DNA of 64,000 nt from a virus. Of this stretch, positions 1 through 64,000 are shown in pieces. The notes beneath the pieces were generated by a model that searched no databases, was not told the DNA's origin, and worked only from the letters and a program-made list of their open reading frames with translations. A program made the translations under genes and the position numbers. The stretch is from IMG/VR virus record IMGVR_UViG_3300039098_000035, positions 1-64,000 of that record; one strand, 5' to 3'. Each line of letters begins with the position of its first letter. The first letter of the stretch is position 1.

Positions 1-343
1 ACACTTCTCTAGTAATAACATGTGCACGTTCGCCACCAACTGTGGCAAATTGATTACCATACTTTGGAAGTTTACCTTTCTCTACAATGGTGTACCTAGG
101 CTTCTCACGCCCAGGTGTGTTTGAAACACACTCCATCATTTGAAACGTAGATGCATCCAGTGTAACTGCTTCTGTACCAGGCTTGGATACGATAGTACCT
201 CTAACCCCTACTACAGTAACAATAGGGGTACCATCAGGATTAGTAACCACCGCACCTTTACCCGCAACTGTGATAGGTTCTGTAATTGTACTTCTGCTAA
301 TTTCCTCTTTAATCTGTTCTGTAATCTTTTCAAACGAACTCAT
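1..343 (-). CDS. hypothetical protein, partial (3' end off window)
   Basis: An open frame runs from an ATG at 343 to the left edge without a stop, giving about 114 visible residues beginning MSSFEKITEQ. An AGGAGG box sits 7 bases before the ATG and directly follows the stop of the upstream gene. The visible protein is soluble-looking, with a helical N-terminus followed by a beta-rich stretch (TPIVTVVGVRGTIV). I do not recognise the family. It continues the leftward operon headed by the helicase gene, and its true length is unknown because it leaves the window. Confidence 0.75.
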   Translation of the reverse strand, partial: MSSFEKITEQIKEEISRSTITEPITVAGKGAVVTNPDGTPIVTVVGVRGTIVSKPGTEAVTLDASTFQMMECVSNTPGREKPRYTIVEKGKLPKYGNQFATVGGERAHVITREV

Positions 344-354
344 AATGGTTCCTC

Positions 355-723
355 CTATTTTTTAGTTACCTCAGCTTCAGGAAAGTTTTTATTCCCAATA
401 CCTTCTACTTGGTATGATACAACTTTAATTTTACCTACTTTTAGTTCACCTTTATACAGTACTTCAATCTCATCCCCTACAACTAAACCTACAGGGATCT
501 CCTTTGTAACAGTACGTATACTTACGCCTGCAACCAATTCATTCATAATATTATTAATATCTTCTTTGGATACGATAACAAATTCTTTGTTCTCTTCATC
601 AAGCATCTTAATATCAAAACTGTTGTACTTAAAATACGCTATGGCATCTTCACCATCTATGTTTACATTTTGTCTATGTAATGCCATAACAAGTTTTGCA
701 AATGCTACTTCTAATTTTTTCAT
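355..723 (-). CDS. hypothetical protein, 122 aa
   Basis: This 122-residue frame starts at an ATG preceded by AAAGAGGAGGAGCAACG, and the ATG overlaps the previous stop as ATGA, so translation is coupled. The first half looks helical (MKKLEVAFAKLVMALHRQ). The second half is beta-rich and ends in KK; it contains GDEIEVLYKGELKVGKIKVV, which resembles a small SH3-like or KOW-like barrel. That resemblance is an impression only, and no function is assigned. Confidence 0.85.
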   Translation of the reverse strand: MKKLEVAFAKLVMALHRQNVNIDGEDAIAYFKYNSFDIKMLDEENKEFVIVSKEDINNIMNELVAGVSIRTVTKEIPVGLVVGDEIEVLYKGELKVGKIKVVSYQVEGIGNKNFPEAEVTKK

Positions 724-911
724 CGTTGCTCCTCCTCTTTAATTTCTAAGTATATATAAGGTTTGCCACGATATGTGACAATAACCTTTTCTTCCATTCT
801 TTTTCTAACGGCCTCTACCTGCTCTTCGTTTATCACGAATGTAAGTTTACCGGCTCTAAGATCTTTGATCGTTTCCGTGATAAGTGTTCTTACTTGCCTA
901 GCCACGTGCAA
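720..911 (-). CDS. hypothetical protein, 63 aa
   Basis: A short charged protein, helical then beta, containing EEKVIVTYRGKPYIYLEI. The start is uncertain: TTG at 911 or GTG at 905, both overlapping the end of the membrane-protein gene upstream and neither with a clear Shine-Dalgarno box. The end overlaps the next gene as ATGA, which supports a real gene inside the operon. Family not recognised. Confidence 0.65.
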   Translation of the reverse strand: MHVARQVRTLITETIKDLRAGKLTFVINEEQVEAVRKRMEEKVIVTYRGKPYIYLEIKEEEQR

Positions 912-1134
912 TACGAATTACTTTAATAATCTTTACTACGACTGTTGCCGTCATTGCAGCTAACACAATAAATATAAGAATTATCATAATTACTTCCTGC
1001 CATAGGATGTATCCTTCAGATGCTATGAAGAATATAATAAGTCCTAAGACAAATCCTACAGCTCCTGTACCTATTGTAAATGCAACTAGCATAACTATAT
1101 TCCACGCTAATGTATCTTCGATGTCTTTACGCAT
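898..1134 (-). CDS. small membrane protein, two TM helices
   Basis: About 78 residues. Two long hydrophobic segments (around NIVMLVAFTIGTGAVGFVLG and VIMIILIFIVLAAMTATVVV) end in a basic tail KIIKVIRIARG, so it should sit in the cell membrane as a helical hairpin. I chose the ATG at 1134, which overlaps the previous stop as ATGCGTAA and has GGTGAT upstream. A start six codons earlier (1152) is possible. Function unknown; small membrane proteins of this type occur in several places in this phage. Confidence 0.8.
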   Translation of the reverse strand: MRKDIEDTLAWNIVMLVAFTIGTGAVGFVLGLIIFFIASEGYILWQEVIMIILIFIVLAAMTATVVVKIIKVIRIARG

Positions 1135-1903
1135 TTGGATCACCTGCCTCATACTGCGCTACTACCTGCTCGTAGGTATTTGTGAGGATGAAATTCTCCA
1201 CGAACTCTACGGCAGTGGTAAACTCTGTGTCTACTAGTTCTGTGCTTAAAGGTATAAAGCCTTCCACTCCTACAGATGTATAGTGGGTAAGAGTGCTCAC
1301 AACTGCTTGGTCGGAAAATACTAAATTCGAATCGTATATAATCGTAAACAAATACATGTCTAAAGTCTCGGATGTCAAATTCGTATACACTAAATGAATC
1401 ACCCCTTCTGCCAAAAAATAGTAGTATATATCATGGTTAGAAGCTACCCACTCGTCAGGGTCAATTAAGTCATGGGTGTGTATAACAACTTCAACAGGTA
1501 CTTCGACTTCGACTTCCACCTCAACAATAACTTCTACCTCTACGTCTACGTACTCAATAACAGGCACGTCAACATATATGGTAGGCGGTTCAGGGATAGC
1601 CAAGTCTCGCTGTCTAGTAGATTTAAAACTTTGTATCTCATTGTTAGTTACGTTAAAACATAAGTGACTGTAAATATCTAACACAGTATAGTCATATATT
1701 TCTTCATCAATCTCAATGTCACCATACTGGGTCTCTACCATAATAACATCTTTAGTTCCTAAAGTAGTTGTTTGGGTAGACGCATAGAATGACAAGTCTT
1801 CCACCTCTATGCAAGGCGTTGTTTCAATATCTTCTAAAATTATAGGTGCAGCTTCACACCCAACAAGCACAAACAACATAATAAATATTAATAAACGTTT
1901 CAT
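1127..1903 (-). CDS. predicted lipoprotein with Glu/Val repeat linker
   Basis: The 258-residue product begins with a lipoprotein signal peptide: MKRLLIF, a hydrophobic run, then the lipobox LVGC with Cys16 as the lipidation site. A low-complexity linker of alternating V, E, D and P (centred on EVEVEVEVPVEVV, about residues 112-140) separates an N-terminal domain from a mixed C-terminal domain. The product should be surface-anchored in the infected host. Phage lipoproteins often act in superinfection exclusion, but nothing here proves that. It lies in a coupled operon, overlapping both neighbours by a few bases. Confidence 0.85.
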   Translation of the reverse strand: MKRLLIFIMLFVLVGCEAAPIILEDIETTPCIEVEDLSFYASTQTTTLGTKDVIMVETQYGDIEIDEEIYDYTVLDIYSHLCFNVTNNEIQSFKSTRQRDLAIPEPPTIYVDVPVIEYVDVEVEVIVEVEVEVEVPVEVVIHTHDLIDPDEWVASNHDIYYYFLAEGVIHLVYTNLTSETLDMYLFTIIYDSNLVFSDQAVVSTLTHYTSVGVEGFIPLSTELVDTEFTTAVEFVENFILTNTYEQVVAQYEAGDPNA

Positions 1904-2136
1904 TCCTTTGCCTCCTCAAATGTATTTAGTGTAAGCTCTAATGCTTCCATAACTGTGTCAATATCTTCTGTCTGTTTAAGTACTTTAAGATGCTTTGATA
2001 ATAAGTCATACCCTTCACTCATCATAACCATACCATCAATAATAGAATCGATGTTATTGGCTTCAATAATATCAATACCTTTCTCAACCAACCATTTACT
2101 TGGCTGCAGTAATTCTTGTATTTCTTCTTTAGTCAT
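1900..2136 (-). CDS. hypothetical helical protein, 78 aa
   Basis: An acidic, apparently all-helical 78-residue protein starting MTKEEIQELLQPSKWLVEKG. It is preceded by a strong GGAGGTAACACAA spacer and by a promoter at 2172-2200. Its stop overlaps the lipoprotein start (ATGA), so the two are translated together. Not recognised. Confidence 0.85.
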   Translation of the reverse strand: MTKEEIQELLQPSKWLVEKGIDIIEANNIDSIIDGMVMMSEGYDLLSKHLKVLKQTEDIDTVMEALELTLNTFEEAKE

Positions 2137-2171
2137 TTGTGTTACCTCCTTTTTTAGTAGGGCATGTATTA

Positions 2172-2200
2172 ATTATACCAACACACACCCATACATTCAA
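2172..2200 (-). promoter_or_regulatory. internal sigma-A-type promoter
   Basis: On the minus strand, TTGAAT (2200-2195), a 17-base spacer and TATAAT (2177-2172) preceded by TGG form an extended -10 promoter. It overlaps the last codons of the metalloprotease gene and would initiate near 2165, giving separate expression of the gene at 2136 and the lipoprotein. The -35 matches 4 of 6 consensus bases. Confidence 0.6.
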
Positions 2201-2571
2201 GCCTGTGGTAATTCTACTATAATTGTATCAGGTACAACTACTTTTTTCTTACGGACTTTCTTCTTCCTAGGTGTGAAGTACTCTTTAACAATCTTATTAA
2301 TTTCTAAAAAGTTAACTGCCACAAAATTTGCAAGCGCTTCTTCATCAATCTCACCGAACTCTAAGGTCATGGCTCTGATAGCATGTGTTACTTCATGCAC
2401 CAGTACTGTTCTCTTACGCTGTGTCCCCAACGTCTTAAGAATCATAATCTCATTATCATCACGATTACACGCGCCCCAAAAACGTTCGTCATCTTCCTGC
2501 ATAAATTTCTTAAGACCTGCTTGATCCACTTCTTTGATGTCCCATGTTTCATTATAAATTTTTAATTTCAT
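2197..2571 (-). CDS. HExxH zinc metallopeptidase-like protein
   Basis: A 124-residue protein with the zinc-protease motif H59-E-V-T-H63 inside LVHEVTHAIRAM and acidic residues about 15-20 positions later (EEALANF, near E78) that could supply the third metal ligand. This is the layout of small ImmA/IrrE-like or SprT-like phage metallopeptidases. Its C-terminus is strongly basic (PRKKKVRKKKV). Such proteins can cleave host repressors or act on virion proteins; the substrate here is unknown. Its start overlaps the stop of the 38-residue gene upstream as ATGA. Confidence 0.85.
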   Translation of the reverse strand: MKLKIYNETWDIKEVDQAGLKKFMQEDDERFWGACNRDDNEIMILKTLGTQRKRTVLVHEVTHAIRAMTLEFGEIDEEALANFVAVNFLEINKIVKEYFTPRKKKVRKKKVVVPDTIIVELPQA

Positions 2572-2684
2572 TTCTTTTTCCTCCTTCTAATTTCATATCT
2601 AACCATCTGTGCGAATGCTACCACAACCAGAATCATAAAGCCTCCAATAAATAGTACCAGTATCTCTTCAACGGATACCTTCAT
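2568..2684 (-). CDS. 38-aa single-pass membrane peptide
   Basis: A 38-residue frame, MKVSVEEILVLFIGGF onward, has one hydrophobic segment followed by a basic tail RYEIRRRKKK, implying a cytoplasmic C-terminus. Both ends overlap neighbours as ATGA (stop of the 2681 gene and start of the protease gene), the same coupling used by confirmed neighbours. No homology is recognised. Confidence 0.72.
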   Translation of the reverse strand: MKVSVEEILVLFIGGFMILVVVAFAQMVRYEIRRRKKK

Positions 2685-2923
2685 ATATCTAACCCGTAAC
2701 GCATGAGGGTGTGGCACATCCCATGAACCTCTTCTTTCAAGTCCTCAAACTCTCTGATGATAGGGTGAGAGTCCTGCGGAGGTGCAACATCATTATACTG
2801 TAATGTTATTAATGTGCCTTCGATAGTGTTTATACGCTCTGTTAAAACTCTAAGCTGGTTACTATGATCATGTAGGTCTGATTCCAGCCACTGTAGTTTC
2901 TGTCTAAGTTCTTTATCTTCCAT
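2681..2923 (-). CDS. coiled-coil protein, 80 aa
   Basis: The ATG at 2923 lies about 8 bases after GGAGG; an in-frame TTG just upstream is less likely. The first 50 residues show a heptad-like pattern (LRQKLQWLESDLHDHSNQL, then LTERINTIEGTL), so a short coiled coil is expected. Function is unknown. Confidence 0.8.
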   Translation of the reverse strand: MEDKELRQKLQWLESDLHDHSNQLRVLTERINTIEGTLITLQYNDVAPPQDSHPIIREFEDLKEEVHGMCHTLMRYGLDI

Positions 2924-3069
2924 CAAGACGCCTCCTTACACAGCACATATTCTACCCCACCACCTATTGGCACTGCAGAAACTATTTTAAACCCTGCTGA
3001 CAAATACTGTATTAACATATCAACTGCAGCAGTACTTCTATTGGACGTACGTATTACAACTGTTTCCAT
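2923..3069 (-). CDS. 48-aa hypothetical protein
   Basis: A 48-residue frame beginning METVVIRTSN. It overlaps its upstream neighbour as TAATG and its downstream neighbour as TGATG, so it fits the coupled operon exactly. The pattern of an early strand, a helix, then GFKIVSAVPIGGGVEYVLCK resembles the small DUF4177-like fold, but the match is weak. Function unknown. Confidence 0.68.
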   Translation of the reverse strand: METVVIRTSNRSTAAVDMLIQYLSAGFKIVSAVPIGGGVEYVLCKEAS

Positions 3070-3329
3070 TATTTCTCAACTACTTTCATTATCACATTTA
3101 GGGTATCATATAATTCTTTTGAAACTCCTTGACTATAACCTTTGTAATACACGTACTGCCCTCCATTAGGACTGTATATAAGTTCCATACCATACACTGC
3201 AGCTTTGACATCTTCGAACCTGCTTATAACATCCATAAGGAACTGCATATCCACTGTGTTTACTTTAACAGTTTCAACACCTTTAGATATTTTTCTAAAC
3301 TTATCTGCGGTTTCTCTTAGAGTACTCAT
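3069..3329 (-). CDS. hypothetical protein, 86 aa
   Basis: An 86-residue protein starting MSTLRETADKFRK. It is mostly helical with a central tyrosine-rich beta hairpin (GGQYVYYKGYSQ). The start overlaps the previous stop as TTATGA, and the stop overlaps the next start as TAATG. Not recognised. Confidence 0.8.
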   Translation of the reverse strand: MSTLRETADKFRKISKGVETVKVNTVDMQFLMDVISRFEDVKAAVYGMELIYSPNGGQYVYYKGYSQGVSKELYDTLNVIMKVVEK

Positions 3330-3472
3330 AACTCAGTTACCTTCCAAACAGTATTACCAAAAAATCTTATCCAAAACTTCTTCCACTTGAGATGCCTTGC
3401 ACTCCTAGCGTGCGTAGTTTCATATACAACTATACATCCCACACGCCACCTATAAACTATTTTATACTTCAT
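3326..3472 (-). CDS. 48-aa basic hypothetical protein
   Basis: The frame encodes 48 residues beginning MKYKIVYRWRVGC, rich in Lys, Arg, Trp and His (net positive). Both ends couple to neighbours by ATGA overlaps, and it fills what would otherwise be a 140-base gap in a tightly packed operon. No family recognised. Confidence 0.65.
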   Translation of the reverse strand: MKYKIVYRWRVGCIVVYETTHARSARHLKWKKFWIRFFGNTVWKVTEL

Positions 3473-3858
3473 TGTTTAGTCACCGCCTCTACTATGAACT
3501 TCAGGTCCTTAAGTGTATCAGGTCTGTTGGCCCATATTCTTTTATTTATAATTGGTGCTGTTGCTTTATATAATTTATCATCTGCATTAAATGCCAAGTA
3601 GTAATAGAACTCAGTACCATGTGTACACACATACTTGTCGTAATAGAAGTATTGGCCACATACATGGAAAAATTCTTTCATCGATAATCGTTTACCTGAA
3701 CTAGGATACACGTTATGTTTATATATTTGGTAGAACGTAGTAGCCTTGATCATGTGTATATCTGTTAGCTTCTTAATCCTCTCGAACTCTGTGGTATTGT
3801 GCTCCACCTTATGGGACACAGGGTTGATGAAGTTACTTAAAAATTCAGTTGTTGTCAT
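3469..3858 (-). CDS. hypothetical protein, about 129 aa
   Basis: I prefer the ATG at 3858, just after the upstream stop (TGATATG) with GGAG 9 bases before it. A start at 3882 inside the previous gene would add eight residues. The protein is rich in aromatic residues (FFHVCGQYFYYDKYVC) with helical ends. Function unknown. Confidence 0.75.
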   Translation of the reverse strand: MTTTEFLSNFINPVSHKVEHNTTEFERIKKLTDIHMIKATTFYQIYKHNVYPSSGKRLSMKEFFHVCGQYFYYDKYVCTHGTEFYYYLAFNADDKLYKATAPIINKRIWANRPDTLKDLKFIVEAVTKQ

Positions 3859-3859
3859 A

Positions 3860-4054
3860 TCAGAAATCTCCAAATCCGCCATCGACTATGGTATCTTCTA
3901 ACTCTTCTATCGTGGCTTTTATATTTCCTTTAGGTGTACGTACTATCACATGTTCTTCATCTGGATCAATCTTAACATGGACTTGTACCTCACTGTTATA
4001 ATATGTCCCATCTTTCATTTTAACAAACCCTATGTTTAATAGAAACGTATGCAT
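3860..4054 (-). CDS. hypothetical protein, 64 aa
   Basis: A small beta-rich protein (HVKIDPDEEHVIVRTPKGNI) with an acidic C-terminus ending DGGFGDF. Its ATG overlaps the stop of the helicase gene (TAATG), so it is translated with the helicase. Family not recognised. Confidence 0.8.
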   Translation of the reverse strand: MHTFLLNIGFVKMKDGTYYNSEVQVHVKIDPDEEHVIVRTPKGNIKATIEELEDTIVDGGFGDF

Positions 4055-5637
4055 TAAAGATTCTTAATCTCATCCGCAAAGTACGGAGTCTCTTTAACCA
4101 TCTGCACATAGTGAGAACCATTCCTTAGAACGGGATTCATCTTAGCGATGTAAGGTCCTATAAGATTCGAGAAGCCGTTCGTTCCTTTGTTCTTTATAGA
4201 CTTTCTACCATTAGCCTTGCAGTACACCTGGTACATACGGTACAGGTCGCCACGTTTCATCTCGTCCTTAACCCGCCCTGTGAATGTGACACAATCACTG
4301 AAGAACATCCCAATGATATCACTATCTTCACGGTACTGAACAAACTTCCTAGATACCACGGCAGGTCGTGGAATATTCTTAAGGTTAATTCCTTTATGCT
4401 TAAAATAATTCTTATACAACCACGCTTGTATCGTGGGGTATTCCGCTGCCAACCTATTGAGGATGGTTGGGTCTTCCTTAGTAATATGAAAGTCAAACGG
4501 TATCAATATCAATCTTTGGAAAATCGGATCTAGAGTAGACCAATCACCAAAGTTCAGCAGACTGTTGGCCATGACAACGGGAGTCCCACAGATATTAACC
4601 TCAAAATTTTTACTATACGCGGGGCGCACCACCGTCATAATCTTGTTACCAAACTCATCACGTCCACCTTCTGTTAGATCCTTGATGTTCTGCGTAGACG
4701 CTTGCATCCTCTCGTCTATCTCGTTGAAGATGAGCAAACTACGACCCTCAGTTGCAGCCAGGGCATCGTCCTTCTTAAACGATGAAGCAGGATGTGCGTT
4801 CAGCAGCTCAGCGTTCATACGGATGGAGTGCGGACCAAGGATATCCTGCATAACCTTAATGATAGTACTCTTACCATTACGGCCTTGCTCTCCTATAAAG
4901 TAGACGTACACCTGGTTGTAGTTGTAAGGCGCCATCATATAGGCCAGCACTTTGTGAAAATACGCTATGAGCTCAGGGTCCTGCATCATGTATGTCTCGA
5001 TGAGAGATAGGAACAGGGTCGGATTAGGATCAGGCTCCAGCGATATCGGAATCGGACTGATATGTTGGAGCTGCATCGGCTGAGTATCCTTAAAGGAAAC
5101 CTTCCTTATAGCTAGAGTATGCTCCATCATGTCAAGCAGAGCACGCTGCTCGGTCCCATGAATCTTGAAGTACCGAAGATTCTCAACCTTCTGGATCAGC
5201 TCGGTACTCTTACGGACATGTAGCAGCTTGGACTGACGTATCCGCTTGGACAGATTGGGTATCTTACCTACCCCGAAGAAGTGATTGGCGTAGCGGAAGA
5301 ATATCTGGCTGTTCGCCTTGGTCGCTTCCTCAGAGATGACTGTGAAGTAATCGGTCAACAGGTTCTGCAAGCTGGCATCAGTAGTCTCGAAGTGCCACAG
5401 CCCATCCGTGTTATCGTACACGAACATGTTATCCTTATCACCTACGTAGCGGAAGTAGTTAGACAACCACGAGAATGTTTCTGTCGGTATCGGAACCGCC
5501 GACTCGGACGTAAATTTTTTCACAAACGCTTTAACCTCTGCCTCTGTCAGCGCGGAAGTATCGTTCAACGTAAAAACACCTCTTATATGTTTCAAGAGGT
5601 GTAAGCGCATAGATGTTAGATAGTTGGAAAATGCCAT
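4054..5637 (-). CDS. SF3 (D5-like) replicative helicase
   Basis: A 527-residue protein from the ATG at 5637, which has GGAGAC 8 bases upstream. In-frame GTG codons further up lack a ribosome site. The AAA+ core is clear: Walker A GEQGRNGKST (Lys about 256), Walker B SLLIFNEIDE (about 306), sensor region GTPVVMANSLLNF and arginine-finger region FQRLILIPF. This is the superfamily 3 helicase arrangement of P4/D5-type phage and plasmid proteins. The N-terminus shows no obvious primase motifs; a separate primase lies on the other arm (17435). It should unwind DNA at the origin, which fits its place beside the noncoding hub. The gene is visibly richer in G+C than its neighbours, hinting at separate acquisition. 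Confidence 0.95.
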   Translation of the reverse strand: MAFSNYLTSMRLHLLKHIRGVFTLNDTSALTEAEVKAFVKKFTSESAVPIPTETFSWLSNYFRYVGDKDNMFVYDNTDGLWHFETTDASLQNLLTDYFTVISEEATKANSQIFFRYANHFFGVGKIPNLSKRIRQSKLLHVRKSTELIQKVENLRYFKIHGTEQRALLDMMEHTLAIRKVSFKDTQPMQLQHISPIPISLEPDPNPTLFLSLIETYMMQDPELIAYFHKVLAYMMAPYNYNQVYVYFIGEQGRNGKSTIIKVMQDILGPHSIRMNAELLNAHPASSFKKDDALAATEGRSLLIFNEIDERMQASTQNIKDLTEGGRDEFGNKIMTVVRPAYSKNFEVNICGTPVVMANSLLNFGDWSTLDPIFQRLILIPFDFHITKEDPTILNRLAAEYPTIQAWLYKNYFKHKGINLKNIPRPAVVSRKFVQYREDSDIIGMFFSDCVTFTGRVKDEMKRGDLYRMYQVYCKANGRKSIKNKGTNGFSNLIGPYIAKMNPVLRNGSHYVQMVKETPYFADEIKNL

Positions 5638-5678
5638 GTCAATGTCTCCTGTCTCGGTGAATGCGATCACCTACCTTA

Positions 5679-5706
5679 ATTATACCATGAGGAAACGTGA
5701 TGTCAA
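5679..5706 (-). promoter_or_regulatory. strong sigma-A promoter for leftward operon
   Basis: On the minus strand, TTGACA (5706-5701), a 16-base spacer and TATAAT (5684-5679) with TGG just before the -10 make a perfect-hexamer extended -10 promoter. Initiation would fall near 5672, about 35 bases before the helicase ATG. Host RNA polymerase should read this site. Confidence 0.85.
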
Positions 5707-5839
5707 GCATGATTCTGTGTTTTTTCTGTGTCGCCTGTGCATTTCCCCACTGCGGGGCCAAGGTAAGCGATATAGGGTAGTTGACCAAAAGATATACTAC
5801 CAGAGAATGTGCCCTAGGTAAGGGATAAAACGTTGACCG

Positions 5840-5854
5840 GTAGTATTAGTAGTA
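5840..5854. repeat. inverted copy of the 9-bp repeat array
   Basis: GTAGTATTAGTAGTA is the exact reverse complement of the 15 bases at 5948-5962. The two could pair across about 90 bases or bind the same protein in opposite orientation. Confidence 0.6.
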
Positions 5855-5947
5855 CAAGTGTACATCTTTCTTGGAGTTATTCTGTAAAAAATGCCCAAGT
5901 ATATTATATATATACGGGAGAGAACCGAGCAGCAAAAAAGTTCTATA

Positions 5948-5974
5948 TACTACTAATACTACTAATACTACTAT
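5948..5974. repeat. 9-bp tandem repeat, three copies (TACTACTAA)
   Basis: TACTACTAA occurs twice in direct succession, followed by a third copy with one final base changed. The array overlaps one of four ATATACTAC words, so it resembles iterons bound by an initiator protein. Confidence 0.65.
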
Positions 5975-6372
5975 TGGTTAGCCACGAAGGGATTTCCCAG
6001 TGTTTCACATATACTACCCCATAAACTACATATACTACCTTGACCAATTATCGTGAATTGAGATTGATATCTCTATGGAGACAAGGAAAGGTTGACTAAT
6101 ATATATATATATATATTACCCCTAAAACACAACCCCCCAATTAAGAACCTCCCCCTACCCATACCATAAGCATAACGTACATGTATCATGCCGTAGGCAC
6201 TAAGTCTAAGATGCGACAGCTTCCGACCATCACACCAGTGACACCCTCGGAATTTCCGTGGTTAACAGTGTAAAAACACAGACTGTGTATTTATGGAGGA
6301 ACTTAACGCAAGCAAAACTTAGTAATCATTATTATACACATTGTCGATATGTCCTATGGTTTACGGGTAACT

Positions 6373-6399
6373 CAAACAAACCAAACAAACCAAACAAAC
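6373..6399. repeat. 9-bp tandem repeat, three exact copies (CAAACAAAC)
   Basis: Three perfect copies lie back to back on the plus strand, which here contains only A and C. This asymmetric tract lies about 75-100 bases upstream of TATAAA at 6475 and could favour strand opening. Confidence 0.65.
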
Positions 6400-6533
6400 T
6401 AGACACTCATGACCATCCACACCCACTACCTGCACGCCAGTGCCCCTCATCGCCCCCTCTTCGCCCACGCAGTGTATAAAACAATTACACCGTTAGTCTC
6501 TCTACTACTCTCGTAAGACCGGAGGTGAAACAC

Positions 6534-6752
6534 ATGGCTAAAGATATTTATTTAACTAAGAAAGTTGAGAACAATGATGCTGTCCGCACCATTGAGATGC
6601 CTGATGACCGAGGAATCAATCGTAGTGTATCTGTACACTTCGACCAATCCAAAGCTGAGAATGGCTTTGCAAAAGGTCAACTTTTGTCAGAAGTAGTAGA
6701 AGGAGATTACATCTACACTTGGTCTGATGCTCAACCAGAACCGCTGAAATAA
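6534..6752 (+). CDS. first rightward gene, hypothetical, 72 aa
   Basis: The ATG at 6534 follows GGAGGTGAAACAC; an in-frame GTG three codons earlier overlaps the ribosome site and is rejected. The 72-residue protein starts MAKDIYLTKKVENNDAVRTI, mixes strands and charged segments, and has no recognised domain. It stands alone between the noncoding hub and a strong terminator that overlaps its last codons, so it is a monocistronic, probably very early gene. Such lone first genes often encode host-takeover proteins, but that is only a guess from position. Confidence 0.88.
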   Translation: MAKDIYLTKKVENNDAVRTIEMPDDRGINRSVSVHFDQSKAENGFAKGQLLSEVVEGDYIYTWSDAQPEPLK

Positions 6753-6767
6753 TAGCGGTTCTTTTTT
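6738..6767 (+). terminator. intrinsic terminator after first early gene
   Basis: GAACCGCT and AGCGGTTC form an 8-bp stem with an 8-base loop, followed by six T residues. The stem begins inside the last codons of the 72-aa gene. Confidence 0.9.
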
Positions 6768-6777
6768 CTCTAACCAC

Positions 6778-6806
6778 TATAAGCTCAGTATGTTACTGGG
6801 CTTATA
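6778..6806 (+). promoter_or_regulatory. 13-bp hairpin with 3-base loop before HNH gene
   Basis: TATAAGCTCAGTA and TACTGGGCTTATA pair along 13 positions (one G-T) around the loop TGT. No T-run follows; instead a ribosome site starts 9 bases later. It is therefore not a terminator. It could be an RNA processing or stability element, or a DNA hairpin recognised by a polymerase. Confidence 0.5.
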
Positions 6807-6825
6807 AAATTAAGGAGGTTCTATA

Positions 6826-7269
6826 ATGTTTTTAGATCTAATACCCATTTCCGCGCAACAAAAAAATATGCGTAACTACCTCACTCCTAAGGAGTGGGAT
6901 ATCTTACGCCGTATCACCTACAAAAAATATGCATACAAATGCGCTATTTGTGGTGGTCAAGGTAGAAGTCATCCCGTTGAAGCACATGAAGAGTGGGCCT
7001 TCTCACATGATACCATCATTCTCATTGATGTCGTAGCACTGTGTCCCACTTGTCATCGTCTGAAACATATTAACTTCTACCGTCATGACCTGCACACATT
7101 CCGTGCACTCATTCGCAGATACGCGTATCAACATAACATTACTGAAGCCATCGCACGTACGTTCATTTACAACCAGTTTGACATGTACGATATGCAGATG
7201 CTGAAACAATGGAAGCTTGACACATCTTCCATACAACGATACTATAAGGAGGTAACATGTACACATTAA
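6826..7269 (+). CDS. HNH endonuclease
   Basis: A 147-residue protein with a zinc-bound HNH/beta-beta-alpha-metal core: C39-x-x-C42, then H54-E55 in VEAHEEW, then C73-PT-C76-H77 and H81. These positions match small phage HNH nucleases, which nick or cut DNA and can be homing enzymes or help packaging. It lies far from any terminase in this window, so a homing or regulatory role is as likely as packaging. The ATG follows AAGGAGGTTCTATA. Confidence 0.88.
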   Translation: MFLDLIPISAQQKNMRNYLTPKEWDILRRITYKKYAYKCAICGGQGRSHPVEAHEEWAFSHDTIILIDVVALCPTCHRLKHINFYRHDLHTFRALIRRYAYQHNITEAIARTFIYNQFDMYDMQMLKQWKLDTSSIQRYYKEVTCTH

Positions 7270-7454
7270 ACTATAAAGACATTTCCCAAGCTACCCAGCT
7301 ATCATTATCTACAGTGAAGAGGTTCTTTTCCCCCAAAGGGAACCCTTCACTGAAGACAGCTATCAAAATAGCTGCACACTTTAACATCACTCTAAACGCA
7401 GTCAATGAGCTGCGTAACATTATCATCACTAAGAAGGAGGAAGATAATGAATAG
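7257..7454 (+). CDS. small HTH DNA-binding protein
   Basis: A 65-residue protein with a lambda-repressor-like helix-turn-helix: YKDISQATQLSLSTVKRFF followed by SLKTAIKIAAHFNITLNAV. This is the Cro/XRE pattern, and almost the whole protein is the DNA-binding unit. It overlaps the end of the HNH gene and starts after AAGGAGGTAAC. It probably regulates phage transcription; target sites are unknown. Confidence 0.85.
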   Translation: MYTLNYKDISQATQLSLSTVKRFFSPKGNPSLKTAIKIAAHFNITLNAVNELRNIIITKKEEDNE

Positions 7455-7578
7455 GATACAACTACATGATTCACTAATGGACATCATAACTATTATGTCC
7501 AAAGGAAATCCAGGTGCTGTCAATTGTATTATGAAGGCAGAGGTACACCATTTATACTCGGTGATGCCTCATGAATAA
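7447..7578 (+). CDS. 43-aa hypothetical protein
   Basis: The ATG follows AAGGAGGAAGATA, an excellent ribosome site, and overlaps the HTH gene by a few codons. The 43 residues (MNRIQLHDSLMDIITIM...) look helical. Its stop overlaps the next start. Confidence 0.7.
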   Translation: MNRIQLHDSLMDIITIMSKGNPGAVNCIMKAEVHHLYSVMPHE

Positions 7579-7795
7579 AGTTATAAATGATTTATTAAAT
7601 GAACTTGAAGATACAGGAAGCATAAAAAAATTAATCCCTGCATTATTATCACTAAAAAAGCACATCAACGCACAGCAAGATAAATTGGATAGGATAGAGG
7701 GAATGATATTTAGTGATAAACCAATGTCTTATCGTTTAGCATTAACAAAGGAAATACTAAAGGAGGAAGATAATGCGTTATCTACAAAAGATTAA
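7571..7795 (+). CDS. hypothetical helical protein, 74 aa
   Basis: An all-helical, charged protein (MNKVINDLLNELEDTGSIKK, later HINAQQDKLDRIEGM) with a possible short coiled coil. It overlaps the 43-aa gene by 8 bases and couples to the next gene by TAATG. Function unknown. Confidence 0.82.
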   Translation: MNKVINDLLNELEDTGSIKKLIPALLSLKKHINAQQDKLDRIEGMIFSDKPMSYRLALTKEILKEEDNALSTKD

Positions 7796-8046
7796 TGTTT
7801 GATGCTATGATAACAGTTCTTCGTACTGTGTACCATCAAACACAAAAACCAATGGAAGATCGTGTACCTCGTGCACGTGTTCTTATTGAGCTACTCGATG
7901 CCGTTAACCACATTTCCATGTACATGAAAGATGAACTTAACCAAGGTTCACATCCTAACTACGCTCGTGAAAAATTATTAGCTGCAAAGCAACGCCTTGA
8001 CTGGGCATACAAGGAGGTACTCCATGTTACAGACAGTACTAGCTAA
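7795..8046 (+). CDS. hypothetical helical protein, 83 aa
   Basis: Starts at the ATG sharing an A with the previous stop (TAATG); a second ATG five codons in is possible. It is a predicted helical bundle (RVLIELLDAVNHISMYM, then LLAAKQRLDWAY). No recognised family. Confidence 0.78.
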   Translation: MFDAMITVLRTVYHQTQKPMEDRVPRARVLIELLDAVNHISMYMKDELNQGSHPNYAREKLLAAKQRLDWAYKEVLHVTDSTS

Positions 8047-8278
8047 GATTGATAAACATCTTGGTACTAACATTCCCTTTAATATCCAAGGCAACACTGT
8101 GATTCATGGTAAAGATACCTTCATTGTCAAGCCAGGACACATGGACGAATTTCTACGCATACGTCTCGCTAAGTACACCTTACTGCTTGAAAATATTGAG
8201 AATAAAAATTCCAATATTGGCATCTTCTTACAAAAATGGAATGCCCTTTCCTTAGAAAGTAGACAACACTATGATTAA
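8024..8278 (+). CDS. hypothetical protein, 84 aa
   Basis: The ATG at 8024 follows AAGGAGGTACTCC and is chosen over an upstream TTG. The protein begins MLQTVLAKIDKHLG, has a beta turn (FNIQGNTVIHGKDTFIVKPG), then helices. Unknown function. Confidence 0.8.
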   Translation: MLQTVLAKIDKHLGTNIPFNIQGNTVIHGKDTFIVKPGHMDEFLRIRLAKYTLLLENIENKNSNIGIFLQKWNALSLESRQHYD

Positions 8279-8432
8279 ATACCTTGTATCCACAATCATA
8301 GTGGTTGTTGCTTTCGTAGCCATATACTTTGTAGCCACTACTCCCATAGGATTTACTATCTTTATAATTACACTTTGTGTACTTATATTCATATTGTTAG
8401 TTCTTCTAGTAAAGCTGGTTATCTATGGCTAG
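8271..8432 (+). CDS. 53-aa membrane protein, two TM segments
   Basis: After MIKYLVST the sequence is almost wholly hydrophobic, with a break at ATTPIG that divides two membrane helices. It overlaps the previous gene (TATGATTAA) and the next (ATGGCTAG). It has the size of a small inner-membrane or holin-like peptide, but no motif identifies it as a holin. Confidence 0.72.
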   Translation: MIKYLVSTIIVVVAFVAIYFVATTPIGFTIFIITLCVLIFILLVLLVKLVIYG

Positions 8433-8559
8433 TCCTGGACGTACCATCCGTAGAAAACAAGAGCGTAAACAAAAAGCAATTCATAAGAAACAACAGCAAG
8501 CTCGTAAACAAATCATCAACAATCTAACTAAGAAGGAGAAAGAACATGCGATTAAATGA
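8425..8559 (+). CDS. 44-aa very basic protein
   Basis: The frame encodes 44 residues, about 40% Lys, Arg and Gln (RRKQERKQKAIHKKQQQARK). It overlaps the membrane-protein gene by 8 bases and the next by 14. Such a polycation probably binds nucleic acid. Not recognised. Confidence 0.65.
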   Translation: MASPGRTIRRKQERKQKAIHKKQQQARKQIINNLTKKEKEHAIK

Positions 8560-9127
8560 ATACTTTAAAGCAAAAGGCTCAATATCTAACATAGTATTTT
8601 GCCGTGTACCTAAAGGTCTTACATACATAGCAGACGGTAACGTTTATGTGTATGAAGGTAACCTTCATGTACGTATCAAACGTACTGATGGTGTTGGTAA
8701 CCCTTATCCTGCACCTCTTAAAGACTTTCAAATATATCTACGAGAGAAATACATTCCTACTATTACTAACTTTTACTACAGTAAGAAGCAACATACTTTA
8801 CATGTTGTTACTAAGAAGCATGATAAAGATATACGTACAAGCGTAAAGAAATCAGACAACGATAGTGATGATATTCAATATGCCTTTCTGTACGCTATGA
8901 ATATGCATACACTTCATATCACATCATCACAATTAAAGAAACGTATCGATGATGCTTTAGTACCTTTTAAAATAAGAGAGAAGAAACGTATCATATCACG
9001 TCCCTTTCAAACAAACGTTAGTAAAGAAATTGTAATGCTTATCTTAACACACATGTTAGTTAAACACATTGGTAAAGAAAAATTTCTTACATTATATAAA
9101 CAAGCAGTACTTGCCTATGATAAATAG
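8546..9127 (+). CDS. hypothetical protein, 193 aa
   Basis: The ATG follows AAGAAGGAGAAAGAAC. The N-terminal 90 residues are beta-rich (GLTYIADGNVYVYEGNLHVR). The C-terminal part is helical and basic, with KIREKKRIISRPF and a final helix, VSKEIVMLILTHMLVKHIG. No catalytic motif is visible; function unknown. Confidence 0.85.
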   Translation: MRLNEYFKAKGSISNIVFCRVPKGLTYIADGNVYVYEGNLHVRIKRTDGVGNPYPAPLKDFQIYLREKYIPTITNFYYSKKQHTLHVVTKKHDKDIRTSVKKSDNDSDDIQYAFLYAMNMHTLHITSSQLKKRIDDALVPFKIREKKRIISRPFQTNVSKEIVMLILTHMLVKHIGKEKFLTLYKQAVLAYDK

Positions 9128-9371
9128 TAAACAAGATATGGAAGTATCTAGATTGCTAGGTAACATAGCTAAAGAAAGATCAGCACCACCTCGAAGGTGT
9201 TCTACTACATTCGGAGACAAAGTAATCCGAGCAGCTGTATCCCAGCTAAATAAAAACAAACGCGCTTATGTATTCTACCACTATCAAATAGAAACAATTA
9301 AAAAGAAGTTATCATTTGATATAATAGTAGAAGATATGGGCAGCGAAGTCTACCAACTAAGGAGAAAATGA
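9117..9371 (+). CDS. hypothetical protein, 84 aa
   Basis: The ATG at 9117 overlaps the previous stop (ATGATAAATAG). Residues include SAPPRRCSTTFGDKVIRAAV and a basic amphipathic helix. It precedes another gene with an ATGATGG overlap. Not recognised. Confidence 0.78.
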   Translation: MINSKQDMEVSRLLGNIAKERSAPPRRCSTTFGDKVIRAAVSQLNKNKRAYVFYHYQIETIKKKLSFDIIVEDMGSEVYQLRRK

Positions 9372-9802
9372 TGGACAAAATAAAAGCACTACAAGAAAAC
9401 ATAATTAAAATTAATGCAATGATTGAAACTAATAAGGTAGCACATCAAAAAGCAATGGCACCTTATGAATTACAGGCAACAAATTTATTAAACAATCTAC
9501 GAGAAGTTAAAGAAAAAATTAGTACTGAAAAAATATATCTTAAGCTACGTACCTTAACCTATGTAAATGAAATACTATCTATCGAAGGCAATAAACATAT
9601 CATAGTATCTTCACGTATCAATCGTATTGTATTGCAACAACGTAATGTATGGGATGGTAAAGCATATGTTGCAATATACGCAGCTATCATTGATTACAAT
9701 CCTAAAGGTACAGCAAGAACAGAACGTTTAAGCATTGATATAGGACATAATAAAATAATGGCTGATGCAAATTTAGAACACATCACTAAACTATTATTAT
9801 GA
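9368..9802 (+). CDS. coiled-coil hypothetical protein, 144 aa
   Basis: The first 70 residues form a likely coiled coil (IKALQENIIKINAMIETNK, then LLNNLREVKEKISTEKIYL). A beta-rich half follows (HIIVSSRINRIVLQQ; AYVAIYAAIIDYNP). Its start overlaps the previous stop, with GGAG upstream. Function unknown. Confidence 0.83.
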   Translation: MMDKIKALQENIIKINAMIETNKVAHQKAMAPYELQATNLLNNLREVKEKISTEKIYLKLRTLTYVNEILSIEGNKHIIVSSRINRIVLQQRNVWDGKAYVAIYAAIIDYNPKGTARTERLSIDIGHNKIMADANLEHITKLLL

Positions 9803-9993
9803 CAGGCTTCTATCCCCCGATACCAAAAAAATATAGCATAATGTATACTAAAGGTACCTATGCCATAGTTCGTATACGTGATTACACATCTGAAGAAGGA
9901 CCACATGTCAAACAAATAACTGCTGAACGCCACAGCAATGATGCTCGCCGACAATGTGCCTTGATGAATGAAGCAAATAGAACAAACTCTTAA
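9799..9993 (+). CDS. hypothetical protein, 64 aa
   Basis: Coupled to the previous gene by ATGA. A short beta-hairpin protein (YSIMYTKGTYAIVRIRDYT) with a basic helix at its end (AERHSNDARRQCALMNEA). The pattern resembles small phage proteins of unknown role. Confidence 0.75.
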   Translation: MTGFYPPIPKKYSIMYTKGTYAIVRIRDYTSEEGPHVKQITAERHSNDARRQCALMNEANRTNS

Positions 9994-10207
9994 AGCAATG
10001 CGTACTAATAAGGTACAGAGTATGATCGTATTAGTTATTGGATTACTTTCAAGTATCTTAAGCTTATCTTCTGTATACTTTCTACTAACGTACCTTAGTG
10101 TACTATGCTTTACATTATACATCTTATATTTTAAATGGCGTGAACAAAAATTAAATCAACAGCTATCATACTATGTAGCTATGCTAGCAAAGGAGGAGGA
10201 ACAATGA
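9968..10207 (+). CDS. small membrane protein, 79 aa
   Basis: Two hydrophobic helices (MIVLVIGLLSSILSLSSVYF and LLTYLSVLCFTLYILYF) are flanked by basic residues. The C-terminal tail is charged and soluble. It overlaps its upstream neighbour by 26 bases. Probably an inner-membrane protein; function unknown. Confidence 0.77.
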   Translation: MKQIEQTLKAMRTNKVQSMIVLVIGLLSSILSLSSVYFLLTYLSVLCFTLYILYFKWREQKLNQQLSYYVAMLAKEEEQ

Positions 10208-10836
10208 AGTATCCAAGATTAGACTTCTGTGAATCACAGTACTATGAGAATGACATAGGTATTACTATGGCAGAGCTTGAAGATCATTGCTCTATGAGCA
10301 CTAGCTCTATACATATTACAGATAGAAAAGCTTTACTTGAAGCCTTTGAACTCTGTGTTACATATCCTTTTCAAACAGACATGGCTAATGACATGTCATT
10401 AATGGATTATCAAACTATTAGAGAAAGATATTTACGTGCAAACATGGACGATGTTATTAAAAATTTAATTACACTGTGCCATATAGAATCAAGAGCTTAT
10501 GAACTGCCTGTACGTAGTGCTAAAGGAATACTTACAAAAATATTTGGAGATACCCACGGCTATGGAGATTTCTATCAACGCTTTGTAGCATTAAAAGATT
10601 TTAAAATTATTTTAAAAGATCACACTAGTTTTATAGCTATGCTTAGAACTATTTTAACAACGCCTCAACAAAAGGTATTGTTTATGGATGATGCTGCACA
10701 TGCGGCTAAGCAAAAAACTGAACGCATTATACACCTAAAGAAACAATTAATACAAGCAAACCAAAAAATAATATCTGGTACTAGTGAAGTAACTAACATT
10801 ACTAGATTGTTAAAAGAGTTAGGAGAATCTGTATGA
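10204..10836 (+). CDS. hypothetical protein, 210 aa
   Basis: Starts after AAGGAGGAGGAACA-type sequence with an ATGA overlap. Predicted largely helical, with a possible coiled coil near the end (AAKQKTERIIHLKKQLIQ). No conserved catalytic motif is seen. It directly precedes and overlaps the radical-SAM gene, so the two may work together. Confidence 0.85.
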   Translation: MKYPRLDFCESQYYENDIGITMAELEDHCSMSTSSIHITDRKALLEAFELCVTYPFQTDMANDMSLMDYQTIRERYLRANMDDVIKNLITLCHIESRAYELPVRSAKGILTKIFGDTHGYGDFYQRFVALKDFKIILKDHTSFIAMLRTILTTPQQKVLFMDDAAHAAKQKTERIIHLKKQLIQANQKIISGTSEVTNITRLLKELGESV

Positions 10837-11579
10837 ACATACAAGTAGCACTACCACACATGGTAACTTGTGTATACAACTGTAAGTTCTGTTGCAATAC
10901 AATGCACACCCAGTTCAAAGGACATAGACTACCTGCTGTACTGTATGCTACTAAACTTGCAGAGTTTTTAAAGAAACAACCTCGACCTCTTACTATCGTA
11001 TTAACAGGAGAGAACGAACCATTACAATCATTAGAATATGTCCTTGCTGTTCTTACATTTGTACCTGATGATGTTACAGTTGAGCTAACATTAAAAGGAT
11101 ATAAATTAAAACAATTTCTTAAAGATTTTAAAACAAGTAAACGTGTTGACTTAATCAACTTCAGTGTATCATCAACAGGTAAGACATCATACTCTGAAAT
11201 GTATGATAAACAATTAGCCTTAGCACAGCTATGTAAACAACAAGGCATTACTACTCGCTTTACATTTCTAATGACTAAACTATTATCACCTCATATGGTA
11301 CGTCATGCAACACGTAGTAAATGGATAGATCAAATCACATTAAAAAAATTACAAGGCAGTACACCATACATTAAAAAGAATGCTAATGAATATACTGCTT
11401 CAGTAATTACAGAAGATGCAACTAATATCATGCCTGGTAAACGTTTCACTACATTACAGTATAATAATCAAGAGATATGGATAGACAGAGACTGTCAAGA
11501 CGGTGACTATCTTATCTTTAGACCTGATGGAAATGTATACATTACATGGACATCAAAGGTACCATTTGAGTTTTTATAG
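10833..11579 (+). CDS. radical SAM family enzyme
   Basis: A 248-residue protein with the iron-sulfur motif C13-V-Y-N-C17-K-F-C20 (CxxxCxxC) near the N-terminus. The strand LTIVLTGENEPL (about 54-64) is the place of the SAM-binding GGE motif. The remainder alternates helices and strands (DDVTVELTLKGYKLKQFL; VDLINFSVSSTGK), as expected of a partial TIM barrel. These proteins use a [4Fe-4S] cluster and S-adenosylmethionine to make a 5'-deoxyadenosyl radical. The length resembles QueE- or NrdG-like members, but no QueC/QueD or NrdD partner is visible, so the substrate is open. The ATG follows TTAGGAG and overlaps the upstream stop. Confidence 0.85.
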   Translation: MNIQVALPHMVTCVYNCKFCCNTMHTQFKGHRLPAVLYATKLAEFLKKQPRPLTIVLTGENEPLQSLEYVLAVLTFVPDDVTVELTLKGYKLKQFLKDFKTSKRVDLINFSVSSTGKTSYSEMYDKQLALAQLCKQQGITTRFTFLMTKLLSPHMVRHATRSKWIDQITLKKLQGSTPYIKKNANEYTASVITEDATNIMPGKRFTTLQYNNQEIWIDRDCQDGDYLIFRPDGNVYITWTSKVPFEFL

Positions 11580-11913
11580 ATTCAACGAGCCTAGTCCAGA
11601 AGCGTATATAATACGCTGTTATAATCAAGAACCATGTGCTATACATGTACATGGTATATCAGGCGATATTGATAAATGGACAGGACCTACATATAAAACA
11701 GAAGCTAATGCATATATTAATGCGTACATATGGTTACGCAAAAAACAAGCTGATGAATTGCACGCTCTTGAACTTGTCATGGCACGTAAAGGCATCGAAG
11801 GATATCCTAGTAATAATAACTTATTTCTAAAACGTCATCCTGAATTACGATCAAAACAACATCAAGAATTGTATAAAGAAATCCAACTTGGATTAAAGGA
11901 GAGACGTAAATGA
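11566..11913 (+). CDS. hypothetical protein, about 115 aa
   Basis: Start uncertain. I favour TTG at 11566, six bases after AAAGG, overlapping the radical-SAM stop by 14 bases; ATGs at 11527 and 11533 would lengthen the overlap. The protein has an N-terminal beta region (AYIIRCYNQEPCAIHVHG), then a helical, basic C-terminus (RHPELRSKQHQELYKEIQLG). Not recognised. Confidence 0.72.
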   Translation: MSFYRFNEPSPEAYIIRCYNQEPCAIHVHGISGDIDKWTGPTYKTEANAYINAYIWLRKKQADELHALELVMARKGIEGYPSNNNLFLKRHPELRSKQHQELYKEIQLGLKERRK

Positions 11914-12107
11914 ACGATCATGAATTAATCCATGAAGCCATGCGTCTAGCAGATAGACATAACTACATAGATGTAAGAGATATCTCAGCTAAGATAGCAG
12001 CTAACATAATGCACGGGTATTCTAACCATGCATATATCATGAGACAAGTAACTAATCTGCGTACATTAGCAGATGACTTGCTAAAATTTAAGAAGAAGGT
12101 GAAGTAA
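11910..12107 (+). CDS. hypothetical helical protein, 65 aa
   Basis: Coupled by ATGA, with GGAGAGACGTAA upstream. All-helical and histidine-rich at the start (MNDHELIHEAMRLADRHNY), basic at the end (LLKFKKKVK). Unknown. Confidence 0.78.
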   Translation: MNDHELIHEAMRLADRHNYIDVRDISAKIAANIMHGYSNHAYIMRQVTNLRTLADDLLKFKKKVK

Positions 12108-12109
12108 CA

Positions 12110-12487
12110 ATGAAAAAATTATTATTATTATTAATTGTACTATCGTTTACATTAGTGGGATGTGATGCTGCTGATACAGCAACACACAACCTAAAGGACC
12201 AAGCAGATAACTTCGGTTTACTCCGAAGAATCATAGTCTTTCACGGTGTAACAGGTGAAGTAACTATGGAAATTGAAGGATACTGTAGCATAACTGATCA
12301 AACTACTCAACTTGAAGTAGTATGTGAAGTAGGTAGAGATAAGTATTATATAAATTATGTACGCTTAGGTGATAATACTGAATACTTAGTAGAACAATTA
12401 GAACCTATTACTGTTAGCACTTACCATTATGTACGTAGGATCCGGCCACAGACAGCGATACCTGATATCGTTATAGACATAGAATAA
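12110..12487 (+). CDS. phage beta-sandwich lipoprotein
   Basis: A 125-residue protein with signal peptide MKKLLLLLIVLSFTLVGC and lipobox LVGC (Cys18). The mature part follows the phage beta-sandwich lipoprotein family closely: RIIVFHGVTGEVTMEIEG, a C..I pair, LEVVCEVG, then DNTEYLVEQLEP and STYHYVRRIRPQTAIPD. These proteins are exported and membrane-anchored during infection, and their job is not settled; superinfection exclusion is one possibility. It is followed by a short gene overlapping as TAATG. Confidence 0.85.
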   Translation: MKKLLLLLIVLSFTLVGCDAADTATHNLKDQADNFGLLRRIIVFHGVTGEVTMEIEGYCSITDQTTQLEVVCEVGRDKYYINYVRLGDNTEYLVEQLEPITVSTYHYVRRIRPQTAIPDIVIDIE

Positions 12488-12657
12488 TGTATGAAGTAAT
12501 TATTATTAAAGCACCTCGTACTGTACTCATATGTAACAAGGAACATCTATCACGTGTCCTTGAATTACTTAAACCTAATGCTCATGCTATGGTAGAGCGT
12601 ATTGAAATGTGTGAAAATGTATACGACTGTAGACAAGTCACACCAACAGTGATATAA
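12487..12657 (+). CDS. 56-aa hypothetical protein
   Basis: Coupled to the lipoprotein stop by TAATG. It encodes 56 residues starting MYEVIIIKAPRTVLIC, an alternating strand-helix pattern with three cysteines in its second half and first strand (C16, C42, C48). It is the last gene before the structured noncoding locus; its end overlaps the promoter there. Confidence 0.7.
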   Translation: MYEVIIIKAPRTVLICNKEHLSRVLELLKPNAHAMVERIEMCENVYDCRQVTPTVI

Positions 12658-12658
12658 T
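12630..12658 (+). promoter_or_regulatory. extended -10 sigma-A promoter for noncoding locus
   Basis: TAGACA (12630-12635), a 17-base spacer, and TATAAT (12653-12658) preceded by TGA form a near-consensus host-type promoter. It should start RNA near 12664-12666, just where coding ends and the structured region begins. Confidence 0.75.
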
Positions 12659-12663
12659 TAAAT

Positions 12664-13186
12664 TAGTAATACATCCTTTAGATGTTTACGCAACTGAACC
12701 CCCGTTAAGAGCGGCAGTATAGGGAGGAGACAATACTTACATTGTGCCCGACATTCCAATCTACGAGCATTGATTGGGTGTCACTGTATGTGTTCGGACA
12801 TTGATTAAAAAATTGCGCAGATGTCTGAGCATGTACAGTGACATGAACCTAAGAACCCATGTCGCACTTATCCCTTACATAGCATGGTGGATAGAATTGT
12901 GTAACGATAAAACGATACGCTATAGACCTATTCACACATCCCCTTCCTTAGGGTCATCGAGAGGTGGCCCTTCCTACTAACACACAGATGTATAAGACAG
13001 CAGAGCCGGCAGCTCAAGCCGCAGGATTACCGCACCACAGCAGAGTGGATTCCATTCCTATGATAGAGCAGCATCTGTTTATTATAACCATCATGGTGGT
13101 ATCGGATGTAGTTCCGATAAAGGTATATAACATGTGGTTATATACCTTCCACCATTAATATATGCCCACACATGTGGGTTATTTTT
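12664..13186 (+). ncRNA. candidate large structured noncoding RNA, about 520 nt
   Basis: The stretch has no supported gene, its own promoter at the 5' end and a terminator-like hairpin at the 3' end. Many stems can be read directly. TGTCACTGTA pairs with TACAGTGACA (10 bp, near 12779 and 12835) and encloses CGGACAT/ATGTCTG. Others include CCAATC/GATTGG, ACAAT/ATTGT, AGGGTCA/TGGCCCT, ATCGGA/TCCGAT and a perfect 12-bp AAGGTATATAAC/GTTATATACCTT (13120-13148). It lacks RNase P, tmRNA or group I intron hallmarks that I could find. Size and phage setting resemble the ornate large RNAs ROOL and GOLLD, but I cannot confirm either. It could also be a very long leader of the 13205 gene. Confidence 0.6.
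13165..13186 (+). terminator. terminator-like hairpin at end of noncoding locus
   Basis: CCCACA and TGTGGG form a compact stem followed by TTATTTTTAT. The T-tract is interrupted, so termination may be partial, letting some transcripts reach the gene at 13205. Confidence 0.6.
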
Positions 13187-13204
13187 ATATACTAAGGAGG
13201 TATG

Positions 13205-13438
13205 ATGAAACATAAATGTATCACTTCACCGAAGATTCAATTAGTATGGACGTGTGCTTACCGCTCATGTGCTGAAATAATTACGCACCAATTAACAGAG
13301 AAAGCAGAGATTGGTTATGATGTGCTCATGTTGTGTGAACAACACTTTAATACATGGAAAAAAGCGCATCCCAAAATAAAATTAGAGGAGGAAACAGATG
13401 TTAAATCAAGTAGTATTAGTAGGTCGTCTAGTCTATGA
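13205..13438 (+). CDS. hypothetical possible zinc-binding protein, 77 aa
   Basis: Two ATGs follow AAGGAGGT; the second, at 13205, has the better spacing. The protein has WTCAYRSCAE and later LCEQHFNTW, giving two cysteines plus a C-x-x-H pair that could bind one zinc. The serine-rich tail overlaps the SSB gene by 41 bases. Probably a small zinc-ribbon-like protein; function unknown. Confidence 0.75.
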   Translation: MKHKCITSPKIQLVWTCAYRSCAEIITHQLTEKAEIGYDVLMLCEQHFNTWKKAHPKIKLEEETDVKSSSISRSSSL

Positions 13439-13736
13439 CCCTGTAATTAAAACACTAGATGACGGTAGAAAAGTTATGAAGATCACCCTTGCAATTAAGC
13501 GAGGTTATAAGAACGCAGAAACAAATGAGTATGATACAGACTTTATAGTTTGTACACTATGGGAAGGCATTGCAGAAAGTACAGTTGAATACTGTAAAAA
13601 GGGTGCAACAATAGGTGTTAAAGCACGCCTTGCTCAAAGATATTTTAAGTATGGAGATAACAAAACATTCAGCTATCCTGAAATCGTTGCTGAAAAAATT
13701 ACATTCATCAACACTAAGAATAATTATGACGATTGA
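13398..13736 (+). CDS. ssb: single-stranded DNA-binding protein
   Basis: A 112-residue OB-fold SSB. The start MLNQVVLVGRLVYDP, the strand KVMKITLAIKRGY, the core TDFIVCTLWEGIAES and GATIGVKARL follow the bacterial SSB pattern. The protein stops at KNNYDD, so the long acidic tail and its hydrophobic tip, which recruit other replication proteins, are missing. A separate gene (18369) carries such a tip. It would coat single-stranded DNA during replication; in N4 an SSB also activates the virion RNA polymerase, so a link to the giant polymerase is possible. GGAGGAAACAG precedes the ATG. Confidence 0.93.
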   Translation: MLNQVVLVGRLVYDPVIKTLDDGRKVMKITLAIKRGYKNAETNEYDTDFIVCTLWEGIAESTVEYCKKGATIGVKARLAQRYFKYGDNKTFSYPEIVAEKITFINTKNNYDD

Positions 13737-13914
13737 TGAGGTAATTACACGCCTTCAACAAGTACCTAAAGATACCCCTATCTATACCATAGGCACTCTC
13801 TTCTTTGTAACAGGTACAGATCGTGACTATGTAACTACTGCAAAATCTATACCTGATTTTTTAAAAACTCATCACATTAAAACACTTGACAATTATGCCA
13901 AGGTGTTGAAATGA
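13726..13914 (+). CDS. 62-aa hypothetical protein
   Basis: The ATG overlaps the end of ssb by 11 bases. The protein begins MTIDEVITRLQQVPKDTPIY, a helix then beta strands, and ends NYAKVLK. No ribosome site is obvious, so it is probably coupled to ssb. Unknown. Confidence 0.72.
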   Translation: MTIDEVITRLQQVPKDTPIYTIGTLFFVTGTDRDYVTTAKSIPDFLKTHHIKTLDNYAKVLK

Positions 13915-14183
13915 AACGTAAACATTGGCAAGGATATGGTACTGTCCAAGCTAAAGTAATACTGCGTACCTCTAGGAAACTAATGATTAGTGTACTAGGT
14001 TCACATGAATGCGGATTAACATTCCATAATCCTGATAACTATAGACTAGCCCAATGGCTAGGTACTAAAGGACTTGGTAGATTTAAAGCTTCAGATGTTG
14101 CAGCATATACAGTAGAAGAAATGTCTACTGATGAAGTAATGTACACCATTATACTAAAACAAAGGGCTACCGTACCATGGTAG
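13911..14183 (+). CDS. hypothetical protein, 90 aa
   Basis: ATGA coupling to the previous gene. A basic, mixed alpha/beta protein (MKRKHWQGYGTVQAKVILRT; TFHNPDNYRLAQWLGTKGLG). Its last codons lie within a 7-bp hairpin. Not recognised. Confidence 0.8.
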   Translation: MKRKHWQGYGTVQAKVILRTSRKLMISVLGSHECGLTFHNPDNYRLAQWLGTKGLGRFKASDVAAYTVEEMSTDEVMYTIILKQRATVPW

Positions 14184-14185
14184 CC
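14165..14185 (+). promoter_or_regulatory. hairpin at gene end, no T-tract
   Basis: GGCTACC and GGTAGCC form a 7-bp stem with a 7-base loop spanning the stop codon of the 90-aa gene. No T-run follows, so it may slow 3' decay or mark RNA processing rather than terminate. Confidence 0.5.
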
Positions 14186-14209
14186 TTAATAACTTAAGGA
14201 GAATAAACT

Positions 14210-15115
14210 ATGACACAAGCAGAAATACTTACAAGAATGCGCGATGATTTAAATAACGGTATCATGAAAGTAGTAGCATCCGATGGCTATAGATACTACA
14301 CTGATGTATTAACAGAAGAAATGAATATCCCTTTAACAACTACTGCAGAAACAGCGAAGCTATACAAAAAATTAGTTATCGATGCAGCTATTGCAGTGAA
14401 TACTCCATCAGCACAAACAGGAAATCCTTTCCTTAGACTGCCTCGTGTATCTATGTATATAGGACAGCCTGATACAGGTAAAACATACAAAGCTATTAAG
14501 GTAGCTGAATCATGTGGTCTTGATCCATTAATTAAAATGTGTAGAGACTCATTAAACTTAGAGACTTTGCTTGAGGACTTCACATTAAAAGATGGTAAGC
14601 CTATCTTTGAAGAATCATTAGCACTTAAAATGTTATCCGGTACTGACAATGGAGTCATCATTCTTGATGAGTTCAATACATTACTAACAGGTGTAATGAA
14701 AACATTACAACCTATCTTTGATGACACATCAACAACGTTTGAATACAGAGGTAAAGTATATAATAAGAATCTTAACTGTAAATTCATAGTAACATTGAAC
14801 GATAAAGATAAAGGTATCAGTGTAGTACCTGATGCCATACTATCACGTTCAAAATTAGAATGGTTCGAACCTGTACCTGTACCTATCTTAGCACAGTGGA
14901 CAAAGGTTCCACTTAAATGGATACAAACTATATACAATGTCTATAAAATAGCAGGCTTACTAGGTGTATTCGGTACTCGTCAGATAAAGATGTTAAGACA
15001 ACTACCTGATGTTGCCTCTATTAAGAACCACCTATATGGTTTATGCATGATGAAGAACATCGATGCTAAAATCATAGATCAATTACAGACAACTAATATG
15101 TTGAATCAATTATGA
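14210..15115 (+). CDS. MoxR-like AAA+ ATPase
   Basis: A 301-residue AAA+ protein: Walker A G85QPDTGKT92, Walker B VIILDEFN (D153, E154), sensor-1 region CKFIVTLNDKDKG and an arginine-bearing segment PDAILSRSKLEWFEP. The order and size match MoxR-type ATPases, which remodel partners carrying VWA domains. The matching VWA protein is two genes downstream, and both flank a RadC-like gene, so the three form one module. N4-like and other phages carry a comparable ATPase/VWA pair of unsettled role. The ATG follows TTAAGGAGAATAAACT. Confidence 0.9.
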   Translation: MTQAEILTRMRDDLNNGIMKVVASDGYRYYTDVLTEEMNIPLTTTAETAKLYKKLVIDAAIAVNTPSAQTGNPFLRLPRVSMYIGQPDTGKTYKAIKVAESCGLDPLIKMCRDSLNLETLLEDFTLKDGKPIFEESLALKMLSGTDNGVIILDEFNTLLTGVMKTLQPIFDDTSTTFEYRGKVYNKNLNCKFIVTLNDKDKGISVVPDAILSRSKLEWFEPVPVPILAQWTKVPLKWIQTIYNVYKIAGLLGVFGTRQIKMLRQLPDVASIKNHLYGLCMMKNIDAKIIDQLQTTNMLNQL

Positions 15116-15534
15116 TAGACTTAGTTACAGTTAAATTAGTACGAGAAAAAAGTATACCTTATCAATGTAACTCTCCTGAAAAAACATATGAACTACTACA
15201 AAAATTAATAGGAGACAAACCTCAAGAACATTTTATAACTTTATGTATAGATGCTAAAGGTGTTGTAAATAATGCAAGTATTATACATATAGGTGCCATT
15301 AATAAAAGTGTAATAAGTCCAAGAGCTATCTTTCGTACGGCTATATTAAGTAACGCAGTAGCAATTATTATAGGACATAATCATCCTAGTGGTAACCCAA
15401 CACCTAGTCCAGAAGATAAACTTACAACAAAAGAATTAATAAAAGCAGGAACAATTTTAGATATTAAAATTCTTGATCATATTATTATAGGTAATAATAT
15501 ATACTATTCATTTAGAGAGAGAGGTCAAATGTAA
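15112..15534 (+). CDS. radC: RadC-like JAB/MPN domain protein
   Basis: A 140-residue protein that is essentially the RadC domain alone. It has the metal-binding JAB motif H89-N-H91-PSGNPTPSPED102, a Glu early in the domain (QEHFITL, E39) and the typical endings LDHIIIG and YYSF. The N-terminal helix-hairpin-helix of chromosomal RadC is absent. JAB domains are zinc isopeptidases in other proteins, while RadC activity is unresolved. Its position between a MoxR ATPase and a protease/VWA protein suggests a peptide-bond or adduct-cleaving role, perhaps anti-defence. It overlaps the ATPase stop by ATGA. Confidence 0.92.
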   Translation: MIDLVTVKLVREKSIPYQCNSPEKTYELLQKLIGDKPQEHFITLCIDAKGVVNNASIIHIGAINKSVISPRAIFRTAILSNAVAIIIGHNHPSGNPTPSPEDKLTTKELIKAGTILDIKILDHIIIGNNIYYSFRERGQM

Positions 15535-15535
15535 C

Positions 15536-17134
15536 ATGGCTAATGCAGCAGGAAAATTAAATATACCTGACCCTAAACCTAAACAACATAAGGACCCTAG
15601 TAAAGCAGCATTCATTAGCATCCTAGAATTTATTACCAATACATTCTATCGTACTAATGAGAACGAAGAGATCACAGTACAGATGGGTAAAACAGGTGTA
15701 AATTATTATGATACAAAACGTATCATGTTAGATGAAAGTATCATTGATGCTTATGGTAAGCTCAACATACCTAGATTCATAGTATATTATCATGAACTAG
15801 GACACCACTTATATTCTCAAGGTTCTTTTGAACTGCTTAAGAAGTGGTCCAAGCTTAATAAAGGTGGACCTATTGAATATCATAAGAGGTACCATCATCT
15901 AACTAATTGGATCGAAGATTATTATATTGAGAAAAAATTACTTAGTGAACATACATACTTAACAGATGTACTTAACTGTCTTAAGTTAGTACCCCCTGAG
16001 TATGATATCAATGCATTAGAATATGCATTCAATTTTTATTATATACATCAAGCACCAACACCAGCGTTACATTACGCAGACCAAGTAACTTTTATTTCTT
16101 ATCTTAAAAACTTAGATAAATTACGTTCACGTAATAATACTAAGTTCGGACGAGGAATTCTTTCAACGTTAAGTGTAAAGAGATCTACTGAAACAACATT
16201 CGTTGTACTCTTAATAGAGTTCTATGAATGGTGTGTCCTTAAAAAAATACTACCTAAAGATAATCCTATGCCGCCTCTATCTAATCCTAACAATCATATA
16301 CAACCGAAAGGTAAGAATGGCACAGGTAAAGGTAAAGGTAAAGATAAAGGTACATCATCCCCTCATTCAGGTCAAGTGGGAAAGAATGTTACATACGTAG
16401 AACAGTTTCATGTTGGTAAAGCTACTACTCTATTTAAAGATGAAGTAGCAGGAGAAAACAAGATGATACATAAAGAACTATTAGATATGTCGCAACGTTT
16501 ACAGGCTGACACATCCACATTAGATGGCTTGTTTAGTACTAAACATAAAGACAGTGCTATCATCCAACCAAAAATTATATTACCTAACTTCTTCAATCCT
16601 AAAAGATTAATAGATCAAGTACTCTTTAGACAAAAGCAACATACCTATATGAATGCTGCAATCTTTAGAGATATAAGTGGTAGTACTAGTGGAGATATTC
16701 ATACACTAATGGAACATGTAACAGCACGCTTACATGCAGAGATACCTGTAGATATAACGTACTACTTGTACTCATCAGGTAAAATAAGTGTTGTTGAAGT
16801 ACCTTATATACCCTGGCTTAAGAGACGCGATAAGCCTACGTTATATATTAATAATCCTTTAGTGCAACAGCTTACTGGAGGAACTAACAGTGATGCAATC
16901 GCTGATGTAATAACACAACAACTATCAGATAAATGGTTAAACATAATCATAACTGATGGTGATCTTAATAGTCTTATGAATAGAGATAACATTCATGAAC
17001 TGTTAAAGAATGTATTCGTAGTAGCTGTTGATGCTACTGTCGAACCTGGTCTATTAGGTGTACCTGTTAATAGTATAGTTGATATAGAAAATATAACTCC
17101 TGTATTATCTACGATAAACTTAGACAGAACATAA
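15536..17134 (+). CDS. metallopeptidase-VWA fusion (DUF2201-like)
   Basis: A 532-residue two-domain protein. The N-terminal part holds H86-E-L-G-H90 in YYHELGHHLYS and a later acidic pair in NWIEDYYIEKK (E128) that may complete a zinc site. A Lys/Gly linker (about 260-280) follows. The C-terminal part is a VWA fold with the MIDAS motif D379-I-S-G-S383, TGGTNSD and ITDGD (D474). This resembles the paired DUF2201 metallopeptidase and VWA-like domains, partners of MoxR ATPases. The protein probably binds a target through the metal-dependent VWA site while the ATPase drives conformational change. Whether the protease site is active is unknown. Confidence 0.88.
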   Translation: MANAAGKLNIPDPKPKQHKDPSKAAFISILEFITNTFYRTNENEEITVQMGKTGVNYYDTKRIMLDESIIDAYGKLNIPRFIVYYHELGHHLYSQGSFELLKKWSKLNKGGPIEYHKRYHHLTNWIEDYYIEKKLLSEHTYLTDVLNCLKLVPPEYDINALEYAFNFYYIHQAPTPALHYADQVTFISYLKNLDKLRSRNNTKFGRGILSTLSVKRSTETTFVVLLIEFYEWCVLKKILPKDNPMPPLSNPNNHIQPKGKNGTGKGKGKDKGTSSPHSGQVGKNVTYVEQFHVGKATTLFKDEVAGENKMIHKELLDMSQRLQADTSTLDGLFSTKHKDSAIIQPKIILPNFFNPKRLIDQVLFRQKQHTYMNAAIFRDISGSTSGDIHTLMEHVTARLHAEIPVDITYYLYSSGKISVVEVPYIPWLKRRDKPTLYINNPLVQQLTGGTNSDAIADVITQQLSDKWLNIIITDGDLNSLMNRDNIHELLKNVFVVAVDATVEPGLLGVPVNSIVDIENITPVLSTINLDRT

Positions 17135-17153
17135 GAAATGAGGTATAATATTT

Positions 17154-17438
17154 ATGAAATATGTACTCGTAAAATCTAGACATAAGCACACACAATTAAA
17201 TGGAACTGTACCCATATTTAAACAGGTAACTAACCATCAAATTTTTGATTTTGATTACCATAAAAAAATTATACATAATGTTTTAGAGCAGCATACAGGA
17301 GAACTCTTACTGTATGTAACAGGGTTAACACCTTTACTTATTTCAGTGATTAACTACTGCAGGTTATTTAAAATACCTGTAGTTTTATTCCACTTTAATA
17401 GTTCAACTCAACGTTATATACCACAGAGTATCATATGA
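17154..17438 (+). CDS. hypothetical protein, 94 aa
   Basis: The ATG lies after GAGGTATAATATTT. The C-terminal half alternates strand, helix and strand (ELLLYVTGLTPLLISVINY; KIPVVLFHFN), like a fragment of a Rossmann-type fold. It overlaps the primase gene by ATGA. Not recognised. Confidence 0.78.
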   Translation: MKYVLVKSRHKHTQLNGTVPIFKQVTNHQIFDFDYHKKIIHNVLEQHTGELLLYVTGLTPLLISVINYCRLFKIPVVLFHFNSSTQRYIPQSII

Positions 17439-18382
17439 TAATCTATCAATTAGTATTTGGTATAGATTCAGGCCAAGTTAACTGTGTGTTTCACCCTGAT
17501 ACCAGGGCATCAGCAGGTATCAGTAACATAGGACAATTTAACTGCTTCACATGTGGAGCTAAGGCACACAGTCCTGTAAGTTTTGCGTCTCGATACTTTG
17601 GTATCGGATCAGAGCGTGCCAAAAGAATTAGTAATTCATTGGACCGTATACAAAAATATAAATATAAACAAAACCCTATTGAACCTGACCAACGTGCATA
17701 CCTACAAGCCTGTGGTATAAGCGATACTGTAATAGATAAATTCTTTTTCAGTTCGTCAGTACACAAACTAATATTTAATCATACTTGGAATGGTATGTCT
17801 ATAGGTTATACATGGTTCAATGATCCTATCTTAAAAAGCCACAACGCAGGTGCGCCAAAGTATAAGTACGACAGGAATAATATAGGAGGTATGGTTACAC
17901 CCTATGATTCAGCTGAACGATACAATACTTTAGTTGTGTGTGAAGGTGAGAAGGATATGTTAACAGCGCTATCAATGGGAGTTGTTAATGCAGTAGCAAA
18001 AGTAGGTGGAGCAAAATCCTACATTATGGGTGGGCGTAACTTTGAAAACAAAAACATTATCATAGCTTATGACTGTGATAAGTATGGTAGATTAGGAGCA
18101 GAGCAAGATGCTACGCTATTAACAAACCGCTTCAACTGTAAAGTAAAAGTAATAAACTTAGGCTTACAAGATAAGGAAGACTTGAATGATTACTTCATCA
18201 AGTATGGGCACACGGTCCAAGAATTTAATACCCTTATTAAAGCAACACCTATATTTGTACCAGTACCAGTGGTACCTCATGAAAAACTTCTAACGTATGT
18301 TAATGGTCTATCTGCGGATGACATAGACACACTAGAAAATATACTAAAAGAAAAGAAGGAGAAAGACAATGTCAAAAATTAG
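17435..18382 (+). CDS. DNA primase, zinc ribbon plus Toprim
   Basis: A 315-residue primase. A compact zinc ribbon uses C17, H20, C37 and C40 (CVFH ... CFTC). The Toprim domain shows LVVCEGEKDM (E170) and IIAYDCDKYGR (D213, D215), the catalytic acid pair of DnaG-like and T7-like primases. No helicase motifs follow, so unwinding depends on separate proteins (the SF3 helicase at 4054 or the SF2 helicase at 19124). It should make primers for the polymerase three genes downstream. The C-terminal tail is coiled and charged and overlaps the next gene. Confidence 0.93.
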   Translation: MIIYQLVFGIDSGQVNCVFHPDTRASAGISNIGQFNCFTCGAKAHSPVSFASRYFGIGSERAKRISNSLDRIQKYKYKQNPIEPDQRAYLQACGISDTVIDKFFFSSSVHKLIFNHTWNGMSIGYTWFNDPILKSHNAGAPKYKYDRNNIGGMVTPYDSAERYNTLVVCEGEKDMLTALSMGVVNAVAKVGGAKSYIMGGRNFENKNIIIAYDCDKYGRLGAEQDATLLTNRFNCKVKVINLGLQDKEDLNDYFIKYGHTVQEFNTLIKATPIFVPVPVVPHEKLLTYVNGLSADDIDTLENILKEKKEKDNVKN

Positions 18383-18824
18383 TTTACAAGACATCTTAGT
18401 AGAAGATGCAAAGAATGCTAAGTCATCAGACTTCATTCAAGATACATTAGCACCAGGTAAATACCAGATACAAGTCTTAGAATTTGTAGAGGAAGATACG
18501 TATCAATATATTTCAACAATAGTTAATAAGAAAAAGTATAACTTCTTCTATAACTATTATCTAAAAGATTCAACAGATCTTAATGCGGATACTATTAATT
18601 TTATTAAAGCGTTAGCTACTGTTGCAGTAACCGCTAAGACTACTCTATTAGAGATTGCTAATTCAGCTATCGGTTCTACCTATGAAGTTGAAATTTATAA
18701 CTACGTATCTAAGAGTGGTAAAAATAAAGGAAAGACTATGCATAACATTAATTACAGAGCATTACCTATACGTACAACAACTCAAGTTAATATTGATGTA
18801 GTGGAGGACGACCTACCTTTCTAA
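18369..18824 (+). CDS. SSB-tailed putative ssDNA-binding protein
   Basis: A 151-residue protein with beta-rich central strands (GKYQIQVLEFVEEDTYQYIS; GSTYEVEIYNYV). It ends VVEDDLPF, the acidic-hydrophobic tip typical of bacterial SSBs (consensus DDDIPF) that binds replication proteins. The fold looks like an OB-type or DUF669-like barrel, though I cannot be sure. Its place between primase and helicase supports a replication scaffold role. It may supply the recruiting tail that the OB-fold SSB at 13398 lacks. Confidence 0.78.
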   Translation: MSKISLQDILVEDAKNAKSSDFIQDTLAPGKYQIQVLEFVEEDTYQYISTIVNKKKYNFFYNYYLKDSTDLNADTINFIKALATVAVTAKTTLLEIANSAIGSTYEVEIYNYVSKSGKNKGKTMHNINYRALPIRTTTQVNIDVVEDDLPF

Positions 18825-18835
18825 AAATATAAACC

Positions 18836-18859
18836 TTGGGGTGTATAGGTTAACCCCAA
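18836..18859 (+). terminator. weak terminator-like hairpin
   Basis: TTGGGGT and ACCCCAA pair (7 bp, 10-base loop), followed by ATAATTTTAA and then a ribosome site. The poor T-tract suggests partial termination or attenuation between the SSB-tailed gene and the helicase genes. Confidence 0.45.
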
Positions 18860-18878
18860 ATAATTTTAAGGAGGTATC

Positions 18879-19127
18879 ATGGATTACGGTGACGAAATTA
18901 AATTAGAAATGAAAATAAATAATACAGTATACGCATATGAATATGAACAAGCAGTGCAAGAAAATAAATGGATAGATGTTGATGGACGTCATCTTGATAT
19001 ATCTGGAATGGGAATGCAGCACATAGCTAATTGTATTAAGCTGTGTAGAACCAAACCAAATTGGCGTCCAGACATGTTAAGACTACTATTAATAGAATAT
19101 AATAAAAGGAGGATACCAAACAAATGA
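18879..19127 (+). CDS. hypothetical protein, 82 aa
   Basis: An 82-residue protein with an acidic N-terminus (MDYGDEIKLEMKINNTVYAY) and a helical, basic C-terminus (KPNWRPDMLRLLLIEYNKRR). AAGGAGGTATC precedes the ATG. It overlaps the helicase start by ATGA and may be a helicase accessory, judged from position only. Confidence 0.8.
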   Translation: MDYGDEIKLEMKINNTVYAYEYEQAVQENKWIDVDGRHLDISGMGMQHIANCIKLCRTKPNWRPDMLRLLLIEYNKRRIPNK

Positions 19128-20449
19128 AACACGGTTATCTATTATACACAGGGTATGGTAAGACTAAGTTAGTACTAGATAAAATTTTAGCTGTACCCCA
19201 CAAACCAAGAACATTATTAATATCTACAAAAAATGTTGTTGAGTCTTCTTGGATTGAACAGATTAATGAATGGTATCCAGGACAAATCAGTTATGATTAT
19301 ATAACAGGGTCTATCAAAGAAAAAGATAGACTGAATATTATCAACAAACTTACTGATATCCTAGCGATGAATACATCTATGTTAAATTGGTACATATCAC
19401 ATACGTGTACCATTAAACGTAAAGCAAAACTTAAGAATGGAGAGATTAAAATATACTATAATGATCACGAAATCTTAAGTCGTTTTGATTTACTCATTAT
19501 AGATGAATCAAGCCTGTTTAAAAATTCACAATCAGAACGGTTTAAACTAATTAAGAAGTGGGCACATAAGATAAAGCATGTCATCATCCTTAGTGCTACA
19601 CCTACACCTAAAAACATAGAAGATCTATGGGCACAGATATATCTATTAGATGGTGGCCAACGATTAGGTAAAAATATTACAGCATTTAGAAATAAATGGG
19701 GCATACCTGTACCATTACCTAATGGGCATAACAAGTATCAATACTCACAAGAAGCTATTGATGAGATACTTAATCTAGTACGTGATATCACTACCAGTAT
19801 ACCTAAACCTGATAAGCCTTTGTTCCCTGAACCTATACTAACTAAAGGTATGATTACACCTGATGCTAGTACAGCTGCATTGCTTAAAGAATTCAAGCGT
19901 GATTATATTACACGATTAGATTCTACTAAAATGTTAGTAGCGTTCAGTGTTAATCAACTCATAACTAAAGTAAATCAAATAGCAAGTGGTGATGTGTATT
20001 ATAAGAAGAATGTATTCCCACTTAACGATCTTAAAATGAAAGTATTAAAGAAACGTTTATCATTACAAACAACACCGGTAATGATTATGTATACATATAA
20101 GTTTGACAAAGTTAAACTATTAGAACTACCAGGTGCAAGGTTACTATCCAAGCCACAAGACTTTAAAGATTGGAACAACAACCTAATACCTATAGGTATA
20201 CTGTCACCCTTTAGTGCAGCACATGGACTTAACTTACAACACAGTGACTGTCGTGAAATGATATGGTTCTCTCCTATATGGGACACAGAGAAATGGATAC
20301 AGACAAACGCACGTGTGTGTAGACGTGGTCAAAAATATATTATAAATATTCTTGTATTAATTATGCGAGGTAGCTATGATGACTACGCATTTAATCTATG
20401 TATAGATAAATTTAAAATACAGTATAATAATTTAGAATTTCTAAGATAG
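19124..20449 (+). CDS. SF2 helicase, SNF2/DEAD-like
   Basis: A 441-residue helicase. Motif I is at the very N-terminus (T9GYGKT14), so the usual Q-motif region is missing. Motif II is DESS (D127, E128) in LLIIDESSLF, motif III is S157AT, and motif VI is Q393TNARVCRRGQ403 with its arginine fingers. The SATPTP and RRGQ signatures point to the SNF2/RapA-like branch common in phages. It could remodel replication forks or strip proteins from DNA. It lies directly ahead of the DNA polymerase. Confidence 0.92.
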   Translation: MKHGYLLYTGYGKTKLVLDKILAVPHKPRTLLISTKNVVESSWIEQINEWYPGQISYDYITGSIKEKDRLNIINKLTDILAMNTSMLNWYISHTCTIKRKAKLKNGEIKIYYNDHEILSRFDLLIIDESSLFKNSQSERFKLIKKWAHKIKHVIILSATPTPKNIEDLWAQIYLLDGGQRLGKNITAFRNKWGIPVPLPNGHNKYQYSQEAIDEILNLVRDITTSIPKPDKPLFPEPILTKGMITPDASTAALLKEFKRDYITRLDSTKMLVAFSVNQLITKVNQIASGDVYYKKNVFPLNDLKMKVLKKRLSLQTTPVMIMYTYKFDKVKLLELPGARLLSKPQDFKDWNNNLIPIGILSPFSAAHGLNLQHSDCREMIWFSPIWDTEKWIQTNARVCRRGQKYIINILVLIMRGSYDDYAFNLCIDKFKIQYNNLEFLR

Positions 20450-20459
20450 GAGATAGACG

Positions 20460-22487
20460 ATGCTTAAGTATTTAATATTTGATACAGAAACAACAGGCTT
20501 ACATATAATATCTGATCGTCCATTCCTATTTCAGTATGGATTGGTTGATGAAAATTTAAACTTAGTATTAACAAAAGTGTTCCGCCCTAATAATGTTGCT
20601 GACTTAGCAACATTTATAACATATTTAGATTCAGTTGAAGTGTTAGTAGGAGCTAATATTAAATTCGATGTTAATCAAACTATTAACATAGGTGTACCTG
20701 CAAATGTCTTTAAAGATAAACATTACATAGACACTGCTGTCCTTGCACGTTTAGTAATATCTCATGATACACAAAAGGACAAGACTTTTTCAGTAGCCTT
20801 AAAGAAATTAGCTCAGCGATACCTTAACATAGACGCCGCTGATGAAGAGCGTAAGCTTAAAGCAGAGCTTAGTAAGTTAACGATGGCACACAAAGCATTA
20901 ATGAAAGAGCACTATATAAACCAAGGTGTATGGGACACTACATTGAAAGCCCGTGAGCAAACACAAATCATCAATGAGGTATATAATAAATGGAATAAAG
21001 TATTCCATAAATACCCACGATTGAAACAACCTCGTAAGACTTTCCTTGCACATAACCGTACACCTAATTATTCTGATGTGGCTAACATTGAGACTTATGG
21101 TAGAAAAGATATAACATTAACACATGGTTTACTTAAATTATTTTATCCTGATGTAATTAGGTTACAACAAATTCCTGCGTTTATAAGAACAAGTGCAGCT
21201 ACATATCCTTTAATAGATATGGAACGTGCTGGTTTAACAGTAGATGTACAACGTCTCTTACAAGACAGAGCTATGATAGTTAAAGAACAAGCAGTAACAC
21301 ATATCATAGATCCTCGTACTAACACAAGGTTAAACATTGGTCAACACGCTAAACTTAGAGCACTCTATGAGTATGAATCAGGTATGCTTCTTACAAGTGC
21401 TGATAAAGAAACGCGTGCACGCATAGAAGCTAAGTCACCTGCAGCTAAAGCAGCTAATTATTTAGCTAAGATGGATAAGTATTTATCTACATATATTACA
21501 GGGATTCTTAATAAACTAACTAAGGTAGGAACAGAGTATAATGTATACACTCAATACAATCTAGCCGGTACGATAACGGGTAGACTATCATCAGACTTCC
21601 AACAATTTCCAAGAGACCCATTGGTATTAAAAAACGGGTATGAAGTTAACATACGCTCATGGTTTATAGTTCCTAAAAAATATAAGTATATGTTTTACTT
21701 TGACTATAGTCAGATGGAACTACGGCTTCAATGTGAATGGACTAACATAGTAAACGGACAGCCTGATGAAAATATGGCACGTGCTTTTTATCCTTATCAT
21801 TGTTATCGTATGGATAAAGGACAGTTAATACCTTATAAAGGAGGTGTTAAGTGGGAGCAATATACATGGTATCTTAATGAATGTGTTAATACATTGTGGA
21901 AACCTGTAGATTTACATGCCCTTACTACGAAAAATGCTTTTCCTGGTATAGATGAAACGCATCCTGATTGGAAACATTACAGAGGGTTGGGTAAACGTAC
22001 TAACTTTGCAGTAAACTATGGAGCATCAGCACCTAGAATAGCTCAAGCATTGCATGTAGATTTACCTACAGCTAGAGCTTTAGTTAAAGGATATAGAGAT
22101 GCATTTCAAGGTGTAGTTAAATTTGGTAAGTGGTTACAAAACAGATGCTATGTTACTACTAGTATACCTAACTTATTATTTAGACGTTACTACTCACGTA
22201 ACAAACATCTTATGCAGAACTGGTTAGTTCAAGGTAGTGGAGCAGACATACTGTTAGAAAAAATTAAAGAAGTGTGGGACTACATACAAGACAAACCTCA
22301 TTGGAAATTATTCTTATCCGTCCATGATGAGTTAGGTTTATATTGTAAAGACATACCTCAAGCACAGCTTAAGAAAGAAGTAGAAGAACTTAAACAAGTT
22401 ATGATGTATCGTCTATCAGCTGTAGATATTACAGTAGACGTAGAGTATACAACAACTAAATGGTCTGAGAAAAAGGAGTGGAAATAA
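20460..22487 (+). CDS. family A DNA polymerase with 3'-5' exonuclease
   Basis: A 675-residue replicative polymerase. The exonuclease domain begins at once: D8-T-E10 in IFDTETTGL, then VGANIKFDV. The polymerase domain has motif A FDYSQMELRL (D415), motif B GKRTNFAVNYG (K512, Y520) and motif C VHDE (H622, D623, E624). All catalytic residues are present. The phenylalanine of motif B (F516) is common in wild-type family A enzymes. An additional insertion lies near 450-500. The ATG follows TAGGAGATAGACG. It replicates the phage genome with the primase and helicases of the same operon. Confidence 0.97.
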   Translation: MLKYLIFDTETTGLHIISDRPFLFQYGLVDENLNLVLTKVFRPNNVADLATFITYLDSVEVLVGANIKFDVNQTINIGVPANVFKDKHYIDTAVLARLVISHDTQKDKTFSVALKKLAQRYLNIDAADEERKLKAELSKLTMAHKALMKEHYINQGVWDTTLKAREQTQIINEVYNKWNKVFHKYPRLKQPRKTFLAHNRTPNYSDVANIETYGRKDITLTHGLLKLFYPDVIRLQQIPAFIRTSAATYPLIDMERAGLTVDVQRLLQDRAMIVKEQAVTHIIDPRTNTRLNIGQHAKLRALYEYESGMLLTSADKETRARIEAKSPAAKAANYLAKMDKYLSTYITGILNKLTKVGTEYNVYTQYNLAGTITGRLSSDFQQFPRDPLVLKNGYEVNIRSWFIVPKKYKYMFYFDYSQMELRLQCEWTNIVNGQPDENMARAFYPYHCYRMDKGQLIPYKGGVKWEQYTWYLNECVNTLWKPVDLHALTTKNAFPGIDETHPDWKHYRGLGKRTNFAVNYGASAPRIAQALHVDLPTARALVKGYRDAFQGVVKFGKWLQNRCYVTTSIPNLLFRRYYSRNKHLMQNWLVQGSGADILLEKIKEVWDYIQDKPHWKLFLSVHDELGLYCKDIPQAQLKKEVEELKQVMMYRLSAVDITVDVEYTTTKWSEKKEWK

Positions 22488-22903
22488 TGTATATAAAAGA
22501 TCTTACTAAAGATACAAAGTTATTAAAGAAACAAGGTGATGGATTCTTAGTTGATGTATTAATTAAGGACGGTATAAAAACTATACGTACTACTACTGAT
22601 CCTTTTCTTGCTAAACAATATACTGTAAAAGAAATGTTTGAAGAAGTATATCATAACATGAGTGCTAATGACATTAAAGATGTTCGTACTGCACATGCTA
22701 AAGGTAATGATAGTTATCGTACTGTACTTGCTTATCGTTGTGATAACTACTATGCCCTTAAAACGTCAAATATAAGTTATGGGTATAATAAAGATATGGA
22801 AGCAGAGAAAAAATTATTAATAGAATTAGATTTATCTTATATGATTGAACAAGAAGAGACTGTAATAGAATCTATTGATATCTTAGGAGGCGGCGATGAG
22901 TAA
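22487..22903 (+). CDS. hypothetical protein, 138 aa
   Basis: The ATG shares a base with the polymerase stop (TAATG) and has AAGGAG upstream; an in-frame GTG nine bases earlier is rejected. The protein is acidic with an N-terminal beta part (FLVDVLIKDGIKTIRTT) and ends IDILGGGDE. Placed between polymerase and nuclease, it may assist replication. Not recognised. Confidence 0.82.
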   Translation: MYIKDLTKDTKLLKKQGDGFLVDVLIKDGIKTIRTTTDPFLAKQYTVKEMFEEVYHNMSANDIKDVRTAHAKGNDSYRTVLAYRCDNYYALKTSNISYGYNKDMEAEKKLLIELDLSYMIEQEETVIESIDILGGGDE

Positions 22904-23852
22904 AATAATATTTAATGTAGCGCGTCATGAGTACCAGGTTAATGGTGTAATATATATGAGTACAACACAGCTTATGAAAAAGTATGGGTTGTCTGTAGAC
23001 TATGGTACGATACCTGCAGCTGTATTAGCTAAGGCAGCGAAGAAAGGTAATGCAATACACAAAGCATTAGAAGAACATATCAAAGGAGATAAAACTATGA
23101 TTGGTTTATTCGATGAGGTTAAACTCTTTGATAGCTTTATTAAAGCTCGTGGTGTAGACTCTACATGTTTAGTGCCTGAAGAAATAATAGCAGATAATAC
23201 TTATCAAGTAGCAGGTACTGTAGATTTACAATACATAGATGGACAAGATGATGTACTTGCAGATTTTAAAACTACTTCCTCATTGCATATGGATGCAGTA
23301 GCGTGGCAGTTAAGCATATACAACTATATTAAATGTAAAGGAGATCTACTTGCATATTATTTTAAAAAATTAAAAGTCTTTCATTTTAATGGTGTACGTA
23401 TGTATGTTAAAGATGTATACACCGTAGACTATGATGCAGTGGTAGCGTTATTAGAAACACATAAGCGTAGAGATAAAACCTATACTTATATTAAACCTAA
23501 TAAAGTAATCTTACCTACAGAAGAGGTATACCTTAATCAAATTATGACAGAGATAAAGTTACATGAGGATGCTGTAATTAAACTTAAAGCAGAATCACTT
23601 ATAATTTTAGAAAAAGTTAAAAAGAATTTTATTAAACAAAAAGATTATGCATTTACTAACGGTGTAATAAACATTAAGTATACTGGTGCAATACATAGAC
23701 GTAGTCTTAATCAAAGCAAAGCTAAGAAATTCATTACAGATAATGGGGGCATATTAGAAACATTTATGAACGAAACAATTAGTGCAGATAAAGCAACAGC
23801 TAAGCTGTGTAAACAAACAAGTCAAGATGGTGATCAAGATGCTATGCCCTGA
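22896..23852 (+). CDS. PD-(D/E)XK exonuclease, RecB/Cas4-like
   Basis: A 318-residue nuclease. Its motifs, in order, are GNAIHKALEEHI (H55), E95-E96, GTVDLQY (D110), LADFKT (D123, K125) and WQLSIYNY (QxxxY, 138-142). This is the RecB-family PD-(D/E)XK layout found in lambda-exonuclease-like and Cas4-like enzymes. With the Sak4-like ATPase downstream it could form a phage recombination pair that resects ends for strand annealing. The C-terminal third is Lys-rich and may bind DNA. Confidence 0.92.
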   Translation: MSKIIFNVARHEYQVNGVIYMSTTQLMKKYGLSVDYGTIPAAVLAKAAKKGNAIHKALEEHIKGDKTMIGLFDEVKLFDSFIKARGVDSTCLVPEEIIADNTYQVAGTVDLQYIDGQDDVLADFKTTSSLHMDAVAWQLSIYNYIKCKGDLLAYYFKKLKVFHFNGVRMYVKDVYTVDYDAVVALLETHKRRDKTYTYIKPNKVILPTEEVYLNQIMTEIKLHEDAVIKLKAESLIILEKVKKNFIKQKDYAFTNGVINIKYTGAIHRRSLNQSKAKKFITDNGGILETFMNETISADKATAKLCKQTSQDGDQDAMP

Positions 23853-23919
23853 TGATATGATAACACAAGATGTTATGTTAGACGCAATAGAAAAAATGAA
23901 AAAACAATTAAGGAGATAA
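23839..23919 (+). CDS. possible 26-aa peptide
   Basis: A frame of 26 codons (MLCPDDMITQDVMLDAIEKM...) overlaps the nuclease end and finishes within the ribosome site of the next gene. GGTG upstream is a weak start signal. It fits the tight packing, but its reality rests only on context. Confidence 0.35.
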   Translation: MLCPDDMITQDVMLDAIEKMKKQLRR

Positions 23920-23921
23920 CT

Positions 23922-24218
23922 ATGGACAACCCTAAAGGCTATATGAATGCAGTACATGTATTCGGACGCAGCATGATGGGAAGACTTGGACAGACGCGTC
24001 ACTTGCAATGGCAGTGGCGCAACAAGTCTAAACCCTTACAAACAATATCACTTACAAAGAAACAGTATGATGATATTAAAAAATTATTAGGTCCTATAGA
24101 TAGTAAAGCGGTAAATACTTTAACAGAGTACAGTAATAGTATCCGTATATACCATACACATACTGCTAAATATTATATGAGAGTAAAAAGATACATAAAG
24201 AAAGAAGGTTTAATATGA
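23922..24218 (+). CDS. hypothetical protein, 98 aa
   Basis: A basic protein preceded by AAGGAGATAACT. It has VFGRSMMGRLGQTRHLQWQW near the start and a helical middle (KKQYDDIKKLLGPIDS), ending KRYIKKEGLI. It overlaps the Topo VI-A-like gene by ATGA, so it may be a partner of that protein. Not recognised. Confidence 0.8.
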   Translation: MDNPKGYMNAVHVFGRSMMGRLGQTRHLQWQWRNKSKPLQTISLTKKQYDDIKKLLGPIDSKAVNTLTEYSNSIRIYHTHTAKYYMRVKRYIKKEGLI

Positions 24219-25081
24219 AAGAAATGTTTATCACTAAAAAATTTAGAGATAAAAGTTTAAGCCTTATTAATGCTATTAATAATATTATTGTAGAATATCA
24301 AAATCAAGGGTACGAGTTAACACTACGACAAATATATTATCAATTAGTTGCTAGAGGAAGTATACCTAATACAGAACGTAGTTATAAGAACATAGGTTCA
24401 TTGGTTAATAGTGGCAGGCTCGCAGGTATGATAGATTGGGATGCTGTAGTTGATAGGACTAGACATATTAGAAAAAATCAGCATTGGAATACTCCGGAAC
24501 AAATTGTAAAAGCTGCTCTTAATTCTTATAAAATTGATATGCGAGAAAATCAACCCATATATATAGAAGTATGGGTAGAAAAAGATGCATTGATATCCAT
24601 TGTTGAGGGTGTCGCTAATGAACATGATGTTACATGTTTTAGTTGTAGAGGATACGTATCTCAAAGTGAGATGTATCAGGCAGCGCAGCGTTTTATTGAT
24701 CAAGGCCATTTAATTGATAGGTATATTTTACATCTTGGAGATCACGATCCATCAGGTATGGATATGACAAGAGATATTCAAGACCGCTTAGAAATGTTTG
24801 GTGCAGATGTAATTGTAAAACGCTTAGCTTTAAATTGGGAACAGATAGAGTTGTACAATCCTCCTACCAACCCTGCTAAGTTAAGTGATAGTAGAGCTGA
24901 AGGATATATTAATTTATATGGGTCTTACTCCTGGGAATTGGATGCTTTAGAACCTAAAGTAATAGAAGTTTTAATTCAAGATGCAATAGAAGAATTAACA
25001 GATGAAGATTTACTTATAGATAAACAGAAGGATTTAAAAGCGGACCAAAATAAATTAAAACGAATGCTTAAATTAAACTAA
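24215..25081 (+). CDS. Topo VI subunit A/Spo11-like protein (Mini-A type)
   Basis: A 288-residue protein with the two halves of a type IIB topoisomerase A subunit. The N-terminal winged-helix part has TLRQIYYQLVARGSI, where Y41 or Y42 sits where Spo11 and Topo VI-A keep their DNA-cutting tyrosine. The Toprim part has IEVWVEKDAL (E118, E122) and HLGDHDPSGMD (D176, D178, D183), matching metal-binding acids. No B-subunit GHKL ATPase is present in the window. Orphan A-like proteins of mobile elements have been called Mini-A. It may make protein-linked double-strand breaks for recombination or untangle replicated DNA; activity is not shown. Confidence 0.85.
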   Translation: MKEMFITKKFRDKSLSLINAINNIIVEYQNQGYELTLRQIYYQLVARGSIPNTERSYKNIGSLVNSGRLAGMIDWDAVVDRTRHIRKNQHWNTPEQIVKAALNSYKIDMRENQPIYIEVWVEKDALISIVEGVANEHDVTCFSCRGYVSQSEMYQAAQRFIDQGHLIDRYILHLGDHDPSGMDMTRDIQDRLEMFGADVIVKRLALNWEQIELYNPPTNPAKLSDSRAEGYINLYGSYSWELDALEPKVIEVLIQDAIEELTDEDLLIDKQKDLKADQNKLKRMLKLN

Positions 25082-25106
25082 GAAGTATAAAGAAAGAAGG
25101 TCTAAT

Positions 25107-25238
25107 ATGAAAGACGAAGTAGTAACGTTATTTAAAGAAGCGGGTATGCCTATACCAGATGCATACTTCGATGTAACAGAGGATGGTACTGAGATAGTAA
25201 TCATCCAGAAAGAGGAGGAAGTAAATGGAAAAACTTAA
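25107..25238 (+). CDS. 43-aa hypothetical protein
   Basis: An acidic 43-residue frame, MKDEVVTLFKEAGMPIPDAY onward, is preceded by AAGAAGG. It overlaps the next gene by 14 bases, its KEEEV codons supplying the AGGAGG ribosome site. Unknown. Confidence 0.72.
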   Translation: MKDEVVTLFKEAGMPIPDAYFDVTEDGTEIVIIQKEEEVNGKT

Positions 25239-26148
25239 CTTTACACCTATTGTACAGTACAAGAAACCGATGAAGAGTTTATTGTTCGGACCCCAACATG
25301 CAGGTAAGACTTGGAATAGCTTAGATTTAGCGGCAGGTATTGTTATGGAAGAACGTGGATACAAAGATATTAAAAAAGTATGGAAACATATAGCTGTATT
25401 AGACACAGAGAACAGACGTGCTATTTTAGTACTGCGTAAGAAAGGTGCCATGGATGTTAACTATCAAGAAATTAAACCACCGTTTAATAGTAATAAAGTT
25501 GTTGAACTTCAGCAACAGTTAGATCTTTTAGATAACATTGATGTTATTATACATGATTCATTGACACACTACTGGGCTAAAAAGGGTGGAGTGTTAGATG
25601 AGAAGGCACAAAAAGATAAACAAGGTGGTAACTCATACACTAACTGGCAAGAGTATAGTGCTAAGTTTAATGATATGATTGATACTTTATTACAATCTCC
25701 TAAACATATTATTATTACTGCCCGTTCAAAGAATGATGTAGTAATGGAAGAGAATCATAAGGGTAAGATGGCGCCTGTAACATATGGATTAAAGCCTATG
25801 TTGCGTGACGATATTGAATATGATTTTGATATGGTATTTAATGTGGATAAAGATACACATAGTCTTATCGTAGATAAAGGTGTGCCTGATATAATGCCTA
25901 TCTATTCTAATGTAACTGTAGATACTGGTAGAGAACTATATCAACTGTTTAATGCAGGTACTGTAATCCAATCACGTACAATGGATCACATTAAAGAAAG
26001 TATTAAATCTTTAACACGCGCAAATAATATGGTAACCTTTGTAATGCAGAAACTACAAGGTAAAAAATTAGATGAATTAGATATTGATGAATTAATTACC
26101 ATAGAAAAAATATTGATTGATGAAGTAAAGAAACAACAACTTAAATAA
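25225..26148 (+). CDS. Sak4-like RecA-fold ATPase (AAA_24)
   Basis: A 307-residue P-loop protein: Walker A G22PQHAGKT29, a strand ending in NIDVIIHDSL (Asp near 111) as Walker B, then HIIITARSKNDVV and TYGLKPMLRDDIEYDFDMV, a sequence run typical of the phage AAA_24/Sak4 family. Sak4 proteins are short RecA relatives that anneal or exchange strands with the help of SSB. An SSB (13398), an SSB-tailed protein (18369) and a RecB-like nuclease (22896) complete a plausible recombination set. Confidence 0.9.
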   Translation: MEKLNFTPIVQYKKPMKSLLFGPQHAGKTWNSLDLAAGIVMEERGYKDIKKVWKHIAVLDTENRRAILVLRKKGAMDVNYQEIKPPFNSNKVVELQQQLDLLDNIDVIIHDSLTHYWAKKGGVLDEKAQKDKQGGNSYTNWQEYSAKFNDMIDTLLQSPKHIIITARSKNDVVMEENHKGKMAPVTYGLKPMLRDDIEYDFDMVFNVDKDTHSLIVDKGVPDIMPIYSNVTVDTGRELYQLFNAGTVIQSRTMDHIKESIKSLTRANNMVTFVMQKLQGKKLDELDIDELITIEKILIDEVKKQQLK

Positions 26149-26164
26149 CTTGGAGGTATTGTAC

Positions 26165-26470
26165 ATGTTACTACATGTATTATTAAAAGTATTAGATTTA
26201 ACATCTATATATACATTTAAACTAGATAATAAAGAATATTCTCTTAGGTATCTTCGAGATAATTATGACACAATAGATATTGTACGGGCTAGAATTACTG
26301 TTGAACATAGAACGTTATTCAAAGAAGACATTAGTATTTTATTAGATGTTGATAACTTAGAACACCTGGATAAATATACTGATGCTGAAATTATAATCCC
26401 TGAAGCATCTATCTATGCTCATATGGTACTAAATATATTCACAGATATAAAGTATATACCCACAGTTTAA
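26165..26470 (+). CDS. hypothetical protein, 101 aa
   Basis: The ATG at 26165 follows GGAGGTATTGTAC; the in-frame TTG upstream overlaps the ribosome site. The protein mixes helices and strands (LLHVLLKVLDLTSIYTF; DISILLDVDNLEHLDKY). It is the last gene of the rightward operon. Unknown. Confidence 0.8.
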   Translation: MLLHVLLKVLDLTSIYTFKLDNKEYSLRYLRDNYDTIDIVRARITVEHRTLFKEDISILLDVDNLEHLDKYTDAEIIIPEASIYAHMVLNIFTDIKYIPTV

Positions 26471-26512
26471 ACCATATGCCATGTGTTTCTACGATTCAGG
26501 GTATATATAAAT

Positions 26513-26551
26513 AACCCCTTACTCTTATGAGTAGGGGGTTTATTTTTTTTT
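26513..26551. terminator. bidirectional terminator between convergent arms
   Basis: AACCCCTTACTC and GAGTAGGGGGTT form a 12-bp stem (one G-T) with a TTAT loop. Rightward, a TATTTTTTTTTAT tract follows, which is strong. Leftward, AT-rich sequence (TTATTTATA) follows, a weaker tract. The giant gene's stop (26550-26552) is embedded in the T-tract, so both arms end here. Confidence 0.92.
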
Positions 26552-29500
26552 ATCTCATTGCTTGTGACTGACGATGACGTACGTACTGTTTCCATTGTAT
26601 GTCTTTAACTAATCCTATTGGATCTACCTTAGGTTGTCGCATACGTCCGTACTTATTAAACCAGTTCTTATATATATTTTCATATCGTTTGTATCTACCG
26701 TTATTGTTTCTATACTTATAAGGAGTGTATTTATTGTTTCCTTCACTGTAATTATATAAGAAGTTAAACGTATTTCCTAGTGTACGTTCTCTCTGTTGTA
26801 CAGGTTTACGTACCCCAGGAGTAGGTGGTGTTACATTACGAGGCCCTAGTGTATTAGCTGACCTTGTAAGTACGCCTACTGTAGCTAAATTCTTCATAGC
26901 TTCTCCTACATCTTTAGTTGTTGCTAATGTGTGCAGAGATCTAAGTATTGGATTACGTCTTTGTTCTATAGTAGCTGCAGTGTTATTGAGAATGTTCTGT
27001 ACATCGTATAGTCCAAATCCTAAACGAAGTCCTACGCCTCCTCCTACAGGTAGCCAACCATTCATAATTTGAAACTGTTCATACTGATCATATTGTCCAT
27101 CTTCATCTGCATATTGTCCATATACGCCATCAACTATATCACTGATTAATCTATTGTATGATGGATCAAGCATTCTATCTAACCAGTTATCAACTGTACG
27201 TATTGGGAAAGATAGGTATGGTATATCTGCAAGTAGCTGTGTTTCTACAGGTGTACGTTGTCCATAATTAAACCAACGTTTTAAAGATCTGTTAACTGTT
27301 TCATTAAAAGAGTATCCATATAGGTATCTATCAAATAGAAACCCACCTATACGTGCAGTATTTTCAATGGTCTCATTCATGTTCGCGTATAATTTATAAG
27401 GTTGGAATGCAAGTTCAGCTAATTTATTTTCAAAAGTACGTGAAGCATCGTTAACTTCTTTTGAAACTTCTTCATATGTTTTATCTGTTGTATTGTTGAA
27501 GTTGTCTGATACACGTTTCTCTACAATACGTCTTAAGTATGTGTAGTGTTCTTGTTTGTATGTATCTATCTGTGCATTTGTTTGCATGAATGCAGAAATT
27601 TCAAATAGAATATGTTCTACATCATTGTATATTGGTTTATCTTTTTTACCTTTGTCTTTGTTATATTTTTCCATCCATTTTTTTATACGTTTACGGGGTT
27701 TGTTTGGTGTGCTAGGGTCGAACATTAAGGAATCATGTAGTGTTAAGTATTCTGCAAAGTTAATGTTAAGTATAAATGCAGCACTGTCTTTAATATCTTT
27801 ACGTCCATCTAATACTTGTAGTTTTTCTTTAGCTTTAAACCTAAATGTAGGGTCTTCTATTTTCTCAATTTCTTTTAAGTTTTTAAATCCAACAATATCT
27901 TTAACTACAAAATTCATAAGAGTGTCTAAACTTTTTAATACTTTAGTAGCTCTGTCAGACCTGTGCTTAATACGCGATTTAACATTGTTGAGTTTTTTAA
28001 CACCTTCAGTGTAGCTGTATATTCTATTGCGAATATCTACTAAATTTTTAACTAATGTAATAGCATCATTGTGGGTAATACTACCGTGGTTGTTTTTAAT
28101 ACGAGTAAATACTTGTTGCATTTCTTCAAATTTACTTTTGATATCTATCTGTACTGTTAATCTTTCTTCATATACATCTTGGTAAAGTTTATATAGTTGT
28201 CCAGTAAGCCCTGTAATTCTAAGTATTTCTGGAGCTTTTGTTATGGTACCGTATAATCCTTCTTGGGTGTATAGTTCACTGTATATTTGTGTCCATGTAT
28301 CCATGTAGTTACGGAACAGAAAGCCTAGTGATAGTCTCATCATAAGTTTTTGAGAATACTGTAACGAAGATACTAAATCAGGTATCATACCTTTACCTTC
28401 TAATCTTGCAGGTTTGTATGCAATATCATATGAACTCATAAAATCATCTAAGGTTACAAATCCTATACTTAATTCTTCTGTTGTATTATTATTCTTCATA
28501 TGATCTTCCATCATCTTTAATACTCTAGCAAAATCTTCAGGAGTTTTAATATTAATTTCTTTTAATGTAGGTGACACATCATCTTTAAAATCTATACCGT
28601 TAAGGTCTACTGTTTTATAACGCTTACCGTTAATTTTAATACCGTCTTCTTTAGTTATACCTTTGTTTAAATCTTTCACATACTTTATAATGTCTTCAAA
28701 CGAATCGAAGCGAGTAGTTTTTCTATGTTTATATATATTCCAAGGCATCATCTTAGCCCAGTTAGATTTGTTATCATACTCTGTAATGTTTTTCCTTAGT
28801 TGATCTCCAAGATTTCTTACTAAAGTTTCATTATCATAGGCATCCATTACCACTGTTAACCTTAAGAACTTTCGGTTTCCTCTGTAGTAATCGAATAATT
28901 TATCCCAGTCATAGGTGTCGTCATCGTTTTTAAACAATGAAGCCATTGTTAAGAATGGTGTTTGATACTTTTGCATGTTCATTAAGTTTGTATCTTTAAT
29001 TTTTTGTACATCTTTACTGGTAAACTCTGGGTCATCTCCTATATATTTAGGTGCGTTTTCATAAAGATCGAATATAGTTCTACCTTTAGGGTCGTGTAGT
29101 AGGAACGTACCTTTACTGAAACTTTTACTGAATGCTGCTTTAGCTGTAATCTCTTTCATCTTTTTAATCTTACTTCTAACTTCTTTTTCTTTAGCGTTAA
29201 GGTCAGCTATGTGTTTAGTAACGTCTTTATTTTTATCAATGTAAGCTATAGCTTTGTCTTTATGTGTAACGTCATCTTTGATGTGTATTATTTTACCACG
29301 TATGTTAAGTAATTCTGCTGATAATTCTTTTAACTCTTGCTCATTTTGTTTATACATAGTATATGCTGTCGTTATTTCTCTTATTGAATTTCCTACATTA
29401 TGATAACTAAATTTATTACGGTTAGCTATTTTAATTTTGATATCGTTAGATGATAACTTTTTAATTCCGTCATCATATTGCTCTGCTTTGTCACCATGTA

Positions 29501-32500
29501 TAGAGCGTAGTGTGCTGAACTCTGTCTTAACATTCTCAAGCAAGTCATCTAATGTCTCTTGGTTACGTATACTTTTAATACCTTTTTCTTCTAGGTATGT
29601 AGTAAATAATTTCTGTTCTAATGGTGTACTTTCGTTATACATTTTAGTATAGTTAGCTACGTTATTACGGGCATCACTACCTGTGCTTAGGTTGGATAAC
29701 ATTTCTTGTGAGTAATGTGCAGGTACTTTTATACTGTTATTACTTACTGTATTAGTTTTTCTAGTTACATTACCTTCAAGATCCATAGTTAAATATTCGT
29801 AGTCTACATCTTTATTGTTTAATAGAAAATCTTTAGCTGCTTGGTGTTCATCCCCAAGTAATGCATCTAATCTAGTACGTTCATGTTTGCTTTTAAGCGT
29901 AATTAACTGTGCAAATAATCCATATCCTTTAGCTATAAATGGAATCTTATCTTTAGATAATGCAGCATGGTTTGTTAAATGGTACGTATCGTTAACACTA
30001 CGGTATAGACTATATGATGTAGTAAGTACTCTAAGTACTCTATATGCAGGTATGTTATATGTTAACAACGTCTGCATGTATTCATTAACTGTCTTAACTG
30101 TACCTCTTACCTTAATTTTTTTGTCCAAGATTTGTTTGATAGGTAGCTCAGCATTGAATGCTTTAGTAATTGCTTCAAGTACATCGGATACTTCATAATA
30201 TATACTGTCAGCAAAATGGGCATCATTAAAGAACTCAGCCTTAGCGTATTCATTAATACGTTTAGTTAAGTTTATTCTTGCATCAGTTTCATTGTTGTAA
30301 TAATCTTTACGTTGTGTGTTAGACATATCTTTATTCAATGCCTCACGTCTAGCTTTAACAACTTCATCTGATATACGTACACCATTTTTTTCAAATGGAT
30401 TTGAATCCATAGCTATTGCTAATGACCTTGAATGGTTTCTATCTACACCTGTTGTAACTTTACGTATACTTTCTTCAGCAGTTTTCGCCCCTACTTTTTT
30501 ATTATAGTTGTTATAGAATACAGTCTTATCGATGTCACGTCCAGCATGTTTAGCTAGACCAATGATAGTACTTGCATCCTCTGATTGTACCCCTAATTTT
30601 CTACGATCAATAATAATTTGATCGAGATAGTTGTCCCCTGCTTTTTTAATAAATTTTTTAACATTTTTATCTTTAGTAAAATTTTCAGCAACCTTAATGT
30701 TCTTACCAAAGTAAAATACATCGATGAACATTTTATCTGATTCAGATAATGTAACGGTGCCATGGTCCTTATGGTCTTCAGTTATCTTTTCTAACATGTC
30801 CTTGTAGAATACATTTAGATCTTTAGGGTAGTACTTGTTGAAGTGTGCTACTATACCTATCTGATCTGTGCTGTCGTATACATCTTTAAGACTTGTAAGT
30901 TCTTCTGTTACTCTAACAGATTCATTGATAGTGGTGTGGATATCTCCTAATACTTTAATCATATCATCTGCCCACATATCTTTGTATGTTTCAGTGTTGC
31001 CACTGGTGTAGTAGTCTGCTATGTTTCCTATTTCTTTCTTAGCTAATGATATAAACTTAGACTTGTTCATCTTCTTAGCTTTGGCTATATGCTTAGCACT
31101 TAATAGTTTTGTTACTAACGATCTAGTAGTTAAGTTACCATTACTACCTCTAAATGGATCCCATACATTACCCTCAGGGTCTCTATTCAAGCTGTTGTAT
31201 CTACTTAATATTGATGCAGCTACACGGTTCTTTCTGTTACCACCGAACAGGTTGATACCACGTTTAGATGTTTGGATACGTTCTACTGTACCAAGCACAC
31301 TATCAGTGTATACCTTACTGTTTGCTACCTTAAGGAATAATTCCTTATACTTATCAGCATTAACCATGATGTTCTCTATACCAACCTCTCTAATTGTAGC
31401 ATTGTCTGCTTTAGATAGGTGTAATGTTTGATACTTAAAGTCTTCACTACTTACGTGCTTAGATATGTCATACTTACCTGCACCTACTAACTTATCAAAT
31501 ATATAATACTTCGATGCTATATCTAATATCTTACTGCGTTTAAACATAGCGGCAACCTTAGCAGGGTTGTCATAGTCTTCTATTTTAAACCCATCTATAG
31601 TATTGGCACCTTTTGTTAGCTTACGTATTGCTACGTTCAAGAAGAACTTTCTATTATCGTTGTTCCATTTAATGTTAGCTTTACTTACGTCAGCATCATC
31701 GATATCTTTTTGAATACTGTCGAACGTACTACCGTAAATTTCTCCCCAAGTATAGTGCGTTCTAATTTCTTTAAACGTGTGCTTACCTACTGATGAGTAA
31801 CGTAGATCTACATTGTCAAATGTTATACGCTTGTTACTTGTTTGCATTTTTTTATTAATTTTCTCTATGTACCCGTGATCATAGTAGTTATCTTCAGTAG
31901 CATCTAAGTTCTTAAACAAAGTTTTTTGTGTAACACCTGGTTCAATTTCTTTATGGCTATCCACTGCTAACATACCGATAGTATCACCATCATTATCTCC
32001 ACCTATTAATTTGTATAGGTAAGCATTAGCTTCTACTGCATGGTGTGTATGGTACCCTATAACTTTAAGCATAGGTACTGCATTATAATCCTGTACTGGT
32101 GAACGTGCAGCTACAACCCAACCATACTTCTGTCCGAAGTTTTCAAATGTAAACACTCCATCTTTCTCAGTGTACATTGTGTGGTCTACGCCATTAATCT
32201 TGTCGTTCGTTACACCTATACTGTTAAGGTAATCAATAAATTTTTTCTTATTCTTAACTGTTGCTGTAGTACCATCATTAGACACTAAGTCCTGTGCTTT
32301 AGCAGACTTAATATCGAATCCATTGATGAGCTTTTTCCATATGGTCTTGTCTACTTTACCATACTCTAAGAATCCACCTTTTAAATCTTGGAATGCTTCC
32401 CATCCATCTTTAGATGTACGTATTTCTCCTTGACCTAACCTTAAGTTAGCAAGTAACTGTTGACGTACACCATCATGTCTTCTATATATAGACTCATACA

Positions 32501-35500
32501 TTACACCTGTGTTACCATGTATAATTTCAAGTGCTTTATTTCTTGCACGATTCTCCATCTCTTCTAACATAACTTCTATTTGTTCTATCTCTCTAGGGTC
32601 TTTAAGAGTTTCTAATTTATTTTTATACAGTAGATATGTTTCAATATCATCCACTAGTATATTATTGAATAGGTCTTTAATATTTCCTATGGTCTCTGCT
32701 ACGTTGTACTCCCCCTTGGTATCTTTGACACCATGTACTGCTAATACTTTTTTGAATCCATAGTGATAGATGTTAGAGTATGTGCTTAATCCTTTATAAT
32801 CTCCACCTAACAAAGCTTTCTGCCAATCTACATCTTTAGTTTCCATTACATCTGTCACAGAAGGAGACATAGATACACCACCACGTACGCTACCTTTGAT
32901 ATCTTTAACTGATAGCTTAATTTCTCCTGCTTCAGTTAACTCTGTTTTAGTAGACATGTGATCGGCAGTATGATCGGCATCCATAATTACATACAGCCCA
33001 CCTTTATACATGTTCATACCTTTAAAATTATATTCTCCTACACTATTAGGTTTACTTATGTCTACAAACTCTACTTTTAAATCTTCTTTAAATGTTATAT
33101 CAATAAGGCTTCGCCATTTACCTTTAACACCTTTGAATAGTTCAGAAAGAACTACATCATAGTCAGTACCAGGATCTAGAATAAGTTTACCTTTAGTTAC
33201 ATTGAACATTTTCTTAAGTTTAGCATTGTACTGTTTAAGTGCTGGTACTTTTTTAGCTCCCGTCATATGCATACGTATTGTATCTAATGCCTGGTCTAGC
33301 ATAGCACCGTATGCGCCCCTTTCTTGGATAGAAGATTTACTACCTATTATAGATACACCGAATTTAGCTCTTAGTCCTTCTACATACTTAACTCCACCTT
33401 TGAATCCATATAAACCTAACCAAGTTTTATTACCTTCATCCCAGCCTAATGCACGTGCATCTGCTGAATCTATTAGTAATGTATCTTCAAATGCATCAGG
33501 ATGATCTATGAATCCTACTTGCAGATTAAGTCCTATCTTATGTAGTACGTCATCTTCATACATATCAAATTGTTTTTGAGTAAGGATGTTAGGTGTGTAT
33601 GTATTAACTTGTTTAACTACCTTATCATCCTTGTATGTCTCTAATAATAGCTCAGTAAGTTTCTTTTTCTTTGTTCCTTTTTGTTTGTTTACGTAATCTG
33701 TTATGTGCTCCTCGAAAGTTTTAGAAGGATCAGCATCTTCTAAGACATATGTTTCATTAATTGCACCTATAGGTGTATAGTTTAAGTGCATCTTAGATAA
33801 CGACAGTATACTACGTATCGCATTCGTATTGAATGTGTGTAATTTATCTGCGTTAGCTTGTGTTCTAATATTTGTTGCAGACCCTGCACTACCTTCAGCA
33901 GATAGCTCAAGGTTCATACCTAATTCATATGCACGTTTTGCTGTCCACTTAGCTATGTAGTTAGTAGAATAATCTGCAGGTATTAAGTTCAAATGTTTAC
34001 CGGGATCGTTAGAAGAAAACTTAGACATAACTGTATCCACTATACCACGGTATACTTTGTGTATATCTCCTGCATTTTCCTTACGCTTAGCGTATTGAAT
34101 TACATCTAGGTAACTATAGAACCTATGACGTAATAACTTGCTTAGATCGTATTTAACAAGGCTTGTATCTTTCATGTCTTTATCATTAACAGTACCTTCA
34201 AGTGCAGCTTTCATAGCTTTAGCTTGGTCTGCTTCTTCTTTATAGTACTTGAATGCACCTTTCTTCTGCATACTCTTCAATGTTTCTACAAGTTTGTTGA
34301 TTGATTCATACGCATCATCAATACCATTCTCAGTAAAGATATTTTCTTTTCTTAGTCCTGTAAGTCCGCGTACTGTCTTACCATCTTTGTCTTTATGGAT
34401 GTATAATGTCTTCAATAATTTCTTAAGTTCGCTAGGTTTAATCTTACGCTCTATAACTAAAGGTTTTTTATATATTAAATCTGTATCAGTCTCAGTGTAG
34501 TAGTACGCAAGTTTAACCGTACCTTTTGTAGGGTACTTAGTGTTATATGTGTACTGTTGTACGTATGTATTACCAAACTTATCAGGTGGAGTAGGTACGG
34601 ATACAGTAATAATGTTTCCATTATCTGTTTCATGTACAGTGTTGAATACTACATCAGGATTTAATCCAATACCACTCTTGTTTATACCCTCATTGTAATC
34701 GTTGTATGCACGTTCAACACGTTTAACATTCATGTCTTTAATAAATTGTTTATCTTTACGTTTAGTTGCTGCGGCTTTTAAACCTTCGTAATCTTCTATG
34801 GTTATATCGTTAGCTCTACCTTGTAGTATGTTAAAAATGTCTTCATATTCAATCTCTTTCTTAACATTTGATATAACTTCTACTTTACTTAGGATCTCAT
34901 TAAATTTATTTGTAATACTCTTTAGTGATGCGTTGTAACTCTTATCATCACCAGGTGTTTTGTTTTTAAGTATATCTATACTATGTTCATAATGTGCTAT
35001 GTCTTTTTGTATGGCTATAGCCACCATTGATGATATGTTCCTAGTCTCTAGTTTACCTACAGTTGTGTCCTTAGTGTTAAGTACTTCTAATACTTTATGG
35101 ATTCCTCCTGTTGTACTGGTATTAGTTAATAATGTATTGAATACTGTGTTACCTTGCCATTTAGGCACTGCCGTTAATAGGCTGTCGTACATACCCTTAA
35201 GCTCCACTGTAATATCTTTATCAGTAAGATCGATCTTGTTGTTTGCTTTAGGTAAGAACCTATGTATGTATTTGTTCCAACTTTTTTGTAGGTCTTTTAC
35301 ACGGATGTCTTTTATAGTTTTTATATCCTTTATAACATCTGTAAGTTTAGTTTCTAACAGCGTTGTAAGTTCCTTACTCACTGTGATGTCTGAACCTTTA
35401 TTAATTTTAGTAACTAACTTAGACATATTAGTTATTTTGTCAGTGTATCCTTTGATAAGTTTATTGATTGCTGCCTCTGACTTAGCTTTAATTACTTCAG

Positions 35501-38500
35501 GCTCTAATGTTTTCTCAAGCATCGCCTTAACTTTAGGACTTTCCAATACTTTCTTAACATCAGCTTCGTTATCGATGTCTGTAGTCTTAAGTATATTAGC
35601 AATCTCTGTTAGATCCTTGATAGCTATGTTCATACCACGTACTTGCTCATCCATCTGCATTTGAATAAGTCCAAGGTTAGTTGTATGTGTACGGGCTAGG
35701 TCCCTTTTACTTATCTCAAGTGCAAGCTCTCTATTTACTGCTATGTTTACATCATATGTCATAGTATCTGTGAAGTTCTGTATAACTCTAGTAGCACGTT
35801 GGATATCTCTAATGTACTCTTCTTTAAGATTTTCAATGTCTACTATTTTTGTAGTGATTTCACTGATACGATCTTCAAGAACTACTGCAGTATCTAATAG
35901 ATCTTTTTGTTCTGCTCTTAATTGTGTAGATCGTTCACCAGGTGCACTAGATGCAGGACTTTTAAGATACTCTATGTGTTGTAGTATTTGTTTTAACTTA
36001 ACTTCAAAGTTTGTTATCATCTTAGCTGGTGCTAGTGTAGAATTATTCTCTTTAGAAATACCGAGCGCATCATTAACAGTACCTACAACAGTGTTGTGGT
36101 AACTTTCATACGCTGTTTGTGTGTTGTAGTCTAGTATAGTTTCTACGCTTAGTATGTGTAGATATTCTTTCTCTGATTTTTCTAATAATTCTTCAGTAAC
36201 CCACTTCTCTATCTCTTTATACTGCTCTAATTTAGAGTGTATTGAGAACCCTTTTGTAAAGTATTGTACTAGCTCATGCTTGATACTTTCTTTACTTACA
36301 AGTGTATCTGCGTCTACATAATTAAAGAACAGTTCATTGATGTAGTCTATCTGTGAGTTAACCCCAGTAAATAACGCTTCTTTAACTTCTACGTTTTGTA
36401 TAATACTTAGAGATTCTTGTGTATCCTTTATAACTTTAAGAGACATTATCTTAAGTATTTCGCTATAGAACTTATCAATCATATCAAGTTCATTTGCTGT
36501 TACTTCCATACCTCTATTGTATTTCTTGCGTACCTCTTGTATTGCTTTATGGTACTGCTCTATAAGCTTACGCTCTTTACCCATGTTAACTAGGTTATCT
36601 TTACTAGTCCAGTCTAATCCAGTAGCTCTTAGCTTAGCTTCTATGGTATCTGCATCCATACTGTTGATCGCTTTGTGGTACATGTTATTTAATAATGTGT
36701 TTGCTATACGCTGTATGAATTTATCATAGTACACGAAGTCAAAGCTCTCACCATTGTGTGCAATGATAGGTGTATTCTTAGACGCTGCATTCATTTCATC
36801 TACAAATGTTTTAACAAATAGTAAGTCATTACCTTGACCTTTAACTTTTTCAATAGTCATGGCTGTAATTGCATCTACATCTGCTCTTACTGCAGTAGGA
36901 TTTTCCTTGATAGCTATTTTCCACTGTTGCTCATAGAAATCCTCAATTTGTTTTGATTTAGTTATTAGTATAGCTCCATCAGGTTGCATCAGTTCTTCTG
37001 TACCAGCTACAAACATTTGATTACTTATGTATTGGTTGACGATTTTTATTACAGGGCTTCCCTTATGCATAACTTGTTTAACTAATGTCATTTGATATGG
37101 TGTAGGTACCCCGTAATTATTCTTAATTGTTTCCATATCTAAAACGATGAATGCTTCAGGTATTTTTCTACCTAGTTTTTTCATTTGTGCAACGTAGTTT
37201 AATCTTGTAATGATGGCATCCATGATAGGGTTATGTAATTCTACTTTGTTAGATACACTAGCATCCTTTATTAATTCTTCTAATGTTTCTTTACCACCCT
37301 TGAATAGTCCTGAAGTTCTATTGATAACATCTTGTAAAACTTGCTCTTTTATTAGGGCAACCTCTTCAGGTGTCTCGCCTTTCTTGAATCCATACAAGTT
37401 CATGTATGTACCGAGGTTACTATTACTGTGAGGTTTCTCAAGTAAACGTGCTTCAACTAGTTTATCATATGAATCTTTATACCCCTGTGCTTCCACACTA
37501 AGTTCATCAATTTCTCCTTGAATTTTCTCAGTCTTAGCTATGTTACCTTTAGTGTATGTATAGTAACTTGCTTGTCTAAGTCTTGCTTTATCTTTAAGAA
37601 CTTTAGCTTCTTTAATTTTTGTGCGACTGGCTACTAGTGTTTCATTCATAGTTTCGATGTCACTATCAGAGAGGTATGTTACTACATCCATAGTATTTAT
37701 AGTAGGATTATCTATTTTAATTTCATTAGACGCTTCCATCAATAATTTCTTAACTGATGTAGGCTTCGCTTTATCTAAGGCTTCTACTATTTTATTATTA
37801 TTCTCCAGTGCTGCACGTGTTTTACTTATATTAGCTTTAAGTTTCTCTAACGATACTACATCTTTCCTAACTTTAGCATTGTGTACTTTATCAATACTAA
37901 AGTCTAAACGCCCATCAATGTATGTATCTACATCTGTAGGAAGTTCTTCTGATTTAGTGTATGTATACCCTGGCTTGTACTTAATCATGTTGTTTAAATC
38001 TTTAACAGTCTTAGCAAGGAGGGTACTTGTTTTAAGATGCTTGCTTTTCTTAATAGCATTCTCTCTTAAGCTATTAGCTTTCATATCTGATAATTTAGAA
38101 CGTTCGATCTTCATCTTACTTGCGAATGTATCAACCGCTATGTTCGCATGTACTTTAATAAGTTTAGTCTTATATTCATCTTCATGTTTCTCCATGTCAG
38201 GTTTAGGTGTACGAATTAATGTTCTAGTACTTGCTTGTAATGCCAACACTTTAGCATCTATTATGTTTTCATAGGCAGCACCATCCATAGTTATACCTGC
38301 TAATAATTTCAATGAAGCATATTGTGAATCTAGCTGAGCTTCAACACGATCTTTAAATTTAGTAGTAGTTTCCAATATCTCTGTGATATCCCTCTTAGTT
38401 AGCTTGCCTACAGTTTCTGTTTCAAATACATTTTTTTTAGCCGTAGTAATATTATCTTTGTATTTTTTATCTATGCTGTATATGAATCTATTTATAATTG

Positions 38501-41500
38501 CGAATTGGTTTTTATCTAATGTTGCACCTTTTAAATCTGCTATACCTTGGAACCCTGCTAGGTATGCGTCTAATCCATCAATACGTTTGTTTGTTATGTC
38601 TTCAGATTTTTTTAAACCTTTGTAATGATGTATCCACTTAAGTGTATTACCTTTTGCACTTATGATCTTAGGGGTAGCCTCTAGATCTCTATCAATAATA
38701 TCAATACTGTTCTCTATGAACTCATACCATTTCTTATATTTAGCTACTGATGTTATCTGTAGTATTGCTAATTCATTTTTGAATGTATTGAACGTATCTT
38801 TAGCTGTTACAAATTTACTTGAACGTACACGTCTAAACAGGATGCCTTCATCGGATTGAATCAGGGTATCTCGTTTAAGTTCTAGTGCTTTTCTTCTATC
38901 ATACTCTTTAAGTATCCCTATATCCTTCTTAGCACGTACACCATCTACTTCTTTTTGTGCGGCTAAAGTTTTATTACGTACGAATGTTTCAGTATCTTCA
39001 ATGAATTCTTTTATTAGTGTTGGGTTGTTCATGAATATTTTTTGTAAGTATTCTTGCTTTTTGTTACGTCTATCTTCTAATAGTTTAATATAACTTTCTT
39101 CAAGATCTTCAACTGCTTTAGTAGTGGCTGCTACATTATCTTCAACCTCTTTAAGTTTCTCTTCAGCAACAGTAGTATCACTAAGTGCGAACTTAAAACT
39201 ACTCTTAAGTCCACCTTGAGAACTTACTATACGTTTTTTAATTGTTTCAAGTTCTGCCATTTTACGCTCAGTGTTAGTGTAGTCTATAGCTAAAGGCGTT
39301 TCTTCTATACGGATGCTATCATCAAATGATTGTGCTATTAACATAGTGTCTTCTGTTTGTGCATTTGTTATAGATAGGTCATTAAGTAATATCATCTTAA
39401 GATCTTTAGTAGCTTCAATTATTTTTTCAGCTTCTTTACGTTCTGTTGGTGTCATAGCTGCTAATGATTCTTTAGGGTACATTTTGTTTACAAGTTTTTG
39501 TACATCCTGGACCCCACTTAACATAGTAGTTATGTTATTAATATCTTGTTTAGCTAACCTACTTTTACGTCTTAAATGTTTTTTAATGTATGTAAACATA
39601 CGTTCTTGTCTATCAGCGAACTCTGCTTTACCTACATTATATTTATTAACAATAATATAACCTAGTACCCCGCGTATGAACCCTTCTTTAACGTTGTTTG
39701 CTAAGAATCCTTCACTCTCAAACTTGTTAAGAATCCCTTTAAGTGAAGCATCAAGTCCTTTGATACGTGCAGTTTCATGTTTAGGTATTAGACTTATATA
39801 CCTACCAAGTTCTTCCTTGTATGCGCCTATAAGATTGTTGTCTGCTTTCAATACTTGAAAGGCTATACCAATATCTTGCATACGGATGAAATCTTTTTCT
39901 TTAAAATCTTTACGCATGTGTCTAGTAAAATCTGTAAACAGTTCACGTAGTTCATTGTATACTTTGTTCTTAGACTGTACTTGTGTTACATCATCTGCAT
40001 AGTCTTCATCTATGATATCAAAACTAACATCTGCTAATGCATTGTTTAGGTCATGTTGTATCTTAGACATAGGTGACACTGAGTTTTGCTTAGACATTAC
40101 GTTAGAATATATTCTTCTTTGTATATTACGTGTTACTTGATTCATTTTTGTTTCTGCAGTTAAGATATATTTAGGATCTATTCCTATTACTTCATTGACT
40201 GTATCAGTCTTAGGTATGCGTACCATCTTAAGCTTATCATTCATACTATCAGCATAGCTTCTAGCATCATTGATAAAGTTTAGTGAATCGTCAATACTAT
40301 TTATAACGCTGTTATCGAACTTATCTTTTTTATAGTCTCTACCAAGTGCGTTTGTTATTTCAACATCATTAATAGCTCTCATATTACCTTGTACTACTAT
40401 ATCTCTGTATGTATAACGTGCATCTTTAAAGTTCCATTTAGACCCTAGCTCTTTAAATAAGAATTGTATTTTAAGTTCGTTTAAAACTCTAGTAAATGCG
40501 TACATCTTACTAGTTGTTGTGAACTTAGCCTGTATCACAGATACAATACTGTCCATAGTTTTATAATTACGGAATAGGGATTCAACTTCTTCGTATTCTA
40601 AGCCAAACGCACTTAAAAATTTCTTAACTTGTATGCGTTTAGCGTCTGCTTTTAATTTAATACTTTTACCATCCATAGATTTAATGGCGAATAGATAATC
40701 ATGCACAGCTTCTTTAAATATTATATTGTCATCCAGTAGGGATATGCCCATAAGATGGTATACCTCATAGTTATTTTCAAACTTTCTATTTGTATGTTTT
40801 TTACCTGCTCTTAAGATATCGTATGCTTGTTGGAATACGTCACCTTGTACACGTACCCAAGCACCATCGAAGTCTTTATCCTTAAGGTTGTGTTTAGTTA
40901 ATAACTCTGCAATATCGTAGCCTTTGGTAGTCTTCTTAAGGATCTCTATATCAACAAAGAATGCTGTAGCATTACGAACATCTATATCTTTGATACTGTC
41001 TAGGTATTCTTGGATTGATTTGAATCGTGAGGGTACGATCTCTTTCAATGTCTTAGGATCCACAGTGTAGTTCTGTTTATCTTTAAATGTTGTGTATTCT
41101 ACCGCATCTAATAATTCTTTAATAACTATTTGTAAATCTCCATAAGATTCAGGGCTTAAGAAATCTAAAATACCTGCAGGGAATACTTGTTTAGTTATCC
41201 AACTATCCATTGTTACACTCCCTATATTACGGAAGTATTCAGGTCCTTCACTCCTAGCTGTTTTTGTTTTATCTTTTTGTTCTGTTAACAATTTTTGATA
41301 GTACTCATTAAATGTTAGCTTATTGCTTTCAGGTAATTCTGAGTACGCAAAGTTAGCTCTCATAACAAGTTCCATGAATGGTACCTTCTGTATGTTTCTT
41401 AAACTGTAATCTACATATGTATCTATTACTTCACGTTTAAACATATCTATATACTCTTCTACTTTACTTGTGTCTGATGTATCCATACCTTTCATAAAGA

Positions 41501-44500
41501 GTCTTCTAGGATCCCCTACAGTACTTTTAAGTGCAGTGACTATATCTTTTTTAAGACTGTCTGATATTTTAACGTTTACATCAAGTTCTTTAAGTAGGCT
41601 TTCTGTATTTTTAGTGCTGTGCAAGTCTTTAAGTTTCTTAAGACTGTAGTAGTTAATACCTCTAATCTTACCTAGCTTACGTGCGTTTTTATGTGCATTC
41701 TTTTTCTTGTGTCCTGCACGTATAGTTTTATACGTAGATACTAATCTATGCTGTAGTGTAACTCCATCTTTTTTCTTATCGAACTCATCTTGCATTTTAA
41801 TAATAGTTTTAACAGCTTGATTTATTTTATTAGGACCGTAAGGTTTAATATATGCTTTAGCATGTGGAGGCGCTACTTCTAGTAGTGCTTGTTGTCTTTC
41901 ACGCATTTCATCAGGTGTGATGTACCATTCTAGTCCTTCTTTATGCTTGCGTTTTAAAATGTGCATCATGTCTGTATGTAGCTTATGTCCACGTTTAAGC
42001 TTGTGCATGAAATCGTATACAGTATCACGTACATTGTTAAGGTTCCTTAAGAAGTCCTGGTTCAATACATTAGAGAAATCAAATGACATCTCAGATGCAT
42101 TGTACTTAGTCTGCATCTTTTCTAATGCAGTACGGATGTTCTCAAGTAGTGTTTTAGATCCTACAGTAATACCTTTAAGCTCTGCTAGTTTAACGGTATC
42201 GATTTTATCTTCTAGTTTACTAAGGTCAAACAGATCCCCATTAGAATTTCTACGGATGTACTCGTCTTTAAAGAATAGATTAGCTATCACATCGATAGAA
42301 TATTTATCGAACTCAGTGTCAGCTCCTACATACTTCAGGAACTCCATGAAAGCTGCTTCAAGTTCAGCATCTTTTTCTAACTGCTTATATACTGAAGAAC
42401 TATTGAATGCTACATTAGTTAACGTACCTTTATTAATTGCTGTATGTTTCTCTTTTAGTTCGGAGTATTTCAAGAACTCATCTACAGTTTCATCAATGCT
42501 CATTTTCTTTTTCTTAGCTACACTTATAAGTTTGTTTATATCATTGAGGTATTTTTCAATACGTACCTTGCTACCTTTAACATTAATTATATTTGGGTTA
42601 ACTTCACCTAGTATCTTACCGTTTACTACTTTAGTAGTGTACTTGTATACATTAACGTATTTACCTATCTTATGCATTTTAGTAATGTCGCCATGCTCTT
42701 CATCAGTTAATATGAATACTTTACCTATGTTGGCTACACCTTGTGTCTCTCTAATAGTTGCTTTGATTTTATTTATAACTCTTTCTGGGAATACATCTTT
42801 ATTGTCAGTAACGATTGTAATACCATAGTCACTAGCACTGCGTACTTCGAAAGAAGCTCCTTCAAAGGAACCTTTCATTGTTGCTTTTAAATGCGTTGTA
42901 AGTCTATTAGCGTATACTATATCATTCTCATCTATAATGTTCTCACCTATCTCAGTGTTGTAGTTAGGTAACCCTTTAACATTCTTATCATTGACGTTCA
43001 ATTTACCATTGATATCTTTACGTTTAACAACTACATACTTCTTAGACTTAACGTCAAATGCCATAGCATAGTCTTCAAAATCTGTGCTGTATGTGCTGTG
43101 TATGATTGATGATATACTACTTGGGTTTGCTTTAAGGAACTTGAAGAATGGCACAGGATCTTTTAACTTAGCATCCTTAGCTATTTTTTGTATCCTAGTA
43201 TATGCACTGATACGCTCAGTAAGATCTTTAACTTCAGTACCAACTCTTTTAATACGTACTTTGTACTTATCAGGATTCTTTTTAAATCCATCAAGTATTT
43301 TTTTTGAATGTTTTAATCTCTTTTGTAATTTAGTTATGTTTCTATCCAATGCAAAACCTTTAGATACTTGGTGTTTATAAAAGAATATCTCACGGAACAG
43401 TCCTTGTTTAGTTTCTTCAGGCATCTTAGAGCCCATGATATACAATGCAAACAATGCATCAGGATCTTTAGGCTTGGCTACTTGTTTGCCATTAACATCG
43501 ATTGTTTGTATCTTCTTGTTGAGTATATCTTTAGTTGCTTTAGTATACAGCCCTGTAACATTCTCTTTAAGATATTCAGCTATGTTAGCTTTGAAATCTT
43601 TCTGTGCCTTACTACGTTTACGCGTGTTAAGGAATGTATCTAAGGATAGTGATCGTTGGAGATAGTTGTACTGTGGGTCCACAAGTAGATTGTAGTCTTC
43701 TTCAGTACTATCACGTAAGTAAGCTTCCTTAGGGATGTCTACTATATCCTCTATCAATAGGTTTCCATATTTATTAATTAACCCATTGTATTCTATTTCA
43801 ATTCTGTTATTGATGTCTTGTACTACCTTGATATCTTTATTCTTACCTACCCTGATACGTAGGCCATAGATATCTTTTATATTAACATGGTACTCAAGTA
43901 ACATTGTGAACATATTTATTGTTCTGACACCAGTATCAGTCTTAATAGTAAATATTACTTCATCATTCTTAAGTCCATAGTCTGTAACTTTTCCAGGATC
44001 TAACTTAAGTTTACTTGCACGATCTGTTTCAATATATTTATTCAATAGGAACATTACCTGGAATAGTGGAACCTCAAGTTTGTTTATATCTGTATCATTA
44101 TTGAAATCCAGCTTACCGTAGTTCATTATGTCTTTAATTAGTGTATCATACTTAGCGTCCCCTATTATCATAGCCTTTACTACGTCTCTAGCTAGGGTAT
44201 AGTATCTGTCGGACAGTCCTACAATATCTTTTTGTTCATATGCACGTATGGATGCCATGATACTAGATATTTTTTTGTGGGTTCTATTGAAACTGTTAGT
44301 AAGAAGCGCTTCATTAGTCTTAGCTATTGCATCTTTAAAGATGCCCTCATAGACACCTGCTTTAAAGTGTCCATCAGGATCATTGATTAAGTTTTCAATA
44401 AACACATCTATATCTTCTTCTTCAAAGCCTAGGTCTTTATTTAATTGGAAGATATCTAGGTAAGGGCTGTTAGTATGTGTACTCATATATTCTTCTACAG

Positions 44501-47500
44501 AGGTATACATACTTTTATAAAGCATTTCTTTGTATTTAGATTCCTGCTTTTTATTTACTTCTACGTATGTGCTTATTTTTCTACCGCGTTTATAGTTTTC
44601 TGCAAGTACTCTTACTTTGAACGCTTGGTCTACTTCATTGGGGTACCTCTTAAGTCCTACACGGTTTAAGTACTTCCAATCAAATTTAATATTGTCTCCA
44701 ATGTCTAGCATTTGTCCGAACATCTTTATAACATAATCATAATGTCCTTTCGATACACGTCCTTCAACTTTCAGTACCTTGAAATAATCTGTAAGTTTAC
44801 TGATGTCTTTTGTGTTGTGATCTATATACTTAGACGGGACTACACCAAACTCTATAGGTACTACTTTAGTAGTGTACTTGTTACTTAAGATACCCTTAAC
44901 ATACTTCACAGTTTTAGTGGTGCCTTTTCCCCCCACTACTGTACTGTGTTTAATGGATGGTATCAGGTTAAACATATTCTTTTTCTTAATTTTATTTACA
45001 ATAGACGCTTTACTGTTCTCTAGTCTAGTGTCTACTCTACCTTTAATACGTTCCTTACGTGCTTGCTCAAGCTTACGTCTGGATTTTATTTCTTTAAGAG
45101 CTACTGATTTTGTAACAGCACGCTGTTCTACTGCAGTAGCATTATCGTTATGCTTGTTTAAAATATATGCCGCTTCTTCAGTTACACTTCTTGTATTTAG
45201 TAAGTATTTAACTACTGTACCTTCTTTATACGTGTTGATATAGTCTGTCTCCGTGTATACTGCTTTAGTTCCCCTTATTTTTTTAACTTCATTTTTAGTA
45301 GGTATTCTAGGAAGGATCTCACGATCAACATCTGCTGACATAAATAAACTAATGTCTTCTTTAACTACTCTACCTGAATACATATATGATTTAAAGAATT
45401 CATATGTAGGGTTCTTACGCATGAGAGTATTTACAAGATTTATTTCAGCTTGTAAGACATTTTTGAATTCTTCATAAGCATCGGTTCCTTTTTTAGACTG
45501 TAGCAATGTTACAAGTTCTTTATCTGCCTCTGTGAATAATTTAATAGCAGCATTCATCTTGTCTCGGAACAGTGAGTTACCTTTACCATACATTTTACCG
45601 TACACTATTTCTTGTAGCTTAGCTTCAGTTAGGTCCTGTAATTGTACACGTTCAATATGTATTCCATCAGACATCATAATTTTATTTATGTTAGTATATA
45701 TCTTATTAAGTACATCTCCAGAAAGAACTTCAGCTACATTGTCTTCAGTTACAAGGTTAGTTTTGTTTATAAGCTCACGTATAGTATCTATACGTTTCTT
45801 TGCATCCCACTTTCTCCAGTTGGGTTTAGTTATATTTACAGGTACTTTAACAATACCTGCCATTAATAAACTTACATCAGATGTTTTTAATGTTTTGTAT
45901 ATTGCTTTAGTAACCGCTTGTTGTAATGTTGGCCTGTATTCTATATCTATATTTCCTTTTACTTTTAATTTTCCTAGCAAGATTGTTTTAAGTGATGCCC
46001 CTTTTTGGGTTACTCCCTGTGCATCTTCATAGTAGTATGCTGCATCAATACCAAACATAGCTGCTATTTTATCCAGCTCATCTAGTGCTTTCGTATCCTT
46101 ACTGAAGTAATCTTGTAGCAGTTTAGATACATCCATTGTGGCTTCTTTAATTTTTACGTTTGTACCAGGTACCGCTGTAGTTGTGCTTACATTAGTATAT
46201 GCTTTATATACATTAACAAGTCGCAGTAAATTAATAAGTGTTTTGTTTAAATCGGAAGCGGTATCAGACATAACACCATTTGCTGTATGTAAAAGAGATA
46301 ACACTTTATTAACTGCCGTGCTATATTTAGTGTGGTACAAGTAATAAGTAACAGCACTATTTTGTGCCAAGTATTTTTTAAGGTCATCATTTTTAAACCT
46401 TCGTTTAACAACTTCTTCTATTGTTTGTCCCGTGCGTTCAATGGCATCTTTGTATAGTTTTATCTCTTTTTGTATATCTTTTAAAGTGTCCTTATTTACC
46501 CTTACTTTAATACCACTTCCGCTTAAGTATTCAATAGGGGCAAGATCTATAAGGGCTTTGTCCTTTTCATACGTACGTTTTCTTTTTTCAATTAGGCGTT
46601 TAGATTCTTCTATATCTCTGCGTATATCTGCATACTCTTTTTTAACATCCTCACTAAGTAGCTCTGCTTTGTCTGATAGTATTTTGTCTAAGTGCTCATT
46701 CAAGTTTGCAACACGTTTAAACATATCGTCAAGTGTGTCATTACTTTTGTTAACGTCATCTTTATTATTTAATGCCTCTGATATTTGTGGGTTCTTGTAT
46801 ATGGTATCTATATTAGTAATTAATTTTTCTAAGTTAGTTATTGTTTCTGCTTGCATTTTTGTAGATGTGGAAGTACGTCTAGATTCTACCCATTTACCTA
46901 CAGCAAAACGTAACCCTTTTATTGCGGTGGATACAGGGTTCGTTACATGAGTGATAGCAGTAGCCACGGTATCGATAGTGTCCATATGTGCACGCATACC
47001 AGCGTACCTACTGTACATAATTGCTGCGTTTTTAGTATCAATAGTAATATCCATATCTTGTATAAATTTAGCCACTAATGTACTTTCATCAGCTCTATCT
47101 TTATAGACTTCTTTAAGGGCTCCTAATGTTCTAGTAACACCTCGTACAAATAGTCTACTCTCGTCATCAAGATCTTTACGTCCTTTGATACGCTTGTATT
47201 TATTGTATGCTTTTTGGAATGCTGTTTTTTGTGCATCAGATCCTACGTTATATTTAAAAGTACCTTTAGTAAATATTTCATTAAACATTTTTACTATTGC
47301 TTTATACTGTACATCTATATCTATAGTACGGTATTCAGCTTTACCGGTCGCATCTTTAACATTGTTCCCTGTTAAATCCATCAATAGTTTACGGACACCT
47401 TCAGGACCTTCTTTGATATAGCTGTGGACAAGACGTTGCATTTGTGAACGCCTATAATCTGCGCCATATTTATGTGCAAAAATACCGTGGTTATCTACAA

Positions 47501-49340
47501 GCTTACCAATATCATTTGTTTTAGCGATGCCGCCTTCTGTCTGTATTTTGGCGGCTTCATAATCCATAACACGATTAATTAATTGTGATGTACTCTTTAC
47601 AATTTCAGTAGTACTATATTTATCGAAAGCCTCATTGAAGTTTTGAGGATCTATTATAAGTTCTCCTAATGTAGATATTAAAGAGTTTCCTAAATTTCCG
47701 ATGTCTACTCCAGCAGCTTCACGGATGTCATCAAACATAACTGATTTATATATCTCGTCACTGTATCCCCATGAACGTGCCATAGCATCTATCATATCAG
47801 CAGAATTTCCAGATACAAGTCCTAATAATATTGCTTTGTTTCTAGTGGCTCCATAAAGGTTGTCATTGATATCTCCATATAAAGATATGGCTGAAACAAA
47901 ACTTACATCTTCAGGATTGTCAGGGGCCCAAGGTAACGCATCATCTATAATTCCTGTAAATGCAGACACACCTTGTAAAGCCATCATAGATAGACCTGCT
48001 CTGGCTTGGTTACCTAGTGCACTAGTTGTTAGCCATTGAGACGCACCATGAATACCAGGTATGTTTCCGATAGCTCCGCGTCCTGATGCCATTGAGTTCA
48101 GCATTACAGGAACTCCTAGCATAGTTACAGCTGCTGCCAGTGTAGATATAGGTCTATTAATAATACCTGCATTTAAATTTTTAATAAACATTTCCTGTGC
48201 TTTAGCACCTTCAGGTGAAAGGGATTTACCTAGGGTTTGTCCGACCAACCAACCTTGGATGGCGCTGACACCTAGAGAAACCACACCACCTATAGTAGAT
48301 ATAGTTGTACCTAATACTCCTACACCTGCTCCTACACCAGTAAACCAAGAAGAGTACCCCGCTATTTCCATAGCACTCCCAGCTACAGCTACAGAATCAC
48401 CTAGCAGCGCTAGACTATTAAGTCCTATATTTAACAAGTCTTTCTGTTCTATACTTTGGGATAGTCCTGCTATTGATAGCCCTAGCGATGCTAGATCTGC
48501 AGTAGCTCCGATATAAGGTACAAGCCCTGTACCCTTAGTGGCAGCTTTACTTCCAGTTTTTATTATATCTGTTGTAATTCCTGCACTACGTAATGTATCG
48601 CCTGTTATATTAGCAGCACGTGCTGCGTCATCAGCTGTGTAATATGCCTTGCGTGCTTTTTGCAATGCTTTTTTACCTGCATTGGAATTATTTCTATACT
48701 TGTATTTAGTCCATAAATTTTCTACTATGTCTTGTGTAAGGTTAGCATCTTTGTCCATCATTTCTGCGGCTACAAGAGCGTCTTTTGTACCTAAAAATGC
48801 TTCATTTACTTTATTATAATTAGTGATTAACGCATCATATTTATCATATACTTTTTTATTATCAGATATTAAACGCATTCGTGAGAATGAACTGTTATGG
48901 AACGCAGTACGTTTTGGGTTTAGTTCCCCAGTCCACCCTGACTTAGGGTTAATAGTATTACTGCTCCAAAATCTTTTTGATATAGGGTTCTTATATTTAA
49001 GCCCTAATGCAGGTAGCGTTGCAACGCCACTGCTTAATAGCGAGCTTACTCCAGCACCTACAACTCCACCTATAATTCCAAATGTATCATATATCCCTGC
49101 ATCTTTATACGCATACTCTTTACGAATACGTTCCATATAAGCTTCATTATTTACAGCAAATGGAGATGCTGCCATTTGTTCCAATGTATATTGGAATTGT
49201 GAAGCATTGTATGCACCTGCTTGACCGTAACCAAGTACCCCGGTATACAGAGGATTCATAGCAGGTCTACTGTATAAGTTAGCAACCTCTAAATGGTTAC
49301 GGTTATACACATAAGGTTTTCTAGGTTTCATTACAGCCAT
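26550..49340 (-). CDS. giant virion protein: two-barrel RNA polymerase + exonuclease
   Basis: An uninterrupted 7,596-codon gene (roughly 850 kDa); the ATG has AAAGGAGC 9 bases upstream. N-terminus: Gly-rich hydrophobic stretches (about 85-115, 265-370, 395-460) suggest membrane activity. Centre: thousands of Lys/Glu/Asp-rich helical residues. A DnaQ-like exonuclease signature follows: VLDMETI (D4068, E4070) and IIAHNGESFDF (H4195-D4201); the third motif is unclear. RNA polymerase core: FEDTLLI (5284-5290) and LYGFKGG (K5314) match the beta-subunit barrel, and GGDNDGDTI (D5782, D5784, D5786) is the beta'-type DxDGD magnesium loop. Both barrels in one chain is the YonO/QDE-1/crAss-type layout. 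C-terminus: hydrophobic and Gly-rich patches (LPVGGGVGLRLGFGLYD). Inference: packaged in the capsid, injected, and used for early transcription. Its place beside the capsid gene and its own late-type promoter agree. Confidence 0.85.
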   Translation of the reverse strand: MAVMKPRKPYVYNRNHLEVANLYSRPAMNPLYTGVLGYGQAGAYNASQFQYTLEQMAASPFAVNNEAYMERIRKEYAYKDAGIYDTFGIIGGVVGAGVSSLLSSGVATLPALGLKYKNPISKRFWSSNTINPKSGWTGELNPKRTAFHNSSFSRMRLISDNKKVYDKYDALITNYNKVNEAFLGTKDALVAAEMMDKDANLTQDIVENLWTKYKYRNNSNAGKKALQKARKAYYTADDAARAANITGDTLRSAGITTDIIKTGSKAATKGTGLVPYIGATADLASLGLSIAGLSQSIEQKDLLNIGLNSLALLGDSVAVAGSAMEIAGYSSWFTGVGAGVGVLGTTISTIGGVVSLGVSAIQGWLVGQTLGKSLSPEGAKAQEMFIKNLNAGIINRPISTLAAAVTMLGVPVMLNSMASGRGAIGNIPGIHGASQWLTTSALGNQARAGLSMMALQGVSAFTGIIDDALPWAPDNPEDVSFVSAISLYGDINDNLYGATRNKAILLGLVSGNSADMIDAMARSWGYSDEIYKSVMFDDIREAAGVDIGNLGNSLISTLGELIIDPQNFNEAFDKYSTTEIVKSTSQLINRVMDYEAAKIQTEGGIAKTNDIGKLVDNHGIFAHKYGADYRRSQMQRLVHSYIKEGPEGVRKLLMDLTGNNVKDATGKAEYRTIDIDVQYKAIVKMFNEIFTKGTFKYNVGSDAQKTAFQKAYNKYKRIKGRKDLDDESRLFVRGVTRTLGALKEVYKDRADESTLVAKFIQDMDITIDTKNAAIMYSRYAGMRAHMDTIDTVATAITHVTNPVSTAIKGLRFAVGKWVESRRTSTSTKMQAETITNLEKLITNIDTIYKNPQISEALNNKDDVNKSNDTLDDMFKRVANLNEHLDKILSDKAELLSEDVKKEYADIRRDIEESKRLIEKRKRTYEKDKALIDLAPIEYLSGSGIKVRVNKDTLKDIQKEIKLYKDAIERTGQTIEEVVKRRFKNDDLKKYLAQNSAVTYYLYHTKYSTAVNKVLSLLHTANGVMSDTASDLNKTLINLLRLVNVYKAYTNVSTTTAVPGTNVKIKEATMDVSKLLQDYFSKDTKALDELDKIAAMFGIDAAYYYEDAQGVTQKGASLKTILLGKLKVKGNIDIEYRPTLQQAVTKAIYKTLKTSDVSLLMAGIVKVPVNITKPNWRKWDAKKRIDTIRELINKTNLVTEDNVAEVLSGDVLNKIYTNINKIMMSDGIHIERVQLQDLTEAKLQEIVYGKMYGKGNSLFRDKMNAAIKLFTEADKELVTLLQSKKGTDAYEEFKNVLQAEINLVNTLMRKNPTYEFFKSYMYSGRVVKEDISLFMSADVDREILPRIPTKNEVKKIRGTKAVYTETDYINTYKEGTVVKYLLNTRSVTEEAAYILNKHNDNATAVEQRAVTKSVALKEIKSRRKLEQARKERIKGRVDTRLENSKASIVNKIKKKNMFNLIPSIKHSTVVGGKGTTKTVKYVKGILSNKYTTKVVPIEFGVVPSKYIDHNTKDISKLTDYFKVLKVEGRVSKGHYDYVIKMFGQMLDIGDNIKFDWKYLNRVGLKRYPNEVDQAFKVRVLAENYKRGRKISTYVEVNKKQESKYKEMLYKSMYTSVEEYMSTHTNSPYLDIFQLNKDLGFEEEDIDVFIENLINDPDGHFKAGVYEGIFKDAIAKTNEALLTNSFNRTHKKISSIMASIRAYEQKDIVGLSDRYYTLARDVVKAMIIGDAKYDTLIKDIMNYGKLDFNNDTDINKLEVPLFQVMFLLNKYIETDRASKLKLDPGKVTDYGLKNDEVIFTIKTDTGVRTINMFTMLLEYHVNIKDIYGLRIRVGKNKDIKVVQDINNRIEIEYNGLINKYGNLLIEDIVDIPKEAYLRDSTEEDYNLLVDPQYNYLQRSLSLDTFLNTRKRSKAQKDFKANIAEYLKENVTGLYTKATKDILNKKIQTIDVNGKQVAKPKDPDALFALYIMGSKMPEETKQGLFREIFFYKHQVSKGFALDRNITKLQKRLKHSKKILDGFKKNPDKYKVRIKRVGTEVKDLTERISAYTRIQKIAKDAKLKDPVPFFKFLKANPSSISSIIHSTYSTDFEDYAMAFDVKSKKYVVVKRKDINGKLNVNDKNVKGLPNYNTEIGENIIDENDIVYANRLTTHLKATMKGSFEGASFEVRSASDYGITIVTDNKDVFPERVINKIKATIRETQGVANIGKVFILTDEEHGDITKMHKIGKYVNVYKYTTKVVNGKILGEVNPNIINVKGSKVRIEKYLNDINKLISVAKKKKMSIDETVDEFLKYSELKEKHTAINKGTLTNVAFNSSSVYKQLEKDAELEAAFMEFLKYVGADTEFDKYSIDVIANLFFKDEYIRRNSNGDLFDLSKLEDKIDTVKLAELKGITVGSKTLLENIRTALEKMQTKYNASEMSFDFSNVLNQDFLRNLNNVRDTVYDFMHKLKRGHKLHTDMMHILKRKHKEGLEWYITPDEMRERQQALLEVAPPHAKAYIKPYGPNKINQAVKTIIKMQDEFDKKKDGVTLQHRLVSTYKTIRAGHKKKNAHKNARKLGKIRGINYYSLKKLKDLHSTKNTESLLKELDVNVKISDSLKKDIVTALKSTVGDPRRLFMKGMDTSDTSKVEEYIDMFKREVIDTYVDYSLRNIQKVPFMELVMRANFAYSELPESNKLTFNEYYQKLLTEQKDKTKTARSEGPEYFRNIGSVTMDSWITKQVFPAGILDFLSPESYGDLQIVIKELLDAVEYTTFKDKQNYTVDPKTLKEIVPSRFKSIQEYLDSIKDIDVRNATAFFVDIEILKKTTKGYDIAELLTKHNLKDKDFDGAWVRVQGDVFQQAYDILRAGKKHTNRKFENNYEVYHLMGISLLDDNIIFKEAVHDYLFAIKSMDGKSIKLKADAKRIQVKKFLSAFGLEYEEVESLFRNYKTMDSIVSVIQAKFTTTSKMYAFTRVLNELKIQFLFKELGSKWNFKDARYTYRDIVVQGNMRAINDVEITNALGRDYKKDKFDNSVINSIDDSLNFINDARSYADSMNDKLKMVRIPKTDTVNEVIGIDPKYILTAETKMNQVTRNIQRRIYSNVMSKQNSVSPMSKIQHDLNNALADVSFDIIDEDYADDVTQVQSKNKVYNELRELFTDFTRHMRKDFKEKDFIRMQDIGIAFQVLKADNNLIGAYKEELGRYISLIPKHETARIKGLDASLKGILNKFESEGFLANNVKEGFIRGVLGYIIVNKYNVGKAEFADRQERMFTYIKKHLRRKSRLAKQDINNITTMLSGVQDVQKLVNKMYPKESLAAMTPTERKEAEKIIEATKDLKMILLNDLSITNAQTEDTMLIAQSFDDSIRIEETPLAIDYTNTERKMAELETIKKRIVSSQGGLKSSFKFALSDTTVAEEKLKEVEDNVAATTKAVEDLEESYIKLLEDRRNKKQEYLQKIFMNNPTLIKEFIEDTETFVRNKTLAAQKEVDGVRAKKDIGILKEYDRRKALELKRDTLIQSDEGILFRRVRSSKFVTAKDTFNTFKNELAILQITSVAKYKKWYEFIENSIDIIDRDLEATPKIISAKGNTLKWIHHYKGLKKSEDITNKRIDGLDAYLAGFQGIADLKGATLDKNQFAIINRFIYSIDKKYKDNITTAKKNVFETETVGKLTKRDITEILETTTKFKDRVEAQLDSQYASLKLLAGITMDGAAYENIIDAKVLALQASTRTLIRTPKPDMEKHEDEYKTKLIKVHANIAVDTFASKMKIERSKLSDMKANSLRENAIKKSKHLKTSTLLAKTVKDLNNMIKYKPGYTYTKSEELPTDVDTYIDGRLDFSIDKVHNAKVRKDVVSLEKLKANISKTRAALENNNKIVEALDKAKPTSVKKLLMEASNEIKIDNPTINTMDVVTYLSDSDIETMNETLVASRTKIKEAKVLKDKARLRQASYYTYTKGNIAKTEKIQGEIDELSVEAQGYKDSYDKLVEARLLEKPHSNSNLGTYMNLYGFKKGETPEEVALIKEQVLQDVINRTSGLFKGGKETLEELIKDASVSNKVELHNPIMDAIITRLNYVAQMKKLGRKIPEAFIVLDMETIKNNYGVPTPYQMTLVKQVMHKGSPVIKIVNQYISNQMFVAGTEELMQPDGAILITKSKQIEDFYEQQWKIAIKENPTAVRADVDAITAMTIEKVKGQGNDLLFVKTFVDEMNAASKNTPIIAHNGESFDFVYYDKFIQRIANTLLNNMYHKAINSMDADTIEAKLRATGLDWTSKDNLVNMGKERKLIEQYHKAIQEVRKKYNRGMEVTANELDMIDKFYSEILKIMSLKVIKDTQESLSIIQNVEVKEALFTGVNSQIDYINELFFNYVDADTLVSKESIKHELVQYFTKGFSIHSKLEQYKEIEKWVTEELLEKSEKEYLHILSVETILDYNTQTAYESYHNTVVGTVNDALGISKENNSTLAPAKMITNFEVKLKQILQHIEYLKSPASSAPGERSTQLRAEQKDLLDTAVVLEDRISEITTKIVDIENLKEEYIRDIQRATRVIQNFTDTMTYDVNIAVNRELALEISKRDLARTHTTNLGLIQMQMDEQVRGMNIAIKDLTEIANILKTTDIDNEADVKKVLESPKVKAMLEKTLEPEVIKAKSEAAINKLIKGYTDKITNMSKLVTKINKGSDITVSKELTTLLETKLTDVIKDIKTIKDIRVKDLQKSWNKYIHRFLPKANNKIDLTDKDITVELKGMYDSLLTAVPKWQGNTVFNTLLTNTSTTGGIHKVLEVLNTKDTTVGKLETRNISSMVAIAIQKDIAHYEHSIDILKNKTPGDDKSYNASLKSITNKFNEILSKVEVISNVKKEIEYEDIFNILQGRANDITIEDYEGLKAAATKRKDKQFIKDMNVKRVERAYNDYNEGINKSGIGLNPDVVFNTVHETDNGNIITVSVPTPPDKFGNTYVQQYTYNTKYPTKGTVKLAYYYTETDTDLIYKKPLVIERKIKPSELKKLLKTLYIHKDKDGKTVRGLTGLRKENIFTENGIDDAYESINKLVETLKSMQKKGAFKYYKEEADQAKAMKAALEGTVNDKDMKDTSLVKYDLSKLLRHRFYSYLDVIQYAKRKENAGDIHKVYRGIVDTVMSKFSSNDPGKHLNLIPADYSTNYIAKWTAKRAYELGMNLELSAEGSAGSATNIRTQANADKLHTFNTNAIRSILSLSKMHLNYTPIGAINETYVLEDADPSKTFEEHITDYVNKQKGTKKKKLTELLLETYKDDKVVKQVNTYTPNILTQKQFDMYEDDVLHKIGLNLQVGFIDHPDAFEDTLLIDSADARALGWDEGNKTWLGLYGFKGGVKYVEGLRAKFGVSIIGSKSSIQERGAYGAMLDQALDTIRMHMTGAKKVPALKQYNAKLKKMFNVTKGKLILDPGTDYDVVLSELFKGVKGKWRSLIDITFKEDLKVEFVDISKPNSVGEYNFKGMNMYKGGLYVIMDADHTADHMSTKTELTEAGEIKLSVKDIKGSVRGGVSMSPSVTDVMETKDVDWQKALLGGDYKGLSTYSNIYHYGFKKVLAVHGVKDTKGEYNVAETIGNIKDLFNNILVDDIETYLLYKNKLETLKDPREIEQIEVMLEEMENRARNKALEIIHGNTGVMYESIYRRHDGVRQQLLANLRLGQGEIRTSKDGWEAFQDLKGGFLEYGKVDKTIWKKLINGFDIKSAKAQDLVSNDGTTATVKNKKKFIDYLNSIGVTNDKINGVDHTMYTEKDGVFTFENFGQKYGWVVAARSPVQDYNAVPMLKVIGYHTHHAVEANAYLYKLIGGDNDGDTIGMLAVDSHKEIEPGVTQKTLFKNLDATEDNYYDHGYIEKINKKMQTSNKRITFDNVDLRYSSVGKHTFKEIRTHYTWGEIYGSTFDSIQKDIDDADVSKANIKWNNDNRKFFLNVAIRKLTKGANTIDGFKIEDYDNPAKVAAMFKRSKILDIASKYYIFDKLVGAGKYDISKHVSSEDFKYQTLHLSKADNATIREVGIENIMVNADKYKELFLKVANSKVYTDSVLGTVERIQTSKRGINLFGGNRKNRVAASILSRYNSLNRDPEGNVWDPFRGSNGNLTTRSLVTKLLSAKHIAKAKKMNKSKFISLAKKEIGNIADYYTSGNTETYKDMWADDMIKVLGDIHTTINESVRVTEELTSLKDVYDSTDQIGIVAHFNKYYPKDLNVFYKDMLEKITEDHKDHGTVTLSESDKMFIDVFYFGKNIKVAENFTKDKNVKKFIKKAGDNYLDQIIIDRRKLGVQSEDASTIIGLAKHAGRDIDKTVFYNNYNKKVGAKTAEESIRKVTTGVDRNHSRSLAIAMDSNPFEKNGVRISDEVVKARREALNKDMSNTQRKDYYNNETDARINLTKRINEYAKAEFFNDAHFADSIYYEVSDVLEAITKAFNAELPIKQILDKKIKVRGTVKTVNEYMQTLLTYNIPAYRVLRVLTTSYSLYRSVNDTYHLTNHAALSKDKIPFIAKGYGLFAQLITLKSKHERTRLDALLGDEHQAAKDFLLNNKDVDYEYLTMDLEGNVTRKTNTVSNNSIKVPAHYSQEMLSNLSTGSDARNNVANYTKMYNESTPLEQKLFTTYLEEKGIKSIRNQETLDDLLENVKTEFSTLRSIHGDKAEQYDDGIKKLSSNDIKIKIANRNKFSYHNVGNSIREITTAYTMYKQNEQELKELSAELLNIRGKIIHIKDDVTHKDKAIAYIDKNKDVTKHIADLNAKEKEVRSKIKKMKEITAKAAFSKSFSKGTFLLHDPKGRTIFDLYENAPKYIGDDPEFTSKDVQKIKDTNLMNMQKYQTPFLTMASLFKNDDDTYDWDKLFDYYRGNRKFLRLTVVMDAYDNETLVRNLGDQLRKNITEYDNKSNWAKMMPWNIYKHRKTTRFDSFEDIIKYVKDLNKGITKEDGIKINGKRYKTVDLNGIDFKDDVSPTLKEINIKTPEDFARVLKMMEDHMKNNNTTEELSIGFVTLDDFMSSYDIAYKPARLEGKGMIPDLVSSLQYSQKLMMRLSLGFLFRNYMDTWTQIYSELYTQEGLYGTITKAPEILRITGLTGQLYKLYQDVYEERLTVQIDIKSKFEEMQQVFTRIKNNHGSITHNDAITLVKNLVDIRNRIYSYTEGVKKLNNVKSRIKHRSDRATKVLKSLDTLMNFVVKDIVGFKNLKEIEKIEDPTFRFKAKEKLQVLDGRKDIKDSAAFILNINFAEYLTLHDSLMFDPSTPNKPRKRIKKWMEKYNKDKGKKDKPIYNDVEHILFEISAFMQTNAQIDTYKQEHYTYLRRIVEKRVSDNFNNTTDKTYEEVSKEVNDASRTFENKLAELAFQPYKLYANMNETIENTARIGGFLFDRYLYGYSFNETVNRSLKRWFNYGQRTPVETQLLADIPYLSFPIRTVDNWLDRMLDPSYNRLISDIVDGVYGQYADEDGQYDQYEQFQIMNGWLPVGGGVGLRLGFGLYDVQNILNNTAATIEQRRNPILRSLHTLATTKDVGEAMKNLATVGVLTRSANTLGPRNVTPPTPGVRKPVQQRERTLGNTFNFLYNYSEGNNKYTPYKYRNNNGRYKRYENIYKNWFNKYGRMRQPKVDPIGLVKDIQWKQYVRHRQSQAMR

Positions 49341-49379
49341 GGTATCAAGCTCCTTTGTATAGGGTTTATCTCACTACAT

Positions 49380-49408
49380 AGTATACCATAAAAAAACCAC
49401 CCTTTCAA
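49380..49408 (-). promoter_or_regulatory. promoter of the giant gene, nested in a terminator
   Basis: On the minus strand, TTGAAA (49408-49403), 17 bases, and TATACT (49385-49380) with TGG before the -10. The -35 box lies in the loop of the upstream terminator hairpin. Initiation near 49373 gives a leader of about 33 bases before the giant gene. Confidence 0.65.
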
Positions 49409-49418
49409 AGAGTGGTTT
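49388..49418 (-). terminator. terminator after the 112-aa gene
   Basis: Reading leftward, AAACCACTC and GGGTGGTTT form a 9-bp stem with a 7-base loop, followed by a run of T. It separates the capsid transcript from the giant gene, which restarts from its own promoter. Confidence 0.85.
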
Positions 49419-49425
49419 TAATTTA

Positions 49426-49764
49426 CTAAATCTTTTTGAAATCGCCAGTAGCAGTTTCTTTCATAAACTTAGCATTAGTTTGCGATACTTTGATCTGACG
49501 ATCAATGTGGTGCAAGTACTTAGTAAGAGCATTGTAGTGCCCTTTTGAGAGTTGGAATCTAGATCCATCTACAGGGAACTTACGAAAGTTTCCATTGTAT
49601 GCTACAGTCACTTGAGTACCAATGTATCTTTGGTACAGCGGTGATATAGAATACTCTGTAGGTTTGGCTCTATATAACTTAGCATCATTACGTTTAGCTG
49701 CATTCTCTCTTGCAGTTACACCCTTAATTAATTTGGATGTTAGTTCAAATGTGTCTTTTGCCAT
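49426..49764 (-). CDS. hypothetical virion-arm protein, 112 aa
   Basis: A basic, mostly helical protein (MAKDTFELTSKLIKGVTARE...) with a central hydrophobic strand pattern (IGTQVTVAYNGNFRKFPV). It sits between the major capsid gene and the giant polymerase gene, ends at a strong terminator, and starts after AAAAAGGAGGAAGCACTCAA. Position suggests a minor capsid, scaffold or polymerase-packaging protein; none can be shown. Confidence 0.85.
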   Translation of the reverse strand: MAKDTFELTSKLIKGVTARENAAKRNDAKLYRAKPTEYSISPLYQRYIGTQVTVAYNGNFRKFPVDGSRFQLSKGHYNALTKYLHHIDRQIKVSQTNAKFMKETATGDFKKI

Positions 49765-49836
49765 TTGAGTGCTTCCTCCTTTTTAGATTATTTGAGAGTT
49801 TAACCTGTACCACTCCCAAGGTCTATAGGACAACTA

Positions 49837-51669
49837 TTATTTAATGTTAGATAGTGGATCGTTTCCACTGTTTTCTAACACATTAGTCTCTAAACTAATT
49901 TTAACTTGTGCTACATCTGTACCGATCCAAGCTGTGCTTGAATGATTAGCTGTAAATACGTAAGGTACGCCTGCATAAAGCACAGTGTCTCCTATTACAT
50001 AATCAACGTCAGTAGCGAATACTGGATAAACACCAGCACCATTAATGAATGGAGATAATGGTACGATAGTGTCAGAGTTGACACCGTCAACACGAAGGAT
50101 CATTTCACCTGCAGTGTTTACTCTATTTGCATCTGATGATGCTGCGTCAGGATTTAAATCATCCATTAACGTATACTCACCAGTTAAGAATTGGTCAGTT
50201 AACGCTGCAAGCTCAGCAAATTTAGGGATACCATATGTAATACAGATTGCTTCAGGACGCTTAATAGCTAATCCAAAACCATCTACTTTAAATCCGATTG
50301 ATTGACGTTGGTCTAAAGGATCCCCAACACCACTTGAACCTAAAGGTTTGATAATCATTTGAGGGGCATCAGAGATACCATCTTGTGCTAATTTCAGCAA
50401 TGCTTCCATACCGAATAAGATTCCTCTATGTACAGGTAATTGCATAAATCCACCTGCATCTATTAATGCATTTACTGCAGCAATGTCAGCAGCTAAGAAA
50501 GTACCATCAGTTGTACCGAACGCAGAAGTTAACGTACTATAACTAACAGTTCTTACACCGTTAACCATCGATACAGTTTTGGTAGATTTTCTTAAAACAA
50601 CTTTACAAGTACCCGCAGCACCACCAACAGATTCGCCAGTGTATACACAGTCTGTATCTTTAACAATAGTTTTAGTAGCTACAGGAATTTCCCACACAAC
50701 GTGGTTTTCTACTGCAGTACCATCATCTAAGTACGAAGTACCTGAGCCAGTTACTTTTGCATGTACTCCACCTGATACAACTACTTCAAACTCTTCATGT
50801 ACATCCATGTAATAAATAGTATCGCCAGATACAGCGTACAATCTAATAACTTCAGTACCATCTGATTTCTCATATACTCCAGGGAACTCAGTGTCAGGAT
50901 AAGCGAACTCATCTAACATTGTAGGAATAAACATTAAATCAAACATTGGGAATGGTTCACCACTACCCCAAAGTTTTCCAGTAGTTTGTTCAAGAGCCAT
51001 GTATTGCTTAACTCTAGGATCATCAATCAAACCATTAATAAATTCTGTACTACAGATGTAGTTGAACTTACCACTGATAGGTTTTACTAACATTCTTTTC
51101 ATTCTTGCAATTAAGAATCTTAAATCATCTAACAATACTTCGTCACCAAATGCAAGATTAGCAAATGATTTAAAGTTTGCAAAGAATTCATTCGGTGATG
51201 CTAACCAAGTTTTTCTTGCATATAATTCTTTTGTTTGGTTGGCAAGGTCACCATAATGTAAAGATCTTTCTGCTACTATTTCTGATATTACAGATAAATT
51301 AATTTTATCAGTATACTCACTCCATCTACCGAACGAGAACACATTCCCAACTTCAATAGTTTCGTAAGCATGTTTATCTGGTGCTGGTGGTACTCCTTCA
51401 CGCAATGGTCTAAGCGTTGGTGTCATACCAGCCCATCTACGGAATCTTGCAACTGTATCCCCTTTACGGATACTTAAATTTTCAGCATATTTTAAATGTA
51501 CAAAGTTCTCTTCACCATATTTTAAAGTGTCAAGTAAGATTGTATTATAAAATTCGCCTGGTTCAAACGCGGCTCTGTATACGCCATCAGCATCATACAG
51601 CATACCTAATACAGTATTTACATTTTGCAAATCATGTAAAGGTAGTAATTCGCCAGTGATTACAGCCAT
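49837..51669 (-). CDS. major capsid protein, N4-gp56 family
   Basis: A 610-residue HK97-fold capsid protein of the N4-gp56 type. Typical segments are KGDTVARFRRWAGMTPTLRP with LREGVPP, the SFGRWSEYTDKINL strand, the helix AERSLHYGDLANQTKEL, and the late segment GVGDPLDQRQSIGFKVDG. An insertion of about 150 residues near 270-420 is beta-rich. The C-terminus (DYVIGDTVLYAGVPYVFTAN ... AWIG) looks like a small carbohydrate-binding, CBM5/12-like decoration domain. No prohead protease cleavage site can be judged. AATAGGAGGAAAAATT precedes the ATG, and a consensus promoter lies at 51852-51880. It forms the icosahedral shell into which DNA and, by inference, the giant polymerase are packed. Confidence 0.92.
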   Translation of the reverse strand: MAVITGELLPLHDLQNVNTVLGMLYDADGVYRAAFEPGEFYNTILLDTLKYGEENFVHLKYAENLSIRKGDTVARFRRWAGMTPTLRPLREGVPPAPDKHAYETIEVGNVFSFGRWSEYTDKINLSVISEIVAERSLHYGDLANQTKELYARKTWLASPNEFFANFKSFANLAFGDEVLLDDLRFLIARMKRMLVKPISGKFNYICSTEFINGLIDDPRVKQYMALEQTTGKLWGSGEPFPMFDLMFIPTMLDEFAYPDTEFPGVYEKSDGTEVIRLYAVSGDTIYYMDVHEEFEVVVSGGVHAKVTGSGTSYLDDGTAVENHVVWEIPVATKTIVKDTDCVYTGESVGGAAGTCKVVLRKSTKTVSMVNGVRTVSYSTLTSAFGTTDGTFLAADIAAVNALIDAGGFMQLPVHRGILFGMEALLKLAQDGISDAPQMIIKPLGSSGVGDPLDQRQSIGFKVDGFGLAIKRPEAICITYGIPKFAELAALTDQFLTGEYTLMDDLNPDAASSDANRVNTAGEMILRVDGVNSDTIVPLSPFINGAGVYPVFATDVDYVIGDTVLYAGVPYVFTANHSSTAWIGTDVAQVKISLETNVLENSGNDPLSNIK

Positions 51670-51712
51670 AATTTTTCCTCCTATTTTTATTTTTGATACG
51701 GGACATGGATAT

Positions 51713-51768
51713 ATAAAAAGCCAGAAATAAATACGATAACAAAAGCCGTTATACGATTTTAATTTCTG
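51713..51768 (-). terminator. attenuator-like hairpin in capsid leader
   Basis: Reading leftward, CAGAAAT...ATTTCTG encloses ATAAC/GTTAT in a long, bulged hairpin followed by GCTTTTTAT. It lies between the capsid promoter and the capsid start, about 45 bases before the ATG, so it could attenuate transcription or protect the leader. Confidence 0.5.
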
Positions 51769-51851
51769 ACATCAGTAATCCATATATAGTCTGCCGAGCT
51801 CTATATACTTCGCTCAAGGCACTAAAGTAGCCCGCTACTATCTTCAATTCC

Positions 51852-51880
51852 ATTATATTGGCTTGTAAAGCATTTGTCAA
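51852..51880 (-). promoter_or_regulatory. perfect consensus promoter for capsid operon
   Basis: On the minus strand, TTGACA (51880-51875), exactly 17 bases, and TATAAT (51857-51852). RNA would start near 51845, giving a leader of about 175 bases. It overlaps the opposite-strand promoter at 51863-51891, so polymerase can occupy only one at a time. Confidence 0.88.
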
Positions 51881-51891
51881 GATGATATAAT
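51863..51891 (+). promoter_or_regulatory. promoter for lone rightward Ig-like gene
   Basis: TTGTAA (51863-51868), 17 bases, and TATAAT (51886-51891) preceded by TGA. It shares almost all of its bases with the leftward capsid promoter. Confidence 0.65.
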
Positions 51892-51934
51892 AAATTGTAC
51901 CAAAATATATTATAAGAGAGAGAGAGGAGAAATT

Positions 51935-52645
51935 ATGAATTATTTACGAAGAATTGTAGTACCTTATGCTGAACGTGATAAAGCGTACATAGCATTGAAT
52001 ACCCTTAGAGGTCCTGTACATGCGGACAATGTACTGATTAACAAGTTACCGTACACAGTGTTTAAAGCAATGGGGATAGCACCTATCATATTGCAGAAAG
52101 ACATAGTGACTATGGCACGTAATGGAACGATACCTCTAGAAGAAGTAATACGTAGAGCTATCATTGCATCTGACTTAGACATTGGAGGTACTGTGTTAGT
52201 AGATGCTTCTGACTTGGCAGCAGTTACAGAGGAGACAGCAGGAGACTATGCTGTAACATGTACCGCTACAGATCCTTGGGACGGTACAAGTACTATTGAA
52301 TTTATAGTACGTGTTATTGATGCAACTATTGCATTGATTACTTTAACCGCAACCGCTATAGATATTGAAGATCAAAACGTAGCGGCATTTGATCCTACAG
52401 CGAATATTGCTTCAGCAGTAGATGATACAGACGATGTATCAGCTAGTGTATTACTTACATTTAAAGAAGATGATGCTGCGGGTGCAGATATATTTGACAC
52501 CGATTACGCAGGTAGTTTAGCGTTAGCTAAGACACATCTAGGTACTGAAACAAATAAAGTATTTGTAATGTACAATTACTCAGATGCTTCAGGAAACCCT
52601 GCAGTAGAAAAAACTGCAACGTGGACAGCAATCGCAGATACATAA
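51935..52645 (+). CDS. Ig-like domain protein, lone plus-strand gene
   Basis: A 236-residue protein. After an N-terminal mixed segment (about 1-80) come two beta-sandwich, Ig-like repeats: VDASDLAAVTEETAGDYAV ... TIEFIVRVID, then IDIEDQNVAAFDPTANIA ... WTAIADT. These resemble DUF5011/HYR-type bacterial Ig modules, and repeat one ends as typical Ig-like phage decoration domains do. It has its own promoter, a purine-rich ribosome site (AGAGAGAGAGGAGAAATT) and a terminator, yet points against every neighbour. It may be an accessory (moron-like) surface or capsid-decorating protein. Confidence 0.87.
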   Translation: MNYLRRIVVPYAERDKAYIALNTLRGPVHADNVLINKLPYTVFKAMGIAPIILQKDIVTMARNGTIPLEEVIRRAIIASDLDIGGTVLVDASDLAAVTEETAGDYAVTCTATDPWDGTSTIEFIVRVIDATIALITLTATAIDIEDQNVAAFDPTANIASAVDDTDDVSASVLLTFKEDDAAGADIFDTDYAGSLALAKTHLGTETNKVFVMYNYSDASGNPAVEKTATWTAIADT

Positions 52646-52649
52646 AATT

Positions 52650-52678
52650 AAAAGAGACCTAATCGGTCTCTTTTTCTT
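52650..52678 (+). terminator. terminator of the Ig-like gene
   Basis: AAAAGAGACC and GGTCTCTTTT form a 10-bp stem with a 5-base loop, followed by TTCTTTT. The stem overlaps the end of the opposing 35-aa gene and is symmetric enough to stop leftward transcripts too. Confidence 0.88.
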
Positions 52679-52766
52679 TTGCTTCTACATTAGATTCAAT
52701 GTACTCTAATACTTCGGCATCGACAAGTTCCCCTGTCTGAAGATCGTAACGTAGCTGATAATTCAT
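52659..52766 (-). CDS. 35-aa acidic peptide
   Basis: A 35-residue frame (MNYQLRYDLQTGELVDAEVL...) starts after AATAGGAGGGCACT, which overlaps the stop of the lipoprotein gene. The Glu-rich C-terminus is encoded within the terminator. The strong ribosome site supports a real gene. Function unknown. Confidence 0.68.
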   Translation of the reverse strand: MNYQLRYDLQTGELVDAEVLEYIESNVEAKEKETD

Positions 52767-52775
52767 AGTGCCCTC

Positions 52776-53345
52776 CTATTCTAATATTTCTGTTAAAGGT
52801 ATTTCATAATGAAATGTGTATGAGAAAAATATAATCGTGACATCTTCAGGGTCTACAACATCTCCTAATGATGCTTGTATAGCTGTCCGTAGAGGGTCTT
52901 CTACCATGTTTAAGGTATACCCAGGAGTATCAATAACATATTGAAGGTTGAAATATATTCTAACTTCATAGTCATTGTTTGTGTCAATGTACATAATATG
53001 AGTGAACCCATGCTGTTCTAACAGCTGATAGATAGGACTTTCAGCTGTTAGTATAGTATCGACTAAGTTCTCTCTATCTTCTAGTGCTTGTATTCTGGTC
53101 TCATGATCTTCGAGACGGGCTTCAGCGTCTTGCAGACGTGCTTCATGGTCTGCAATAGTTGCTTGTATCTCTACAATAAGTTCGGCTTCTGTCAGGCCTT
53201 CTTCAATTAAGTCATCTATTTTAGTAGAGCAACTCTCAATCATTTGACAAGCGTCTAGCCACCACTGCATTTCTGTAGCGGTGTTTTCATCAGGTGCACA
53301 CGCTGTCATAAAGAGGACCATAAGTAGTATTAATAATTTTTTCAT
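52776..53345 (-). CDS. predicted lipoprotein with coiled coil
   Basis: A 189-residue protein with signal peptide MKKLLILLMVLFMTAC and a lipobox-like MTAC (Cys16). A strong heptad coiled coil follows (about 65-95: LQDAEARLEDHETRIQALED), then a beta-rich C-terminal domain (NDYEVRIYFNLQYVIDTPGY). It is coupled to the tail-fiber stop by TAATG, so it is expressed late. It could be a surface-exclusion or lysis-related lipoprotein; no spanin pair is visible. Confidence 0.83.
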   Translation of the reverse strand: MKKLLILLMVLFMTACAPDENTATEMQWWLDACQMIESCSTKIDDLIEEGLTEAELIVEIQATIADHEARLQDAEARLEDHETRIQALEDRENLVDTILTAESPIYQLLEQHGFTHIMYIDTNNDYEVRIYFNLQYVIDTPGYTLNMVEDPLRTAIQASLGDVVDPEDVTIIFFSYTFHYEIPLTEILE

Positions 53346-56300
53346 TATAAATCTTCTCCTTCTTCTTGTGTTATAAGCCCTTTAGATATTAGTAGTTCCA
53401 CCATACGGTTGTGCTTATCTTCTAGTTTTTTAACTTTACTTTGTAAGTGTTTAATCATAACTGTTTTCAATGTGGCTATGTTATCTGTACGAATAGTGAT
53501 GTCTTCTCTTTCATTTGTTCCATCACGGTCTGTAACTAATTCTCTAGATACCAACATTGCTAAAAGTACAGGATGGTCTTTAAGAATAATTTCAATTTCT
53601 TGTGCCATTACTCCAATCTTAAGGTCATCTGCTTCATCATCATTGTAATTGAAAGTATATATGTTAAGTTGTTCAAACAATAATTCAATCTGTCTAAACA
53701 TAGTTCCGTCTTTGCCTTCAACATACCCTGCGATACTTGGGTTTATTTCTAAGTTATTATCTAATTGTATACGATTAATATCTTTCTTTCTAGTAATGTC
53801 TGATAAAGAATACTCAGCATTTCTATATACCCTATATGAGAATAAATATCCAAAATATTCTGTGGTACTTAGACCTAACATAAGTGCGGTGTTACTTGCA
53901 TCTATATTAGCAGATACTGTAATACGTTGTGATGGGGTGGTTCCTTCTATAAGACGTATCATCTCTACCCCACCTGCAGAGAACGCAAGTTGGTCTAATG
54001 AAGGGAAGAACATTCCTGTATCAGCGTCTCCACTGAATCTATACGCAGGAGCAGTTAAAGTACCTTTAGTAGATGTCCGGAACTGCATTGTTTGCAGGTA
54101 AGTATTTGCCTGCATATATCCGTCTCCAAATGTTACATTAGTTAAAGCTGTTTCAATCTTAGCTTCAGTTAAACTGTATTCTCCATCAGTTATTCCATAA
54201 CCTGCTAAGGTAGTTGGTGTACCAGTTAAACTACTGAATGCGCCATCGAAGGCATCAGTTATTCCATAACCTGCTAAGGTAGTCTGTGGCGTTTGATAAT
54301 CAGTGTCAGCTACAAGAGGTGCTTGATAGTCTGTGCCCGCTACAAAGTTACCTTCGTGGAATATTTTATATTTATTTACACCCATAGACCATCCACCAAC
54401 AAATAAATCATTAGTAGTGCCATCTAGTCCGAAGTGTAATGCGTAGTCTCCACCAACGTGGAATGTAATCATTGCATCTGTACTTGCAGTTGCTTGTTTA
54501 ATTTGCAATGTATTTATTTCTGATGCTTGTGACCCAAGCTGTCCAGCAGGTACAGTGAATACCGTTAACCCTGTGTCCGTTAAGTAGTCATCAGGATCGA
54601 AGTTATTTGCGTGCCACGCTGTATATCCTCCAATTTCTAATTCATCTGAGAAATAAAACACTTGCTCTGTTGCATCAAATTTTAAAAAGTGCGCTACAGC
54701 TGAAGCAACATCTCCAAAGAATACAACGGCGTTGTCATCACTTTGGTCGTAATTGATGTACAATGAATCATCAGCGATAATACTACCGCCAACATACAAT
54801 ATTCCTGTAGATGTTAAACGCATACGTTCTTCTATAGATGTACCGTCTCTAGTTTTAAATAGTAAATCAGTTGCAGTACTTGCAGGGTCATTAGTTCTAT
54901 ACGCTGTAATTTCTGCATAATTCTCACCTACAACAGTGGTAGATAGTCTAAAGCCTATCGTTGCGTTGGAACCAACAGAAGCATAATTAGACCTTAATCG
55001 AAGTCCAGTCTCTCCTGAAGCGTTCACCAACTCCAAGGAATTTTGTGGTGATGTAGTCCCTATACCTATTTTATCAGCAAAAGTAGTTTCTCCTGTTACA
55101 GCCCCACCTGTTAAAGGCAGAGCATAGTCATCAAAATTACCCATATCTAATACTTCTAACCAGTCCATCCATGTTCCATTATTTTTACCACGTACTGCCA
55201 TATGGCCTGTACGGAAATCTCCATATATTTCATGTACCCAAGAACTTGAGTAAACTCCAGCATATAACCCACCATCTGTGTTACTAAAATTATCAAAATC
55301 TCCTGAAGGGAAACTGCTAGCATACCCTATTGTATTTCTTACAACATCATTAACAGGCATAGAGCCGCTATTATTGGTTGTAGTTAAATCAAGTAAATTT
55401 TGTACAGCTGCTTTATCCAACAAAGGTTGGAAGTAATTAGCAGCGTGTCCTTCTAAAGTTCCAGCGTCTAATTGAGTTCCTGTTTCAGAAATTTCAATAG
55501 TGTCAGTTCCAATACTTGTTACGTATGAAATACTTAAAGCATCCATCCATGCTACATTATCATCACCGCTGTGTCCTAATAACAGTTCTCTTACAGACAC
55601 AATAGAATAATCCCATTCTTCTGTAGCATCTACATCTCCTATATATATAACCCCATAGTTACTTGCATCTAAAGCAAAGTGTACTTGACGTGTAATATTC
55701 ATTGCATCTGTTGATTCAAAGATTGCGAATGTGTTTGTCCATGAAGGAGCTGCGTGTAAATATCCACCTAATGTAACTGTGAAAGACGTATCATGAGCAT
55801 AATTATAAACATCTACAACCATTCTAAGCATTGTATTAGACTCTCCTTTTTGAGGAAGTTTAATTCTTATTGCTCCATCTATATTACTTACAGCTGTATT
55901 AAGAAGACCTCCTTTAGGATTAACTATTTTACGTACTCCACCTTCATAAGAATATAAATGTGCATTTAACATACCAGCGATTGTTACATCTTCACTAACA
56001 ACGATATTTCCACCAATTAATGCGTCTCCACTTATATCTAAATCATATGTTGCACCTGGTACAGCTGTATCTGATGTACCATAACCGACTCTTAATGAGT
56101 GTGCTACTGTAAGTTTACCGCCTGTTGAAAGAGCCATAGCTCCTTGGCTTGTACTGTGGTTAGTATCTCTCCATAAAAAGCCACGATCAGCATCATCGTT
56201 AAATGTAAACGTCATGGCCCAGTCATTATTGATTGCCCCAAAGGACAATCCACTAACCATACCTATACCATAATTATCGTCAGAATATACCCTGTATTTC

Positions 56301-59300
56301 ATGTAGTTACTATCTGTATTATGTACAATTTCTGCGTCAGTATCAAATGTTAAATCTCCTGTCATAGTACCACCTGCTAGGGGTAGGTACGCATGTGTAT
56401 GTGCAACAGGGTCTGGTTGTGTACCTGTTAAATCTCCCCATGCTACACCAGTTAAGTATCCTTCTACTCCATGATCTCCCCAACCATAAGCTAGGTCCCA
56501 ATTAACTATTAGTGCTGCAGTTACTGCGCTAGCATCATGGTCATCTTCTAATGCATACGTCCCTATGTTAGCTGATGTTAATATTTTATTCCATGTAGTT
56601 GTAGGCAAAACTGCATTTGCGTGTCTAGCATAGAACTCTCCCCCTGCTGTATCAAACCACAACTGACTGAAGTAATTTCCTGGATGAGTATTAATACTAA
56701 GTAGTGCTCCAGCGTTATTCCCTGCAGGTCCTTTATTCGTCCATGTTCCTGTAGAACCAGGGTATAAACCTGTACCATTATCAGCATCAACATCTAGTGC
56801 TCCACCAGCAATTTGGGATAGGTAATTATGTGTATGTGCAACAGGGTCTGGTTGTGTACCTGTTAAATCTCCCCATGCTACTGATGTAAGATAATCCGTA
56901 CCTGCCAAAAAGTTACCTTCATGGAATATAGCTTTAGCAATATTTCCTGTAAGTGCTGTGTACCCTGTTAAATCTGTTACTTGTGATACATTCCAGGAAC
57001 CTTCCCAGTTTTGAGAATCATATGTAGGGTGGCTGATTACTTTAGTAACAGCAACTCTTCCGTAACTCCAAGATTTACTAACAGTACCTATGATAATACA
57101 ATGCCTACCTCCAGGGGTAACTCCAAGTTGAACTTCATCTATATTATTTCCTGAGCCAATTACGCTATAATTATACCAAGTAGAAGTGGTCCAATTATGT
57201 CCACTCATAGTATAAGTGCTGTGTGTGTTTGTGGTATACTCATATGTATCTATTGTAATAGTCATCATATCATACATAGCAACAGTGTTAGGAAGTTCTA
57301 TTACAATGCATCCTGTTGTAGTCCCTCCAACACCCCATTGAGCTGTCGCATTTGGTATTACTATATCACCTATTCGTAATGAGTCATACATTCTTACACC
57401 CTGCCCAAATTGTGTAGGTAAGAATATTTTTATATCTTGTGCATCTTCATCTACTAAAAGCACTGTATCGTCTCTTGGAGGTGTCAAGTTAGTGCCTGTA
57501 TTATCATATACAGGTGCCATCCAAATATAGTCATCTGTCTCGTCACGCAGCCCAGTAAACATTTTAGCTGCAGTACCTCTTGCATATACTGTAGCAGCCC
57601 AACCAGTAGCATCTTCAATAATTAGCCCATCATTCCAGGCTCCACCATTTGCATTTGTTATTTTTATTTGTCCGTCTACATGCAAAGTATACTCAGGATC
57701 TGTTGTGCCTATACCTACTTTACCTCTGTCTAAAACAAGTACATCATCGTATACTGTGTCAACATTTATCATACTGAAATTATATCTTACAACTCCACTT
57801 GACACAGTTTGCTTTAAAAATAATTGATATGCGTCATTATCATTATACTTTAGATTAAAGAAGACTTCATCATCTTCAGACCCTGTATTTATTTGTAATA
57901 TCGCATCGTCAATAGTTAAGGCACCTGTTAAAGTACCTCCTACTAGAGGAAGTGCGTATGAATCATAGTTGCTACTATCTAATATAAAATTCTCAGAAGT
58001 CTCACTGTTATATAACAAGTCTCCAGTAGGAGCTTCTTCAATCATTGTTATTGTTATAAGGTTCAACATGTCTAGAGTTAACACAGCATTATCTGTGTAG
58101 TTACTCATTGTTATAAACCCTTCAAAGTTTGTACCTGTGTCATACAAACTAAAATACACAGGGTATGCATTGTCTTGCCCAAGTTGATAAGCATTAGCTG
58201 CCCAGTTTTCATTATAGAAACCTAGCATTAAATGAACATCACTACGATCTGTAGCTGCATAGTTATTAGATGATAGGATTCTACCATGTAATATTCTATG
58301 TTGTGATCCAGTTTTATTGACTGAGAATATTTTGTATGTTTTACTTCTACCTGTTAGTCTGATCTTATTAACAACCTGAGTACTTAAATCTAAAGTTAAG
58401 TCTGCTAAAGCACCACTTCTACCAAGAGTTACAACTCTATCTGCGAGTGTTATTGAATCAACGTAAGTATTAGTATCATCACTAGCATGTGTATGTCCTA
58501 CTAATGAGACTGCTGTTCCATCTATTGTAGGTGTATTTACAAAGTCTGCGATACCATCAGAATCGATACGCAGTGCTAGGGTATTATTAACATCAAAAGA
58601 TAGTTCATTAGTAGCGTGTGCGTAGTACATACCTGCTACATAGCTATCTTCAGGATCAGCAAAACCATAATATCCTTTACCTGTGTTAGGTGTAAGAAGA
58701 GTTATCATTGCATATTCAGAACTTTCTATAAGTAAATCTGTATATGTATGTGCACTACCTCCTGAGCTATCTTCATATATGTGTAGTTTACGAGAAGGAT
58801 TATCTGTTCCTATTCCTACATTCCCTGAAGTTGCAATTCGCATTTTTTCTGTATCGCTTGTAGTAAATACAAGTGGGTATGCTCCTATACTTCCTATAAA
58901 CATTACATCATTCAATGCTGTACCTGTACCAGCATAACCAATATGTCCAGCATGTGTATTAGATGTATGCTTGAAGTGTATTGCACTATATCCTGCTGCA
59001 TTTGTATTCTGTAACGTAAGTACAGGTTTTCCAGCTTGTGCACTTATAGCGTGTAATTTAGTTGAAGGACTGCTAGTTCCTATACCAAAATTATTTGCTA
59101 AGGCGTTTACATATGAATCCCCCGCACCATCAATTTTTGCATCAACAGCACCTGCTGCATTTCTTACATCAAAGTAGTATCCGTTACTGCTCCCCCATAT
59201 TTCCATACGTTGCATTATTCTTATAACGGCATCCCCATATATAGCTGGGTATACTCCATCTCTTCCTAATGTTAAAGCATAATCATATGTGTCATCAGTC

Positions 59301-62300
59301 CATATTTTTATTGAACCATTTTTAATTTCCAGTAGTTCATTAGGAGCATTGGTTCCTATCCCTACTTTACCATCATGTGCAACTGTTAATCTTTCTAAAG
59401 CATTTGTCCAAAGGGACAATGTACCTGTGGCTGTATCAAGGTTTTTAATTGCCATAGTTCCATCGTTACTTGTTTGGATTACTGAGTCTGTTCCACCAGG
59501 GATAAGATCTATGTAATCAATATCAGTCGTTGCAGAATAAGGCCCCACTCTAAGTGTGCCATTTATATGTGCTGCTCTATTAGTATGCATATCGCCTGTA
59601 CCAACAAACAGTTTAGTTTCTATTGTTAAATCACCAGTCATAGTATCACCGGTAACATCTACCCATAAGTCAGACCAATCCGTAAGGTCTGCTACAACAT
59701 GAGTATGTCCTACTAATGATACTGCTACAGCATTTACTGTAGGTGTGAATGCGAAATCTGCAATCCCACTAGGTGCTATGAATAATGCAGTTACATCAGG
59801 TACTCCATTACTTGTTGTATTGTCTTTAGTTCTAAATACTAATCCTCCACGATATCCTCCGTGTCCTGAAGCATAAATCCCTGCAAGGGTTGCTTGTTTC
59901 CCATCACTGTTCCAATCACGTCTGAATGTAATACCATAAGAAGGTTTAGTTTCGTCAAAACTAGTTTGCGGCGATTCAGAATTTTCATTTGAACCTATAG
60001 TAAGCATACTTTTAAACACACTGTTATCTAATGTTTCATTTTTTATATGTAACAAAGCTAGAGGTACAATAGTACCAATACCTATTTTACCATCATTTTT
60101 AATAATCATTTTAGTATCTGACGCAAGAGTGAATTCATCATAATCAGTAGCAGAATCTACAACAAAGTGTAAATCACTTAGTCCATGTGAGTCTACACCT
60201 TTACTAATTATAGCTGTCTTGTCTCCAACACCTGAACCAGGATTAAGTCTGTGTCTGAATACATACCCAACTTCTCCTACATCATAAGCATTGTGGGAGA
60301 CAACTATCCTTGCATTTGCTCCATATACTTCTAAGTTTTTAGTTGGTGACGCTGTACCTATTCCTATATTTCCATTAGATAAAATACGCATCTTCTCTGT
60401 AAGAGCTGAACCTGTCCATGTTGAGAAATACAAATCATAACCTGTTTCGCCTATACGTGCGTTCCCTGATTGCCATTGTAGGTGGTCCCCGCTAGGAATG
60501 TTAATACTACCAGCTATGTCAAGATTACCTAGTATATCTTGTTTGAACGCAGAAGGTAATCCTGTAGGGCCGAAGTTAAGAGCACCTGCGGCATCTTTCC
60601 AAATTCTGTGCGATGTTCCATGAGAACTTGTAATAGCGATACCATCTGCCAATGTGTCTCCACTTTGACGTATTCCTAGTATCCCTGTTGAAGCAGTTGA
60701 CCCTCCATCAATAGTTAAGGCACCTGTTAAAGTACCTCCTACTAGAGGTAGGTAAGGATGAGAGTGTGTTTCTTCATAACCAGTAAGTAAGGTATCTACT
60801 TCTGCTTGTGTATATTTATCAAGGTCCGTAATGTCGGCTTCTACATGAGTGTGAGCATTTGGATCACGATTATCAGATAGTCTACTGTCATCCGTTTTAA
60901 CTAATGCAACTACTCCAACTTTAGGAGTTGAATCAAATGAAACAATACCATCTTGGGTTATTCTTAATGCTCTATTTGTTGAACTGTGTATTTCATAACC
61001 ATTTTCATTACCTGTTAGTTCTCCTGTGTACCTATGAAACCAGCTAAAGGTTGCACCAGATGCTTCATAATTAATTTTAAGAAAATCTATAGTATTATTT
61101 ACAGCAAGAAATTTCAAACTATTTGTACCTAACTCAATGTCTCCTGTTAGTGTACCACCTATTAAAGGAAGGTAAGGATGTGAATGTTCGTCAGATTTAA
61201 GAAGTAACGCTGCATCTAGTTCTACTTCAGTATAATATCTATCATCATGTATATGATCGCCAATACTTACTACAGCTGATGATACTTTATCTGAACGGTA
61301 GGTTTCAAACTCTTCAATCGTGTATGAACCGTTACCTGCTTTCATTAACAGCCTACCTAGTATGATAAATTCTTGCATCTCTAAAGCACCTGTTTCTAAA
61401 GTAGATAAATCATTTAATGCTTTAGCATCTGTTAAGTTATCTCCTTCATATTGTCCAGGCATCCAGATAACGGCACTGTCATTAGAATCATTTGTAATGA
61501 CTAACCAGTATACAAAGTATTTATTATTGCTTACATCTTCAAGAGACCAAACACCAGCAGTGTTCAGGTTAACTTGAGGCTGTGTGTTTAAGTAACATGT
61601 TGCAGTTGTCCCTGCAATTTTTCGTATGTCACCGTCTGCGTTTCTATATAAGATAGGTGCTACTAGTGCGTCTAAAGTCTGAGTTACTCCTATGTTTTCC
61701 CCTAGAGTTAATCTCAAATCTTCATCGTACATTACACCTGGGTCTACTTTAATAGTTGTTGTAGTTAATGTAGTCACTGCGAACCCACTTGAATATCGAG
61801 TACCGTAAGTAAGATGTTCCATCTCATGATCTCTATCATCCATCATCCATCCATGCCACTCAGGCCCTAGAAGAATCATTTCTTTATTAGTAGCGTCCCA
61901 TAGTCCATAAGCTACTAACGCTTTAGTTAAGTTAAACGTCCAAGCTGAATCACTAGCTATCAATCCTGCTGTGGTGTAGTAAAAGAATTTAAGTCCTTCA
62001 GTATCATCAAAAACAACTGATTCACTTCCTATTTGTTTAGTTACTTTAACACTATTGATCCAATAATCTTCAACACTGTTAAATGTAATTGTAAATGTTC
62101 TAGTTGCATCAACACACGATACTTCTAAATCAGGCTGGTAATCCCACCCTGTTTTATTAAACTCATACTTATCATGATCGTGAGACAATAATGAGTATAG
62201 TCCACTATGGTCTCCCCAACCATAGGCTGTGTCCCAGTTACCGCTACTAGTTAATAAGGAATCTATTTCAGTTTCCGTGTAGTATCTATCATCATGTAAT

Positions 62301-64000
62301 GTACCTAGAGGTTCATATATTGCAGCATGGTTATGAGATATGTCCGCATAATCAGCGTCATGATCGTGAGACAATAATGAGTATAGTCCACTATGGTCTC
62401 CCCAACCATAGGCTGTGTCCCAGTTAGTTACTCCACCTTCTAATACACCTATAGCATCTTCATTAGCTTCTATGAAATCAGCGATTTCTCCAAGCGTGTC
62501 TAATAATGCAGGTGCATCCCCTAGAATGGCAGCAATCTCATCACCGATTTCAGTTGTAATTTGTGCCGCAGTCCTTCCTCCTAAATCTCCAACAGTAGTT
62601 GTATCTGCTAGGTAAGGATGAGTATGTATAAGAGCAAACTTGGCATCGGCCGCAGCTTGAGTATACTTATCTAGGTCCGTGATATCAGACTCAGTCCATG
62701 TTAGAGCTAAGACTTCTGCTTGAGTATATAAACTAGGTTTACCAGTTACATCAGTCCATGCAGGTACCCAAGTATCTGCTCTATAAGGATGAGTATGGAT
62801 TAATGCATACTTAGCATCAGCTTCAATCTCAGTATAATATCTATCATCATGAAGATGTGTAGTAGCTGAGTAATCAGAAGGATCAAATGAACCTGCATGC
62901 CATACTTTATTGGTCCCTACAAAGAAATCACCGTTTTCAAGTACTACAGCCTGTGTTGATACAGGATCATGGCTTGTAAATGTAAACGTAGTATTATACA
63001 ATCCTCCTGGACTAGCATCATCATGATATTCAAACTTAAAGATACCCCATTGGGTAGGTGTTGCGCGGTCACTAAACTTAATACCTACGCTTCCGGTACT
63101 TGTTGTTTTATGTAAGAATAGTGGAAGTTCTTCAGTACTTACTATATTCAACATTCCTGACATTGTATCTCCTGCCAATAGTACATAGGGATGAGTATGT
63201 ATAAGAGCAAACTTGGCATCGGCCGCAGCTTGAGTATACTTATCTAGGTCCGTGATATCAGACTCAGTCCATGTTAGAGCTAAGACTTCTGCTTGAGTAT
63301 ACTTATCTAGGTCCGTGATATCTGCTTCGACATGAGTATGTACTATAGGTGCGTACACTGTACTAAGCCCACTGATTAAACTAGTTACTTCAGCTTGGGT
63401 ATACTTATCTAGGTCCGTGATATCAGACTCAGTCCATGTTAGAGCTAAGACTTCTGCTTGAGTATACTTATCTAGGTCCGTGATATCAGACTCAGTCCAT
63501 GTAAGTGCTAAGACTTCTGCTTGAGTATACTTATCTAAATCAGTTATTTGGGATTCTGTAATACTAATACCTGTAGACTTATCCCATGCTATAAATACAG
63601 GGTCTGTTTCAGTTACTATATATGCTTGTAAATCTGTTATTTGCGATTCCGTTATAGTTATACCTGTACTTTTATCCCAGGCTATAAAGATAGGATCTGT
63701 TTCATCAGGAAATGCTAGGTCTGTTATCTGTGCCATAACAATACTGATACCGGTACTTTTATCCCATGCACTAAATATAGGGTCTGTCTCAGTAAATGAA
63801 GTTAGGTACCCTCCATCTCCATGATCGCCCCAGCCATAGGCTGTGTCCCAGTTAGTACTGTTGGTTAACATAGCATCTACTTCAGCTTGCGTATACTTAT
63901 CTAATCCAACAATCTGTGCAGAAGGTATTTCAGTTATAGGAATACTCTGCATTAAATTAACTATCTGTCCTTCAGTAAAATCAACATAGTCTTCATTAGT
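53345..64000 (-). CDS. giant tail fiber with S74 chaperone, 5' partial
   Basis: The frame is open to the right edge (TNEDYVDFTEGQIVNL continues before the first internal ATG at 63952), so the true start is outside; 3,551 residues are visible. Near the N-terminal side lie repeats of ITDLDKYTQAEVLALTW. Next are NWDTAYGWGDH and HTHPYLPLVGGTLTG modules, then many NVGIGTDNPSRKLH-type repeats typical of beta-helical fibers. The last 150 residues are a peptidase S74 intramolecular chaperone with SDITRKKDIN; the Ser and the Lys five positions later (about visible residues 3400 and 3405) fit its self-cleaving dyad. It forms a trimeric fiber that binds the host and trims its own C-terminus after folding. 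Confidence 0.93.
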   Translation of the reverse strand, partial: TNEDYVDFTEGQIVNLMQSIPITEIPSAQIVGLDKYTQAEVDAMLTNSTNWDTAYGWGDHGDGGYLTSFTETDPIFSAWDKSTGISIVMAQITDLAFPDETDPIFIAWDKSTGITITESQITDLQAYIVTETDPVFIAWDKSTGISITESQITDLDKYTQAEVLALTWTESDITDLDKYTQAEVLALTWTESDITDLDKYTQAEVTSLISGLSTVYAPIVHTHVEADITDLDKYTQAEVLALTWTESDITDLDKYTQAAADAKFALIHTHPYVLLAGDTMSGMLNIVSTEELPLFLHKTTSTGSVGIKFSDRATPTQWGIFKFEYHDDASPGGLYNTTFTFTSHDPVSTQAVVLENGDFFVGTNKVWHAGSFDPSDYSATTHLHDDRYYTEIEADAKYALIHTHPYRADTWVPAWTDVTGKPSLYTQAEVLALTWTESDITDLDKYTQAAADAKFALIHTHPYLADTTTVGDLGGRTAAQITTEIGDEIAAILGDAPALLDTLGEIADFIEANEDAIGVLEGGVTNWDTAYGWGDHSGLYSLLSHDHDADYADISHNHAAIYEPLGTLHDDRYYTETEIDSLLTSSGNWDTAYGWGDHSGLYSLLSHDHDKYEFNKTGWDYQPDLEVSCVDATRTFTITFNSVEDYWINSVKVTKQIGSESVVFDDTEGLKFFYYTTAGLIASDSAWTFNLTKALVAYGLWDATNKEMILLGPEWHGWMMDDRDHEMEHLTYGTRYSSGFAVTTLTTTTIKVDPGVMYDEDLRLTLGENIGVTQTLDALVAPILYRNADGDIRKIAGTTATCYLNTQPQVNLNTAGVWSLEDVSNNKYFVYWLVITNDSNDSAVIWMPGQYEGDNLTDAKALNDLSTLETGALEMQEFIILGRLLMKAGNGSYTIEEFETYRSDKVSSAVVSIGDHIHDDRYYTEVELDAALLLKSDEHSHPYLPLIGGTLTGDIELGTNSLKFLAVNNTIDFLKINYEASGATFSWFHRYTGELTGNENGYEIHSSTNRALRITQDGIVSFDSTPKVGVVALVKTDDSRLSDNRDPNAHTHVEADITDLDKYTQAEVDTLLTGYEETHSHPYLPLVGGTLTGALTIDGGSTASTGILGIRQSGDTLADGIAITSSHGTSHRIWKDAAGALNFGPTGLPSAFKQDILGNLDIAGSINIPSGDHLQWQSGNARIGETGYDLYFSTWTGSALTEKMRILSNGNIGIGTASPTKNLEVYGANARIVVSHNAYDVGEVGYVFRHRLNPGSGVGDKTAIISKGVDSHGLSDLHFVVDSATDYDEFTLASDTKMIIKNDGKIGIGTIVPLALLHIKNETLDNSVFKSMLTIGSNENSESPQTSFDETKPSYGITFRRDWNSDGKQATLAGIYASGHGGYRGGLVFRTKDNTTSNGVPDVTALFIAPSGIADFAFTPTVNAVAVSLVGHTHVVADLTDWSDLWVDVTGDTMTGDLTIETKLFVGTGDMHTNRAAHINGTLRVGPYSATTDIDYIDLIPGGTDSVIQTSNDGTMAIKNLDTATGTLSLWTNALERLTVAHDGKVGIGTNAPNELLEIKNGSIKIWTDDTYDYALTLGRDGVYPAIYGDAVIRIMQRMEIWGSSNGYYFDVRNAAGAVDAKIDGAGDSYVNALANNFGIGTSSPSTKLHAISAQAGKPVLTLQNTNAAGYSAIHFKHTSNTHAGHIGYAGTGTALNDVMFIGSIGAYPLVFTTSDTEKMRIATSGNVGIGTDNPSRKLHIYEDSSGGSAHTYTDLLIESSEYAMITLLTPNTGKGYYGFADPEDSYVAGMYYAHATNELSFDVNNTLALRIDSDGIADFVNTPTIDGTAVSLVGHTHASDDTNTYVDSITLADRVVTLGRSGALADLTLDLSTQVVNKIRLTGRSKTYKIFSVNKTGSQHRILHGRILSSNNYAATDRSDVHLMLGFYNENWAANAYQLGQDNAYPVYFSLYDTGTNFEGFITMSNYTDNAVLTLDMLNLITITMIEEAPTGDLLYNSETSENFILDSSNYDSYALPLVGGTLTGALTIDDAILQINTGSEDDEVFFNLKYNDNDAYQLFLKQTVSSGVVRYNFSMINVDTVYDDVLVLDRGKVGIGTTDPEYTLHVDGQIKITNANGGAWNDGLIIEDATGWAATVYARGTAAKMFTGLRDETDDYIWMAPVYDNTGTNLTPPRDDTVLLVDEDAQDIKIFLPTQFGQGVRMYDSLRIGDIVIPNATAQWGVGGTTTGCIVIELPNTVAMYDMMTITIDTYEYTTNTHSTYTMSGHNWTTSTWYNYSVIGSGNNIDEVQLGVTPGGRHCIIIGTVSKSWSYGRVAVTKVISHPTYDSQNWEGSWNVSQVTDLTGYTALTGNIAKAIFHEGNFLAGTDYLTSVAWGDLTGTQPDPVAHTHNYLSQIAGGALDVDADNGTGLYPGSTGTWTNKGPAGNNAGALLSINTHPGNYFSQLWFDTAGGEFYARHANAVLPTTTWNKILTSANIGTYALEDDHDASAVTAALIVNWDLAYGWGDHGVEGYLTGVAWGDLTGTQPDPVAHTHAYLPLAGGTMTGDLTFDTDAEIVHNTDSNYMKYRVYSDDNYGIGMVSGLSFGAINNDWAMTFTFNDDADRGFLWRDTNHSTSQGAMALSTGGKLTVAHSLRVGYGTSDTAVPGATYDLDISGDALIGGNIVVSEDVTIAGMLNAHLYSYEGGVRKIVNPKGGLLNTAVSNIDGAIRIKLPQKGESNTMLRMVVDVYNYAHDTSFTVTLGGYLHAAPSWTNTFAIFESTDAMNITRQVHFALDASNYGVIYIGDVDATEEWDYSIVSVRELLLGHSGDDNVAWMDALSISYVTSIGTDTIEISETGTQLDAGTLEGHAANYFQPLLDKAAVQNLLDLTTTNNSGSMPVNDVVRNTIGYASSFPSGDFDNFSNTDGGLYAGVYSSSWVHEIYGDFRTGHMAVRGKNNGTWMDWLEVLDMGNFDDYALPLTGGAVTGETTFADKIGIGTTSPQNSLELVNASGETGLRLRSNYASVGSNATIGFRLSTTVVGENYAEITAYRTNDPASTATDLLFKTRDGTSIEERMRLTSTGILYVGGSIIADDSLYINYDQSDDNAVVFFGDVASAVAHFLKFDATEQVFYFSDELEIGGYTAWHANNFDPDDYLTDTGLTVFTVPAGQLGSQASEINTLQIKQATASTDAMITFHVGGDYALHFGLDGTTNDLFVGGWSMGVNKYKIFHEGNFVAGTDYQAPLVADTDYQTPQTTLAGYGITDAFDGAFSSLTGTPTTLAGYGITDGEYSLTEAKIETALTNVTFGDGYMQANTYLQTMQFRTSTKGTLTAPAYRFSGDADTGMFFPSLDQLAFSAGGVEMIRLIEGTTPSQRITVSANIDASNTALMLGLSTTEYFGYLFSYRVYRNAEYSLSDITRKKDINRIQLDNNLEINPSIAGYVEGKDGTMFRQIELLFEQLNIYTFNYNDDEADDLKIGVMAQEIEIILKDHPVLLAMLVSRELVTDRDGTNEREDITIRTDNIATLKTVMIKHLQSKVKKLEDKHNRMVELLISKGLITQEEGEDL
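62172..62240. repeat. 69-bp exact direct repeat (copy 1; copy 2 at 62358-62426)
   Basis: The 69 bases recur exactly 186 bases later within the tail-fiber gene, encoding NWDTAYGWGDHSGLYSLLSH-type modules. Identity at DNA level implies recent duplication. Confidence 0.85.
62616..62728. repeat. 113-bp exact direct repeat (copy 1; copy 2 at 63189-63301)
   Basis: The 113 bases are identical to 63189-63301, offset by 573. They encode ALTWTESDITDLDKYTQAAA and neighbouring His-rich turns of the fiber. Such repeats can expand or contract the fiber by recombination. Confidence 0.9.
63220..63545. repeat. 63-bp tandem repeats in the fiber gene
   Basis: The unit encoding the 21-residue motif ITDLDKYTQAEVLALTWTESD occurs repeatedly, broken once by SGLSTVYAPIVHTH-coding sequence. 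Copies are nearly identical in DNA. Confidence 0.8.

Follow-up and report, generated by a model that had tools for sequence, protein, structure and literature searches.

A gene-free, heavily base-paired locus of a tailed phage as a candidate large non-coding RNA

Positions 12664–13186 of the window, which covers 64 kb from the start of an 81,831-base virus record, are rich in stems and poor in coding signal, raising the question of whether this stretch specifies a free-standing RNA and, if so, to which kind of phage RNA it should be likened. The record carries genes for a divergent terminase large subunit, a major head protein, a family A DNA polymerase, a primase, an SNF2-type helicase and a single-stranded-DNA-binding protein (SSB), a set that places it among the tailed phages. 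Among annotated phages, SV21 and API480 of Paenibacillus larvae come closest, with approximately 30% identity in polymerase and terminase, and from these relatives we infer a host in the Bacillota. Closer relatives, at least six records, were retrieved from IMG/VR with protein alignments as queries: G001 and G002, whose polymerases are 64 and 62% identical to that of the record, respectively, among the matches listed, and four more via the DUF5906/D5-like protein at 4054–5670. Whole-record comparison covered G001 and G002 out of these six.

A gap with promoter-like and terminator-like ends

The earlier note had described 12664–13186 as a stretch without genes. Indeed, no ORF inside it has a positive codon score (−6 to −15, versus +8 to +65 for most neighbours, from a rough scorer that overlooked ORF56, ORF78 and the D5-like gene as well), and none matches a protein family. 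The further claim that such a gap is exceptional on this arm is nearly right, except that a second one exists at 5671–6524, where a putative origin lies. The features of the locus and its surroundings are as follows.

12630–12658, + strand: sigma-70-type promoter, TAGACA-17-TATAAT with TG extension, overlapping the ORF56 stop codon
12665–13186, + strand: candidate structured RNA of about 520 nt, proposed from its fold z score, the strongest 300-nt structure signal sampled, the lack of a coding ORF and the lack of an Rfam family
12756–12777, + strand: hairpin of 6 bp with a 10-nt loop, pair probability 0.99
12778–12844, + strand: 25-bp hairpin with 6 G-U pairs and a 17-nt loop, −36.1 kcal/mol alone, exceeding shuffles
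12884–12939, + strand: two-part hairpin (3+8 bp, then 5+2 bp), pair probability 0.83 for the outer 3 bp and 0.96–0.99 for the rest
12950–12971, + strand: hairpin of 9 bp with a tetraloop, pair probability 0.98
13093–13155, + strand: perfect three-way junction with arms of 7, 7 and 12 bp and zero unpaired junction bases
13164–13186, + strand: weak terminator-like hairpin (hairpin proper 13164–13179) with an interrupted T run
13202–13438, + strand: ORF78, first downstream gene, with an AAGGAGG ribosome site and no family
13398–13736, + strand: SSB gene (PF00436), second downstream gene, no match in G001 or G002

The near-consensus promoter reported to end at 12658 is present, with 11 of 12 consensus bases, and is the best on the + strand of the arm; judged from its −10 position, transcription would be expected to start at about 12665. 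Promoter-like sites with at most one mismatch number 6 in the genome versus 5.6 in shuffled sequence, no excess, so that the position of the site at 12630–12658 rather than its quality is suggestive. Most of the other sites (17121, 51880, 76051 and 5706) lie shortly upstream of same-strand genes, and several of them are for this reason probably real. Additionally, the unusual −35 TAGACA, the 17-base spacer and TATAAT are common to the sites at 12630 (+), 17121 (+) and 80727 (−) of G000, perhaps one promoter class of the phage.

Whereas the promoter-like site is good, the terminator-like site is weak. Specifically, the hairpin that had been placed at 13165 is found at 13164–13179, but has only 6 pairs (−9.3 kcal/mol), and other terminators predicted in this genome (near 6761 and 26540) are stronger. 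Because of this weakness, read-through into the ORF78–SSB operon, which begins 22 bases past the hairpin, is likely.

Among other genes of the window, the lipoprotein-like one at 12110–12487 (+) has matches to PF25682 (Phage_VG64) and to phrog_478, whose name, recombination directionality factor, is put in doubt by the lipobox-like start of the gene product. The gap at 17135–17434 was considered as a second RNA and rejected, as it reads as a gene (ATG at 17154). A single ORF of 7596 aa at 26550–49340 (−) holds a GGDNDGD motif near residue 5782 that is reminiscent of a catalytic motif in phage-encoded RNA polymerases; two stretches of this ORF were searched and gave no Pfam match above cut-off.

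Stems and folding of the locus

At least seven stems had been noted from the sequence, and ten helices are predicted at a mean pair probability of at least 0.95. The nested TGTCACTGTA/TACAGTGACA pairing described previously turns out to be part of a single 25-bp helix (arms 12778–12802 and 12820–12844); in 200 dinucleotide shuffles no stem exceeded 17. The apical loop of this hairpin contains the self-complementary TGCGCA (12814–12819), by itself no evidence of multimers. The perfect 12-bp hairpin also stands, at 13120–13131 and 13137–13148, where it forms one arm of the three-way junction. That junction consists of Watson-Crick pairs only and is equally stable on the − strand, and it does not, therefore, speak for RNA. 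A small pseudoknot considered at 13003–13021 was unconvincing, its loops being too short.

Compared with shuffled sequence, the locus folds better than chance on the strand that the promoter would transcribe, with a z of −6.15 on the + strand and −2.29 on the − strand. The interval 12651–12950 (+) has the lowest z of a genome scan (−7.99, 20 shuffles), in which 300-nt windows average −0.8 with a standard deviation of 1.3; because the scan of the 82-kb record combined 408 strand-windows at 400-base steps with a finer series around the locus, which gave extra chances there, this lead is somewhat flattered. The strand-specific signal is concentrated in the 5′ 205 bases (z −5.3 on + versus −1.4 on −), an asymmetry that stems from G-U pairs, and the far better folding of this part as the + strand favours an RNA on the promoter's strand. 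Folding of approximately 13001–13090 is at chance level (z −0.9). In a cruder scan of energy against G+C alone, the locus is no genome outlier, 12901–13300 (−) ranking tenth, which indicates that part of its stability reflects raised G+C (about 0.42 at the 5′ end versus 0.33–0.35 in most flanking genes). The second strongest fold signal of the scan, at 52401–52700 (z −5.9 and −5.7 on the two strands), surrounds convergent gene ends. Taken together, the statistics, the strand asymmetry and the position support the reading first suggested, a locus that specifies a structured non-coding RNA from a promoter of its own, and a functional structured RNA best accounts for stem length, asymmetry and position.

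Such an RNA need not be free-standing. The locus could instead form the 5′ leader, structured and very long, of the ORF78–SSB operon; the promoter would then serve SSB expression, with the three-way junction and the weak hairpin acting as an attenuator, a stability element or a translational switch. In line with this, the ORF78 ribosome site begins right after the hairpin, which is itself weaker than the terminators predicted elsewhere in this genome, the operon is on the correct strand, and 13083–13091 could pair alternatively with 13134–13142. However, a leader of 540 nt would be unusually long, a large share of the structure is over 200 nt upstream of the gene, and no Rfam riboswitch or leader family matches; we regard a leader as rather unlikely, though a serious contender.

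A role at the DNA level, with the perfect inverted repeats as protein-binding sites or cruciforms in replication or recombination, would account for the three-way junction, given its equal stability on both strands, and would suit the adjoining single-stranded-DNA-binding gene. It does not account for the G-T-rich long stem, which sits in a domain that loses much of its stability on the other strand; moreover, the window shows no surplus of the 12-bp arm outside the locus and a more typical putative origin is at hand at 5671–6524. We therefore hold a DNA element to be improbable.

Relatives and the accessory character of the locus

The gap beside the D5-like primase/helicase gene recurs in G001 (approximately 26270–27038) and G002 (approximately 73550–74394), and TATACTAC/ATACTACTA direct repeats, an (AT)n run and C-rich stretches follow in an order common to the three phages, on which basis the gap is a putative replication origin. 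In sister phages, a conserved non-coding element of about 140 nt adjoins their putative origin, at the following places.

L144, 6752–6890, + strand: the ~140-nt element
L150, 14078–14217, + strand: the ~140-nt element
L217, 8582–8720, − strand: the ~140-nt element
L218, 8327–8470, − strand: the ~140-nt element

Across these four sequences, 5 of the 38 predicted pairs differ at both positions yet keep their pairing, and the element, which an Rfam search at E up to 1 left unmatched, is possibly a second unclassified phage RNA. Like the locus, it is structured, non-coding and in the early region; unlike the locus, it has another sequence and another fold. A model of the element found nothing significant in the window, its weak match at 6172–6320 lying in the same relative place, and homology with the locus was rejected on that ground.

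Searches of phage and plasmid DNA yielded no homolog of the locus, the matches at E up to 10 being short and attributable to chance (24–30 bases among those listed). The six related IMG/VR records likewise gave no significant DNA match, the best weak one being 29 bases in G010 (E 0.02). An exact pattern from the 5′ part found no matches; one from the G+C-rich part found 17 contigs, each sharing just the pattern or little more, and a resemblance in L051 (E 0.03) was rejected because it falls in apparent coding sequence. A single-sequence covariance model of 12884–13022 recovers only itself, and a search for antisense targets within the phage returned only the inverted repeats of the locus and weak matches.

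Neither ORF78 nor the SSB gene has a counterpart in G001 or G002. Of the two SSB-like genes in the window, the one at 13398–13736 is accessory, and the one at 18369–18824 is common to G001 and G002. Since the locus, ORF78 and the extra SSB gene are all missing from the compared relatives, the locus is part of an accessory block. A decayed gene or recent insert with fortuitous inverted repeats and no present function would fit this absence from all six relatives and the chance-level folding of 13001–13090, but it is the least probable reading given nearly perfect stems longer than in any shuffle, a promoter in place and residual ORFs that resemble no protein family.

A free-standing RNA and its comparison with known phage RNAs

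We give about an even chance to the locus specifying a free-standing RNA, about 520 nt in length, structured, non-coding and made early. This is preferred over the SSB leader because of the length of the locus and because most of the structure is far from the gene, a tentative preference given so weak a terminator. On the free-standing reading, host RNA polymerase would start at about 12665 from the locus's own promoter, transcription would mostly end after the 13164–13179 hairpin, and the folded RNA would then act in trans, the RNA, ORF78 and the extra SSB together forming an accessory block in the variable early region of the phage; transcription, termination and action in trans are all inferred. 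As a guess by analogy with ROOL- and GOLLD-class RNAs, which are characterised by homo-oligomeric RNA cages and to which it bears no sequence relationship, it may be a multimer-forming or factor-binding RNA during takeover.

The earlier note had named ROOL and GOLLD as candidates and proposed an Rfam check that included tmRNA and RNase P. Across the whole window, none of the 4227 families of Rfam 15, those two included, matched at the gathering score, and relaxing the limit to E 10 brought up chance matches alone, such as mir-392. The ROOL covariance model (RF03087, gathering 99.1 bits) gave no match even at E up to 10, and a direct ROOL search was equally silent in control genomes, so that it is without a positive control by itself. 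The GOLLD model (RF02032, gathering 150 bits) and a direct search were likewise empty, and ARAGORN found no tRNA or tmRNA on the record. The candidacy of both classes thus falls away.

A tentative proposal, which we think somewhat unlikely, is that the locus represents a new class of large structured phage RNAs without sequence kinship to ROOL, GOLLD or OLE, one that travels with an accessory SSB gene and works as RNA, perhaps in multimeric form. GOLLD, ROOL and the ICP1 transcript, all large structured phage RNAs, remain without known function (for ROOL and GOLLD, PMC12286853), and a further candidate that lies outside described families, is accessory and is small enough to make and delete would offer an independent case, though one sequence lacking homologs is not enough to found a class.

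The locus resembles ROOL in its similar length (the model has 574 positions), its phage-borne and multi-hairpin nature and its lack of an ORF, but differs in giving no model match and in sitting on a record without tRNA genes; proximity to tRNA islands is typical of ROOL, not obligatory (PMC12286853). With GOLLD it shares the character of a large structured phage RNA of unknown function, but it has neither a match nor tRNAs and falls short of many GOLLD members, which exceed 800 nt. Phage ICP1 produces an orphan non-coding transcript of approximately 800 nt from an ORF-less gap with no neighbouring tRNAs, seen by RNA-seq (PMC7567579). Our locus, predicted here from sequence, is likened to that transcript by description, not by sequence: both occupy an ORF-less gap away from tRNAs. 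ICP1-like records, if present in the phage collection searched, yielded no match to the locus. Because the ICP1 RNA also lacks nearby tRNAs, their absence here is compatible with a similar role.
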